This document shows positions 1 to 64,000 of a stretch of 64,000 bases of DNA, one piece after another. The position numbers and the translations under genes are program-made. Origin of the DNA: Miscanthus floridulus (lineage: Eukaryota > Streptophyta > Magnoliopsida > Poales > Poaceae); NCBI RefSeq assembly GCF_019320115.1, contig NC_089581.1, positions 71,097,155 through 71,161,154 of the forward strand. Direction: 5' to 3'. Positions within the stretch are counted from its first letter, which is position 1; every line of letters begins with the position of its first letter. The notes beneath the pieces are model-generated. The model saw nothing but the letters and a program-made list of their open reading frames with translations. It searched no databases and was not told the DNA's origin.

Positions 1-990
1 TAGAGTATGAAAAGCAACCTCACACTCTGGAGTCCAATTAAACTTTTCATCCTTCTAAAGTAATCTGGTCATGGTCTTAGCTATTTTGGAAAAATCTAGA
101 ATGAAACAACGATAATAGCCTGCTAGCCTTAGAAAACTCTGAACTTCATGAACCAAAGTCAGGGCCTTCCAATCCATGACCTCTTGCACTTTAGATGGGT
201 CTACAAAAATTCCATTTTTAGATAATATATGACCCAAGAAAGGTACTTTCCACAACCAGAATTCACACTTGCTAAATTTTGCATACAATTTATGCTCTCT
301 TAGCCTAGACAAGACAATCCTCAAATGCTCTGCATGGTCTGCCTCATTTTTAGAGTAAATTAGGATATCATCGATAAACACGACCACAAACTTATCGAGC
401 TCAGGCATGAATATTGAATTCATCAAATACATGAAATAGGCAGGGGCATTTGTCAGTCCAAAAGATATGACTAAATACTCATACAAGCCGTACCTAGTTG
501 AGAAAGTTGTCTTAGGTAGATCTTCTGGTCTGATCTTGATCTGGTGGTAGCCTAATCTCAAATCGATCTTAGAGAATACCTTTACTCTTGCTAATTGATC
601 AAACAAAATATCAATACAAGGCAAAGGGTACTTGTTCTTAATGGTTATGGCATTGAGCGGCCTATAGTCAACACACATTCATAATGATTTGTCCTTTTTC
701 TTCACAAACAAGGCTGGACAACCCTAGGGAGATGAACTAGGTCAAATGAGACCTTTGTCCAAAAGTTATTGTAGCTGAAGTTTGTGTTTGGCTAACTCAT
801 TGGGTGGCATCCTATAGGATCTTCTTGAGATAGGTGCTGTACCTGGCACTAACTCAATCTTAAATTCCACATCCCTATCAGGCGATAAACCAGGCAACTC
901 ATCTAGGAATACATCAGGAAACTCACAAACTACTAGAATATCACAGAGTAGTGGCTTGGATGGCACATGACAAGTTTTGAAGATCAAAAC
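1..990 (-). pseudogene. gypsy pol: reverse transcriptase with pro-RT linker
   Basis: Copies element RNA into cDNA in the virus-like particle. An uninterrupted stretch at 55-678 (207 codons) carries the RT core: MCVDYRPLN at its start, the first catalytic Asp in [13 protein letters not shown] (about residue 39), and the FIDD form of YxDD at residues 101-104, followed by ILIYSK and the GHILS block. The linker before RT is at 766-987 (FPDVF-ELPGL, YRMPP-ELAK). The two are separated by in-frame stops around 675-765, so this is a pseudogene although the RT core is well kept. RNase H, integrase and chromodomain would lie left of base 1. Confidence 0.88.
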
Positions 991-1408
991 TTTGGGAAAG
1001 TGGTATTAGAAAAGCATTACCCTCCTTTGGTTCTCTCAACATAATTGTTCTAGTGGTAGTGTCAATGAGAACTCCAAGACCACTCATCCAACTCATGCCC
1101 AATATCACATCTATGGCTAATCCTGGCAATACTATGAGATCCATAGTATACTCCCTCTCTTGTATGGAGATAAGCACATCTCTAACTAATTGGTTTATAG
1201 AGATAGTAGCCCTAGCTGAACTTATACTATAACCACCCTTGTCTGCAACCACTATCTTCTGATCATGCTTAGATGCAAAAGTCTGACTTATGAATGAATG
1301 TGAAGCTCCAGAATCTAATAAAACAATTGTGGGGTGTTTGTTTACAGGAAACATACCAGCGGTAACAACTTCTCTTGTGAGGATCTCCTCCACGACTATA
1401 TATTGCAC
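941..1408 (-). pseudogene. gypsy aspartic protease
   Basis: Retroviral-type aspartic protease that would mature the Gag-Pol polyprotein. The active-site motif LLDSGASHSF is visible with the catalytic Asp near residue 32 of the open stretch, and the flap-side block VILGMSW lies about 75 residues later. The reading frame differs from the linker/RT frame to its left, so a frameshift separates them. It follows the gag zinc-knuckle remnant directly, as expected for a fused gag-pol. Confidence 0.82.
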
Positions 1409-2490
1409 ATACCCAGGACGTGCTTTAGGATTGGCTTGCTTTTGGTTGCCTTGATTCTGATTACTGCCCTATTTAGGATAGGGGCACTCTTTGGCCCAGT
1501 GGCCCGTCTAATTACGATTGAAGCATGGTTGGTTACTTCTTGGCCCTATTGACCTTCCTTGGCCTGCATTACCCTTGGGCATGGCAATGGTGAACGCCCT
1601 AGAAAATGTCTTCTAAGGGTGATTGGCCTGAGCTTTTTGCTGGGGAGGCCTAAACTTAGGTGCTGGGGACATAATTGTGGCCTTGCTATCATGGAAGCCC
1701 TTGACTGAGATGAGCCTAAGGCACCCGCCTCAGCGGCTTGCTTGCGGCCTTTTGTTGCTGCATGTAAGTTGTTCTGGTTCTCTTGCGTGAGGGCATCGCT
1801 GACAAATTCATTATATGTAGCATATCTAGAGTTGGCCATGGTTTTCATCAACTTGGTGCCAAGGCCTCTCTTGAAGCTTTCTATCTTTTTTCTCTTTAGT
1901 ATCCACAAATGCTGGTGCATATCTAGACAAGTTGTTGAATGCATGCATATACTCGGTGAGAGTCTTTGTCCCCTGTGTCAGCTTCATAAACTTAGTGGCC
2001 TTCATCCAAATCAGCCCTAGGGGTATATGATGCCCCCTAAAGGTTGTCTTGAATTGCTCCCAGGTAACATTTGCTCTAGCAGGTAACGTAGATAAATAAT
2101 GAGTCCACCAGATACCTGCAGGCCCCTACAGTTGATGCGATGCATACTTGGCCTTCATCATTTTGGTGACCCTCAACAGACGAAACTTCTATTCAATAGT
2201 GTTCAACCACTCATCAGCCTAGAGTGGTTCTTCTGCCTCTTTAAAGATAGGAGGCTTAGTCTCCAGAAAGTCCTTGAATGTACTGTATTGATTGAGTTCT
2301 GGCCCCTAATTTTGTTGGTGGGCACGGGTAGTATTCTACGCAATGAGGCATAGTGTTTCTTTGATTGCTCGCTGATTCCCCAAGAATTGCGTGAAAAACT
2401 CATTCGCGGAGGGTGGCGGTGGTGGTGGTAGGTCACCATCATTGCCACCTTGGCTGGTACCTGTCCCAGCACGAGTGCGAGTCATCTACA
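1405..2490 (-). pseudogene. gypsy gag (capsid and zinc knuckle), decayed
   Basis: Capsid-type Gag. Translating both neighbouring minus frames gives a recognisable retrotransposon gag: a proline-rich N-terminus near 2400-2470, the ADEWLNTIE block near 2190-2220, WEQFKTTFR near 2040-2060, and a lysine-rich nucleocapsid region at 1546-1944. A broken CCHC knuckle (CF-R--TGHWAKECP) lies around 1480-1530. Several TAG/TGA codons interrupt it, mostly explicable as CAG to TAG changes. It lies immediately upstream of the protease. Confidence 0.78.
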
Positions 2491-2829
2491 AAATTGTAAC
2501 AATAAGTGATTATTGGCTGATGTCAAGAAATTGCAGAAGAATTATGTAATCATGCCAAACTGAATTTGCTGGAGAGAATCTAAATTCATACAATAAAACA
2601 GAGGCACAATAATTCATTCTCACAATATGACATCACCAATTTGATCACTTATCGTACTCGCAATACGTTCACATGCATGTCACATTTTTACAGTAAAATG
2701 AAACTAGAATTTCATTAGAGTTCGACCCATAGTGGACCAACATGCAAGATTCCAATATTACATTAACGATACATCTGAAGATCAAAACTTAAATCACAGG
2801 TCCATTACATAATAAAATCAAAAAAGATA

Positions 2830-3960
2830 AGGAGCTACCACATCCAGCTAAGCACTATAGCTGAGTTATGCCTCGGAGTGGTCACTGTCAACACCGGACA
2901 TAGCATTTGCCTCGTCATTGTCCATAGGCACAAGTTGTTCTTCCTCTTCCTCTTCCCAACCGTCATCTTCCACGAACATTTCTAGATCTTCCTCTTCTTT
3001 TTCCGTGGCTACTGGGGGAGGAATAGGAATAATGATGTTGTTGAGGCGATGACCATCATGCTGAAGCTTTGCAATGGTGTTCTGGTGCTCCTAAATATGA
3101 TGCTGATACTCTGCCTCCCTCTGACGGTAGTCATTCTCTCGCCGCCCAGCTAGAACCATAGTCCTAGCCCTAGCCTCCTCTCTAGCCTCTATAAGACGGT
3201 AGGCCTCATCCCTCTATAGGATGTCCTGCACCCTCTGAGCATGAGTGGCCCGTGTCTTTGTTGTGCTACGTTCCTATCTACAACAACATTTTCCATCTAA
3301 GTCTAGAGGGCTCCCAACGCTGTATGAGCGTCAGCAGTGTCCCAAAGAGCCTCCCTAGTTGTCTTCTTGTGCTTACGCACATGCTTCTTTATCCTTCGCT
3401 GTATTTCCCTAGCTTCCATGAGCATGTTCACACAGATGTTATAAGACTCTTGCCAGACATAGCGGGTGTCTTCTTAGGCATAAAAGATTTGCATGACAGT
3501 GAACATGGCACTCATAGCAGGACTTAAGCTCTATGCCCGCTCGTCACAGTCCTGCACCACAGAAACGAGGTCATGCTGCCTCCAAACTGCTGTAGCTAGA
3601 TCCACCTGAGGAATAGATCCCACTGCACTATTGGTGAGTGAATCACCATGCTGCTGACAAAGTGTGCTCAAGAACTCAAAGGCTGCCACTTGATTGCCTT
3701 CCCAAGGGGTTCTTCCCTCAGACTCTGCTTTCTAGCCTAGGTATTATGGTGCCCATGTACAAGCTAGGATGGACACTTACACCTCAAACCATGGTTCCTC
3801 CTGCACATGCCTCTGTGTCCAAAAGTATTAGGGCGGCTCTATGAACCCCACAAAGTGCAACACTCTCCAGAGCAAGGCAGGTGTGCCAAAGATACCCAAG
3901 AACGCCTCATTCCCTTCCAGTGGGTAATAGTCTGCCATCTGTAGCAAAAATGGTGCAACT
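2830..3960 (-). pseudogene. extra leader ORF of the gypsy element, coiled-coil, acidic C-terminus
   Basis: Between LTR and gag, the minus strand encodes protein-like sequence that I do not recognise as a named domain. It opens with MADYYPLEGNEAF near 3935 and continues through several frames with scattered stops. It then shows an Arg/Glu-rich heptad-like helix at about 3060-3240 (EAREEARAR, RQREAEYQHH) and ends in a strongly acidic tail at about 2880-3010 (EKEEEDLEMF, EEEEEEQ). Sense-strand ORFs between LTR and gag are known in some plant gypsy elements; the function is unknown. Decay makes exact ends uncertain. Confidence 0.45.
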
Positions 3961-4725
3961 CTCATGAAAACAACATTATAATAGAAAAAGAGTTACTTAA
4001 CCGAATAAGAAACTTATAAGGGGAGGAACAATGCAAGTATGTAATGAATGATTTATCATGATGCATGCACGTTCCATACGTCCTCACAAACTTAGGAAAA
4101 TTGAAACTTCTAGCGGCATACATGGTGTCATACATACATTCTCTCATAAATAACGTAACTAGTCGGGCTACACATTTCGTTTTTAGCATACCTGCACAAG
4201 AATTTCATTTCAGCCTAGCCCCACAATTATATCTACAGAAATGAACATCTGGGCTGTAGGTTGCAAGCTAAGTACTTCCATATATATACACTCATATATA
4301 TATATATACTTCCATATCAAAGCTACCCAAAAGTAAATACGTCCTATAATTATGCATATATAGCCATATCAAAGCTAATCCATAATTAAATACCTCCGTA
4401 TATATATATGCGACATATATATACTTTAGTATCAAAACTACCTCTCCCCTTAGACCGTACGCTCACATCTTGCTATCATGCCACTCATCATCTTACCTTG
4501 GGTGCAGAGGCATTTGATCCATATATTACTACCCAAGTGAATGCATCCATACAATAGCACGTCGTATGGATGACGAAAATAAAACCCTCATGTTAGTACT
4601 TATTTAGCCACCTAAAATCCTTAACTGGGCGCACCTATATATATAACTATAAGTTGCCAAAAACTAGTTTTAGAAAACAAAAACCTTTGTTTTAAATACA
4701 CATGTGGTAAATAATGTTAAATCTT

Positions 4726-4737
4726 GCTCTGATACCA
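4726..4737 (-). promoter_or_regulatory. primer binding site (initiator tRNA-Met type)
   Basis: The reverse complement reads TGGTATCAGAGC, the standard plant retrotransposon primer site. It lies two bases from the inner end of the LTR at 4740 and fixes the orientation of the element as minus. Confidence 0.85.
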
Positions 4738-7700
4738 GCTGTGACAGAACCGACAAATTTATAAGAGCATAAGTACAATGCCAACCACCGAAACGATCGC
4801 ATTGTCATACTTGAGCCCATATAAACCTGATAGTCCGTCGAGTACACGAAGGGTCTCGATTCATCACCAACATACAACCAAGATTGTACATGATTCAATA
4901 TACCTGTCACATATTACATAAAGTTCACAATTACCTCACCATACATCGGAGTACAATTAAAGTTATTACAAACCAAGTTCAAATAAAGCAGTAGCAGAAG
5001 CAAATATAGTTTGAAACAAACATCTCACACCATCGTTTAGATACTTTTCTAGTTTATGATCACAACCCACAAAAGCATCATAAAGGATTTAATGAGAAGT
5101 GCCCTGCCAAGGGCCTACTCCTCGTACACGGCAGGACAGAAACAGTTCTTGCAATATCCATGATAGTCTGTATTATCTGCAACAAGTGGCAAAATAAACC
5201 CTTAGTACAAGAAGGTACTCAGCTAGACATATCCATCATAAACCAAAAATAATGTGACTCCAAGGATCATGCAAGGCTTTATAAGTGAAGCTAGTTTGAC
5301 AATATTTTGCATAAAAAGCCACTAGTTCAACTATGCATTTTATAATTTAGGTATCAAGTTAATTATAGCTATTCACCTCTAAATTAACAACTAACATATC
5401 CCAAACATGTGATATATCATTATGTAGCATCACAATAATAACCATAGCCGATGTAGCATTCCCATGTCCAATATAACCATCAAATTCTATAGTCCAGTTA
5501 CTATGATGCTGGGACTAGTAGAGTTTCTCACTATCTGGGAGAGACGGTGATTCGAATCGGTTGCAATCAGCTGGGCAGTTATTCCTAACACAAACCCGCT
5601 CATGTCTGGCTTCCCATATATCCTTACTACCATCCAGAGTGCGCACTCTAATAGAATGAGGCCTGGCCTGAGTTGAGCTACTTGATTTTGTGGTCAGAAT
5701 GAGTTATCCGACCAGCTAAGTGAGAGACATGCATTCAATCTTGATAGAAGCGCCAACAACGATATGATCCTTAATAGACACTAACAGGACCAACATAGCC
5801 AAACCAACACCATTGCATATAAGTTCCCGCCTAGTCTCCACTTAATAACACCCCATGGTTATTTTCCACGATAGCAAATATAGCCAACTGTGCTTCGGTA
5901 TCCACCTATATATCGCAGGTGACAGGAAATCACCCGACTTCTACCGGTCTAAGCATGTCTAAGCATATGTTCAATCCTGGACCTACATAGGGTTCAAGGT
6001 ATATTTCTGGACAAGGTAGTTCTATGCATCAAGTGTTTCCAACCAAGTCTTATAACCTAATGCATCAAACATAAATGACTCAAGTGATATTTGTAAAAAT
6101 ATAGGAGGCTTAGAATGCTCCAAGCTTACCTTTCAGAAAGGAGGTAGGCCTGTGATCGAGGCACTTCAGTAATTCCTCATGATCCTGCTCCTCGCTTTCA
6201 GGGCTACCTACTATGGTGCCTCCTGATTCTCCTCCTCTGCCTCAAACTCCAAGAGTGTGATTCCTTCTGGCGATCCTATATGCATGAGCGCAAAATAAGA
6301 TACAAGAATACACGGTAATGATATGGATGATATGATATGATGCATAAACATAAATGTCCTTAACAACAAGGTATTAGAGTGATTACAAGATTAACATTCT
6401 TTGACTGAGTAGGTGCATATGTCATCTCTAGTAATTTAACAAACACCTATTCAGTATTTTTTAGGCTACAAGACAACAACTACTTATTTTCACCATAACT
6501 GGAGTTTTATACACCCAAATAACATGTTATTGGACTTTATGAAAACCTTATAAAATTGTCTACAACTTTATTGTAATCATATTAAGGTGATTCAGTAGTT
6601 ATCTATGTCAAATAATTCAATCTTCTAGATCTGTCCTGAGGATAAGCAAATCTGATAGTAGACTTCTAACAGCTATAACTCTCAAACCATCAGGCCTACA
6701 ACCATAAAATTTTAGGATGAGACAAATGAGTAATTTATCTAAAACTTTTTTATTAACAAGATTCACAGCAAACTTCATCTTCATTATGAAAACACCATGA
6801 CAACAGAAACTATACATGTAGTCATCCAATTGAATTATAGAGCCATAATTAACTAGTTGCCTATAACTAATTATTTCTGAGCACCACTACTAACATCAAC
6901 AGATCATATGCATCACAATCACCCTAGAAAACATCATGGTTAAGCCCAAATAATTTATTTATATTCATTTATTAATTTTCCTTATATAATAGGGTGATTT
7001 AGAGGATAAATATTTCTAGTGCTCAATAAATTCTAAGACAATTACAATAGGTTACATATAACTCCAGTAGTATACTGCACAAATTTCATGCCATTTGGAT
7101 AAGTATAGCAACCTCTACAAAAATGATAAGTTGCATAGGCTTATTTTAGCAAAAATAGTTTAGCCTAGTGAAAAATGTCAAACAATAGATTTAATATTTT
7201 TCATACTTTCATTCTAGCATAAGAACACTATGTAAAAATTTGCATGATCATATGTTATATATTTTTAACCCCATTTATTTTCACTAGAAACTAGCAAATA
7301 ATCAAGGTTAAATAGACATACCATATTTCAAGTATGTATTCTGTAGGTTTAGTATTTTTTCTAGCTAGATCATGCCAACACAAGACCAACAAAATTGGAA
7401 TCACAATTTTAGCACTTCCCTAGCTCAAGTTATGCATTTTACAAGATAGAAATAAATTTAAAAACACTTATCTAGCTCAATTTAATTCCCTTAGGAAAAA
7501 TACCCCAAACAGTAGGTTTCATATTTTTATCAAATAGTACACTTTATGATGAATCCAAAAAATTTTGGATCACCTCATTTGGATACTCCTAACTCAAGAT
7601 ATAAATTTTTGAAGTTTGCATTCAAATCTATGAAAACAAACAAAGAAAATCAATTTCAAATCGGGCCCAGCAGCTAGGTACACCCGGTCTATGCACCCAC

Positions 7701-9454
7701 GATGACTGATAGCGGGGGGCCATAGGTCAACCGGTCCCACACGTCAATGACATAGGAGCAGAACGCAACGTTTGACCACCAGCGATATCTCACCGACGAC
7801 GAGGACAACGGCAGTGAGGTCTTCACCACTACACTCGCCTTGTCAAGCCGCATTGAGGGGTAGCCTCAGTTGGCTCGGTGCATCACTAGAGCAACCTCGC
7901 CGGTGAGCATGGCAGCTCAGTGGCGACGCACGGTGGTGGACTCATCGTCTACGACGATGGCACAGCTAGGCAAGCGTGGCTACAGCTTCTACAGACCCTA
8001 GCGAAGCTCTATGGTGTGGATCGAGCCACGGTGAAGCGGTGGTGAGCTCCAGCCATGTGCACGGCGGCACGACGGCGCACAGCGCACATGGTGGCGCTTA
8101 TCGTTTCGATGAGATGGTGGTTGGTGATGGGTCTCCGTCTTTAGGGAAGATGCGGAAGTTCTTGATGACATGACAACGAGCACTAGAGGGAGCTAAAGGC
8201 GGTCGGTGAGGTCGGCGGCGGTGAGCTCGTGCGCGCTGCCATGGCGGACGCGGACGGTGCAGTCGCGCGTTCCAATGTGGTGGTGGCGGTAACAGTTAAA
8301 CCGGCTTTGGCCTTAGCATCTAGACCCTACAACAATGACCAGATGAGGGAGAGAGAGGTCGGAGGTGGACAGGTTGTGGCTAGACACGGGCGAGCTAGAG
8401 CTCGGCGGTGCTTCGTGGCCTTGGCGGCGATGGCAACGTAAAATGTGGCTTTACCTGTGCTTATCTAGTGGTGCTAGCTGCTCGGGGAGGTGGAGTAGAT
8501 CACCATGGGGCTACGTGCGAGATGGATTGGGTGATGGTGCGACGGTGGTGGCGAGCGTTGTCGGCGACGACGTGGCGACGGCGGCGGCGCTTTGCTCTGC
8601 TCCGAAGCCGCGCGCGAGCGAGATGGAGAGGGCAAGAGAGAAAGTGAGGGCGTGATTGGTCGAGTGCTCGCCCTTGTGGTGCGACAGGGCGGGCTGGCGC
8701 CAGCGTACGGCCGCTAGATGGCGCGCCTGGCCTGCGCGTGGTCGGCCAGCTAGCCTAGCCGATTTGAATCGGTGAAGCCAATTCAGTCGACTAAAACCGC
8801 CATCATCCCTCTCCTCTATCTCCTAATCTGTGGCGAATTTGTGAAAACTTCAGTAATACAAAGTGTAGAGCTACATGAGTACTACAAGATTATTTAAAGG
8901 AGTTTTGTCTAATTCACAATGGTTTTCAAACTACAATGCTTTAAAGTAGGCTACTTTGAAACTGAAAACCAGCTTTAGACAGCAAAATTTCAGTACCTAA
9001 ACAACATTTTATTGCTACTTTAGAGCTGTTTTTGACATGTTAGGCACTGAATTAGCTCATGGCCCTAAAACAAAGTTTGTTACCCATGTCAAGAACTACA
9101 ACTTTTATTAAGGGTGCATTGTCATACAAACACTCTATTCTATAGTTCAACTTTGGTCAAAGTAGGATCATAAAAAATAACATTATGCGTAAACTAGGAC
9201 TTAGAAGCAAAATTGACCCATGTCATGAATACGAACATTGTTCCATTTACCATCCTAGATATGTTTAAGGTGTTTTTTGACCCCATAACCATCCCTTGCA
9301 TTGGTCACACATGATCACAAGCATATGCATGAATATAATCAACATCACATGTGATAATATGTAAAGATTAAGATGAAATTCCATATGCTAATGCTCATGA
9401 ATGCTTGGATGATGCTTGTGCTCATGAATGCAAGTGACAAATACCACTACGGGA

Positions 9455-10085
9455 AACAGAGACTTTGCCGAGTGCAAAATTCTTTGCCGAGTGTCAAAAA
9501 TCGGGTACTCAGCAAAGACCTTCTTTGCCGAGTGCTGCACTCGGCAAAGAATTGCACTCGGCAAAGAGTTCTTTGCCGAGTGCCGGGCACTCGGCAAACA
9601 CGGACACTCGGCAAAGGACTTCTTTGCCGAGTGCTAGACTCTCGGCAAAATTTCTACACTCGGCATAGGCTGCCCGCGAAACAGCGTTCGATCACGGCCT
9701 TTTTTGCCGAGCGCCTACTGTTAGGCACTCGGCAAAGATTTGTTTTTTTTAAAAAAAAATTCTTTGCCGAGTGCGCCAGATCTGGCACTCGGCAAAGATT
9801 TAATTTTTTTTAAAAAAAATTCTTTGCCGAGCGTCTCAGATCTGGCGCTCGGCGAAGAATTTTTTTTTAAAAAAAATTACTTTGCCGAGTGCCCCTGGCA
9901 CGGCACTTGGCAAAGATTTAATTTTTTTTATAATTTCTTTGCCGAGTGTTCCTGTGGATGCACTCGGCAAAGAGTAATTTTTTTTAAAAAAATTAAAACA
10001 CTCTTTGCCGAGTGCCTAATGTTTGGCACTCGGCAAAGACACCCTTTGCCGAGTGCCATACGCCAGCACTCGGCAAAGTATTTTT
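9455..10085. repeat. CACTA-1 left subterminal repeat array
   Basis: About a dozen copies of TTTGCCGAGTG alternate with its inverse CACTCGGCAAA. Each pair brackets a short variable loop and is separated from the next by T-then-A-rich spacers. Such repeats are where the TNPA-type protein binds in En/Spm elements. Open frames crossing this array only reflect the repeat and are not genes. Confidence 0.9.
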
Positions 10086-10089
10086 TGTT

Positions 10090-10990
10090 TTTTTTGTTTT
10101 TGGCCTCTAATTTTTTTGTGCAGCCCTTTTAAAGCACCAGAAACTCCTAGTTACAATTTGGAGATTTTTTGTGGCTTTTTGTTATATTTAGTTACTTTAT
10201 TTTGTTTACTTGAATTTTTCCGAAAATTAGAAATTTGAACTGCACGTGGTACGAATAATGGAGTTTAATGATTCGAAAATTGATAGTCATGTTAGTGAGT
10301 GTTGTGAGAGGCCGTATCCAGGAACGGATCCAAAATTTTGGACATCTTGTTCGCGAAACATGTCCGCGAAATTGCGTGTGAAGTGTTTTTAAATTCTATA
10401 AAAAGCAAACGAAGTCCAAAAATCATGAAACTTGTTGAGATGTCGTGATATCATATGTGGAGGCTATGATAAAAATTTCAGAAGATTTCGTGCACGTTGT
10501 CACGTACGATGCTTACAAACCAGGACATCTCTACGTGTGATATCAGATATCACACGTAGAGATGTCCTGGTTTGTAAGCATCGTACGTGACAACGTACAC
10601 CAAACCTTCTCAAATTTTTATCATAGCCTCCACATACGATATCACGATATCTCAACAAGTTTTATGATTTTCGGACTTCGTTTGCTTTTTATAGAACTTA
10701 AAAACACTACGCACGCAAGTTCGCGGTCATGTTTTGTGAACAAGATGTCCGAAATTTCGGGTTCGTTCCTGGATACGGCCTCACACTACACTCAGTAACA
10801 TGACTATCATTTTTTGAATCATTAAATTCCATTATTCGTACCACGTGCAGCTCAAATTTATATTTTTCGAAAAAATTCAAGTAAACAAAATAAAGTAACT
10901 AAATATATCAAAAAGCCACAAAAAATCCTAAACTTCTAATTAGGAGTTCCTGTTACTTTAAAAGGGCTGTACAAAAAATTTGGAGGCAAA
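10090..10990. repeat. long inverted repeat (hairpin) in CACTA-1
   Basis: Two arms of about 440 bp face each other around 10546. The inner ~49 bp of each arm pair perfectly (arms 10497-10545 and 10547-10595, including CGTACGATGC, GGACATCTC and CGTGTGATATC). Outer parts pair imperfectly: the AGTTACTTTATTTTG block at about 10190 matches CAAAATAAAGTAACT at about 10885. A homologous hairpin occupies the same relative place in CACTA-2. No coding potential is seen. Confidence 0.88.
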
Positions 10991-10999
10991 ATACAAAAA

Positions 11000-11230
11000 A
11001 AAATAAAAAAAACTTTGCTGAGTGCCAGGGCATGGCACTCGATAAAAGGAGTCTTTGCCAAGTGCTAATAATAAAGCACTCGACAAAGAGAATTCTGAAT
11101 TTTTTTAAAAATTTTCCTCTTTGCCGAGTGCCTCTACAGGGACACTCGGCAAAGACATTTAAAAAAAAATCTTTGCTCTTTGCCGAGTGCCTCTTGATGC
11201 GGCGCTCGGCGAAGGGGCGGGTGGGGACAT
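11000..11230. repeat. inner subterminal repeats of CACTA-1
   Basis: Further TTTGCCGAGTG/CACTCGGCAAA pairs, partly mutated (TTTGCTGAG, CACTCGATAAA), between the hairpin and the GC-rich block. Confidence 0.8.
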
Positions 11231-11700
11231 TTAACCGAATTCGGCCGGACAGTCAAGCCACAGACAGACAGCCCCCGCGCCGCCGCTGCCGGCCGCCGCC
11301 CGCCAACGCTGGCCCGCCCCCGCGCCGCGCGCCGCCCTCCCCTCCCCGTGCGCCGCGCCCGCCAGCCACCGGGCCGCCGCCGCCGCCGCGCGCCGCCGCC
11401 CTTCCCCGCGCCGCAGAGCGCCACCCCATCGCTACCTTCGTCTTCCCCAGCCGACGAGTCGAGGTCAGCGACCCCTATCCGATCTGCGTCTGAAGCACGC
11501 CGTCTCCTTCTGCTTCCTCGCCTCCAATCGCCGCAGCCACGACGACCACAATAGCGGCAGCTGCGGCCGTGAGATGCGATGCCGGCCTCAAACCCGGCCC
11601 CGCCCATGCCTCTGCGTCGCTCGCAGGTGGTACTGCCCTGTCCCCACACCCGCTCTGTTCACGGTGAACCAGCGTCGCCGGCACCGTTTGTTTTGCTTCA
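11225..11700 (+). other. GC-rich putative promoter-proximal/first-exon block of CACTA-1
   Basis: A sharply GC-rich tract rich in CGCCGCC follows the subterminal repeats and the base composition drops again after 11700. CACTA-2 has a similar tract at the same relative place (45160-45480), upstream of its transposase gene. By position this is probably the 5' transcribed end of the lost transposase gene. Overlapping open frames on both strands come from composition and I do not call a protein. Confidence 0.45.
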
Positions 11701-14395
11701 ACTTATATGAACTACGTCCGATTAGTATTTGTTTTGCTTCAGCTTATATGAAGTATGGACGGATTGGTTGCTAATCCACACCTACTTTCCAGGATTCGAA
11801 CGTTGAAGCGGATTGGGAATGATCAAATATGAATGGATTCAGATCAACATTATAGGCCTGTCTTACCGATGGAGACCCTATTTTTTATCGCACGACATCT
11901 ATGCAAAGTCAGGTCAGGGCTCCTATGTATTTCCAAATTATGCATCTATGCCCTGTTGTCTTACCTATCATCACGAATGGAGTTCAGTAGTAATCCTGCT
12001 GAATGATCCTTACTATTGTCATGCATATCTATTTTGATGCATTTCGTTATGATCAGTGCTGGAGGGATCCTGAGTTGGTCACAGATGTGTTTCTACAGGT
12101 CTTTGCTGACCTTCGTGTGGCCGCACAGAATTAATAATGCAGAGATAACAAGCATCCATGTTATTGTCCTTATCTGTTTATCTCATCATGATTTTTCTAT
12201 AGATCCATTAATCAGGTCTGTTCAAGCGACGTTCCCCAATCACGATGCTAAGATGAAGGTACAAATCCATTCTTTTTTTTTTTTGCTACACAATCTCTTT
12301 TGCAGTGTACTATTTTTTCTTCAAAGCACGTACCCATGTGCCTATTCGACGTTTATATACTATTGCACTATTACCTGTTTATTAATTCAGGGTATGCCCT
12401 TCCTATGTATATGCTTGATGCATTCAGCTGGGCTAATTGACTCTGAAATCTGATTGCTCTAAGTATTACTTTACATTTTCATGGCATTGCCTTCGTGTAT
12501 ATACTGGAACTGAGTACATGTTAGTGTCAGTTCCAGTTGTACCATGCAAAAAATAGGGAAAAGCCACCTATCTTGCAGGGATGTCAATCCTGTACGTAAG
12601 TCTAGGTTCAGTATTTTTCTACACTTAACCCATACTTCTAGATTATGATGCCAGAATAGTGACGTATAGGGTCTGCAAACAAAATCATTAAAATAAAATG
12701 CCACTTTCTGTTTTTCTTTGTTTCCTTACATTTACCTCCTTTCCATCTATCCAATATCTGAATGTTTGTTTTCTAACTTTCTAATTTGCCATTTCAATTG
12801 ACGGTTGTGCTGGCAGTAGTCCAATAAATCACAGCTCACCTGCTGATTGTACAGGAAAGTCATAAGGCCTTCCTTCTTTCAGTGCCACTTTCAGCTGATC
12901 ATTCACTAGCTACCCACCTTATCATTTGTTTTGCATATTAAAGGTTCAAAGTGATAAGCAATTTATTGTTGAAAAGAAGGGCAATAGTTTGGCAATTGCA
13001 CGGTTGTACCAAACCTGACCTCCTGCGATTTGCAGTCGGCGTCACAACATATAGAACATTAAGATTACACATTCAACTATAAGGTACCATGCATCCTTTC
13101 TAACCATGTACTTCTGTTATTCACCCACGTTTGATGCAGAAGAACCTATCCTAATTAACGCTGCTCATGTTTATTGAGAAAACAAAGATCACAAACCTTT
13201 CCTTGGTTTTATAGAACATCAAAGCATCAAACTAGTTATCACACAAATATGATTAACAACAGAAAACTGAGTTACTGTTGACACCCAACGTCCCAACCAT
13301 GTTAAACTTTCGCAGTTCTGCTGAAGCATCCATGGTACTGAACTCCACAAAAATTATCAGATTTACCTTGAATTTTTTGCATAAAAAGCTGAAAGTTTAA
13401 CTTAGGGACAATTTTTTGTCCATTGTGATTTTACTTTATTTTGTTAAGATCGTGATTTTGCACAGACACGTTTAACTGATTGTTTGGCTTTAAAGAATAA
13501 TCAAATTTCTGCAGATGCATTAGAAATTGCTAATTGACATAACTAGAAAACTCTCCCAAACTACTAATCATAATATCCAATTGACTCCATTTTTGTAGAA
13601 CTTTTTCAGATTATAACTTCATGCTGCTGGTCATCAATTGCCCATCCTTAGAATCCTATTATTTTATTTGAAGTTTCCATGTAGAGTACCTGAAACTTTT
13701 TGTTTCTCCTCATGTAACGTTTATCTAAGCTTATTTTGTGCGATCAAACTTTTTCAGGTATTGATTACTGAGTGATGTTGGGCCCTATATATGGCTATCG
13801 ATTAATGGATCCATTGTCTCTTTGTGGCGCATCAAATATGGTTTCTTTTGTATGTGCGATTTTATTCTAGGATCATTTCAAGTGTAGAATTGGCAATATA
13901 TAATGTAGCTAGTTCAGTCTACTGGTTGTAACTGGTTTTTCAAAACATTTTATTTCGTTTGAGCTTCAAGTCGTGTGTGTATCTAATCAGCCATTGGACT
14001 CATGGGGTGATCATGTTGTTATTGGTACATTTTGCTACCATTTATTACCCTTTCGAATTAAGTGGACCTGGTCTCTTGCATATGTATCTTATATGTTTAT
14101 CGCATGTATTCTTTTTTCGTGAGCACTAATATATCAAAAATACAATTTACAGTGCTATATGTCAGCTAGTGGTTGGTTTGCCACGTATATGCATATATAT
14201 GTCAGCTCGTGGATTTATTTAGATGGACTTGAGCACTTATTATTTTATATGTGATATATATTGTGATGGATGTGATATGTGCGGATGGATGTGTGGATGG
14301 ATGAGATATATATACGATGGATGAGATATATATGTGATATATGATTGTATGAATTTATTTGTCATGATGTAATGTAAAAAAATTAAAATTTGCCG
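11700..14395. other. CACTA-1 interior without transposase
   Basis: About 2.7 kb of AT-rich sequence with no tnp2-like, DUF4218-like or TNPA-like match in any frame. It ends in a GATATATATG-rich simple-repeat stretch (14230-14345) that resembles the same position in CACTA-2. I see no gene in it. Confidence 0.65.
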
Positions 14396-15430
14396 TTTTG
14401 GGTCACTTTGCCGAGTGCCATGGTCACAACACTCGGCAAAGCTGGCAAAATGGGCCACCAGAAAGCAGATTTTCCAGCTTTGCCGAGTGCCTTTGGGTTT
14501 GCACTCGGCAAAGAATTTTTTTTTAAAAAAAATAAAAAATCTTTGCCGAGTGCCTGGAGGGTTGGCACTCGGCAAAGAAAATTTTCAAAAAAAAAAAAAG
14601 CTATTTGCCGAGTGCCTTCCGGGTTGGCACTCGGCAAAGAATTTTTTTTAAAAAAAATAAAAAATCTTTGCCGAGCGCCTGGCGGGTTGGCACTCGGCAA
14701 AGGAAATTTTCAAAAAAAAATAAAAGCTCTTTGCCGAGTGCCTCACGGGTTGGCGCTCGGCAAAGATTTTTTTTTAAAAAAATAAAAAATCTTTGCCGAG
14801 CGCCTCTGGTTGCCACTCGACAAAGATTTTTTAAAAAAAAAATAAAAAATCTTTGCCGAGTGCCTCACGGGTTGGCACTCGGCAAAGAAAATTTTCAAAA
14901 AAAAATAAAAGCTCTTTGCCGAGTGACTTCCGGGTTGGCACTCGGCAAAGAATTTTTTTTTTAAAAAATAAAAAATCTTTGCCGAGCGCCTGGCGGGTTG
15001 GCACTCGGCAAAGAAAATTTTCAAAAAAAAATAAAAGCTCTTTGCCGAGTGCCTCACGGGTTGGCACTCGGCAAAGATTTTTTTTTTAAAAAAAATAAAA
15101 ATCTTTGCCAAGCGCCTCACTGGTTGGCACTCGGCAAAGATTTTTTTTAAAAAAAAATAAAAAAATCTTTGCCAAGTGCCTACAGGGTTGGCACTCGGCA
15201 AAGTGACCGTCAACGGGACCGGCGCCGTGACGGTAGCTTTTCTTTGCCGAGTGTCCCCGGGGCACTCGGCAAAGCCTTTGCCGAGTGCCCGATAAAATAC
15301 ACTCGGCAAAGAGGGCTTTGCCAATTTTTTGCCGTGTGTTCTTTGCCGAGTGCCGCACTCGGCAAAGGCTTTGCCGAGTGCAATCTGACATTTGCCGAGT
15401 GCCTCAGGCACTCGGCAAAGAACCTGAATC
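14395..15430. repeat. CACTA-1 right subterminal array with higher-order structure
   Basis: From 14479 to about 15200 there are 12 units of about 62 bp. Each is TTTGCCGAGTG, a short loop ending GGGTTGG, CACTCGGCAAAG, and an AT-rich spacer. Spacers are of two kinds, a T-run/A-run form (A) and an AAAATTTTC form (B), in the order A B A B A A B A B A A. Loops and GAGCGCC variants repeat with the same 5-unit period, so 14542-14851 and 14852-15167 are successive copies of a ~310-bp block. Confidence 0.85.
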
Positions 15431-15861
15431 CAGTAGTGTACAATGCTTAACACTAGGGTGTTATAGCTTTTTCCAGGAGGATTGGTACATATATATAGGG
15501 ATGAGAACCTCCTACCTTAACATCAACTAGCAATATGGTACTAATTGATGTTGTACCTCCCACCTCTACTCATGAGCTTAAACATTAAAATCCATTAGAG
15601 AACACAAGTATTAGGCATTTAAGATTTATTAGAATTTCTTCATATGGATTTAGGAGAACTATCCATATAAATTCTAACACTTAGACCTGCTCTATTACTA
15701 GCATGTCGTTGTCTCTGTTGGTTTGAACCCGTACATGTCGCAGCCTACGCTTGGCATGGAGATGGAATTCAGGAAGTGGGTGTCTCCCGTGCAACTCACG
15801 ACAAGAGTTCTTGTTGACTTAACCCATGCGTGGAGTGCAGCGTAGTATCTCCTGGTATGTT

Positions 15862-16150
15862 GATGGACTTAGCTCTTGTTCTTGAGAACAATGCTCTTCC
15901 CTGGACGGTTTGTATGACAAATCTGACATGGTGCTGCCTTAAAACATCTCACGGCAACTTGCTCGAGGGAGCAAAGCTACGCATGAGGCCTTGATCATGG
16001 AGATGATGATGGACTTAGCTCTTATTCTTAAGAACAAAGCTCTTCCCTAGTCGGTTTGCATGACAAATCTAATATGGGGCCTCGAGACATCTCATGGCAA
16101 CTTACTCAAGAGAGTGAAGCTACGCATGAGGCCTTTATCACGGAGCCGGC
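15862..16150. repeat. tandem duplication, 146-bp unit
   Basis: GATGGACTTAGCTCTTGTTC at 15862 recurs as GATGGACTTAGCTCTTATTC at 16008. The two units stay aligned to GCTACGCATGAGGCCTT in each, with scattered substitutions. It lies between the gypsy LTR and the LINE. Apart from this repeat I see no gene in 15466-16200. Confidence 0.8.
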
Positions 16151-16199
16151 GGTGGATGATTTGTTGATCGGAGCCGAAGAACAGAAGGTTGGAAAAGCG

Positions 16200-18455
16200 G
16201 GAAAGGTTTGGGAAAGGCGATCTAGGGCGCCACCCTTTATTCTGCCGAACTGCAAATTCATTATTTGCATGTTTGACTATTTTGAGGTAACACGTACGTC
16301 ATCTTTCCCTAGAGGAAATGCAGGTTCTGGACAGCTGTCGCTCGTGCCTGGCCGAAGTGATTAAGGGACGTGCTGCTTATTGGAAGCAGCGTAAGCAACC
16401 AGAGGGCAATCAAGGAGGGAGATGCAAACACTGCGTATCACCATGCTCATGCTCAGGCAACTCAGCGGCTGAGGAACTATATCTGGCATGTTGAAGTTGA
16501 TGGTGTGCTGGTGGCAAACCATGAAGCAAAAACCAACGCATTGACTCAATATTTCTCCTCAATATTAGGAACTGCCGGACAGAACTCATGGGGCTTTAAC
16601 GTCTATCAACTGCTCTAGGAAACTCAGCATCCGACTAAACTCCTGACAGCACCATTCTCTGAAGATGAAGCAAGTATGCAGTGTTAAGCATGAACCAGAG
16701 TAGTGCCCCTGGACCGGATGGGTTCGGACCTAGTTTTAACAGAGCTGCTTGGGGAACCATCAAGCCTCAGATCATGGACCTGCTTCACAACTTCTACCGA
16801 GGCAATGTTCAACTCAGACACATAAATCGTTAATACAAGGTGTTGCTCCCCAAGAAACAAGGCGTTGTTGCCGTGGATGCTTTCCGGCCAATTTGTCTGC
16901 AAAATTGCAGTGTTAAGATCATTGCAAAGATACTGACTCAGAGGCTCCAGGAGAGAAATATCAGCAATGATTGATCCTAATCAAACCGGATTCCTGGAAG
17001 GAAGATCAATCTCAGAATCATTCATCTTCGCGGCTGAGCTAGTGCAATGCTGCCACAAAAGAAGGTTCTTGCACTTGCTATTAAACTAGACTTCGCTAAA
17101 GCTTTTGATACAGTACGGTGGGAAGGGTTGTAAACAATCCTCGAAGCTCGCGGATTCAATGATCTTTGGCGTGGTTGGATGAGAGACATCCTACAGTCAT
17201 CCAAATCCGTAGTTCTTGTCAACGGATGCCCCTGACCATGGATCACATGTAGAAGAGGCCTCAGGCAGGGTGACCCACTGTCACCCTACCTCTTCCTGTT
17301 GGTGGCTGAAACCCTTTAGCAGCTGATCAAGAGTCACCAGGAGACAAATTCGCAATCCACTCAACAACAAACTACCTTGCCTGATACTCCAGTACGCGGA
17401 TGACACTCTCGTCGTTGTCCGTGGCGAGACAGACGCTGTCACAAACCTTAGGCATCTGTTGGATATGTTTGTTGACGCCACCAGTCTAAAGATAAATTAC
17501 AATAAGAGCATGGCGGTTCCAATTCGTATGACTGAAGATTAGATACAACAATGCATCTCGGCGTTGGGCTGCAAAAGGGATAGTTTCCCACAGGTTTACC
17601 TTGGATTGCCATTATCAGTACACAAACTACTAGCATCATCTTAACACTTCCATTCACAAAACTGACAGTACCTCGTAGCTGGCAGGCTTCTTTGCTAAAC
17701 TTGATGGGATGAAAGGTTCTTGTTAACTCTGTCCTTGACTCCCAACTTGTGTATGCCATGAGTGGCCTCTCCATTGCGGTGTCTGTTTTACAAAGCATGG
17801 ACAAACGGGGTTGAGGTTTCCTCTGGAATCGTGATAATACATCGACAGCTACCAAAAGCTTGGTAGCTTAGGAGCGTTGCTTATCCAAGGGTTAGGGTGG
17901 GATAAACGTCAGAATTCTTAGACTACACAACGTCTGTCTACTACTCAAGCTCCTACATCACCTTTTCTGTTCTCAAGAATCTGCCTGGGCATGTTGGGTC
18001 AGACGACGTGCGTCTCTGGCTTCACTAGAGGGGTCATCTATCTGGAGATCATGGAACGTATCGCGGTTGCTGCCACTCTTTATCAAGCAATAACAGTGGT
18101 GGATTTGAGGAATGGGATGGACACTTCTTTCTGGTATGATGCCTGGTTCAATGAAGATGTTATGGGTGACAGATTTCCGGCAATACACGGTCATTGCAAG
18201 AAAAAAAAAACAGCTTTCAGTTGCCGAAGTGCTTGCCTCCAGCCTCACCGATTCAAGTCTTTTTGTGCCAAGACTCTCGCCGCAGGCAAGTACAGAACTC
18301 CATCAATGATGCAAGGGATGCACGTCACGGCTCGTTCTGCCTTGCCCAGGGAAAACTGGATTTAGGCAGTCTGTATTGCCTGCTTCAGTCTAAGGACGCC
18401 CCGCCTCACTCAGCCGCCAAATTCATCTATGAGTCTCACGCTCCTCTGCGGGTGC
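16200..18455 (+). pseudogene. L1-type LINE ORF2, 5'-truncated and decayed (RT and zf-RVT region)
   Basis: Non-LTR reverse transcriptase remnant in several plus-strand frames. In order: the pre-RT helix block (AIKEGDANTAYHHAHAQ at about 16395-16450), SSAPGPDGFGPSF (about 16695-16735), LPKKQG and FRPICLQN (about 16845-16905), DPNQTGFL-GRSI (about 16970-17015), the catalytic LQYADDTL (about 17386-17410, both Asp kept), NYNKSMA (about 17495), and a zf-RVT-like tail with WYDAWFNE (about 18130) and AAKFIYESHAPLR (about 18410-18455). The N-terminal endonuclease is absent. Multiple frameshifts and stops rule out function. The 3' end is replaced at about 18460 by LTR sequence. Confidence 0.85.
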
Positions 18456-18459
18456 ACAG

Positions 18460-18660
18460 TGGGTAGGTCGGCCGACCCCACTTTGTGGACCCACTACCTT
18501 GCATTTGCTTCGTTTTATTCCTGCAACAAAGTAATGACATGTACATGTGGAATCAAGTGAATTGTACCAAAAAATCTTTGTCTTTGCTTGTTAGCTCCCC
18601 AAAAGAGTGTTTTGTTGGCAGTTTTGACTATGTAATTATATGGCGAAATTACCGTCAACA
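18460..18660 (-). repeat. truncated 3' LTR of the left Athila-like element
   Basis: On the minus strand a TGTTGACGGTAATTTC LTR start lies at 18660, immediately after a purine-rich tract (GTGTGGGGGGACT, 18661-18673), as expected for polypurine tract then 3' LTR. Only about 200 bp remain before LINE sequence. It includes GGTCGGCCGACC, which also occurs at about 24316 and 27299 inside the two Athila-like fragments. Confidence 0.5.
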
Positions 18661-19754
18661 AGTCCCCCCACACTTAAGTCTTTGCTCGTCCTCGAGTAAA
18701 GGTTAGAGATAAAAGTAAACATGAACATAACATTTTCAAGATATACAACAAACATAAAGTTTATTCAAAACATTTCTTATACAAGTGGGTTTTGTGGCAT
18801 TGGCTAACATATATCCTTTAGATGTTGAAAAGTGGAACAGTTCTCTAAGCAAAGTCATCTTTCCAATTTCACATCTTAGTACCTGGAGTTTTTTTATAAG
18901 TTTTTTAAAAGAAAGCGCATAGATCAATTTTACTCCTCCAATGGTACTCTTAGATCGCTCAATGATAAAAGATTCCTTACCAAGGCATAGCTCATAGTTG
19001 TCTTATTTTTCGTCCTACTTCTATAAGGTTTATGTGGAGATCAGGTAGGGATGAACATGTAAACACACTTGCATTGCATATGTTGCAAATTCAAAATAAG
19101 AATCCAAGATGTGCTCTTAGATCAAGACTTGCATGTGTGTTAAACATGATGGTCAACTTTATTGTGCTTCTTTAGCAAAGGTGTGATCTCTCTCTACTTA
19201 GATTATTTTGAGACATGGCTATCTCTCTCTTTTTTCAATGTGTGAGTTTTGCTTGCTCATTTATTCCTTTATTCTTGGACTTTCTCATGTCCTTTTTTCA
19301 ATACTTTTGCATAGCCATATCTTTATTAGAGAATTTTTAGAGAGAGAGATCACACTAGACTATTATTGGAGTATTTATTTGGTGGAAATGAAAGACATGT
19401 TTTTGCATACTTCCAGTGTAGAAGTAGCATGTATATGTGGGGTGTATGTAATCTTGATCTTGGGAGCATGATAAATTTCTCAACAAGGGTCAACAAGGTT
19501 TGACTAAGCTCAAAACAATAACAGGTAATATATGTAGAAGGTTTATATCATGTATGGTCATAGCATTTGGCTTTGGTGGAAATTTTCTCACCATTGAGGA
19601 GCATGTGAATCTATGGTTTCATGACAATTTCAAAAAATAATCTCCAAGTGATTTGAATAGAAAATGTATGAGTCATGAGCCAAGAACTATATCACATTTT
19701 TTAACAATATAGTCAATATGATCTTCCTATTAATATTTTTTCCACAAGTATAAG

Positions 19755-21774
19755 TGTTGACACCAAATTTGGTAATTTTATTAAATTTGGTAATTTTATT
19801 ACCAATGGAAGTCTATGGAAGGACCCCGATGATTTGAAAATATTAAGTTGAAGACGGAAAAAATCATATACATCACCGTTGCCAAGTATGAAAGCTTATT
19901 TAATATTTGGCAAGGAGCGACACACAAAATGCATCACATAAGACTTGCTGGCTGGTGATGCTTGTGCATGTGAATTAAAAGAAGCCAGCCGGATTCCATA
20001 TGTTCAACGTACATGCTATCTCCAATATGGATCGGTTCAGAAGCAGCACATTGATATTCAAAAGGGAAGCATACCGATTTTATTATTATTGGAAAGTGAC
20101 ATACTTATAGCCGGGCTACTCAAGAAAATAAGAGAAATCTTTTGGTGGAGCTCGTAAGTGAAGGGAAAGTGCGACAAGCTAAAAAGACTCGCATGCATGT
20201 ATATATATATATAGTCCAAGGGAGGCACGATTGGTTGATGGACTAGGAAAGTGCTAGCCGGACATGATGAAGATACGAAGCAAATTAACTTGACGTGGTT
20301 GCCTGGCGAAAAGAAATCAATGTAAATGCACGCAGAGTCATTGTATCTTAATATTTTTCTTTATTTTAGACATATTTTGTTAGGAAAGTCCCTTCATGAC
20401 TCTTATCAGCCTATGGTATAAATATTGGACATCGGCTATTGTAATAGATATATAGACATCAATCAAAATCAGTCTTTAGTTTTTTGGCTTCACGCCAACC
20501 CTTAGGAGTAGGAGTAATGTAGCTTTTCGGTGAGTTCTTCAGCAAACAGGGTTGCATCGACTGATCGACCTCTAACTTGCTTGTGAGTACCGTCATGACT
20601 TGTATTGTGCTTGTAAAGCTGTATCAGCTGATTGATATTTTATGAGCCATAATATAAGTTAGTTATCGATCTGTATCGTAGTTTGTAAGGCTGCATCAGC
20701 TGATTGATATGACGAATCATAATATAGATCAAAGTTATCGATCTTGTGTTAAATAACTTGTTGTTTAATACAATATCACCAGTTATAGAATCTGCCAAGA
20801 TTAGTAAGATTTTCCTTGTTGTTTTTGGTTGATTCACCAGTTATCGATCTGGTTATAATTACTGTTTTATTAATTATATCAAATCACTTGATTGAGATAG
20901 AGATAGATCGGCATCATATCATCTTAATTAGTCGTCATTTGATCTGGTCACGCTTTAAATCTCATAATTGATGACTTAATTCCGCTAGATTGGTTGTTTT
21001 ATCTCTATTCTAATCAAACATAGTATACATCCAAAGACATGTTTCAATCTTGAATAAACTCACTAGTTAATGAGATCTAATCTAATGACACTATCATAGC
21101 TGCATCGATCCGGTCGAACCTCACTGGTAAGACTTTAGATTAGAAATTATCGATTATTGGTTTTGTTCATGATCGAGATATGTACTCTATTTGTTTGTTA
21201 TGCCTGCATCGGCTATTTTAGCCGATTGCCTATGCTCTCACACATATGGCATGTTTTCATGAATCTGTTGATATATAGATGGTTTTATAGATTCTTTGGC
21301 TTTAGTTTGTTATCATTATTAGAGCTGCATCGATCCGGTCGAACCTCACTGTTGATGATAATAGATTAGATTCAGATTGTTTATGAATTCATTTATGGTA
21401 AATAGTCGATTATTCGTGTGTTATACTCTTTTCATCAAACTTATGGGCTCAATGTTTTATACTGATCATGTTCTATTTAGCCGATGATGTTTTCTTATAT
21501 TGCTATTTTGCTGGATGTCGACTCTGTAGTCAATGGCCATATCAATTGGCTATTTGGCCACATATTGGAACTTTTTGGTGCAACACCAATATGTTCCACC
21601 TTAAACTACTGATTATTCTCTCCTTAGTCAATTGCAGGGTCAAATTGACTGGCACGCCTTTGGTCCCAAAACTGACCGTTCTTGTGTTGAAGCTAAGCAG
21701 ATCTTCGGGTTCACTCCATCAAGATCATCCGGCCTACTGTGTGTTGATCATATCGCGGCATTTTTGTGTCAACA
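19755..21774 (+). mobile_element. solo LTR A, 2020 bp
   Basis: Begins TGTTGACACC and ends GTGTCAACA, flanked by a perfect 5-bp duplication ATAAG (19750-19754 and 21775-21779). No coding sequence is seen. A plus-strand TATAAATA is at 20417-20424, supporting plus orientation. The motif CTGCATCGATCCGGTCGAACC recurs inside (about 21100 and 21328). This is the product expected of LTR-LTR recombination of a complete element. Confidence 0.9.
20417..20424 (+). promoter_or_regulatory. TATA box of solo LTR A
   Basis: TATAAATA about 660 bp into the LTR, in ordinary surroundings; the likely core promoter of the former element. Confidence 0.5.
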
Positions 21775-22510
21775 ATAAGCATACGTAAGAAATAAACTTT
21801 TATGAAGCTTCTATCTCTTAAATGTCATGATCATATTACTTTTCAAAATTTTAGCTAGGTGTGGCTCTTCTTGTTTTATTTTTCATGAAAGTTGTCAAAA
21901 ATATAAAAGAAATGTACTAAAGGAGAGGGGCAACATTGAAAACCTATATTTAGACATGGATGAGTGTGACAAGGACTGGCAGGTGGGCCTAGGCCAACCC
22001 CACCTGGAGGCCTCTAGCTCCACTAGCGTCTTCCTCTCTGTTGTAGACGTGTTTCTGCACTTCAAATTTTTGGACGTCGCCCCACGTGCATTTTGTGGCT
22101 GTTTGATTTGAAATTTTGCATGGCCACCTAACTCTGAATGCTGGTTGACGTGGCAGGCTTTGGAAAGCTCAGATGCTGCACTAGGGGGTTGACTGACCAT
22201 CCCACACTTGGTCCAAACTTTACTCTGAAATTTCATACAATATAGACATCAAGTGCAAGGAAAAACACCAGCAGAACTGAAAACAATTTTTATTTGAATT
22301 AAACTCTTAGGCATGTTTATAAAGTGATGAAGAAATGAAAGCAACAACATTATTTGAAAACAAAACAACCTCTATGCCTAAGATTTTTTTTGTGAAGGCC
22401 ATGAGAAGCTCATGGTGATGGTGGATAGAGGAGATCATCTCTTCCCATGGCCTTTGCAATGCGAGTGATCTTTGCATTGGTGCTAACGCGGAGAGCGTGG
22501 AAATTATCTT

Positions 22511-22885
22511 CTAAGTCGAAATTGGCCATTTTACCTCCACTACTCTCTCTTGCAACACCCTATTGTTGTTCCTAAGTGTTGCAACTACACCTACGAGCCT
22601 TTCCATGTCACTCTTTTTAGCGGGCTCTTCATCTTCAAAACACCCCAGCAGTCCATTGATGGATGGTGGGTTGCTTGACCGCCGGACCATTTTGGGTGAA
22701 CTAGCTGACTCTAAGAATTCTTGCAATGCCTTCCTCTCATCAGTGTCGAGCGAAGGTGTAAACACCTTCCCTCGCCCAGCCCCGCCGCCAATAATCTTTC
22801 GATTCTTCATCCACTTTGGTGTTGATGGCGAGGACGAGGTGTACTCGGCGCTTGACACATCACCAGATTTGGTGATGAGCACCAT
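22511..22885 (-). pseudogene. extra ORF downstream of integrase, left copy
   Basis: Open for 124 codons on the minus strand and not recognised as a named domain. It contains KSGDVSSAEYTSS, a Gly-rich GGGAGRGKVF, TDERKAL and a C-terminal basic/helical stretch. Its 5' part continues on the far side of solo LTR B at 24160-24480 (MVVMAVDVIDVPPLAIIPPT). The right Athila-like fragment encodes the same protein at 27096-27780 in opposite orientation, so it is a genuine conserved element ORF. An extra ORF after pol in Athila-type elements is often called env-like; I see no clear membrane anchor here. Confidence 0.5.
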
Positions 22886-22938
22886 CTTGATGTCACCACT
22901 GTCTTTATTGAGGGGGAGGCAGGCCGGGATCTCGACGC

Positions 22939-24154
22939 TGTTGGTATAAATTAATGCACACAGAATAATCTACAAGTGCACGGATATTATACCGATGTAG
23001 CACTTTACCAGGAGTACATCGAGGAAACGTGTGTGAGAATAACCAAATCTAACTTATCCCAACTTCACAATCAAAACTAGATAATAGGAGTGTAAAGGAG
23101 ACTGCTAAGGTCTTCTAGTTCTAACTTCGGTAAGCTTTGTCTTCTATTGTTCAATTCTAGGGGTATTACAAGAGAAAACACAGGCAAAGTATGTTTTCTA
23201 TAGCAACAATGTCCTGCTAGGCCTACTAACGGGAGGTGGACAACAAAGGATTCAATGAGGCTATAAAAGTCACCCTCACGAGCTACCACCGATCCGAAAA
23301 ATAGGGTACACTCACGAGTAACCGAGTCTAAGCACCACGCTTACACTATGAATACTACTTTAACCCAGGAGCTACAAGGATTAAAGTACTCAAAAGAGAG
23401 TCACAAACCTGAATAACAATATGAACAAGATGCTTACTTGAATTAGAAGTCGATTACCAGAGAAATCTCAGAAGCAAGCTCGAGAAGAACTTGATTCCAC
23501 CAGGGTACAAGCCATAGAGAGAGCACCGATGGGCCGAGACTCCTCCAAACTCTTCCCTCTCACTCTACCTCACTATCTCTAATACAAGACTAGATCCTAT
23601 TGAGGACTAATCTTCTCTTGATTGCGAGCTATGATCCTGGTGGACATCTGAATTAGGGTTTCAGGCATCTCAGCTCTTAGGATCAAATACCTATTCCTCC
23701 TCCTGAGGGTGGTAGGAGCTGGTATATATAGCCCGAAGCATCCAACATGAGTCTTTGGATCAAACCAACTTTAAGAACGGCGGAGATGCAATCCTTAAGG
23801 CAGTGGAGAACTGATATAACAATGAGGCTGACAGGTGGGACCCACAAGGCCTAGGCGGCCTCCAGGTGGGGTCGGGCGGCACCATATGTCAGAGACATGT
23901 GTCCCGTTTCTGTGATTCGCCTTCTGGAGTCTTCTAGAGTCTTCCCACGTTGATTACGCGGTGGAATTCCGTGATTTCTTTTTACGAATAGGTCCTCCTT
24001 TGTGTTTTTTTGATTTAATTCTGCTGAAAACATAGATTCACCAAAACTCATGGAATTTGTTAGTTTAAACCCCTAAGTCTACATTGGTGATCCATTTTAG
24101 CCATTTATTCAAGTTATATTGATGGGTTATGATGAATGTTAACTACCGTCAACA
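22939..24154 (-). mobile_element. solo LTR B, 1216 bp
   Basis: Plus-strand ends are TGTTGGTATAAATT and ACTACCGTCAACA. The flanks are GACGC (22934-22938) and GACAT (24155-24159), a decayed 5-bp duplication of GACGT. The uninterrupted site is visible in the inverted Athila copy at about 27440-27475, which has no insertion. On the minus strand the start TGTTGACGGTA matches the Athila LTR start at 18660, so minus orientation is preferred. A TATATATA at about 23731-23740 is palindromic and does not settle it. Confidence 0.85.
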
Positions 24155-25114
24155 GACATCGTTGAAAACATGGATGTCGGGAGCCTTCTTGGGACCGAGT
24201 TGGCTTGTGGTAGACCTCTTCAGTGTCCTAGACCTTGGCTCAATCTTGGGTCAGTTTTTATGTGGTGACAAGGTGCGCAGGGCATAGTGGGAGCGAGCTG
24301 GGGGCAAGGTTAGGGTCGGCCGACCCTCATGGTGGTCGCTCGACCCCCTCGATGCCTCTGGCTAGCCTTCGGTTGGTGGGATGATAGCCAGGGGTGGCAC
24401 ATCAATGACGTCCACTGCCATGACAACCATTGTTGCAGGTGGATCTATGAAAATGGAACTCTTGAGGTTGGAAGGCCCTTCATCGTAAGGCACAAAGGTG
24501 TTTGAGAGTGTGAAAAGGTGGATCTTGGCCTTTAGTTTGAAGCAAGGTGGAGGAGGAAGAAGAGTGGAGTGAGGGGGCTAAGTAGAGAGGGAGCACTATT
24601 TTAACGTTACCAAACCTAGGATTTGAGACTAGTGAATGGATGGGGAAAAAGTCAAGGGGAGCGTGAGCCAAACTTGAAGTTGAGTGGCCAAAAATTGGTC
24701 GTCGCCCGACGCTCCTCTAGGCTTAAAATTCAAAACTTGCAGTGGCGTGATCATCTCCCTGGTGAAAGGAAGCTGTGCACCAAGTTTTGCTTGAAGAAGC
24801 CATGGAAGGGGCATCACCCTAGGTCTAAGTTACATGGTTTGGCACTCTATTCTTAGCATGATGTTTTCTATCTTATTCTCTAAGTGTGTGCCAAACATGG
24901 CTCATAATGGCCACCATTGCCACGTTTGCCGACCCCTCTCTAAAGGCCAAAAGAATGATTCTTGGTGTGGGCCCTACTAGTGCTAAGGACATATGAAAAA
25001 CTACTTACAATATATACATGAACATGAAAAATTAGATATGTTGTTTTAGCTAGGTCAGTTTATAAGCAAGAATGAAATCAATCATGTCAAATTTTTGTTC
25101 AGGTATAATATGTT

Positions 25115-25640
25115 CTAAGAAAACTTTGAGGCGTTGGCCATATACCTTAATATGTTGTCGTCATCATCCCAGAGAGTGATGGCCCCATGTGTTGATGTGT
25201 TGACAATGAGTAATGGCCCTTCCCATTTGCTTTTGAGCTTCCAATGTTTGAATAGCTTGACCCTTGAAATGAACATGAGGACTTTATCTCCTGGCTTGAA
25301 CTCTTTCAAGTTGATCCTCTTGTCATGCCACTTCTTAGTTCTTTCCTTGTATATCCTAGCATTGTGGTAGGCCTTCTCCCTCCATTCTTCTAATCCTGAG
25401 ATTTGCATTTGCCTGTTTTTTCCTAGCAGCTTGCAAATCTATGTTCCACTTCTTTATGGCCCAATGTGCTCTAAACTCCAGCTTGACAGGCAAGTGACAT
25501 GTCTTCCAATATGAAAATTGGTATGTTGACATACCAATAGGTGTCATATATGTGATCTTGTATGCCCACAGTGCATCGGGGAGCTTGTTCCTCCATCCTA
25601 CCCCCATCTCATTCACAATTTTTGTTTGCCACGTCAATAA
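25115..25640 (-). pseudogene. Athila-like integrase C-terminus, left copy
   Basis: Two minus-strand open stretches (25356-25637 and 25115-25408) in different frames encode the end of a gypsy integrase: NEMGVGWRNKLPDALWAYK, TPIGMSTYQ, CHLPVKLEFRAHWAIKKWN, then KEFKPGDKVLMF and KLKSKWEGPL. A frameshift separates them, and the stop comes just before the conserved QRLKVF end seen in the right copy. The sequence breaks at about 25640 against its own inverted counterpart, losing the catalytic core. Confidence 0.85.
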
Positions 25641-26220
25641 ATCAAGAACATTCTACAAAAGACTGTGAACGAGATGGAAGACCAAGCTACTTGATGCACT
25701 CTAGGTATACAGGACCGCATACAAGACACCCATTGGTATGCCACCGTACCAACTTGTATATGGAAAGACATGGCACTAACCTATCAAGTTGGAGTTTAGA
25801 GCACATTCGGCCATAAAGAAGTGGAACATGGATCTACAAGCTGTTGGGAGAAACAGGAAAATGGAAATCTCATAATTAGAAGAATGGAGGGAGAAAGCTT
25901 ACCACAATACCAGGATATACAAAGACAGAAACAAGAAGTGGCATGACAAGAGGATGAAATTGAAAGAATTCAAGCCAAGAGATAAAGCCCTCATGTTCAA
26001 CTCAAGGGTCAAACTATTTGGACATGGAAATCTCGAAAGCAAATGGAAAGGGCCATTCCTCGTCATCAACACATCGACACATGGAGCAATCACACTCCAG
26101 GATGATGATGGCAACATATTCAAGGTAAATGACCAACGTCTCAAAGTTTTTCTTGAACATATAATACTTGAACAAGAAATGGATATGATCGATTCCATCC
26201 TTGCTCCTGAACTCACCTAG
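25641..26220 (+). pseudogene. Athila-like integrase C-terminus, right copy
   Basis: Mirror of the preceding entry on the plus strand. It starts at NILQKTVNEM (about 25646) and has frameshifts before TPIGMP-YQLVYGKT. From 25954 to 26220 it is open: LKEFKPRDKALMF, LESKWKGPFLVI, HGAITLQDDDGNIFK and a stop after LAPELT. It is better kept at the C-terminus than the left copy. No catalytic domain is present because the sequence begins at the head-to-head junction. Confidence 0.82.
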
Positions 26221-26292
26221 CTAAAACAACATATCTAAATTTTCATGTTCATGTGTAAATTTGAGTAGCTTTTCATAATGTCCTTAGTCTTA

Positions 26293-26605
26293 GGGCCTGT
26301 TTGGCAGGGCTCTGGCTCCTCTGAAAATGGCTCCGGCTCTGGCTGCTCTGAAGGAGCAGCTCCTCTGGAGGAGCTGAAGCCGTTCTGGAAAACGTTTGGC
26401 AAAACGGCTCCTTTGCACTAGACGACGTGAACCCACAGCAAGGAGCCGCGCGAAGCTCGTTTTTGAGGCTTGTCCTGCGCAGGCAAAAAATGGTTCCGGC
26501 TCTTGATCGGCTCCCCATGCGGAGCCCTTTCCAAAACAGGCATTTGGCACAGCTCCTGCAGGAGCCGGAGTTGAAGCCCCTGCAGGAGCCCTGCCAAAGA
26601 GGCTC
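26293..26605. mobile_element. MITE, Tourist-like (GGGCCTGTTTGG end)
   Basis: A 313-bp non-coding element. The left end GGGCCTGTTTGGCAGGGCTC and the inverse of the right end match at 18 of 20 positions. The left Athila arm (about 24975-25000) shows the same flanking sequence without the insertion. The flanks TTA and about TCA suggest a decayed TTA duplication, as in PIF/Harbinger; superfamily placement is tentative. Interior GGCTCC/GGAGCC words pair across the element. Confidence 0.7.
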
Positions 26606-27069
26606 AGTACAACCCACACCAAAAACCAAACTTTTTGGCCACTTGAGAGGGGTCGGCTGATGTGGCTTTAATGGCCAATAGGACCCAAACTTGGCACACA
26701 CTTAGGACTTAGGAAAACAAACACTATGCCAAGTTTATTATCTTGAACCCATGACAAAGGCACGTCAGGCGACGGTCCACGCATGGCCATTTCAAGCCAT
26801 TTTTAGTCCATGCCTTCCCAACACCGAGGAGATCATCCCACCACTCAAAGTTTAAATTTTTGGGAGTGGAGGAGCATCGGGCGACGGCAAGACTATGGCC
26901 ACTCGTTTTCAAACTTTGGCACATTCTCCTCTTAACCATCTCTCAGCCATTCCCTACAACGAAAGCTTGGTTTGGCAACGTTAAACTAGTGCTCCCTCTC
27001 TACTTAGCCCTCTCGTTCCACTCTTCTTCCTCCTAACTTCTTGCTTCAACCCAAAGGCCAAGATCCACC

Positions 27070-27840
27070 TTTCCACACTCTCCAACACCTTTTCTGTGTC
27101 ACCACCACGCAAGAATGGCAAAGCCCCCATTGTACCTTATGGCAAAGGGCCTCTAACCTCGAGAGTGCCATTTCAGAGGGTGCCTGCAACAATGACAGTC
27201 ATGGCGGTGGACGGCATTGACGTGCCACCCTTGGGTATCATCCCACCAACCAAATGCCAACTGGAGGCATCGAGGGGGGTCAGGCGACCACCATGTGGGT
27301 CGGCCGACCCTGATCTTGCCCCAAGCTCTCTCCTACTTTACCCTACGCACCTTGTCACCACATAAAACTGGTCAAAGGTTGTGCCGAGGTCTAGGACGCC
27401 GAAGAGGCCTACGACAGGCCAAATTGGTCTCAAGAAGGCTCCCAACGTCCATATTTCCAACAACGTCAAGATCCTAGACTGCCTCCCCCTCAACAAAGAC
27501 CGAGGTGAGTTCAAGACGGCGCTCATCACCATGTCTGGTGATGTGTGAGGCGCCGAGTACACCACGTCCTACTTGCCATCAACACCGACATGGATGACGA
27601 ATCAGCAGATCGTTGGTAGCGGGCTTGGGCAAGGGAAGGTGTTTAAACCCTTGCTCAACACCGACGAAAGAAAGGCACTGCGGGAATCCATGGAGTCTGC
27701 CACAGTTCGCCCAAAACTGTCTGGCGGGCAAGCAACCCGCCATCCATCAACGGACCACCATGATAAGGCAAATGTTGGCCCAATTAATGATGCTCCTTCT
27801 TTGCAACTGTTGGGAAAGTGGCTGTTGCGGCGGAGTCCGA
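27070..27840 (+). pseudogene. extra ORF downstream of integrase, right copy
   Basis: Plus-strand counterpart of the ORF at 22511-22885/24160-24480. Segments: APIVPYGKGPLTSR and MTVMAVDGIDVPPLGIIPPT (27120-27260), then MSGDV (27531), PSTPTWMTNQQIVG and GKVFKPLLNTDERKALRE (27573-27700). Stops and frameshifts interrupt it, e.g. a TGA directly after MSGDV. Unlike the left copy it lacks the solo LTR. Confidence 0.5.
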
Positions 27841-27849
27841 GGCGATGAT

Positions 27850-28650
27850 TTGCAGCTTTGGTGGCATTGGCACGCGCCCATAGTGGCGCAGGAGCTGGCG
27901 GTGGTGGAGGTGGAGCAGCCAGCGTCGGATCGACGGCCAAGCTGCTCGTTGCACTAGGATGGCGAGAGTACATCAGCAGCCTACCTGGTGCCGACATGCG
28001 CGCCGCCCTCGTCGATGGAGATGCTCGAGTCGAGGAAGGGCTACGAACCACCCTCACCGGCGATGGAGTCAGCGTCGAGAGGGCCGGCTCGGTGACTATC
28101 CTCACCGGGGACCAGATCGGTGACGTCGGCTCAATGTCTAGTTCAGCAGCTTTTCGTGCTGCCGATGGCCAAGCCAAAGCCTAGAGGTGTGCACGGGCTG
28201 TAGCCATGCACACAGGGCACAGCGGCAGAGCCGAAGCTGCTAGAGCCGGGACTGCCGGTGTTGGTGCCGCCGGTGGCGGTGCCGCTACTGATCAGTTGAA
28301 GGCCGGCCGGGACGATGGTGCGGTGACCACTACATCGTTGAAGGCTCGATGGCGTCACCCAAGATGTCCTCAAATATCCGTTCACCTGCATTGTAGTTTC
28401 TTCTCTGAATTCCTCGATTTTCAGTTTGAACACTACTACTCGCTGATTCTTTGGTAAGTAGTCTTTGCCCCCGATGCAAATGCAAACTATATGTTTCAAT
28501 TAATACATGTTAACACTAACTGATTTTCTATAGCAATACGTATTACGGCTATCTGTACTGCATCTTTCATATCATTGGACGAAGCCTTGAGCTCTCCAAA
28601 CAATTAACATGTTGACTTCATAGCTGTCGTGGTTCGTGTCAGAGCGTGTG
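27850..28650. other. GC-rich fragment, origin not recognised
   Basis: Open on both strands (e.g. plus 27858-28184 with Gly-rich sequence; minus 27602-28177 with a proline run) because of composition. A possible plus-strand exon end lies at 28454, before GTAAGTAG. I recognise no domain and do not call a gene; it could be a captured gene fragment or 5' sequence of the copia element that follows. Confidence 0.3.
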
Positions 28651-28652
28651 AC

Positions 28653-29112
28653 TGTTAGACCTTGTTTCCTGATGCGTTTAGGGAGCATTGTGTTGGATAA
28701 CCTAGTCTCGGTTAGTATTTTTGGTGCCTGTTTTTAGCTTCTATTCTTAGGTGTTTGATTCAGTCTAGAGCTCACTACGAGCGCGTCTATAGAAGCCTGG
28801 TGCATGGCGATCTCATGCAGCGGCGGCTTAGCTTCCTTTGAGTCTGTAGTGGACTAGTACTAACAACGCACTGCATTGGCTCATTCGTGGGATGGCTCGA
28901 ACCTATAGGAGGCTGTGTGGTGCATGGTGGCTTCGGCCTGTAATCGAGTCTGCACATAAACGGATCAATAGAGAAGAAAAGGCTACGGCATTTTGGTAGC
29001 ACCAAATACACTGAGTTCATCCACTAAGATAGCGTTGAGTTTCTGTGTGTGTGTTGATCCAGGGCTGCCTTCTCCGTCTCCAGCAAGGGTCGCCAGTGAG
29101 CAGGAGGCAACA
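28653..29112 (+). repeat. putative 5' LTR of copia element A
   Basis: TGTTAGACC at 28653 and GGAGGCAACA ending at 29112 have the right ends, and a PBS-like TGACATCAGAGCC follows at 29115-29127 (a variant of TGGTATCAGAGCC). There is no second LTR to confirm the boundaries; the start is the weaker one. Confidence 0.35.
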
Positions 29113-29224
29113 AGTGACATCAGAGCCCAGGTTGCCATCAAGGTCCATCGTCACGCCATCAAGCATGCCACGTGGACGGTAGGCCTCGCCAACTACGTCG
29201 CGGTGCGACGCTGTAGCGCGGGAA

Positions 29225-30090
29225 TGGATCCAGCAATGGCGATCATAGTGTGGTGATCCACCGTGTTGTGAGGGAGAGCGGCGGCAATGGGCTGTACCCG
29301 TTGCTGACCAAGACCAACTACTATTCATGGGCAGGGCTCATGAGGTTGAAGCTGCAGGCGAGAGGCCTATGGACAGCGGTGAACATCGACACCATCGACT
29401 ACACCGCCAATCGCAATGCTATGGAGGCTATCACGCCTGGGGTGCCTCCGGAGATGCAAGGGGCGATCGCGAACAAGGCGGCTGCCAAGGTCGCATGGGA
29501 CGCGCTCAAGAAGACGCACCATGGCGTGGACCGGGTGCTCCTGGCGAAGGCGAACACGTTGCGGCGCAAGTTCGACTCGCTCAAGTTCGAGGACGATGAA
29601 TCCGTCGATGACTTCGGCATCCGCATCATCGACCTCACCAACCAGCTGGAGGTCCACAACAACGGCTACACCGAGCCAGAGATCGTGCGTAAGTTCCACC
29701 AGGCGACTCCACCAAGGTCCTCACAGATCGTGATGGCGATCGAAACACTTCTCGATATCAATACATTGTCTATTGAGGAGTTGATCAGGAGACTCAAGGC
29801 GGTGGAGGAATGGTACGAACTCGGCGACGATGGCAGCGGCAGGGCATCCACTGGTCTGAACCTGACCGAGGATGAGCTCGTGGCGTGTGTCGCATTGCGG
29901 CTCCAGCTCTCTGGCATTGGAGGCTCGAGCGGCAACTGCACGTCGTCGGGCTAGGGCCATGGCCACGGTGGCGAGCGCGGCCAAGACACTAGTGGCTCAA
30001 GTCTATCGATGGGAGCGGCAAGGGGAAGCGCATCGCCGGCGACGAGTGCAAGTATTATGGCAAGACGGGTGACGAGATCCCAACATAGGA
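29225..30090 (+). pseudogene. Ty1/copia gag (element A)
   Basis: Copia Gag of the UBN2 type. The stretch 29250-29954 is open for 234 codons: YPLLTKTNYYSWAGLM near the N-terminus, LWTAVN, AAAKVAWDALKKTHHGVDRV, LRRKFDSLKFEDDESVDDF, and the late RLKAVEEWYE block. The natural ATG at 29225 (MDPAMA) is one base out of frame with it, and the zinc knuckle begins (ECKYYGKTGD) but breaks off near 30075. No pol follows on this strand, so the element is truncated and non-functional. Confidence 0.85.
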
Positions 30091-30745
30091 GTATGTTAAG
30101 CCTCGGGATCAAAGGTTTCCGACCACGAGATCCCCCGACCGACCCTTCCAGGATCGCCCAAGGGGGGGCTTGAGGACTATACCTATGGGGTACACTCACG
30201 CGTACCCTCAGGCAAAGGGATCAGGCCAAGCCCGAGCACGCCCTCTGCCTCTGCTCGGGGCTTGGGGCTCGTCCGAGACTCAGGCTCGGGATCGATGGAG
30301 GCTTGGGCTTAATCCATGGCTCCCTCCTATCCTTCGGTGCCAGCCAAAGCCCGGGCACGATAAGGTGCACCCAAAACCGAGCACTCCCCCATGGGCACGG
30401 CTCTGTCAACCACTCCTCCGATAGGGTCACACACGGGGCGTGATGCAAGAAGACAAACTCCTTCGCTGGCTTCAGGGGCACGGGGGCTTTTGGACCCATA
30501 TGTCAGCCCCTCAAGCTGGACTCCTTTACCACCAAGAAGCCTCAAGAAGGTGCACCTAGTGAAGGCTGGTCTAAGGCAACACAACCTGACACTCAGCGTG
30601 TTAAAATAGAGCAGCCGGACGACGCCCAGAGCTTCTTCGGCTCAACGACATCGCCATGGTCCACACGACGCCACTGCATGACCCTCTTGGACTTTGTCGC
30701 ATGTAGACCATAGGCTCAACTCCCCCAAACTGCTATGTACCCGAC
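30090..30745. other. GC-rich fragment between two copia remnants
   Basis: Sequence rich in CTCGGG and CCCGAG words with no recognisable protein. It replaces whatever followed the gag of copia A and abuts the LTR of copia B. Composition resembles LTR sequence of large grass gypsy elements, but I cannot name it. Confidence 0.3.
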
Positions 30746-30898
30746 CTACCTCAATATTTAAGGGGAAGGTCAGTGTAAGTGGAATTCTCCCCATTGTTCC
30801 ATTAATTGATCAATAGTTTATAAAGGAGTTACATGACCCTTCCACTACTAGGACTTCATTCTAGACTCCACATATTCTAGGCTATTCATATTCTAATA
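30745..30898 (-). repeat. truncated 3' LTR of copia element B
   Basis: On the minus strand a purine-rich GCAGGAGGG is followed by TATTAGAATATGAATAG, a decayed TGTTAGAATAT copia LTR start, directly after the end of the RNase H frame. Only about 150 bp can be followed. Confidence 0.45.
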
Positions 30899-32811
30899 CC
30901 CTCCTGCAGTCTCTACTGGGAGATGATCGAACATTGAGACTGGATCAAAAGTTGAGGAAGACAGCAGTTGGTAACCCCTTAGTAAATATGTCGGCATACT
31001 AAAGGGATGTAGGAACATGTAGAACCCGCACAGCACCAAGGGCCACACGCTCCCGGACAAAATGGATATCGATTTACACGTGTTTGGTCCTTTGGTGATG
31101 AACTGGGTTTGTTGACAAATACACGGCACTGATGCTGTCACAATAGATAAGAGTAGCACGTGGTAAAGGACGATGGAGCTCACCCAAGTGTTGGTGAATC
31201 CAACAAGCCTCAGCCATGGCATTGGCAACACCTATTCGGCCTCAGCACTAGACCGTGAGACAGTGTGTTAGCGCTTGGACGACCATGATATAAGATTATA
31301 GCCAAGAAACACACAATACCCAGAAGTAGAGCGACGGGTATCCGGGTAGCCTGCCCAATCAACATCTAAGTAGATGATCAAATCATGTGACCGGCTGTGA
31401 GAGAGAGTAAGACCGTACTCCATGGTGCCTTTGATATATCGCAGAATGCGTTTGATGAGAGCAAAATGGGACACACAGGAGTCATGCATATACAAGCAAA
31501 CTTGTTGGACGACGTGAGTAATGTCTAGCCGTGTGAGCGTCAAGTATTATAACGCCCTAGTAAGACTGCGATATAGAGTAGGATCGGCAACCGGTGGTCC
31601 ATCTTGGGAGGACAACTTAAAATGAACCTCAACCGGAGTTTGGCATGGATTGCATGATGACATATTTGCCTTGTCCAAAATTTCAGCAGCATATTTAGCT
31701 TGAGAGAGGAACAGACCTGAGGATGACCGCTTGGCAGAAACACCCAAGAAGTAATGAAGATTACCAAGACCAGTCATGGCAAATTCTTGCTGCAGGGAGC
31801 CAATAATATGTTGAAGAAGGTGGTGGGATGAAGCCATCAAGATGGTGTCATTCACATATAATAGAAGATATGCGACATCCATCCCATGAGTGTAGATGAA
31901 AAGCGAGTTGTCACTTTTAGAAGCCCAAAAACTAATTGTGGTGATGAACGCTTGGAAGCGGTTGTACCAAGCTCGTGGGGCTTGTTTGAGGCCATAGAGA
32001 GCTTTGTTGAGCTTACACACATAATTGGGACGAGCCAGATCAACAAACCCAGGAGGTTGTTGGCAATAAACAACTTCATTAAGAGTGCCATGCAGGAATG
32101 CATTTTTGACATCCAATTGATGAATAGGGCAATCACGGGAGACGGCATGCGGCAATACTCTGTGAATGGTAGTTGGCTTAACCACGGGACTGAATGTCTC
32201 ATCATAATCAAGACCATGTTGTTGAGAAAATCCTCGCACAACCCAATGAGCTTTGTAACGAGCCAGAGAGCCATTAGCATTGTGCTTGTGACGGTAGAGC
32301 CATTTTCCTAAAACAATATTAGTATGTGGTGGCGGTGGCACAAGGTCCCATGTTTGATTAGCAATGAGGGCACCATATTCCTCCTCCATGGCATGCTTCC
32401 AATTTGTATCAAAACGAGCACCAAGATATGTTTTTGGAAGCAAGCTGATATCTATGAAAGCCATGGACAAATTGCAGTATGCCTTCCCGTCATGTTGTCA
32501 TGGTTGGCTGATGCCAGACTTGCCCCTGGTTTGCATGGCATGTTGGTTGATGGTGGGAGGGACAGGCACAAATAGGCGCTTTGGATGAGCACATAGCAGC
32601 TGGGATGATAGCTGTGGTGGAGCCGGAGGGCGCAGGCGGACTTGGTGGAGCAGCAACAGCTGGTGAAGCGTCGGCAACATGCCATGTGCGGGGAGGCAGG
32701 GGCGGGTCTCATGGGGCTGGTGGAGGTCGCCTGGCCTGTGGATCTCATGCGACCACGACCCCCACTGACAGCGCAACGGGGGGTGGGGCCTGTAGCGACG
32801 GCGGGTGGCAC
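30898..32811 (-). pseudogene. Ty1/copia RT and RNase H (element B), inactive
   Basis: Reverse transcriptase plus RNase H of a copia polyprotein. Open stretch 31547-32470 has W-HAMEEEYGAL, KWLYRHKHNANG, HQLDVKNAFLHG, NKALYGLKQAPRAWYNRF and the catalytic box as LLLYVNDTIL, where the first Asp of YVDD is Asn (residue 207 of that stretch). The segment 31268-31543 continues with VQQVCLYMHD, RILRYIKGT, the RNase H block DVDWAGYPDTRRSTSGYC and LISWSSKR. A proline-rich linker is at 32452-32811. Gag, protease and integrase are missing. The YVND change plus truncation make it dead. Confidence 0.9.
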
Positions 32812-33290
32812 GAGCAGCGGTGCATCTCGTTAGTCATGCGGGGTGGGGGGGCTGGGGGGCGGGGGCGAGCAATAGGAGAGGAGGAGAAGAGGAGCGGGTG
32901 CGGCCTCGCCTAGGGCGCATGCGGCCGGCCATGGAGGGTGTGGACTCACCGGGGGGTAGGAGCGGCCACAGCCGTGGCACGAAGCTCGCGGCTGGTGGAG
33001 CTCACGGCCGGCGTGGAGCGCACACACTGGGCGAATTCGGTCATGGAGGAGACGACGCCGTGTCGCGGTGGGCCATCAGGGAGGCGAGAGAGGGGCGCGG
33101 CCTCGCGACGAGAGAAGACGAGAGCGGCAGCAGCTCCACCATTTTGGTGAATCTGACCCTCAGATCCACTATTTTGGTGGATCTGAATTTGGTGGAGCTG
33201 AACTGTTTGGCAAACTTTTGTGAAGTGGAGTTATTTTTGCTGAATCTAAAGTTGGGGGAGCTGTCCTAAACAGACCATATCTTTCAGCTA
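32812..33290. other. GC-rich segment ending in a MITE-like terminus
   Basis: GC-rich, open on both strands, no recognisable protein. Its right end (about 33140-33281) has TTTGGTGGATCTGAATTTGG and ends AGCTGTCCTAAACAGACCAT, the inverse of a GGTCTGTTTAGGACAGCT MITE-style end. The left end is not found, so it may be a truncated MITE. Confidence 0.35.
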
Positions 33291-33522
33291 GCTTCATGTT
33301 CATCACATCACAAAAGCAAAAAACGGCAAGGTGACTTTGTATGACGATGCCCGTATGTGCCAGTTTTGTATAAGCGTAAACGACGAACACGGAAACACCG
33401 GACGGTGCACGGGCGCATAGCAGCGTGGCACGGCACACTGTCGATCTGCCTGCGTTAGGTACACGCGTCACAGGGACGCGGCGGCGAGCCACGTGAGCGT
33501 GGGACCGAGGGCTTGGCCGATG
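33291..33522 (-). pseudogene. host-like ORF, C-terminal piece (3 of 3)
   Basis: Read on the minus strand from the MULE insertion site, one frame gives GQALGPTLTWLAAASL and a stop at about 33471-33473, followed by about 180 bp of probable 3' flank. It is in the frame that joins through the MULE target duplication to the hydrophobic piece at 35956-36116, though a frameshift is probably needed there. I cannot name the family. Confidence 0.35.
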
Positions 33523-34018
33523 GTGAAATTTTTGCATTTTGGTCTTTTTTTAAAAACATTTTTTATAAATAGCTTCTTGTCGAAATGTTTTCTGACAATA
33601 GACTATTTTTCGACGTATTAGGACACGACGCCAAGGTGTGAGGCTTGGCGCTGTGTCAGACAACGCCGAACTTTTGCCACGTCAGCGCGGACTCCGGTCG
33701 CAGTTGCCACGAAGGCGTTGGGCCCCGCGTACCTCGGCGCTGTGTTACTTCACACCGAGTCGCAGACCTCGGCGTGGCACTGCTCGACGCTGGAGGTCTG
33801 GGCATTCCACGCCGAGTTCCTGGTAGGTGGCTTGCTCTTTATTTGGAGCAGACAAAACCAGTGGGGCCAGGGGCAGCACGTGGACAGCATTAGCCTAAGG
33901 TTTGGACAGGGCAGACGGCAGAGGCGTGTTGGTCGGGTACCCGGGATGGCATGGGTCATGAACAGTGGCCGGAACAGCTTCTCTCCGTGTGAACCCTGCT
34001 GCCCTGGAGTAAAAGCCA
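33523..34018 (+). repeat. left TIR of the MULE
   Basis: Pairs with 35457-35955. Landmarks shared by both arms: the AAAATTTTTGC end, CGACGCC/GGCGTCG words, GGGCCCCGCGTACCTCGGC, CTTTATTTGGAGCAGACAAA, and the inner end GCCCTGGAGTAAAAG. Confidence 0.88.
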
Positions 34019-35456
34019 GAGCCTTTTGTCTGTAGGACATCCACAAAGTGTGGTTTTGTGCAAAGAAGTGTGGTTTTGTGCAGCGCACACTGCTTTCGTC
34101 GTTTTGGTTTGGCGAACACCGAAGCCATGGTTTTTGTCCAAGATACGCTTCACATGGTAGAAAAATATCTCATAGTTTAGGAAGGGAGGGGAAAGAGTAA
34201 AATGTAAATGGATGCCCTTTGCTGCAATCTGCGGCTGTGAGAGCCCTTTGCAGCTTATAGTACTTGCAAGTGGCACAATATGATTATGGAAACACAATAT
34301 TGATTGATGCCTGAACTTGCTGCCTCGTACGGAAACACAATATTCTTATGGTTGACTTTTTTGATCAGGCCATACGACTAGACATTTTGTTGTTTTAGAA
34401 AAATACCATGATTTTATGAAATACTTTGGTTTTGAAAACGTAACTTTGTTTGGATGTAAAGAACTTCGTAGTTTTGACGGTAATAACTTTCCTATTTATT
34501 AAAGTTTACAGGATCAAGTATTCATTTTCAGTTACCTTATTTTAAAGTTTAATTTTTAAATTTTTCAAATGACCACAGATGTTGATCTCTATCAAGTTGT
34601 AGTTTTAAGTTAGAACTACAACTTCGTAGTTGATAACTTTTTTTAATCTGAGATTGTTAGAGACTTAAGTATTCGTTTTAAGTTCTATAATTTCAAATTT
34701 AATTTTTTGATTTTTTCAGACAATGTTTAATGTTGATGTAGTCTACGTCTAAAGTTGTAGCTCTCAAATGTTCTACAACTTTATATTTGATAATACTTTT
34801 ATCTGATCGTTTTAAATTCTTATATTTAAAATTTAAATTCTTTGAATTTTAAAATACAAAAAAGTTTGTGATACAAAAATAGTTATTAGATTTGTATTTA
34901 CAAATATACCCTGATAATTAAATTTTTGGCAGAAATGTTACACTATAATAAAAGGAATTACGGTCAAAGTTTGATTTTAGAGGTCGCGTCAAGTCGAATT
35001 ATATGCTTTATATTTGAGTATAAGAAGGCAGTATATCTATATACAAAGAAAAGCTGTGGCAAGAAAAATTACGGCGATTCTAGAGCACTGCTGGCCGCCG
35101 ATTAGAAAAGGCGGAAAGGCCGAAGCTGCCACTCACATGTCATGACACCACGACACAGCAACAGCACAGGGTTCGCTTTAGCATGCCGAGCACGTAAGAG
35201 CCTTACAAGCACGTGTCCGGGAGCCGAGGAGATGCAACGAGAGGTCCAACTTGCCGGACTCCGAGGGCCCCACATGGCAGTCACCAGCCTCTCTTCGCCA
35301 CCAGCCACGAGCACAGAATACACCAGCGTCGTCTCAGATCAGATTTTGCTTCCCTAGCTGTCTAATGCCGAAAGTGTCAGAAACAATAATGCCGTACTCC
35401 TAGATCAAGATGTGAAACGGCATGGCTCGGCTTTTCACCATGCTGAGAGTGGCTGC

Positions 35457-35955
35457 TTGCTTTTACTCCAGGGCAGCCGGGTTCACACCATCTGTTCGCG
35501 CTGATAAAAATGCAGCCAACCATGCCATCCCGGGTACCCAAGACCAATACGCCTCTGCCCTGTCCAAACGACCAAACCCCAGGTACCAATGTTGTCCACA
35601 CGCTGCCACCGGCCCCACTAGTTTTGTCTGCTCCAAATAAAGAGAAGCCACCTGCCACGACTCTCGACGTGGAATGCCCAGACCTCCGGCGTCGAGCAGT
35701 GCCACGCTGAGGTCTGCGGCTCGGCGTGAAGTAACACAGCGCCGAGGTACGCGGGGCCCAACGCCTTCGTGGCAACTGCGACCGGAGTGCGCGCTGACGT
35801 GGCAAAAGTTCGGTGTTGTATGACACAGCGCCGAGCCTCATACCTTGGCGTCGTGTCCTAATACGCCGAAAAATGGTCTATTGTCATAAAACATTTCGAC
35901 AGGAAGCTATTTGTAAAAAATATTTTTAAAAGGGACCAAAATGCAAAAATTTCAC
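35457..35955 (-). repeat. right TIR of the MULE
   Basis: Inverse of 33523-34018 with scattered substitutions and a small indel near 35500 (GATAAAAATGCAGCC has no counterpart on the left). The open frames inside (35377-35841) duplicate those of the left TIR and are not genes. Confidence 0.88.
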
Positions 35956-36116
35956 TGGCCGGTGCGACTCCCGGCAGCATGGGCGAGGTGAGCAGGCCGA
36001 GGAGGAACCAGTTGAGGCTGAGCAGTGCGACGGCATCGCCCGCGGGGCGGCACCCACGACACGTGCCTCCTGGACACGCCCACGACGGCGAATAGCCCCG
36101 CCATCAGCGGCAGGCA
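35956..36116 (-). pseudogene. host-like ORF, middle piece (2 of 3)
   Basis: The minus strand reads LPLMAGLFAVVGVSRRHVSW directly from the AGGCA duplication, then in the next frame ALLSLNWFLLGLLTSPMLPG. Both are hydrophobic, suggesting two membrane segments. The frame joins without a break to 41649 onward (VAAVAWSGDAPC) if the composite retrotransposon and one AGGCA copy are removed. Family not recognised. Confidence 0.4.
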
Positions 36117-36531
36117 TGTTAGTCTAGGATCTCGATTACGCGCTGTATGTGGATTGGATCAAACAAGAATTGAAGATGAACACAAGCTTTTTCAGGAGGA
36201 CGACAGGGTGACAGCCCCCCTTTTTGGCTTATGATAATTTTGAGTACAATGCACCTAACCGGCTTACTAAGTGTACCCTCACACCTCAATGACCCAGCTA
36301 CATATACCTGCAACTAGAGCCACGCAACTCTGAGCAACAACCGCTCAATCACACGCTAAACTTAGGGAAAAACAAACAATGCAGATAAACCGGAACGTGG
36401 GCGCGGCCATCGCGCCCAGCAACTGCCTCCCCGCGATCACCGCGTCCAGCATCCGCTCCTTCCTTATTTAGCCGCGTCATGCCACGTCCCAATCCATGTT
36501 GGTGCTCCTTGTGTCCAGGATTACGCCAACA
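36117..36531 (-). repeat. 3' LTR of the copia part, 415 bp
   Basis: On the minus strand it begins TGTTGGCGTAATCC and ends GATCCTAGACTAACA at the AGGCA duplication. It follows the polypurine tract TTAGGGGGGAGTA, which overlaps the stop codon of the polyprotein. No second copy of this LTR exists in the window. Confidence 0.88.
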
Positions 36532-36543
36532 TACTCCCCCCTA
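36532..36543 (-). promoter_or_regulatory. polypurine tract of the copia part
   Basis: On the minus strand TAGGGGGGAGTA directly precedes the LTR; the TAG is the polyprotein stop codon (36541-36543). It primes plus-strand DNA synthesis. Confidence 0.8.
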
Positions 36544-39500
36544 AGCCTGGCACACACCGAGGTCTCTGACACCGATCAGGTGACTCATGATGCCTAGCTT
36601 AACTGCTGGCATTGCCTTAGTCAGCACGTCGGCCTTCTGCTCCTCAGTTCCCACTCTCTTCACCACAATCTGCCCCCTCTCAATACATTCCCTGATGAAG
36701 TGATACTTCAAATCAATATGTTTACTTCTTCCATGGAACACAGGGTTTTTCATAAGGGCAATGGCAGACTTGTTATCAACATAGAGAGTTACTGCCTTTG
36801 GCTCCTTCCCAGTGATTTCACTAATCAAGTTTCTCAGCCACAAAGCTTGCTTTGCTGCAGCTGTGGCAGACACAAACTCAGATTCACAAGAAGACAGGGT
36901 TACTGCTTTCAGTTTCTGTGAACACCAGGTGATCAGATTCTCATTCAAGTAGAATGCCATCCCTCCTGTGCTTCTCCTTTCCACTGAATCCCCAGCATGA
37001 TCGCTATCACTGTATCCCTCTAACTTATCTGCACTCCCACCCTGGACATACACCAGCCCAAAGTTCAATGTGCCTCTCAAGTATCTCAGGATCTGCTTTA
37101 CTGCCTTTGCATGCATAACTGTGGGCTTCTCCATGAATCTACTGCAGACTCCAACTGAATAAGCTAGGTCTGGTCTGCTGTGCAGCAAGTACCTCAAGCA
37201 CCCAATAACTTTTCTGTACTCTGTTGCATTCACCAGCTTTCCTCCCTCATCTTTGTTCAGAATACTACCAGGTTCCATAGGGAACTTGGTTGGATTGCAG
37301 TCACCCATCCCAAATTGCATCAAGACTTTCTTTGCATAGCCACTTTGTTTTACAGTGATGTGATCAGAATTCTGCTCTACCTCTATGCCAAGGTAGTAGC
37401 TCAAGAACCCAAGGTCTGACATCTCAAACTCTGACATCATCTGCCTTTTGAAGGCATCTATCTGATCTGCATTTCCCCCAGTCACAATGATATCATCAAC
37501 ATACACTCCTATGATGACAGTGTCTGACCCTGTTCCTCTAGTGTATACTGCTTGCTCACTCAAGCATCTTCTGAAATTCAGCTTCTTCAGGCTTTTATCA
37601 AGCTTGATATTCCAAGCCCTGGGAGCTTGCCTAAGTCCATAAAGAGCCTTACTCAATTTTAACACATGCTGCTCTTTACCCTTGACTGCATAGCCTTCTG
37701 GTTGAGAAACATAGACTTCCTCCTCCAATTCCCCATGCAGAAAGGCTGACTTGACATCTAAGTGGTGGATTTTCCATCCATTGTTTGCTGCATAAGCCAA
37801 TAGTAGCCTGACAGTGTCCAGCCTGGCAACAGGTGCAAAAACCTCCTCAAAATCAATGCCTTCCTTCTGAACATATCCCTTTGCTACTAGTCTAGCCTTA
37901 TGCTTAACCACTTCTCCCTCTGAATTTCTTTTCAATTTATAGACCCACTTTAAGCCAATGGGTTTCTTCCCTGCAGGTAGCTTGACCAGCTCCCATGTCT
38001 CATTTTTGATAATGGACTGCATCTCCTTGTCCATTGCATCAACCCAATCTTGATGACTTACAGCTTCTCTGTAGCAAGTTGGCTCACCTGTTTCTACTAA
38101 CAGAGCCTCAACATCAGAATCAACTAATTCAACCTCAGTTGTATTATCATACAAATCATCAAGTGTTCTGAATCTCATTGGTTCACTACTCTGAACTGTT
38201 GAAGGTGTGGAACCATTGAGCATAGGTATTGAGTGATGTGGAGTAGTAAACCCAGCTGCTAGAATTTCTCCCTGACTGCCTGTCTGATTTGAAACTGCAG
38301 CTGGTGACTGTGCCCAGTCTGTCACTCCATCATTCTGAACTTGTTCATTTGCAGCAGCCTGTTCAGTTGGAACTGACTGCTCCTGCTGAAACTCCTCATC
38401 TCCATAGTCACTCACATATCCCGTTTCTAGCTCAACATCAAAATCAGTTCTGATTTCACCATCAAACACTGATTCCCAGTTCCATTTTTCTTTTTCTTCA
38501 AACACTACATCCCTGCTCACAATAATCTTCTTTGTTTCAGGATTGTAGAGTCTGCATGCTTTGCTCCCTTCTTCAGCACCAAAATAAACCAATGGTTTGC
38601 TCCTGTCATCGAGCTTCTTTGGGTGTGGTGTGGCTACTCTGGCATGAGCTACACAGCCAAACACCTTCAGATGTCCAAGACTTGGTCTTCTACCATTCCA
38701 AGCCTCATAAGGAGTTTTATCTCCCATAACTTTGGTAGGCAGTCTGTTAAGAAGGTACACATAGTGTCTGACAGCTTCACCCCAGAACTCTCCTGGCAAC
38801 ATCATACTCTTCAGCAATGCTCTAGTCATATCCAGGACAGTTCTATTTCTTCTCTCAACTACTCCATTCTGCTGTGGAGTGTATGGAGCTGTGAACTGTC
38901 TCTTAATCCCAGCTTGTTCACATACACCTGCAAACACACCAGCTAGGAACTCTCCTCCTCTATCAGACCTGAGTGTCTTGATCCTGCACCCAGTGAAGTT
39001 TTCCACTTCTGCCTTAAACTTGACAAACATGTCACATGCCTGATCCTTGTTCTTCAGGAAATACACCTGCATCCATCTTGAGCAGTCATCAACCAACAGC
39101 ATGAAATACCTATTTCCTCCAGCTGTTGGTGGGGTGATTGGTCCACACAGATCAACATAAACTAAGTTAAGCTTCTCATCTGATTGCCACTTTGCAGCTT
39201 TGGGAAATGCAGCTCTAGTCTGTTTAGCCGACAGACAGTCACTGCATACCTGTTCTGGATGCCTAATATCTGGCACACCAGTGGCCATCTCCTTACTAAC
39301 TAACTGTTTCATTGATCTGAAATTGACATGTCCAAGTCTGCCATGCCAAAGCCATGCCTGATCATCTATCTTTGCCATCAGACATTCTGGTTCCACAGTA
39401 GTCAATTCTATCTTGTACATTCTATTCAAGGTTCTAGGTACCTTCATGATCAACCTAGCAGATTGCTTATCTACTACTTCCAGCATATCATCATCAAGTA

Positions 39501-40827
39501 AAATTCTGTGACCCATCTCAGTCAACTGACCTAGACTCACAAGATTACTTCTAAGCTTAGGTATGTAGTAAACATTAGATAGCACCCACTGATCACCTAG
39601 TTTACCTTGAAACACAATTGTACCTCTACCAAGAATTTCAACAGTGGAATCATCACCAAACCTCACCTTGCCATGAACTGCTCTGTCAAGATCTCTGAAC
39701 TTCTGCAGATCACCTGTCATGTGATTGCTAGCACCATTGTCAAGATACCACCATTTGCCTGTTGATTCATTCCCTTCAGACAAAAGCAACTCAGGAACAA
39801 CTCTGGCCTCATTCAGATATATCCTCTGAACTTTATCTGCCTGACAGCACTGTAGCTCGTCCGACAATACAGTTTCTGCCAGCAAAACTGCCTGTTCCTT
39901 CTCATCTCCTTTCTGTCCTTCTCCCTTCTTCTCTCCAGGACATCGATTGGCATAATGCCCATACTGGTGACATTTGAAACACTTGATGTGACTCTTGTCA
40001 CTCTTCCCGGTGTCTCCTCTACCAGCACCACCACGGCCGCTGCTTCCACCGCCACGACCTCGGCCACGACCTCTCCCGCCGTTGCCTCCTCTCTCTTTCC
40101 CAGAAGAGTCACCACCAGCTCCCCGCTGTCTAGCTTCCCACTCCGCCTGCGTGAGCAACACCTGCTGATCTGCCTTCGCACCACGGTTAGACCGCCGTGT
40201 GCGCTCCTCAAACGCCTTCAGACGCCCCACCGCCTCATCAAACGCCAACGTCTTCAGATCGTAGAATTGCTCGATGCCTGCCACCACGGTGAGGAACCGA
40301 TCTGGCACAATGTCGAACAATTTCTTCACCAACGCCGCATCATCAAGGCTCCCCCCCAAGCTGTTGTACTTAACTGACAATGTTGACAGCTTCCCAACAA
40401 CTTGGTCCAGCGGATCTGCGTCCTTCATCTCGAGCGCATCAAATTCGCTCTTCAACGTCTGTAGCCGCGCGTCCTTGACTCGATCAGCACCCACGAATCT
40501 GGCCTTCAGTGAGTCCCAGACCTCTTTGCCGGTTTTCTTCTTGGCCACCTGCATCAGGATGTCATCAGGGATACACTGAAGCAGGTTGGCCTTGATCTTC
40601 CTATCCTTCGCCTTGATCTTCTCCGCCTCGGCCTCGGACGGCGCCGCCGCATCCGGATCTGGCTCCACAACCTCCCACTCCTCCCGATCTTCCATGATCG
40701 CCTGAACACGAATGCACCAACTGGTGTAATTCGTGTTCGTCAGAGATGGATACACCTGACGCGCTTCCCCGCCGCCGCGCGCACCATCCCCGCTCCCGCC
40801 GCCGCTTCCTCCGACGACAAGCGCCAT
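36541..40827 (-). CDS. Ty1/copia Gag-Pol polyprotein, intact, 1428 aa
   Basis: Complete single ORF for capsid, protease, integrase, reverse transcriptase and RNase H of a copia element. Domains in order: UBN2-type gag (about 25-215); basic Gly/Arg-rich linker (240-275); CCHC knuckle C283, C286, H291, C296; protease DNGAS at 363-367 (Asn where DSGA is more usual); integrase zinc region H495, H500, C528, C531; integrase triad D559, D622, E658 with the expected spacing; RT with D1024 in HHLDVKSAF and YVDD at 1109-1112; RNase H with D1274, D1276, E1317, D1351, D1400. The start is the ATG 36 bases inside the PBS. No frameshift or stop, so the protein may be active. Lineage within copia (Tork-like is my guess) is unverified. 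Confidence 0.95.
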
Positions 40828-40862
40828 GGACCTAATCTATGAGTGGCTCCGCGTGTAATCAA

Positions 40863-40875
40863 GGCTCTGATACCA
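40863..40875 (-). promoter_or_regulatory. primer binding site of the copia part
   Basis: The reverse complement is TGGTATCAGAGCC, identical to the PBS of the SMART part at 41319-41331. Two bases separate it from the minus-oriented 231-bp LTR. Confidence 0.88.
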
Positions 40876-40877
40876 AT

Positions 40878-41108
40878 TGTTGGAACCGGTGGTGACCACC
40901 GAGTTCACGATCTTGGAGCTGGCTTGCAGCCGGCCCGACTCGTTACCACGAGCCTGCGCTCCCACAGGTCCCAGGTCCACCGGAGCTACAACATATAAGG
41001 CCTTGGGCCTTCTCAACCCAAAAGACTAGCCTGATAGGTGAGGGTTCTCCCGCCTTATATGTTATGCTCCCCCACCATCGCTACACGATGTGGGACTAAA
41101 CCCCAACA
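40878..41108 (-). repeat. SMART-type 231-bp LTR in place of the copia 5' LTR
   Basis: On the minus strand it begins TGTTGGGGTTTAGTCC and ends CACCGGTTCCAACA. It has the same length as and near identity with the plus-oriented LTR at 41418-41648. It abuts the copia PBS, where an LTR matching 36117-36531 would be expected. Confidence 0.88.
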
Positions 41109-41174
41109 ATCTCCCCCTTAGTCACACATCGGGGTGCCCCCGCCATATGTGACGCTCGAGATTTTTTTTATCGG
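41109..41174 (-). mobile_element. truncated SMART interior, inverted
   Basis: On the minus strand it carries the last part of the SMART interior (from about CCCGATAAAAAA through GACTAAGGGGGAGAT). It ends at an inverted junction with LTR sequence near 41175, where GGG is shared by both sides. Confidence 0.8.
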
Positions 41175-41648
41175 GGGTTGAGAAGGCCCAAGGCCTTATA
41201 TGTTGTAGCTCCGGTGGACCTGGGACCTGTGGGAGCGCAGGCTCGTGGTAACGAGCCGGGCCGGCTGTAAGCCAGCTCCAAGATCGTGAACTTGGTGGTC
41301 ACCACCGGTTCCAACAATTGGTATCAGAGCCTATGGTCAGAAAAGCTAAACCCGATAAAAAAAATCTCGAGCGTCACATATGGCGGGGGCACCCCGATGT
41401 GTGACTAAGGGGGAGATTGTTGGGGTTTAGTCCCACATCGTGTAGCGATGGTGGTGGAGCATAACATATAAGGCGGGAGAACCCTCACCTATCAGGCTAG
41501 TCTTTTGGGTTGAGAAGGCCCAAGGCCTTATATGTTGTAGCTCCGGTGGACCTGGGACCTGTGGGAGCGCAGGCTCGTGGTAACGAGTCGGGCCGGCTGC
41601 AAGCCAGCTCCAAGATCGTGAACTCGGTGGTCACCACCGGTTCCAACA
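41175..41648 (+). mobile_element. SMART/TRIM-like small LTR element, 5'-truncated
   Basis: Partial LTR 41175-41316 (from GGGTTGAGAAGG), PBS TGGTATCAGAGCC at 41319-41331, an interior of under 100 bp with no coding capacity, polypurine tract CTAAGGGGGAGAT (41405-41417), and complete LTR 41418-41648. Small elements of this kind are non-autonomous and need proteins of another LTR element; the shared PBS makes the adjoining copia a possible source. Confidence 0.85.
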
Positions 41649-42060
41649 AGGCATGGGGCGTCGCCTGACCACGCCACCGCGGCCACTGCAAGCGACATGC
41701 CCGAGTCGGCACGTTTCGCGCCGGCCTCATCTCGCGCCGCTGCCGCCGTGTCTTCCTCTCCCCGCCATCGTTTCGGCTGCTTCTTCTCAGGCTCGGACGC
41801 GCGGCTGCCGCCGTTGCCAAGATGAGCCACCGCCGTGGCTGGTCCCACGGGCTTGTCCCCCATGGACTTGCCCTGGTGCTTAGCGTGCTCTGCACTGACC
41901 TCGTCAGACGGGACGCCGACGCCGATCGAAGGGCCTCTAAGGCGAAGCCGGCGGCGCCAAGAGAGGGGTGCGCGGGGAAATCGCCTTGGCCAGCGCATGC
42001 CGAGCGAGCATGACTGGCAAAGTCTGGCGACCTAGAAACTAGGATAGCACGTGGGTCTCG
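41649..42060 (-). pseudogene. host-like ORF, N-terminal piece (1 of 3)
   Basis: A minus-strand frame open from about 41998 reads a basic, Ala-rich N-terminal region (EKKQPKRW, RDEAGAKRADSG) and then MSLAVAAVAWSGDAPC, running into the AGGCA duplication. Across the empty site it continues as LPLMAGLFAVVGV at 36116 without a frame change. GC-rich composition and continuity across the TSD suggest a real coding exon, but I do not recognise the protein. It could also be gene sequence carried by an older element. Confidence 0.4.
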
Positions 42061-42650
42061 ATCCAATATTTTGGAAGATTGTGTATCAAAAAAAAAGGAC
42101 TGCAGTGTTCTTATATACGTATATAAGACTCCAGCGTATCATAACGGTCCTGTCTCTCAACATATCGGATCGAGGCCCTCACCCACGGGCCACTGATCGA
42201 CCCCATATCTTTCAAGGTCGTTGCGCCTTCCGAGTAGAAGGACATAGGTCTAATACGTTAGTGCTTCGAGGTAGGGTCGAAGCGCACTGCCGCCTATCAA
42301 TCATCAACAGACGTCCGGCCGGCCTAAACCCTATCACACTTCATCCTAATCTTCATCTTTCTCCCGTCAACACCTTCTGAATTGTCAACAAGAAGCTACA
42401 TAGAAGTGTTCGTTACTTTGATTTGCTTAGTTTCGTGTGTTTATTCCGTTCATGATTTAATCCACATGCATGCAAGATTGCAACTGCAAAAGGCCTGGCT
42501 AGATCCCAAGAGCTCCATCCGTCATCATGAAGATTATATTTAATTTCCAGAGCCGTCGAGGGGTGTGCGAGCTGATCCGCCGTACAGGGCCCTAAGTTTA
42601 TGCCCCCCCCCCCCCCCCCAAGCCGCAGCTTCCTTAGCCCAGCTTTCCTA
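42061..42650. other. spacer with a 17-base C homopolymer
   Basis: No gene seen. Contains a C17 run at 42603-42619 and, just downstream, the MITE. The stretch 42170-42370 looks like LTR-type sequence (CACGGGCCACTGATCGACCC) but has no definable ends. Confidence 0.4.
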
Positions 42651-42893
42651 GGGCCTGTTTAGTTTCACTCCAAAATATCAAATTTTTTAAGATTCTTCGT
42701 CACATCGAATCTTTGGACGCATGCATGAAGCATTAAATATAAATAAAAAATAAAACTAATTACACAGTTTAGACGAAATCTACGAGACGAATCTTTTAAG
42801 CCTAATTAGACTATGATTAGACATTATTTGCCAAATAACAACGAAAATACTACAGTAGCATTTCGTCAAAAATTTCGGCATCCAAACGGTGCC
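42651..42893. mobile_element. MITE, Tourist-like (GGGCCTGTTTAGT end)
   Basis: 243 bp, non-coding, left end GGGCCTGTTTAGTTTC, right end CATCCAAACGGTGCC (a decayed inverse). Flanks CTA (42648-42650) and TTA (42894-42896) are consistent with a 3-bp target duplication. The internal words ACGAGACGAATCTTTTAAGC and CCTAATTAGACTATGATTAG belong to a MITE family very common in grasses; Tourist/PIF placement is from memory. Confidence 0.75.
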
Positions 42894-42896
42894 TTA

Positions 42897-43516
42897 GTAC
42901 AGCGTATATCCTGGACAGCAGCCACTCGCGCGCATTGATTCACCTGACATCCTGGACAGTAATCTTTTGTTCTTCTCTAGCCATATCAGAGTCTGCCACT
43001 GCAAGTTGGATCTGCAGCTTGCAGGTACCGATGGACAAGATTTGTTTAGGAAGTTAATTTCCATTCATAAATTACTTATGGATTCGGTAGGTCCCCTTGA
43101 TTAGTCTGCGCATGAAAATTTTATTGTTTCAATTCAAGCTGCCTGACATACAATTTATTATATTTTAGATGTCGTCGGTGACCAACCATGTAATAAACAA
43201 GAAAAGGAGGTGTCCCCATCCAGGTTGGTGTTACAATATAACAAACCAAAGAAAGCGGACATTGACCTTTCTCGTTTTCCTTTTGCTCATGAGGCCCTCT
43301 AAGTTTGCACCGCCGAAGATTACACACTATTGAAAGCATTATGTTGCAACAAAAAAAAATCTGTCCACTACACAACCATGTGTTTTATGCAATTTCAATA
43401 CATGAATTTTTTTGCACCATAGGATTAAGATCCAACAACATTTATCCTTCTTCTACCTTCAGCCTCCAGCCTCCACAAATCATAGATCACAGATCACATA
43501 TTACAATTTTTTTTCT
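42897..43516. other. region upstream of the possible first exon
   Basis: AT-rich sequence without a supported gene. It may contain the promoter of the gene whose putative first exon starts at 43517, but no convincing TATA box can be singled out. Confidence 0.35.
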
Positions 43517-43608
43517 ATGGAAGGACAAATCATAGATCCGCCGCCACCGCCGAGGCGCGCCGGGGCGAGCTTGCTGATCGCCGGCGCCAGCGCCGGTGGT
43601 CACCGGTG
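43517..43608 (+). CDS. putative first exon of a host gene, cut by CACTA-2
   Basis: ATG at 43517 opens MEGQIIDPPPPPRRAGASLL then IAGASAG, a GC-rich start that runs into the CACTA-2 target site. Removing CACTA-2 and one GTG copy gives GCCGGTGAGAAAGAGG, i.e. the exon would end at a GTGAGA splice donor created at, or lying on, the insertion point. Downstream plus-strand exons encode a Ulp1-like protease (53060-54590). Whether this exon belongs to that gene is inference. Confidence 0.35.
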
Positions 43609-43614
43609 CACTAC

Positions 43615-43930
43615 CGAAGACGGCTTCTTTGCCGAGTGTCACGAACTTTGCCGAGTGCTTTTTATCGGGCACTCGGCAAAGAAGCTGTTTGCCGAGTGCC
43701 AGAGAGAAAGCACTCGACAAACAACTGACACTCGGCAAACAATAACACTCGACAAAGGGGTGGTTTGCCGAGTGTCAGGATGGCTCGGCACTCGGCAAAC
43801 TAGAATACTCGGCAAAGGGCCGCCTCCGTTAACAGCCGGCAGGCGCCGTTAATCTTTTGCCGAGTGTCTTATCCTGACACTCGACAAAGAGGCTCCTTTG
43901 TCGAGTGTTATTTTTTTTGACACTCGATAA
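43615..43930. repeat. CACTA-2 left subterminal repeats
   Basis: TTTGCCGAGTG and CACTCGGCAAA pairs in the first 320 bp, several decayed to CACTCGACAAA. The binding region expected for the TNPA-like product. Confidence 0.88.
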
Positions 43931-44840
43931 ACCATATTTTTTCACTTTTGACCTCGAAACTTTTTCTGTAGTCCTCATACAATACCTGGTACTCCATGTT
44001 CCAATGTGGCACATTTCTCAGACTTGTTCTATATTTCTTTAATTTATTTCATTTAATTGAATTTTCTTGGATAATTCAAATTATAACTACTAGTCATTCG
44101 AATAATGAAAAAATGAATGAAAAAATGATATTAATGTTATTTAGTATAATATGAGGCCGTATCTAGGAATAGACCACAAATTTCGAACATCTTGTTCACG
44201 AAACATGACTACGAACTTGCGGTCGAGTTGTTTTTAAATTCTATAAAAAACAAACGAAGTTCGAAAATCATAAAACTTGTCAAGATGTCATGATATCATA
44301 TGTGGGGGCTGTGATAAAAAATTGAGAAGGTTTCGCGCAAGTTGTGATGTACGATGCTTGCAAACCGAAGAATCTCCGAAGAAGTTTCATGATTTCGTGA
44401 AGAAGCCGACGAGGTGGTAAGCATCGTACGTGACAAACTTGTGCGAAACCTCCTCAAATTTTTATCACAGCCTCCACATATGATATCTTGACATATTGAT
44501 AAGTTTCATGATTTTCGGACTTCGTTTGTTTTTTTATAGAATTTAAAAACAACTCGACCGCAAGTTTATGGTCATGTTTCGTGAACAAGATGTTCGAAAT
44601 TGGTGGTCTGTTCCTGGATACGGCCTCACATTATACTAAATAACATGAATATCATTTTTCTATTCATTTTTTTCATTATTCGAATGACTAGCAGTTATAA
44701 TTTGAATTAACTAAGAAAATTCAATTAAATGAAATAAATTACAGAAATATAGAAAAAGTTTGAGAAATGTGCCACATTGGAACATGGAGTACCAGGTATT
44801 GTATGAGGACTATAGAAAAAGTTTAGAGGTCAAAAGTAAA
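43930..44840. repeat. long inverted repeat (hairpin) in CACTA-2
   Basis: Arms of about 430 bp around a loop near 44380-44410. Matching blocks include CAATACCTGGTACTCCATG (about 43980) with CATGGAGTACCAGGTATTG (about 44785), and CGTACGATGC words near the loop. The sequence is homologous to the CACTA-1 hairpin (GAGGCCGTATC, ACGAAACATGAC, AACAAACGAAGT in both), but the loop region differs. Confidence 0.88.
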
Positions 44841-45160
44841 AAAAATATGGTTTGCCGAGTGTCAAAAAATGACACTCGGCAAAGGAGACTCTTTGTAGAG
44901 TGTCAGGATGGCCGGCCCTCGGTAAAGATTTTTAATTTTTTTTTTAAAAATCCCTCTTTGCCGAGTGCCAGCCCGGTTGGTACTCGACAAAGAATTTTAA
45001 AAAATTAAAAAAATACTTTGCCGAGTGTCAGATCAGGGCCACTCGGCAAAGAATTTTTTTAAAAAAAAAACCCTCAGGTGGCACTCGGTAAAGAAGTAAA
45101 AAATATTAAAAAAAACCTTTGTCGGGTGCCAGATCGGAGGCACTTGGCAAAGGGGGATTT
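44840..45160. repeat. CACTA-2 inner subterminal repeats
   Basis: Second set of TTTGCCGAGTG/CACTCGGCAAAG pairs with T/A-rich spacers, between the hairpin and the GC block. Confidence 0.8.
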
Positions 45161-46408
45161 AACCCTGTCGGCTGGGCCGGCCCGCGCACATGCACATGCC
45201 AGCACCGCCGCCGCCCCCGCCCGCGCCAGCGCCGCCACTGCCCACGTGCCCGCGCCACCGGAGGAGGAGGAGAAAGAGAGGAAGAGGAGAGGTGGAGAGG
45301 AGGAAGGAGGAAGAGAAGGAGGCCGCCGAAGCAACGACGCCTTCGCCCTCGCGCGCTCCTGTAGTGGCGCCGCAGCAACGCCGCCGGGGTGCGGCGTGGC
45401 CCCACAGCAGCGGCGACCCGCATCCGGCCATCTCGGTCGCCATTCTACAGTGGTGAGCCCCTATGCCGTCTCCGCCTGATGGATGTGGGTGCATGAATAG
45501 ATTAAGATGTCCTGGTTAGGGTGCCTTCGTGGACACTGGTTATGGTGCATAGTTGCAAATCTAAGGTTTAGCATGGATGGATTGTGAATGCATGGATTGA
45601 TGTTTGTCATAAATTAATATAGCTAATGGAATATATTAGTAATGGGATACAGATCCTGAATTTGTAATCCCTGATCCTTGCTTATCCTGATTACGTTGCT
45701 AGGTGTTCCTTACATAATCTTGTGCATGTCGGCCATCGTGCTGTTGGTTTTCTTGCAGGTTTTGGAAATCTCACCGTGCAGGGGAGGTGCTGCTGAAATT
45801 TTATGTTGACAGTTTTATGTTTCTTTTTTTTTGTAGAGAAGAGCCCGTCGGAGCGAAGCTGGAGTACCTCGGCGACCCCGATCGCCTTCCTCGCCGCTGC
45901 AGGTCTGCCTGCACTGCGTCGCCTCGCTACTACACCGACCCGCCATGGCCCCGCTAGCCTGACTCCACCGCCACCCTAGGTATAACCCCTCTTTCCGTAT
46001 CATGGTCGTAGATCACATAACCTAGTTAGGCGTCTCCCGTTCGAAAGAGATACGGTTGGAAATATGCAGATATTTCTATATCTAAAACCATATCTGTTTT
46101 GAATTGTCCATGTTTTTGGATAGCCCGCGGATGCGTAGGTGGGGTTAGTTTCCATGGTCTGCTCTAATCCGAGACAGAGTTTTGGCATCATCTCCCTTTT
46201 GTTCTCTGGATACACTCTCCCTAGCAAGATGTGTATTTGGAGAACAACGGGGAGGTGCTGCCGAAATTCTGTTTCGGATAGGAGTAGAGCATGGAAACTA
46301 ACCTCATCTATGGATTCTCGCGTGGGATTAGGACCTATCCTCACCTATTAGATAGTAGGAATGTCGTGTAGATGCAATTGATGTTTATATTACTCGTCGC
46401 TATATAGG
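45160..46408 (+). other. CACTA-2 5' transcribed region (GC block plus intron-like sequence)
   Basis: A GC-rich tract (45160-45480) is followed by about 0.9 kb of AT-richer sequence ending in an acceptor (CTATATAG at about 46401-46408) before the first recognised transposase exon. Open frames on both strands in the GC tract are compositional. The true transposase start codon must lie here but I cannot fix it. Confidence 0.4.
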
Positions 46409-49400
46409 ACCGTGAGTGGATGTACACGGGCCACGCAAGTCAGGGTCTGGTCACCAATGAATGGATCGACAAGACCGATGCTTTCTTGGAATGGGCATTT
46501 GATGTGGCTGCTAAAGGAGCGAGTAAAATTTGCTGTCCCTGTAGCAAATGTGCAAACATGAAAAGACAAATGAAGAAGGTCATGGGGGAACATCTTTGGA
46601 AGAATGGATTTATGGTAGACTATACCCGGTGGGTCTACCATGGTGAAGCCGATCGTTTGAGAGAGGAGGTGGTGAGACCACGCGTCGAGGATTATGATGC
46701 TGATGCTCGGGTAGCAGACATGTTAAATGACTATCACGAGGCACAGTTTGCTGAAGGATGTACAGAGGAGGAGCCAGAGGCAACCGCAAAGGCGTTCTAT
46801 GACATGTTTGCCGCGGCACAGATACCCCTTCACAGCTAGACAAAGGTTTCTCAACTGGATGCCATTGGACGCATAATGGCGTTAAAGTCCCAGTATAGCC
46901 TGAGTCAAGACGCCTTTGATGGTATGTTGACAGTTATTGACAGCCTACTTCTGGAGGGTCACCTTCTGCCAAAGAGCATGCACGAGTCACAGAAACTCCT
47001 TCGTGCACTTAAGATGCCGTATGAGCTGATACATGCTTGCTCAAAGGGGTGGATCCTATTTAGGAAAGAATACGTGGAAGCAAAGTACTGTCCAAAGTGT
47101 AAATCCTCTTGGTTTCTGGAGGTAGATTCTGGTGATGGCCAGAAGAGGTAGCTTGATATTCCCATGACAATCCTACGGCACCTTCCATTCATACCGAGGA
47201 TCCAACGGCTATACATGATCGAGGAATCCACGAAACAGATGACATGGCACAAAAATGACAAACGATACAATCCTGATAGGATAGTACATGCATCCAATGG
47301 TGAAGCATGGACCCACTTTGATGGCATTCATCATGAGAAAGCTAAAGAGGCTCATAATGTACGTGTTGCGCTGTCAACAGATGGGTTCAATCCTTATGGA
47401 ATGATGGTTGCCCCATACACATGTTGGCCTGTGTTCGCTATCCCCCTCAATCTCCCCCCCGGCTTATGCTTTCAACGACAGAACATATTCTTGTCGTTGA
47501 TAATTCCTAGACACCCGGGGAATAATATGTGTGTGTTCATGGAGCCTATGATTGATGAATTGGTCCATGCTTGGGAGGAAGGGGTATGGACATACGACCG
47601 AGCTACAAAGAAAAACTTCAAAATGCATGTTTGGTACCACTACTCCCTACATGACTTCCTGGCGTATGGGATATTTTGCGCCTGGTGTGTTCATGGGAAG
47701 TTCCCATGCCCAGTATGCAAGGAAGGTCTGAGGTTCATTTGGTCGCAGAAGGGTGGCAAGTATTCATCGTTTGACAAACATCAGCAATTCCTCCCTCTTG
47801 CCCATGCATTTAGACGAGACATCAAGAACTTTACGAAAGGTGTCATAGTGATAGACCATGCACCACCGATAATGACTGGTGCTGCGGTTCATGAATAGAT
47901 AAATGGTCTCGTGGTCAATCCAGAAGGTGGTTTTGTAGGATATGGAGAGCAACATATGTGGACTCATAAGTCGGGCTTGACTCGGCTCCCCTATTTTGAT
48001 GACCTTCTTCTTCCACACTACAATGATGTAATGCACACTGAAAAGAATGTCGCTGAGGCACTTTGGGCAACAATCATGGACATTCCTGACAAGTCAAAGG
48101 ACAACGTTAAGGCTAGAGTGGATCTGGCAACGTTATGCGATAGACCAAACCAACATATGAAGCCTTCTAGTCGCGGCAAGACATGGAGAAGGCCTAAGGC
48201 CGATTTTGTCTTGAGCAAGCCCCAAAGGAGGAAAGTACTAGAATGGATCCAGACGTTAATGTTCCCTGATGGGTATGTAGCTAATCTGAGGAGGGGAGTG
48301 AACTTATCTACTATGTGAGTCTTAGGGATGAAGAGTCATGACTACCACATATGGATTGAGCAGCTTCTTTCAGCGATGGTTCAAGGCTATGTCCCTGAGC
48401 ATGTCTGGCTAGTGCTGGCAGAGTTGAGCTATTTCTTTCGCCAGCTTTGTGCCAAGGAGTTATCTCGGACTGTGATTGCTGACTTGAAAAGAATGGCACC
48501 TGTGTTGCTCTGTAAGTTGGAAAAGATCTTTCTACCCGGCTTCTTCAATCTGATGCAGCACTTGATTTTGCAACCTCCCGTATGAGGCATGAATGGGGGG
48601 GGCGTGTAGGGCTGTTGGTGCTATCAAATCGAGAGATGTCTAAAGGTTCTTTGAAAGAAATGTAGAAATAAATGCAAAATCGAGGCTTCTATTGTAGAGG
48701 CATACATTCTGGAGGAGGTGGCGAACTTCACAACAACATACTATGGTGACAACCTCCCTTGCATGCATAATCCACCCCCTCATTACAATGTTGGCGAAAA
48801 TGAATTGAACCTCAGCCTTTTCCGAGGGCAACTCGGAAGTGCAAGTGCATCAACCCCCAAGACCTTGAATCATCAAGAGTGGCACCATATCATGCTATAC
48901 GTGTTGACCAACCTTGACGAAGTGGCGCCGTACATGCAGTAAGTTCTCAACGAACTTGTTAAATACACCGTCACTATTCTGCATCCAACCCCTTGTTTCT
49001 CGTTGGTACAGGGAATTTCTTCATGAATTCTGGCATCAATCAAGGGATTATACCGCGCAGCAGCTAGATACCCTTCTTAGATAGGGTGCGGGAAATGGAA
49101 TGCCCGATTTCATTTCTTGGTTCAAACGGGAGGTACCGTCCAATTTAGCTCGTACTTAGTTTGACATTCTAAGTTACTCATATGTGCGAATAATATAACG
49201 ATGTATCATGCTTGAGCTTGTAGGGCCAGAGGGATGCGTCTATGCATGCCGAGTTGAGACAGGTTGCTGATGGCTTTGTCTATAGGGTTAGGTCATTTTT
49301 CAGTTATGACGTGAATGGATATCGCTTTCGCACAACAAGCTACGAGCAGAGTCGGCCCAATCGAAGAACCACAAGTTCTAGAGTTTTTACGCCTAGTGTT

Positions 49401-50018
49401 GATGAGGTCGAGTATTATGGAAGAATTGAAGAAATATACGAACTCAAGTTTCATTGTTCCAAACCTTTTAATCCCATCATATTCAAATGCCATTGGTTTG
49501 ATCCTGAAGTAACAAGATGGACATATTGTAATCTTGGTCTAGTCAAAATTCGATAGGATTCTGTCTTACCTAGAGACGATGTCTATATTGTGGCCCAACA
49601 GGCCACGCAAGTTCATTATCTCCCATATGTGTGTCAAACCAAAAGGCATCTTAAGGGTTGGGATATTGTGCATAGGGTATCGCCACACGGTAAAGTGCTT
49701 GTCCCAAATGATGAAGATTACAACTTAGACCCAAACACATATGATGGAGAGTTCTTTCAAGAAGAGGGACTAGAAGGGAGGTTTGAGATAGACTTAACCG
49801 AAGTGATTGGAATGGAAGTAGACAATGAAACGGTTATTGAAGAGGACGCTGGAGATGAGGTGCAAAATGTGAAGGACTTACAAATGCTTGAGCGATTACA
49901 TTTAGACAATGACAATGGCAACATTGCTCATTCGGATAGTGTTGATTATTTCGACATGATTGATAGTGATGATGAGACTTATGATGCAGCTAATCCCGAT
50001 CATGAAGATTATTTCTAA
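46409..50018 (+). pseudogene. CACTA transposase (TNPD-like: Transpos_assoc, Transposase_21, DUF4218, DUF4216)
   Basis: Would cut and join the element ends in the nucleus. The exon from 46409 is one reading frame to 48585, broken by TAG at 46837, 47149 and 47896 and TGA at 48316, with no frameshift. Domains: transposase-associated N-terminus (MYTGHASQG, CCPCSKCAN; 46420-46680); tnp2-type region (STDGFNPYGMM, PRHPGNNMCVFM, CPVCKEG; about 47160-47900 and on to KSHDYHIWIEQLL at 48330); DUF4218-like segment to 48942 (ILEEVANFTTTYYGDN); an intron from about 48942 to 49011; DUF4216-like exon 49242-49556, continuing after an in-frame TAG to 50018 with an acidic tail ending HEDYF. Most stops are explained by CAG to TAG or TGG to TAG changes. 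Confidence 0.9.
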
Positions 50019-50139
50019 TACATGTAATACTATTTTATTTTGTAATTATGTTTTGTTTATTTTGTATCTCTTTCTAAGTACTTCTTGTTTATCTGTGCTT
50101 ATTGGTTTACTCTTTTTAATTACAGGTGATTGAACAAAG

Positions 50140-52250
50140 ATGGTGGGCGGTGGGATGAGGAAGCTAACGTCCTTGTACCGAAGGACAAGCACCGCTACTC
50201 CAGGGGAGAGTAGGAGGAGGAGCAGCCGTAGGAGGGAGCCGTCGCCTACCGCCCTGTCGCGTGAGGAGGAGGAGGAGGAGTAGGTGCCCCAGGAGGATGC
50301 CGAGGAGGCACAGGAGGATGCGCAGGAGGACGAGGAGGAGGAGGCGACAGTAGGGGGTTTCGCTTCCTCTAGTTCATCGAGCGTCTACTTGTGAGGTCCT
50401 GCAAGCCTCACTCAGCGACCGATACCTTGTGAGAGACGCCCGCTGATTCAACCCGAGGGGGAAAAGTAAGTAACTTTAGATGTTATCACTACTTTATATG
50501 ATATGTTGAAAATCAAAATAGAAACTAATAATTTTTCTTAATCACTTGGGCAGGAACTGGATGATTGTGGCAAGTGGAGGTGCTCACACACGCCAAGTCA
50601 ATGGCATCCTCACTCTTCTGTGCAAGGAGCACTTCCCTAGCTTGGTTAAGTACGCCAGAGTGACGGGGCCGGCCTACTCGTTTGACCACTACGCCGCTGC
50701 CCCTGATGCTGCAGATCGAGCCCACAGGGTATTCAACAACAAGGCAGAGTGGGTGAAGCAAGAGCTGTGGGTAAGTCCTCCTCGCACTACATTGCTCAAT
50801 ACATCATATTCATTGGACATTCTTGAAATAATGAATGGATATATCGTGTTTGTATGTAGGATTTCTTTAGATGCCAGGACAGACATGAGGCTAGGGCGGA
50901 TGTGGTGGCTACCAAATGCTGCAAAAAACTCATCGTGGACATGCATTACGAGACGCGCATCTAGGCCGTCGTAACTTACCACAGGACCATCCTTGGAACG
51001 AAGGTCACCAAAAGGGACACAAGGAGCATGACGCTGACCCGGAACCAGTACCTGTAGGTAAATACAGAACATTAATACTGATTCTTTTTTAGATTAAGTA
51101 GGCTTAATTTTATTTTTTGATATGTCATGTACTTGATGGCCTGTAGATGATTCCTTATTGGTGCGCCGCGCATCCCCAGTGCTAGGAACAGATGGTGGAC
51201 AAGTGGTGCTCACGCGAGTAGGAGGAGATGCACAACTTGTGCCAGGAGCGGCGTTTGATGATGCCAGGTGTAGCACACCATCAAGGCAGCCGCAGCCTTA
51301 GTGAATACACAGAAACATGGGTACGCGAATTCATTTATTTATTCTAACGCTCAATTCTGCATGATTTCTAATCATCTTGCTATTTTTCTTGCAGTTGGCG
51401 TCACATGGTGGCTAGCCTTGCTCCATCTTCAAGGCATTTGCTATGGCCCACAAGGGCAAGGCGACGTCCGACTACAACCCGGAAGACGAGCCCGAAGCGT
51501 ACAGCAATACGACCGTCCACAACCGCCTTAGTGAGTACACATCGATGGCAAGGGAGGTCCATGGGCCACAGTATGATCCGAGCATCGAGGACCTTGATGG
51601 AGAAGTCGTCATGAGGGTGGGAGGAGGCAAGAAGCATGGGCGGTACTAGATTGGTGACGGCACAATCGACTCGGCCGCTACTCCCAGTCTCTCCCAAATT
51701 CGAGCAAGCAGCACGAGCAGGAGCCCGGCCATACAACCTCGGCAGGATACTTCACACCACTGGGTGGAGGCACTCGAGGTTATTCCTGGTTTATTCGTCG
51801 TTCATTGGTTTTTCCATACCTTTCCTTTGCATTATTGTAACATTGGGGTGAATATATTGTAGGCCCAGCTGGAACAAGAGAGGAGGATACGGGAGCAGAT
51901 GCAGGCGAAGATGGAGAGGGTGGAGGCCGAGTGGGAGGCCGAGCAGCGGAGGATGGCGGAGATTCTTCAGTACATGCAAAGTCTTGGCACCGCTACGGGT
52001 GTAGTTCCGCCACCTTCGCTATTCGCTCCACCTCCGCCTCCACCTCCTCAATATTCTACTCCTATGAGTATAAATGTTTTAGTTTGTATGTTCATGCTTA
52101 CGGTCAAACCTAGTGGAGTATGAAAGTTTTATTCATGTATGGTATATATTTATCTTGTCTCACACATGCAATCTCTTCTTCTTTGTGTAGAATCAATCGG
52201 CGGCATCGAACGATCCTCATGCTTCAGCGAATCCTTCACCAAATCAGTGA
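50140..52250 (+). CDS. CACTA second gene, TNPA-like (Transposase_24/Ptta type)
   Basis: By analogy with En/Spm TNPA, a DNA-binding partner that recognises the subterminal repeats. ATG at 50140 opens MVGGGMRKLTSLYR and an Arg/Glu-rich acidic region with one TAG at about 50281. Exon about 50555-50771 reads GGAHTRQVNGILTLLCK and YSFDHYAAAPDA and ends at a GTAAGT donor. Later exons carry MVDKW, MMPGVAHHQG, the well-kept MAHKGKATSDYNPEDEPEAY block (51443-51640) and a heptad-type helix (EQERRIREQMQAKMERVEAE, about 51873-51930). A proline run and a stop TGA at 52248-52250 close it. Small defects (TAG at 50281, TAG at 51647) may be fatal or lie at splice variants. Confidence 0.75.
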
Positions 52251-52329
52251 TGATACTTGTGGTTGTTAATGGTATTTCTATTTGCAATTGTGGTTGAAGA
52301 TGATGGAGCACTTGGATTACTTGTGAACT

Positions 52330-52500
52330 TATTTGTGATATATTGTGAGACATTTGACGTTTGTGATATATATGTGACGTTTGTGATATATATGTGGTGT
52401 TGGTGATATATATGTGCTATTGATGATATATATGTGATGTTGGTGCTGTTTGTTATATATATCTTCTGTTTGTTTGGATGGGATATAAAAAACAAATAAA
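52330..52500. repeat. GATATATATG minisatellite of CACTA-2
   Basis: Six or so imperfect units of about 20 bp (GTTTGTGATATATATGTG and variants) downstream of the TNPA-like stop codon. CACTA-1 has a similar stretch at 14230-14345. Confidence 0.75.
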
Positions 52501-52509
52501 AAGGTTGTT

Positions 52510-52990
52510 TTCAGTCACTTTGCCGAGTGCAATGACCATGACACTCGGCAAAGTGACTACCTAGGAACTACTTGGGAACATGCTTTGTCGAGTGCAATGA
52601 CCATTGCACTCGGCAAACATCACAAATTTGCCGAGTGTCATGGGCCAGGCACTCGGCAAAGGTCGCCTGTTTGCCGAGTGTCTTGTTGGTGGCACTTGGC
52701 ACAGTGGTCACCTTTGCCGAGTGTCTAAGTCAATGGCGCTCGGCAAAGCGGGTACCTTTGCCGAGTGCTTGACCTTGACGCTCAGCAAAGCTGCCGTCAC
52801 AGTGGCGCTCGCCGTCACGGCCACTTTTCTTTGCTGAGTGTCGGATTGGCACTCGGCAAAGTCTTTGCCGAGTGCCCGATAAAGTGCACTCGGCAAAGAG
52901 GTCTTTGCCGATAAACTGTTTACCGAGCACCCTTTGCCGGCAAAGGCTTTGCCGAGTGCTCCAGGCACTCGGCAAAGAAGCCGCCTCCGG
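52510..52990. repeat. CACTA-2 right subterminal array
   Basis: About nine TTTGCCGAGTG/CACTCGGCAAAG pairs without the AT spacers seen in CACTA-1. It shares with the CACTA-1 right end the closing order: a dense cluster, then a pair with a GATAAA loop, then the final pair. Confidence 0.88.
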
Positions 52991-53059
52991 TAGTGGTGAG
53001 AAAGAGGGAGAGAGATACAAAAAAAATCAATGTGTTTTTTGTGCTAAAATACATGTGTG

Positions 53060-54590
53060 TTGTATAGCATTTCTAAAAAAAAATATTGGTGGACATCCAG
53101 GGAGTAGCCGTAGAGCGACGAATGCCTCCTACATGATACTTGCTTTTTGGAGGGAGATGTAAGTATATCCATGCACAGTTCAATGTTTCAAAATGACTTG
53201 CTCATACTAAATTACTGCTTGCAGTACATATATATATGTCTTAAGTGCATACATCCAGCTTATGAGGGCTGAAAAACATCTCCGAAACAGAGCTGGTGGA
53301 ACGGTATTCCCAGATAATACCCGAGCTGGTGGAACGGTATTCCCAGATAATACGTTCAATACAAGTGTTCTACAGCGTGATGGCAAGATGAGTGAGGAGC
53401 ATCTCGATCCTAAGGTAGATTATATAGAGAAAAGGGTGTGCAACTATTTGGACCACGACATGGTAAAATTGTGCATCTCTGACCCATAAATGTCCTTCTC
53501 ATCTTACACAAGGTGTGTCCATTCTAAAATTTTAACTTTTGATCTAGGTATTCCTTCCAATCAACATAAAAGACTTCCACGGGTACCTTGCAATGGTGGA
53601 TGGTACAAACCAAGAGATACGTGTGCTTGATTCATTAGATAAACTGAAGAATCGTAGGGATCTTGGCCATACGGTTAGTAAAATATTAACTTTGTTTATA
53701 TTCTTGTCTGATTGTTATTTTATTTATTTTTTATTACTGACTATGTGGTTTATTAGATAATTGGCCTACAGAGACACATAGACATTGTAGCAAAACAGAA
53801 AGTCATACAAACAAAACGGAAGGACCTTCAAGTTCAAGATAGGCCAATGCATGAGGAATTCACAAGTGCCACACAGACGGATGGGTATAATACTCCATCA
53901 TTCGTATCATAAAAATCCAAATGTTTTAAATGAAACTAAAAATATAGACATATTTATACGTGTCATATTTATATGTTTCAAATTTGGTAGGTCATCATGT
54001 GTCTTATTCATGATAAACTACATGGAATATTGGAGAGAAAAAGGAAAAGGGATATATATCAAACAGTGCAACTCAGGTGTATAGGATTAACAGTGTTTTA
54101 TTTGTTGATTCAATAAATAATATGCATGCTTGATATTTGTGTAGCGTGATATGAAAAACTTTCGATTCAAGCTACTTGCCATTTTGTTGAACCGCCAATT
54201 AAATAAGAGGGAATGGTGGCTGACTTCCAAAACTGTTGACAAGGAAGGAGAAAGTACAGATGAAATTGAAATTTTAGATAGGTCACTGAAAAGAAGCAGG
54301 GATGAGAAGTCATATGCCTACAAAGAAGATTTAATATTATCTAGGGTTTCAAATTATATAAACTCCATCAGTGATACTGCTACTTTAGAGTAAGTCACCT
54401 CTATTACATGTACCTACTATTAAAAATTGGCATTTTACTTTAATCATATGCATAATTTTTTTGTAGGGCCTTTGCGAAGAAGTTAGCTGACCTGTTGCAA
54501 AAGACTAAGGCACACGATCTTACAATTCGTGGCTTGCCAATGGGCGAACAAGAGTTGAGACAACGTTTGCAATTATATCATGACAATTGA
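53060..54590 (+). CDS. Ulp1-type (C48) cysteine protease gene, C-terminal catalytic part
   Basis: SUMO-protease-like fold. Exons with GT-AG introns and consistent phases: about 53091-53158, 53225-53462, 53548-53673, 53757-53884, 53991-54078, 54145-54389, 54467-54590 (stop TGA 54588). Catalytic residues are all present: His at 53578-53580 (DFHGYLAMV, although the Trp that normally follows His is Gly), Asp at 53629-53631 (VLDSL), Gln in TQTDG (about 53873) and Cys at 53998-54000 (SSCVLFMINYMEYW). The end has NFRFKLLAILLNRQLNK and a 60-residue Lys/Glu-rich extension. Exon 2 contains an in-frame duplication of RAGGTVFPDNT. The N-terminal part is missing or lies beyond CACTA-2. Many grass Ulp1 genes of this class are carried by transposons, so host or element origin is open. 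Confidence 0.75.
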
Positions 54591-54639
54591 CCATGATATG
54601 GCTTTAGAGTAAGACTATTATTGATGATATTGTTTTAAC

Positions 54640-55437
54640 CCGGTAGCACGGAAGATTGCTTTTCAAGAACTAGAAAAGTTGAAGGGAACAAACAAGGTTG
54701 CCCAAAAGCACTACATGGATTTAAGGTTTTCGGTGCGTTTTTACTTATATAATGTCATGATATATAATCACTCTTTTTCTATCACATTTCTAAGGCCTTC
54801 ATCCATTATATTACCATAGGTTGCATGTCAACTAAGAAAAGGTGATCAGTATCGAACAAAAGTCGATTATTACCAGCTAGCGAAATTGGCTCTTCAATGG
54901 CCTTGGAGAAAATGAGATGTCAAACAGTGCACACGGGTAACGTTGTTTCTCTTCTTCTGTTCCTTACATCTTTTGTCTAAATACCATATTACTAAGATGC
55001 CCCTTTTTAATTCCAGATTCTTATGGCACTTCAAACGGCTTCAGGCGGTGTTTTTAATCTGTTTGTTCTACATATTTCTAGCAGAACACTCTACATAGTA
55101 GACCAAACTCCTAAAGGTGATGAATTCAAGATTTCAACCACTAAAAAATATACATCCAAAATTCAGAGGGTTTCCACCATCCCTAATAAAGTCATGGAAG
55201 TATCATGCCCTTGGTGGAAAGATGATTTAATCCTCTTTGACCATAGAGTTGTAGATGTCAGCCAATTTGAGCTAAATTGGTAACTACTTTTGCAATGGAA
55301 CCTCCTCCTTTTATATTATACTATATACAATAGTAACAATTTAGTGCTTCCTCAGGAAGTCATCTAGTTATAATGTTCTACTTGCCATGCGTGCGTGGAA
55401 TGGCAAAAGCATAGAAACACCCATTTGTACTGTGAGT
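54640..55437 (+). pseudogene. exon-like segments downstream of the Ulp1-like gene, unidentified
   Basis: Plus-strand segments with plausible splice sites: 54644-54732 (FQELEKLKGTNKVAQKHYMD), about 54821-54920 (CQLRKGDQYRTKVDYYQLAK then a TGA after WPWRK), 55019-55283 (ALQTASGGVFNLFVLHI, TLYIVDQTP, VSCPWWKDDLILFD) and 55357-55437. The FNLFVLHI...LYIVD pattern resembles the strand pair around the catalytic Asp of C48 proteases, but no catalytic His is seen. It may be a second, decayed protease-like unit or further 3' exons. It is cut at 55482 by a gypsy LTR. Confidence 0.35.
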
Positions 55438-55481
55438 ATTATTTTTTATACATAATTTCCCTTTTTCACCTATATACATTT

Positions 55482-56674
55482 TGTCGGGGACTAATACTAG
55501 GGTACCCGAAGAGGAGGAGCTAATAACCATCAATGGTTGATTCATCCGAGCGGTCAAGGGCGCGACTACACCTCTTGCTGGGTTCCGCCTCATCTGACCA
55601 CTGAGGGCAGGGGCTCCGCCTAGTCCGACCCCCGAGGGGTGGCTCCGCTTCAGTGGACACTAAGGCTGCGGGCTCCACCTCGTCCGACCCCCTATGGTTG
55701 GCTCCACCTTAGCTTACTCCCGAGGGCTGACTTCGTCTCGTCCGACCCCCGAAGGTTGGCTCTGCCTCGCCCGACATCTGAGGGCTAGCACTGCCTCGCC
55801 CGACGTCTGAGGGCTGGCTCCGCTTCGGCTAACTCCCGGGGGTAGGCTCCGCCTCGGCCGACCCCTAAGGGTCAGCTCCGCCACAGCCGATCCCTCGAAC
55901 ACGGTTCTTAACAGAAGCTCACGTCGCCACCAACCACTATGGGCCAAAAAGTACCACTCAAGGTCAAACTTCTGGCATCATGCTGGGAGCGGTCACATCT
56001 CAGCATGACCCATCCCCACAACATGTCATTCTGGAGAACTCACATCGCCCACAGTGACGGACGCGTGGTCATTGTGCTGCCAACTTCCTGCCTGACCACC
56101 GTCCAACGTTAGTCAAACCGGCGTCAGTTGATTGGCACTGTACCGCTGGCCCCTCGCATGGCTTTCTGTCCGGGGACCCTCTGACTATTCCATCTGCTCG
56201 GATGGGACGGAAGACAAGAATGGCGCACGATGCCCGCACGTAAGATGCAGCGGCCAACAGGACCCCGGTACAACGCGGCTACCACCACGATCTACAGGGT
56301 CAGCGGGACCCACGCAAATAGGAGGACGGCGCACCTCTGAAAGCCTTATTTCTCTTTCCTTTTTCCTCCTCCCTTTGGTTGTAAACCCCTGCTTCCCCTT
56401 GACCTATAAAAGGGAAAGCAGGGCGTCCCACTGTGGGGGGCGATTCATCAGAAAAACATATTGCATCACACCAGAGACTTGGGAGCTACCTCCCTCTCTC
56501 GCTAGTTTGTAACCCCCTACTACAAACTCAGTGCTAGTAGCACGAGCAACTTGAAACTAGACGTAGGGACATTCGGCCCAAACCAGTATAACTCTTGTGT
56601 CCTCTTAGCACACCATCCGGGTCAGACGCGTGATATACAAATTTACTAGTCGGTGCTTACTCGAAACACCGACA
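55482..56674 (+). repeat. 5' LTR of the Tat-like gypsy element, 1193 bp
   Basis: Begins TGTCGGGGACTAATAC and ends CGAAACACCGACA. The terminal TGTCGG and CCGACA are inverted, as in grass gypsy LTRs of this type. TATAAAA at 56405-56411 fits a plus-strand promoter. Several CCGACCCC-CGA-GG motifs recur between 55560 and 55900. The second LTR lies beyond the window. Confidence 0.82.
56405..56411 (+). promoter_or_regulatory. TATA box in the gypsy LTR
   Basis: TATAAAA in CCTTGACC-TATAAAAGGG, about 920 bp into the LTR. Confidence 0.6.
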
Positions 56675-56731
56675 GTTGGCGCATCAAATAGGGGCCTTTT
56701 TACGCATTTTGATATCAACACCAGGCCTCAG

Positions 56732-57640
56732 ATGGCTAATCCCAATGTCAGTTGGGTCCCGAGCACGCGCGTGCATTTCGGGAACCTGGACTTCATCATT
56801 ATGATGGAGGGAGAGTTGGTGCGGTCTTCTGCTACCACACAACCCCTCATCTTCACCGGCCTTGACGCAATCACCGAGGCACCCGAGGTGCTGTAGCTAC
56901 CTACAATGGAGGTCCGCGCACCCAAAAGCAACCAGCCCCTTAGCCTCGACTATGGAAGGCCACGCATCACGGGTTTGGTGCATGAGCGTCTTGAGCTCCA
57001 CTGCGACGCGCGTGGCACCCCCGATGCTTGTAGACACAAAGCGCCCTCAGAACAACCTAATGAGGATGTATCGGTCCATCAGGCCCAATAGGGCGATGGG
57101 CCACGCACCGCGGTTCTGGTGCATGAGCGTCTTGGCCTCCACCGCGACACCATCGATGCCCGTAGGCATGCCTACGGTGAGGCGAAGGAGGGGGCTAGCC
57201 ACGGCTACCATCCACGCCATGGCGGACGCTATGACAGCAGTGAGGACCAAAGCCCGAGCCCTGACTTAATGGGACCTCAGGCCTTTGACTGACATGCCCT
57301 CAAGGCCAAGGCAAAGTGGGACGAGGACGCCGACGAAGGCGCCTCCAAGCCTCCCAACAAAAGGAAGAACAAGCGATGGCGCGAGAGCTCGCTAGTGGCC
57401 AACGCCAACCGCATGGGGGCCTAGAAGCCTGTGGAGGGCACCCCAAGCCACTTTGAGAAGCTGCTTGAAGGGCCATGCCCGAACCATGCCTTCCCCATCA
57501 AACACCTATACAAGGACTACGTTCTCTTGAAGCGGTTCTTGTCCGGAAGCTCTAACAAGGGGGAGCATAGGACCGAGCCTAGCTAGACGAAGCGCACGAC
57601 ATCGCCCTCCTTAGCTCGGCCAAGTACGCAAGGACTGCCA
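56732..57640 (+). pseudogene. gag of the Tat-like element, decayed
   Basis: Starts MANPNVSWVPSTRVHFGN at 56732. Stops break it at about 56894, 57088 and later. The C-terminal part is recognisable: KPPNKRKNKRWRESSLVA (about 57345-57400), TPSHFEKLLEGPCPNHAFP and HLYKDYVLLKRFLSG (about 57440-57545). The block with CATGAGCGTCTTG at about 56981 recurs at about 57121, an internal duplication of about 140 bp. Confidence 0.7.
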
Positions 57641-57757
57641 CAAGCTCTCGCCGCCATAGGAAGGACTACGTGTTGTCACAAAGATGCTCCGGCCAGGCGC
57701 CTACAACCTCAAAACCATCAACGGCGAGGTCTTCATCAAACACTGGGAACATTGAGC
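57640..57757 (+). pseudogene. pol C-terminal remnant joined to gag
   Basis: VVTKMLRPGAYNLKTINGEV then FIKHWEH and a stop matches the extreme C-terminus of gypsy pol of this lineage. It follows gag after only about 60-100 bp, so protease, RT, RNase H and integrase are deleted. Confidence 0.6.
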
Positions 57758-57774
57758 AACTATGTTACTCTTTC

Positions 57775-60360
57775 CCTTAATGAACACATATTTTCTCTTA
57801 CTATTAGTTTCACTGTTGAACTCCTCGATCTTTTGTGATGCTCGACCCAGGAAAACGGCGAGGGGACGGGCCTCACTCGGGGACTAATAAGGACATATCT
57901 ATCCGGTAGATAATATCTATGTCCGACACTTTCTCATGATTAAGACCCAAAAAGCGGAGTTTGTGGAAATGGACCCTGAGTAAAACTAGTCAGACCATGA
58001 GAAACCTATGCCCCAGTAGCTACGGCGCCTTGGCTCACCACCATAATCAGAGTTTCTTTTCCGCACCCTGGGCTTTTTTGGGCCTTAGGCATGGAAAGGG
58101 CTGGTACGCTTTAAAAATCTATCCGCCTAGCAAACATTCTTAGCGCCTGACCCCATTTCACGTTAAAACTGAGGAGCTAGGTTTATGGGAACGGGCTCTG
58201 AGTATAACTGGTCGAGCTTCGAGAATTGGCTCTCCTGCATCCCAAGCTTTAATGGCCTTAACGACAAAAAGGGGAGAAGAACTAAAAAGTTGTTTGCTAT
58301 AACAAAATTTAAGAGCTTGTTCATTTATCATGAGTTCCCCGCCTGGTTTATCTGCCTAAACTAAATTCTCACGTGGGATGTTCTCATCCTCTGTCTCCGT
58401 AGGAAAACCTTTTTCCAGCAGGTAACGCAAGTCGATTGGATGGCTTGACTGACATCGTGAAATGGGTAAGGAGCAGCAGGATGCCCCATGCGTGTTGTGC
58501 TGACCCTGTCACGAACAACGGACCTAGATCCCACTCAAATCATATCCGGTAAGAGCTTCCCGAACCCATCACTCTTATCATTAAGGTAAAACCTGGGCCC
58601 AGGTCTATCGAACACCTCCAGGAAGCTATCGGAAGATGAGCGCATGTCTATCCAAATCTTCCCCGTAAAGGATCCACTGAGTGATGGTTCGCCTTCAAAG
58701 ACTACGGGCCACCGCAGGTATGTGGGATATGGAGCTAAAATGCTCCTACGGCTCATTAATGCCAAGGAGTTCGAAGGCTGGCCCGCCAGTGGGTTCATGG
58801 CCGCTCCAGGGCACCCTAGAGTGAGGGGAGGTTAAGGACAGCCCCGTTAGCGGCCAATACCTGAAGCGCGTGGAGCGCCTCGGGTGTCCTGACCCTCGTT
58901 TCAAGTCTTGGATGATGTAGGGTCCATGGTTTTTCCCCAAAGAAAGGTATCGATCCCTCGGACCGGTCGAATGGATCCGGGAACTATATGGACCAGCCAC
59001 CAAGAATATGGAGTCAGTCACCTGCTGACCTCGAACCGAACCCCATGAAGGGGATGCCGGGCTCCACTTGAACAAACTCATTAACAACTCACCGAGCACC
59101 GTGCTCCGTCCAGCGAGGACAGCATAGCATGGCTCCACCCTTCATTCTAGCAAATGGACGCATGAGGGATGATGAACGCAAGATGAATCGACCCCTCGGC
59201 TGGACCCCTGCTACGTGCGGGGGCTCAGGGGCTTGGCATCACAAAGACACCAAATATGTGGTCGTAGACAGATGATGAGTCACCTCCGACTATGGAAACC
59301 GAGGGCAGGGTAACGCATGAAACACGGTCGACCCCTACCGAGCCTCACAAGGCTCGGGGGTTCGAGCTGTCCGACCCTAAATCAGTAGACTGGGGTTCGA
59401 AGGCCGACCCATGGAGGATCTGAGGTCGCCTCATGTCAAATAAGAGCTTGGGGAGAAAAAGCATATGAACCCTAGCGGCCTTCACCCGACCCGCCTAGAA
59501 GCGGACAGGGTCATCTCAACCTTCTCGTTCGATCCTAGTTCCCCGCCGAGCCCATAGAATCCCCATTGAGGGGGTATCTATTAGAAGGCGGGTTAAGGAG
59601 CAGTGGAACGTCACATGAAGACTCTGCCAAGCCCATCACGAACGATGAACCCAGACTCCGCTCGAACATACCCATTAGCGAGCTCACCGAACACATCACT
59701 TGAGCCATCGAGGCAAGTAATATTAGCTCAACCCCCAAGGTTGTGGAAACCATGGATGGGGCAACAGTCACAAAGTCAAGCCAACCCTTGATCGAACCCC
59801 GCTACGTGAGGGGGCTCAACAAAAGTCAGACTCGCAAGGAGACCAAACGTGCGGTCACAGAATGATAGCACGAATCCTAGGGAGGGGGTATGTACGAAAA
59901 CAAGAGATGTTTTCCCAACTAATTTCAATATCCTCTCCATGATCTTTAGTGACACATGACCCCTGCAATGGCAAGGGGTCGGATCTCACTCTGGGGCTGA
60001 TAAGGGTATAAATACACCCTTTCTAAAATAGTCACCAAGCCCAACCTCTTCCTCATGATAAATCTGGTGGCAAAGTCTATATAAACAGATGATTAAGCAT
60101 CACTGGTTGGACTACGAGAAACCTATGCCCCTATGGCCATGGCACTCTTACTCACCAGCGTGATCAGAGTTTCCCTCCTACACATTGGGCCCCATGGTTT
60201 TTAGCAAATAGAAGGGTCAGAGCACACGAACCCCTTCCCACACATAAAAAGGGAGCAAAAACAAACTTAGACAAACAAAACAAAATGATAAGTTTGTGCG
60301 ATAGTGCAGAAGGGTCGGAATTTGTCTGCTGGTTACATGAACGATTACTCGACCTATTAG
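57775..60360. other. 3' non-coding region of the Tat-like element with a repeated block
   Basis: No sense ORF. A block at about 57840-58110 (ACGGCGAGGGGAC, GAGAAACCTATGCCCC, AATCAGAGTTTC) recurs diverged at about 59950-60175 (ATGGCAAGGGGTC, GAGAAACCTATGCCCC, GATCAGAGTTTC), spacing about 2.1 kb. Shorter matches link about 58505-58570 with 59625-59700. Confidence 0.5.
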
Positions 60361-60365
60361 ACTAA

Positions 60366-63300
60366 CTAACACCTCCGGGGTAGAACTGTGTCTTCCATTT
60401 TGTCTACCAGGTCCCACAAAAGAGGAGCCACTGCCGCCTCTATCTCATCTAGCTCGGCGTTAGTGTAGCCGAGCATGAAGCTAAGGCTCATTGTCTCTAG
60501 GTCGATGCTATCCCTATAATGAGAACGAGCAATTGTGAAGGATTGATGGACCCTGGTGCGAAGGGTGTCCCTCTTGAGCTGGCGCACCCGCGTCATGATC
60601 TCAACGGCATGGGCCACAAGCGAACTGGTCCCCTCCGACAGCACCACCTCTAGGTTGTCACAAACCACTCCGAGGGCAGCGCTTAGGACACTGAGCTTGT
60701 TGCTCTATGCCTAAAGGTTCCTCCTCGCCTCGGTGAGCTCCATGGCCAGCCCGGTAGAGACACCCTTGGCCTCTAGCCTCTGGGTTGTCATGGTTCCAAG
60801 CTCGGCCTAGAGGGAGCCGATCCTCTGCTGCGCCTCATCGTGCTCTTAGATGGCCTAGTCACGCTCCTCATGGACCGCACCGCGCTCTGAGCAGAGCCTC
60901 CCTGTGGTTCGAAGTAGCTCATCTCACCCCTTACATAGCTAGGCAACCACCTCAGCATCTAGACTCACCCTCCGCTCTAGGTCTATGAGTTTCTCCTCGA
61001 CTACTAGCTTCAGCTCCTGCTCGTTCTCAGCCTTGACCAGAAGGTCAAGGATCCACTAGCGGGTCTCGGCGTCCCTCTGTAGTAGCTCATCCCACTCCCT
61101 CATGACTCTAGTGGCCTCCTCGTCATCTTGCTGTGCCCTCACCGATAAGGCCTCGAACGCCCTCTTAGTCTCCTGCAGTCGGAGATTGTCCGCCTCCTCG
61201 GCAAGGGGAGTCAGCTCGGCCACCCTCTACTGGGCAGCAATGAGCTAGGCGGTCACATCCCCACGTAGCCATGCCTCTTCGATGAGGCGGTCCTAGTTCT
61301 CCTTCTGCTCACGAAGGAACCGAGATTTCTCCCGGCTATGAGCGATAAGGGACTGAAAAAAGATGATGGTCAGACCACAAAAATACATAAAGAAAGAAGA
61401 GGGCGAGTGAAAAGCAAGATCAAGTGAATACCCAGCTAGTGGGAATGATGACTTCACGTAGGGTGCCCCTAGCATGGTTCAAGGCTTCTAGCACGGCCGC
61501 AATCCCCTCGTCGAGACTCTCCCGCTCCATGCTCTCAGCGGCATCATTGAGGGTGAAGAGTGTCAATGTCGGGTCCTATGGATTCGCCCACTGGAACAGG
61601 GCTCATCCCACACGGGTGAGTGGCTACCCCCCGACGTCAAGGCCAGGGGTGATTCCCTCTAGTCCTCTCTGCCACCACCATGACATCTAGGGACCCCTCA
61701 GTCGCGTCCCCCTCTGTCCGGCCCACGTCGGGCACCGGCACTTGTGCTAATGGTAGCGTGGGTCACATCATTACTTTGGGCACCGCCACAGCTATGTCCG
61801 GCTATGTCCTACCTGTCACAGCCGCTGCCACCTCCGCCTGTGTCGGTGGGGCCTCGACCGCTGGAGTTGTACCAGCCACGGTCGGTGCCACAAACGTGGC
61901 CGGTAGCTCCATCCGCCCCATCGTCGGCTGCAGTATCACCTCCGTCACCAGCTGCTCAGCGACCTCCACTAGCGTCCCTCGAGCCCTAGCACCCGCTTGT
62001 CCCACCGAGGGCATGGGCGCCACCGTGGGCGGCACGTGATCGGCCGGTGAGGCAGTCACACTAGCGTTGCTCCCGCTTGAAACAGGCATGATGCCAACCA
62101 ACAGCTATAGCCCTACTGGAAGGGCGATGCCCCTCTCTGATGCCAGTGCAAAGGATTACGCCACTTCACGATGCTACAAAGAAACAAAAGCATAAGTCAT
62201 GATGAAAACAGAGAAGAACAAAGAAAAACAAAGGAGCTGGTTACTTACATTGGCGCTATTGGACGATGGATACATTTGGGGGGTGAACCCTAGACCCCTA
62301 CTCCACCACGTTAGAGCAGGGCCGTTTTGAGCCCGCCCCCTGCTCCCGGGCAGAGGGGCTTGCTCCCCTTGCATCTTGGGGCACGACGGTAGAGCCACCC
62401 GCATCCACCAACACATCGGGTCCAGTGGCAGATTCGCCTGCCCCTGTTGGTTCCTAGGGCAGGCTGACGGTCTGGTCCATCTCCGCCGGTCCCGCAGATG
62501 CGCCTTACCTGCCATGAAATGGGAAGGGCCCCAACTCCTGCAAAGACAAGTGGATACCCATCAGCAAATCCTCGCTCTCTAGGTCATCCCACTCAATGTC
62601 GTTGACTACCTCATCATCATCTTCCTCATTGTTGTTGTTGTCACTGTCAGTGTCCTCCCCTTGCTCCTGCGCCCGCAATTTCTACTGCCTTTTCTTCCTC
62701 TCATCCTCCTTCTCCTTTCTCTATCGCTCGGCCTCAGCATGATTCGCCGCCCTCACAAACGGATCCCTTGGCAGATGAGCTAGGAGATCTGTAAGGATGA
62801 GGTCCCTCGGCTGCCCCCATCTCAATGTTAGCATCAAGGGGTCAGGAGATCAATTGAAGAGGGGACATGAGGAAAGGAAACTTACAAAGACAATGTAGCC
62901 CGATTTCGGCTGCATCGGAGGGTGCCCCGGCATTGGATACACGAAATCAAGAGGGACGCCTACATCATCTAGAGAAGGCTCCATCACCTCCTTAGTACGT
63001 TGTGTGACTTTAGAGGGGGAGTGCTCCCTCGGCAAGCACCATCCCGACAAATGACGCCTCGGGCGCCATCGCATATAGTGGAAGCACGCACCGCATCAGC
63101 GGTGCCACCCTCCTCGTATGGTAGGCCCCGATTATGCCTGACCCCTTTAGGCCCCTCTCCTTTAGGACATGGATGGTGGCGAGGTGGTCCTAGATCTTCT
63201 TCTTGTCCTTCTCTAGGACACTCCACTTCCATGAATCCGGGGCATCTTCGATTAGGCGCCCGGAGAACTCCAGCAAGGGGCGACAATGTTGTTCTTGAGA

Positions 63301-63811
63301 TAGAACCAATGTGAATGCCACCCTTTGTTGGAAGTCAACAGCCGCATCGTGGGTACTCGCCAACCTGGTTGTTCCGAAGGTGGATGCCAGTGCATCCCAT
63401 CAGCGTATTCAGCTCCTGCTTCTTCTCCCTCTTCTTCTAGAGGGTGACGGTGAAGAAGTGCCACCACAGATCAAAGTGGGGATGAATCCCTAGGAATCCC
63501 TCACACAGGGTGACAAACACCACCATGTGCTAGATTCTATTGGGATTGAGGTGTTGCAGCTCAATCTTGTAGTAGTGCAGCATCTCCCTAAGAAATCTGT
63601 GAGCAGGGGTAGCAAACCCATGCTCACAGAAGTGCACGAACAACACCACGTAGCTGACGGGCGGCAACAGAACATCCTCCTCGCTAGGCAGCAGCCACTC
63701 ATTCATGGTCAGCATGCAGAGAAGACCACGATGGATGAGGCCCTCCATACGCTGGGACATGATGTCAGAGCGACACCATGGATCCATTGGAAGATGGGAG
63801 CAGGCAAACAT
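60366..63811 (-). pseudogene. antisense gene of the Tat-like element (Transposase_28-like domain plus coiled coil)
   Basis: Read on the minus strand from MFACSHLPMDPWC at 63811. The N-terminal domain has FVHFCEHGFATPAHRFLREM and YYKIELQHLNPN, then after a stop FVTLCEGFLGIHPHFDLWWH, then in a shifted frame NKGWHSHWFYLKNN (about 63280-63325). This is the pattern of Pfam 'putative gypsy type transposon' proteins. A low-complexity middle (61500-62990) contains possible intron borders. The C-terminal 61440-60366 is a long heptad-like helix in one frame with several in-frame TAG codons, ending LDEIEAAVAPLLWDLVDKM and a stop at 60366. Function of such antisense ORFs is unknown; this copy is broken. 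Confidence 0.65.
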
Positions 63812-64000
63812 GAGCTCGACGATGGCCTAGATGCGGATGTAGGAGGCTAGAACAATTGGTGGTGGAGGATGCAGATGCGAAGGCAAGAAGGCAAGGTATG
63901 AAACCCTAGGGGCGAACCCTCTGGTTTTATAGGGGCAATGGACGCGAGGAAACCAACCATCTGCCTAAATCTCCGTGCCCACCATGATCTGCTATAACGT
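63812..64000. other. upstream flank of the antisense gene
   Basis: A minus-strand promoter for the antisense gene would lie here; the sequence GGTTTTATAGGGGC near 63920 reads GCCCCTATAAAACC on the minus strand, a plausible TATA box about 110 bp before the ATG. The element's 3' LTR is not reached. Confidence 0.4.

Follow-up and report, generated by a model that had tools for sequence, protein, structure and literature searches.

Fusion of Ty1-copia and TRIM sequences before a single integration, as suggested by a composite insertion in Miscanthus floridulus

How a single retrotransposon insertion can end in LTRs of two different families, both abutting the same target site duplication (TSD), is the question raised by a locus on NC_089581.1 of Miscanthus floridulus, lying in the stretch of 64,000 nt analysed here (the window). 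Positions 36117-41648 form an apparently single insertion inside a perfect 5-bp duplication, AGGCA, bounded on the left by the U5 end of a copia LTR of 415 bp and on the right by the U5 end of a TRIM LTR of 231 bp. The insertion thus has a canonical LTR terminus on either side, and by plain arithmetic the chance of finding two equal 5-mers at chosen ends is 1/1024. The first-pass annotation had described terminal LTRs of these two lengths next to AGGCA, U5-type outer ends (CTAACA and CCAACA), an intact copia polyprotein, and a minus-oriented 231-bp LTR standing in for the copia 5' LTR, all of which are borne out by the following features.

36112-36116, no strand: TSD AGGCA, left copy (from the sequence; the paralogous empty site L080 has one AGGCA)
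36117-36531, minus: copia 3' LTR, 415 bp, starting with TGTTGG at 36531 and with its U5 end CTAACA at 36117
36541-40827, minus: copia gag-pol ORF, 1428 aa, uninterrupted (ORF and Pfam domains)
40862-40875, minus: PBS TGGTATCAGAGCCT, 14 nt common to native copia and TRIM, with the switch from TRIM to copia inside it
40878-41108, minus: full TRIM LTR (segment M), 231 bp, occupying the place of the copia 5' LTR, 99.6% identical to 41418-41648
41109-41175, minus: TRIM internal region, PPT-side 67 nt, identical at 67/67 positions to 41351-41417
41173-41177, no strand: inverted junction, lying in five consecutive G where either parent has three
41175-41316, plus: TRIM LTR without its first 89 bp (segment P, LTR positions 90-231), from sequence comparison
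41317-41417, plus: TRIM internal region in full, 101 bp, including PBS and polypurine tract (PPT), from the sequence
41418-41648, plus: right TRIM LTR (segment R), with the U5 end CCAACA outermost, from the sequence
41649-41653, no strand: TSD AGGCA, right copy, from the sequence

As expected of a Ty1-copia element, the copia part has gag, an integrase placed ahead of the reverse transcriptase (RVT_2), a PBS, and a PPT. The Pfam search, run on two pieces of the ORF, returned Retrotran_gag_2, gag_pre-integrs, rve, Pol_BBD, SH3_retrovirus, and RVT_2 above the cut-offs. Its own LTR is present only at the 3' end, contrary to the standard copia copy L009, which has two identical 404-bp copia LTRs, one at each end, together with the TSD GTCAC, an intact ORF, and a normal 5' end. 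The 3' LTR of the composite is about 92% identical to the LTRs of L009 and matches only itself within the window, and genome searches with the copia LTR and the gag end found one other close copy.

The small element belongs to a TRIM family, with a size of 231 + 101 + 231 bp, a non-coding internal region, a PBS, a PPT, and a 5-bp TSD, the last seen in the arrays of the family. It had been called SMART-type at first pass, an identity that we reject because SMART measures 292 bp with 85-bp LTRs (PMC3281118, in the part available), against 231-bp LTRs here. Nearest in size, and compared by size alone, is the maize TRIM Wukong (532 bp), which also has two LTRs of about the same length (230 bp), a short internal region (72 bp against 101 bp here), and arrays with three to seven LTRs, according to the available part of PMC4528315. 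Probing the genome with the TRIM yielded 1266 and 919 first-look candidates, against the one other close copia copy, so that mobilisation of the TRIM by this copia, as proposed at first pass, is no more than a possibility. Within the composite, segments M and R differ at a single site in 231, LTR position 38, which, with their 67 identical internal nucleotides, makes them look derived from one molecule. Segment P has three differences from the right LTR, at positions 171, 183, and 208, where R and M carry the haplotype TCC, found in 3 of 149 other LTR copies, and P carries CTT; CT is the commonest state at the first two sites (CTC in 73/149, CTT in 1/149). Since sites 171 and 183 are polymorphic across the TRIM family and the haplotypes differ there, P apparently derives from a TRIM RNA other than the source of R and M.

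Three stretches of the same genome (L076, L079, and L080), which are paralogues of the target at 80-90% identity and neither alleles nor orthologues, are all uninterrupted at the corresponding site, and TRIM is absent from them. L080 reads CAGCGGCAGGCATGG, with a single AGGCA, and L076 and L079 have AAGCA instead, with a 15-bp gap immediately left of the site.

The passage from one family to the other can be placed inside the PBS. L009 reads CTGACA-TC-TGGTATCAGAGCCTTG where the composite reads CCAACA-AT-TGGTATCAGAGCCTTG, so that the switch falls within 14 nt. The PBS had earlier been given as 13 bases common to both families; the sharing stands, and the length is corrected to the 14 nt over which TRIM and L009 are exactly identical. 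Beyond the PBS, the next best match between TRIM and copia is 21 nt at 81% (E 1.5). A search through the 2.68-Gb genome, with up to three mismatches allowed, gave one match for the 36-nt PBS fusion pattern and one for the 32-nt inverted-junction pattern. An exact 28-nt pattern, made of the TRIM U5-PBS followed by a non-TRIM base, had 82 matches, with GCCTT only in the composite. Among the six of the other 81 matches that were inspected, L088-L092 are TRIM internal variants, and the sixth, L093, has only the U5 end and the PBS in common, with no TRIM LTR match upstream and no helper gene seen upstream or downstream.

The structure suggests that the composite entered the chromosome as one piece, its cDNAs having been fused beforehand; on the evidence of sequence, fusion of both families before integration is well supported. 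The first-pass proposal of a cDNA fusion integrated by two non-partner ends is upheld by the single TSD, the paralogous empty sites, and L009. Quite probably, TRIM and copia cDNAs were joined by a fold-back and PBS route and then integrated once, as linear DNA, by two U5 ends. The fold-back, or snap-back, is inferred; an intermolecular switch or the end-joining of two TRIM cDNAs would give the same product.

On the fold-back and PBS route, tRNA-primed TRIM minus-strand DNA would be started on one RNA and transferred to a second RNA with an intact 5' end, the strand continuing through the internal region and the PBS into U5-R of this second RNA and stopping near LTR position 90. This position lies about 40 nt past a TATA-like motif, a little far for an RNA start, and it need not be the RNA 5' end, because other inverted arrays join at other positions. 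The 3' end would then change template at the G/C run, the simplest way being to snap back on itself, so that the internal region on the PPT side, a full LTR, and the PBS were copied. It is exactly at the PBS that the two intermediates of second-strand transfer have complementary 3' ends. The new 3' end, equivalent to plus-strand strong-stop DNA, would anneal via the PBS with a copia minus-strand cDNA at the 3' end of the latter, in what would be an intermolecular second-strand transfer, and be extended through copia to the U5 end. Upon second-strand synthesis, integrase would join both U5 ends to the target. The pattern of one molecule for R and M and another RNA for P looks like the one required by the fold-back model. 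In the expected product, a TRIM promoter LTR would precede the copia gene body, and the composite is probably unable to copy itself normally, because the R regions at its two ends do not match.

As for where the two cDNAs met, the composite may tentatively be regarded as a frozen intermediate of reverse transcription, for which, in one particle, one copia-encoded reverse transcriptase would have carried out both the fold-back and the PBS transfer, with the copia integrase using one end from each family. A common particle for the copia and TRIM cDNAs is possible and, at most, a single integrase acted in this event on one end from either family. It is also conceivable, though hardly to be called likely, that the cDNAs came from separate particles and were joined by host alternative end-joining at the PBS microhomology, without co-packaging; such a scenario would modify the best explanation as to the place of joining and would leave its precedence over integration intact. 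The two cDNAs could have met outside one particle because a 2025 review reports, in the part available, that host alternative end-joining factors use PBS microhomology for second-strand transfer (PMC12786077), and both the 14-nt PBS junction and the short G run at the inverted junction are compatible with it. However, the haplotypes of R, M, and P fit copying within reverse transcription, a pattern that is not decisive on the place.

Joining after integration is improbable. It would mean that an inverted TRIM array was inserted first and had its left part replaced by copia through recombination or gene conversion, for which the 14 nt of homology at the PBS and the AACA common to both U5 ends might have served; post-insertion recombination of LTR elements is documented (PMC1950507). 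Yet, on the left, the TSD adjoins the exact terminus of the copia LTR, so that a second exchange within 4 bp would be needed, the paralogous sites hold no TRIM, each junction has one genome match, and flanking TSDs are for Sabot and Schulman the mark of a single integration (PMC1950507). A nested or two-step insertion was rejected on the same exact terminus and TRIM-free paralogous sites, with no second TSD seen. Very unlikely, too, is an assembly artefact joining two loci through inverted repeats of 230-300 bp, even though the region contains 299-nt inverted arms and the TRIM is a high-copy repeat: PCR and sequencing have confirmed arrays of one TRIM family in maize, including an inverted pair (PMC4717578, in part), and neither matching outer TSDs, nor uninterrupted paralogous sites, nor a change exactly inside the PBS would be expected from it. 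Misassembly is in this way excluded indirectly. Autointegration of one cDNA into another gives inverted products in retroelements, but was rejected as extremely improbable here, since neither internal junction has an LTR terminus: after the minus TRIM LTR come AT and the PBS, as is native to it, and the inverted junction leads from internal sequence to LTR position 90.

Exchange of LTRs between partners has reportedly been seen by Du et al. 2010, as LTR swapping between autonomous and non-autonomous soybean elements; these are said to be heritable lineages of related elements, against one inverted composite here. Sabot and Schulman (2007, PMC1950507) described complex LTR elements in grasses and attributed them to template switching among RNAs packaged together; these resemble the composite in having one integration, a single 5-bp TSD around the whole complex, and an extra internal LTR. 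The composite also has the internal LTR and two complete cores by which those authors recognise such complexes, since it contains the TRIM LTR at 40878-41108, the copia body at 36541-40827, and the full TRIM internal region at 41317-41417. Contrary to their complexes, which unite two members of one family with a common internal LTR and alike outer LTRs (PMC1950507), it unites unrelated families in inverted orientation, with the switch at the PBS and dissimilar outermost LTRs, 415-bp copia and 231-bp TRIM. The tandem TRIM arrays of Gao et al. 2016 are likewise inverted in some cases and within one TSD, as in a maize Zma-SMART inverted pair with the TSD CTTCA, whereas the available part of that source mentions no copia gene body in the arrays (PMC4717578). 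Template switching has been offered as one origin of tandem Cassandra arrays, which are comparable to those of the TRIM here; Cassandra differs by carrying a 5S rRNA-like sequence, and the accessible portion of the source describes no copia fusion (PMC7215508). ONSEN also forms recombinant cDNA and new insertions, with many switches at the first strand transfer, but between members of one family, unlike the two-family composite (PMC5668417, in the part available).

Physical fusions with an intact autonomous element provide a sequence-based view of which elements' nucleic acids meet. TRIMs are without genes, and most lack a known helper; in one survey, 11 of 289 TRIM subfamilies had a larger related element (PMC4717578, in part). 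A fusion that arose in a shared particle would point to a candidate helper, and one that arose by host end-joining would be a case of repair shaping retrotransposon insertions in a plant. Should the composite indeed be a frozen intermediate, the copia family would serve the TRIM as a working helper, and strand transfer between molecules, followed by U5-U5 integration, would be a general route to the inverted arrays of this TRIM family. The composite records a chain of copying errors, with two TRIM RNAs, an inverted switch, an interfamily PBS transfer, and a U5-U5 integration, and, because the whole chain is recorded, the formation of complex arrays becomes testable by junction counts.

The TRIM family often forms complexes of this kind, 11 of the 45 sampled arrays being partly inverted, composite included. 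When the composite locus and five arrays cut by locus ends are left out, an exact 5/5 TSD is found in 21 of 39 complete arrays, against 0.29 expected from 1482 mismatched pairings, and is lacking in 18. The array script scored the composite as having no TSD because its copia end is no TRIM end. Five of the nine other complete inverted arrays have an exact TSD, and the remaining four agree at 4/5 (L035) or 3/5 positions (L057, L058, and L068). Outward-facing U5 ends with an exact TSD recur in L042, L043, and L047, an architecture that, along with the switch inside the PBS and the one genome match for each junction, lends further weight to fusion before integration. A general rule placing the switch of inverted TRIM arrays at the 5' end of the RNA was rejected, as other arrays join elsewhere: at LTR position 127 (L035), at LTR position 177 (L055), and at internal sites (L042, L047, and L057). 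A segment of about 300 bp was also observed within the TRIM array L053.

The composite element, bounded on both sides by the 5-bp target site duplication (TSD) AGGCA, combines a copia with inverted parts of a TRIM, a small gene-less element with 231-bp LTRs and a 101-bp internal region. The element families suggest that the host genome is that of a grass. The parts of the composite, including three TRIM LTR segments (R, P and M), are arranged as follows.

Parts of the composite, listed from right to left, the copia sense being the minus strand
AGGCA: TSD, first (rightmost) part
41418-41648, antisense to copia: TRIM LTR, segment R
41317-41417, antisense to copia: TRIM internal region
41175-41316, antisense to copia: TRIM LTR cut to positions 90-231, segment P
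Inverted junction: within a five-base G/C run, between segment P and the sense TRIM internal end
41109-41175, sense with copia: TRIM internal end with polypurine tract
40878-41108, sense with copia: TRIM LTR, segment M
After segment M, copia sense: PBS, then copia leader and 1428-aa ORF, then copia polypurine tract
36531-36117, copia sense (minus strand): copia 3' LTR
AGGCA: TSD, last (leftmost) part, beyond the copia 3' LTR

The gag, integrase and RVT_2 reverse transcriptase domains of the copia ORF exceed the Pfam cut-offs. The outer ends of the composite are CTAACA (copia) and CCAACA (TRIM), TGTTGG being the opposite LTR end in both elements.

The first-pass annotation had proposed that cDNAs of the copia and of the small element were fused and then integrated by non-partner ends, and the existence of the joined DNA before integration is the firm part of this mechanism, supported by the TSD, the uninterrupted paralogous sites, the switch at the PBS and the uniqueness of both junctions in the genome. 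When both flanks were joined (200+200 nt) and aligned to paralogous stretches, the alignment with L080 (80% identity) was uninterrupted, AGGCA occurring just once at the site, and those with L076 (90%) and L079 (85%) also crossed the site uninterrupted, with a 15-bp gap immediately to its left and AAGCA in place of AGGCA. Since these loci are paralogues, they show the pre-insertion form of the site and not the composite locus' own history. Around the PBS, the native copia copy L009 reads CTGACA-TC-TGGTATCAGAGCCTTG, the TRIM reads CCAACA-AT-TGGTATCAGAGCCTATGG at the same place, and the composite reads CCAACA-AT-TGGTATCAGAGCCTTG. The two families do share their PBS, as first suggested, with an exact identity between TRIM and native leader of 14 nt rather than 13; beyond this stretch, comparing the two elements gave no other strong match. 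Patterns over the PBS fusion (36 nt) and the inverted junction (32 nt) each gave one match in the 2.68 Gb genome with up to 3 mismatches allowed. The same U5 end and PBS, CGGTTCCAACAATTGGTATCAGAGCC, occur in another sequence at C8:7011000-7012700 (L093-L095), where no TRIM LTR match was found and stops lie downstream in all three frames.

A genome search with the 415-bp copia LTR (40 first-look candidates, all scored) gave, besides the window copy, only two places above 90% identity, which are both LTRs of L009, on the same contig. This copy has 404-bp LTRs identical to each other, the TSD GTCAC and an uninterrupted 1428-aa ORF. In a search with the copia leader and gag start (40 scored of 134 candidates), L009 reached 99% and the next copy at most 83%. 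Since L009 is the sole close copy in both searches, the copia of the composite is nearly single-copy in this genome. The two copies differ by 26 substitutions in the first 4250 aligned columns, against which the LTR changes are clustered and accompanied by a 13-bp gap; the window LTR (36117-36531) may itself be recombinant.

Segments M and R differ only at LTR site 38, where the T of R is rare (2/149 other copies), and both carry the haplotype TCC at sites 171/183/208 (3/149). Segment P carries CTT (1/149), CTC being present in 73/149; duplicates among these 149 copies were removed by comparing 60-bp flanks, so that a few copies at the edges of loci may have been counted twice. The pattern agrees with the later R strand having been the template for M, and a second TRIM RNA that for P. 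With the rate of 1.3e-8 usually applied to grass LTRs, the one M/R difference in 298 nt would correspond to roughly 0.1 million years, a very uncertain value derived from a single substitution. P starts 40 nt downstream of where a TATA-like motif begins, a position that an RNA 5' end could occupy. The inverted junction has five Gs where each parent has three; the surplus could reflect either nucleotides appended to a capped RNA end or slippage within the run. The order of the copying steps is one that we infer. The sequence fits a PBS transfer within a shared particle as well as one effected by host end-joining; according to a review, alt-EJ factors perform second-strand transfer via PBS microhomology (PMC12786077).

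Since a single integration used a copia end and a TRIM end, one integrase accepted both, making this copia a possible helper of the TRIM. Its near-single copy number, set beside the very numerous TRIM, argues against its being the main helper, and the proteins could have been supplied by a third element.

TRIM probes gave 1266 (LTR) and 919 (internal region) first-look candidates, with 40 scored for each, and the 60 loci cut out yielded 45 distinct arrays, a sample biased to copies most like the composite's TRIM. Composite included, 34 were direct and 11 had inverted parts (U5 ends face outward in 8 and U3 ends in 1, while 2 are mixed). Leaving out the composite and five arrays cut by locus ends, an exact 5-bp duplication flanked 21 of 39 arrays versus 0.29 expected from 1482 pairings in which the left end of one array was matched with the right end of another, and a match of at least 4/5 flanked 26 versus 4.1. 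Among the nine other complete inverted arrays, five have an exact TSD (L041 ATGGC, L042 ACTGT, L043 GCGGG, L047 GGTTC, L075 TAGTA), L035 matches at 4/5 and three at 3/5. Complex and inverted arrays of this family have hence frequently been inserted as single pieces, several of them by two U5 ends.

In L041 (near 1400) and L068 (near 2173), the U3 end of an inverted TRIM LTR (CCCCAACA) is directly followed by the next unit's AT and PBS, as though a switch had taken place via the short inverted termini TGTTGG/CCAACA. The TRIM array L053 (C9:117400903 region) holds, at ~1180-1490 and apparently within one duplication (GAGAAC), ~300 bp of non-TRIM sequence between internal parts, possibly captured during copying. 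Four TRIM stretches of a diverged subfamily lie within 9 kb at C14:54861700-54870800 (L088-L091), with GCCGC/GCCAC after the PBS and the LTR and internal region repeated in each.

Direct template-switch complexes with TSDs have already been described (PMC1950507), as have tandem and inverted TRIM arrays (PMC4717578), Cassandra arrays (PMC7215508), Wukong arrays, which their authors attribute to recombination between elements (PMC4528315), and ONSEN recombination at strand transfer (PMC5668417). What is new is the fusion with copia: the literature searched, which left most subscription papers out of reach, listed no paper describing copia and TRIM fused at the PBS.

Elsewhere in the window, a tandem array with a ~63-bp unit (14478-15203) overlaps a 236-aa ORF (14743-15453) and has a related sequence at 9703-10039. 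The stretches 10004-11166 and 43856-45004 are 72% identical, and near them, at 43647-43916, lie repeats with CACTCGGCAAA motifs, reminiscent of the termini of CACTA transposons from grasses. ORFs at 29250-29954 and 31547-32470 resemble putative copia gag and reverse transcriptase fragments, as judged by eye from their translation.
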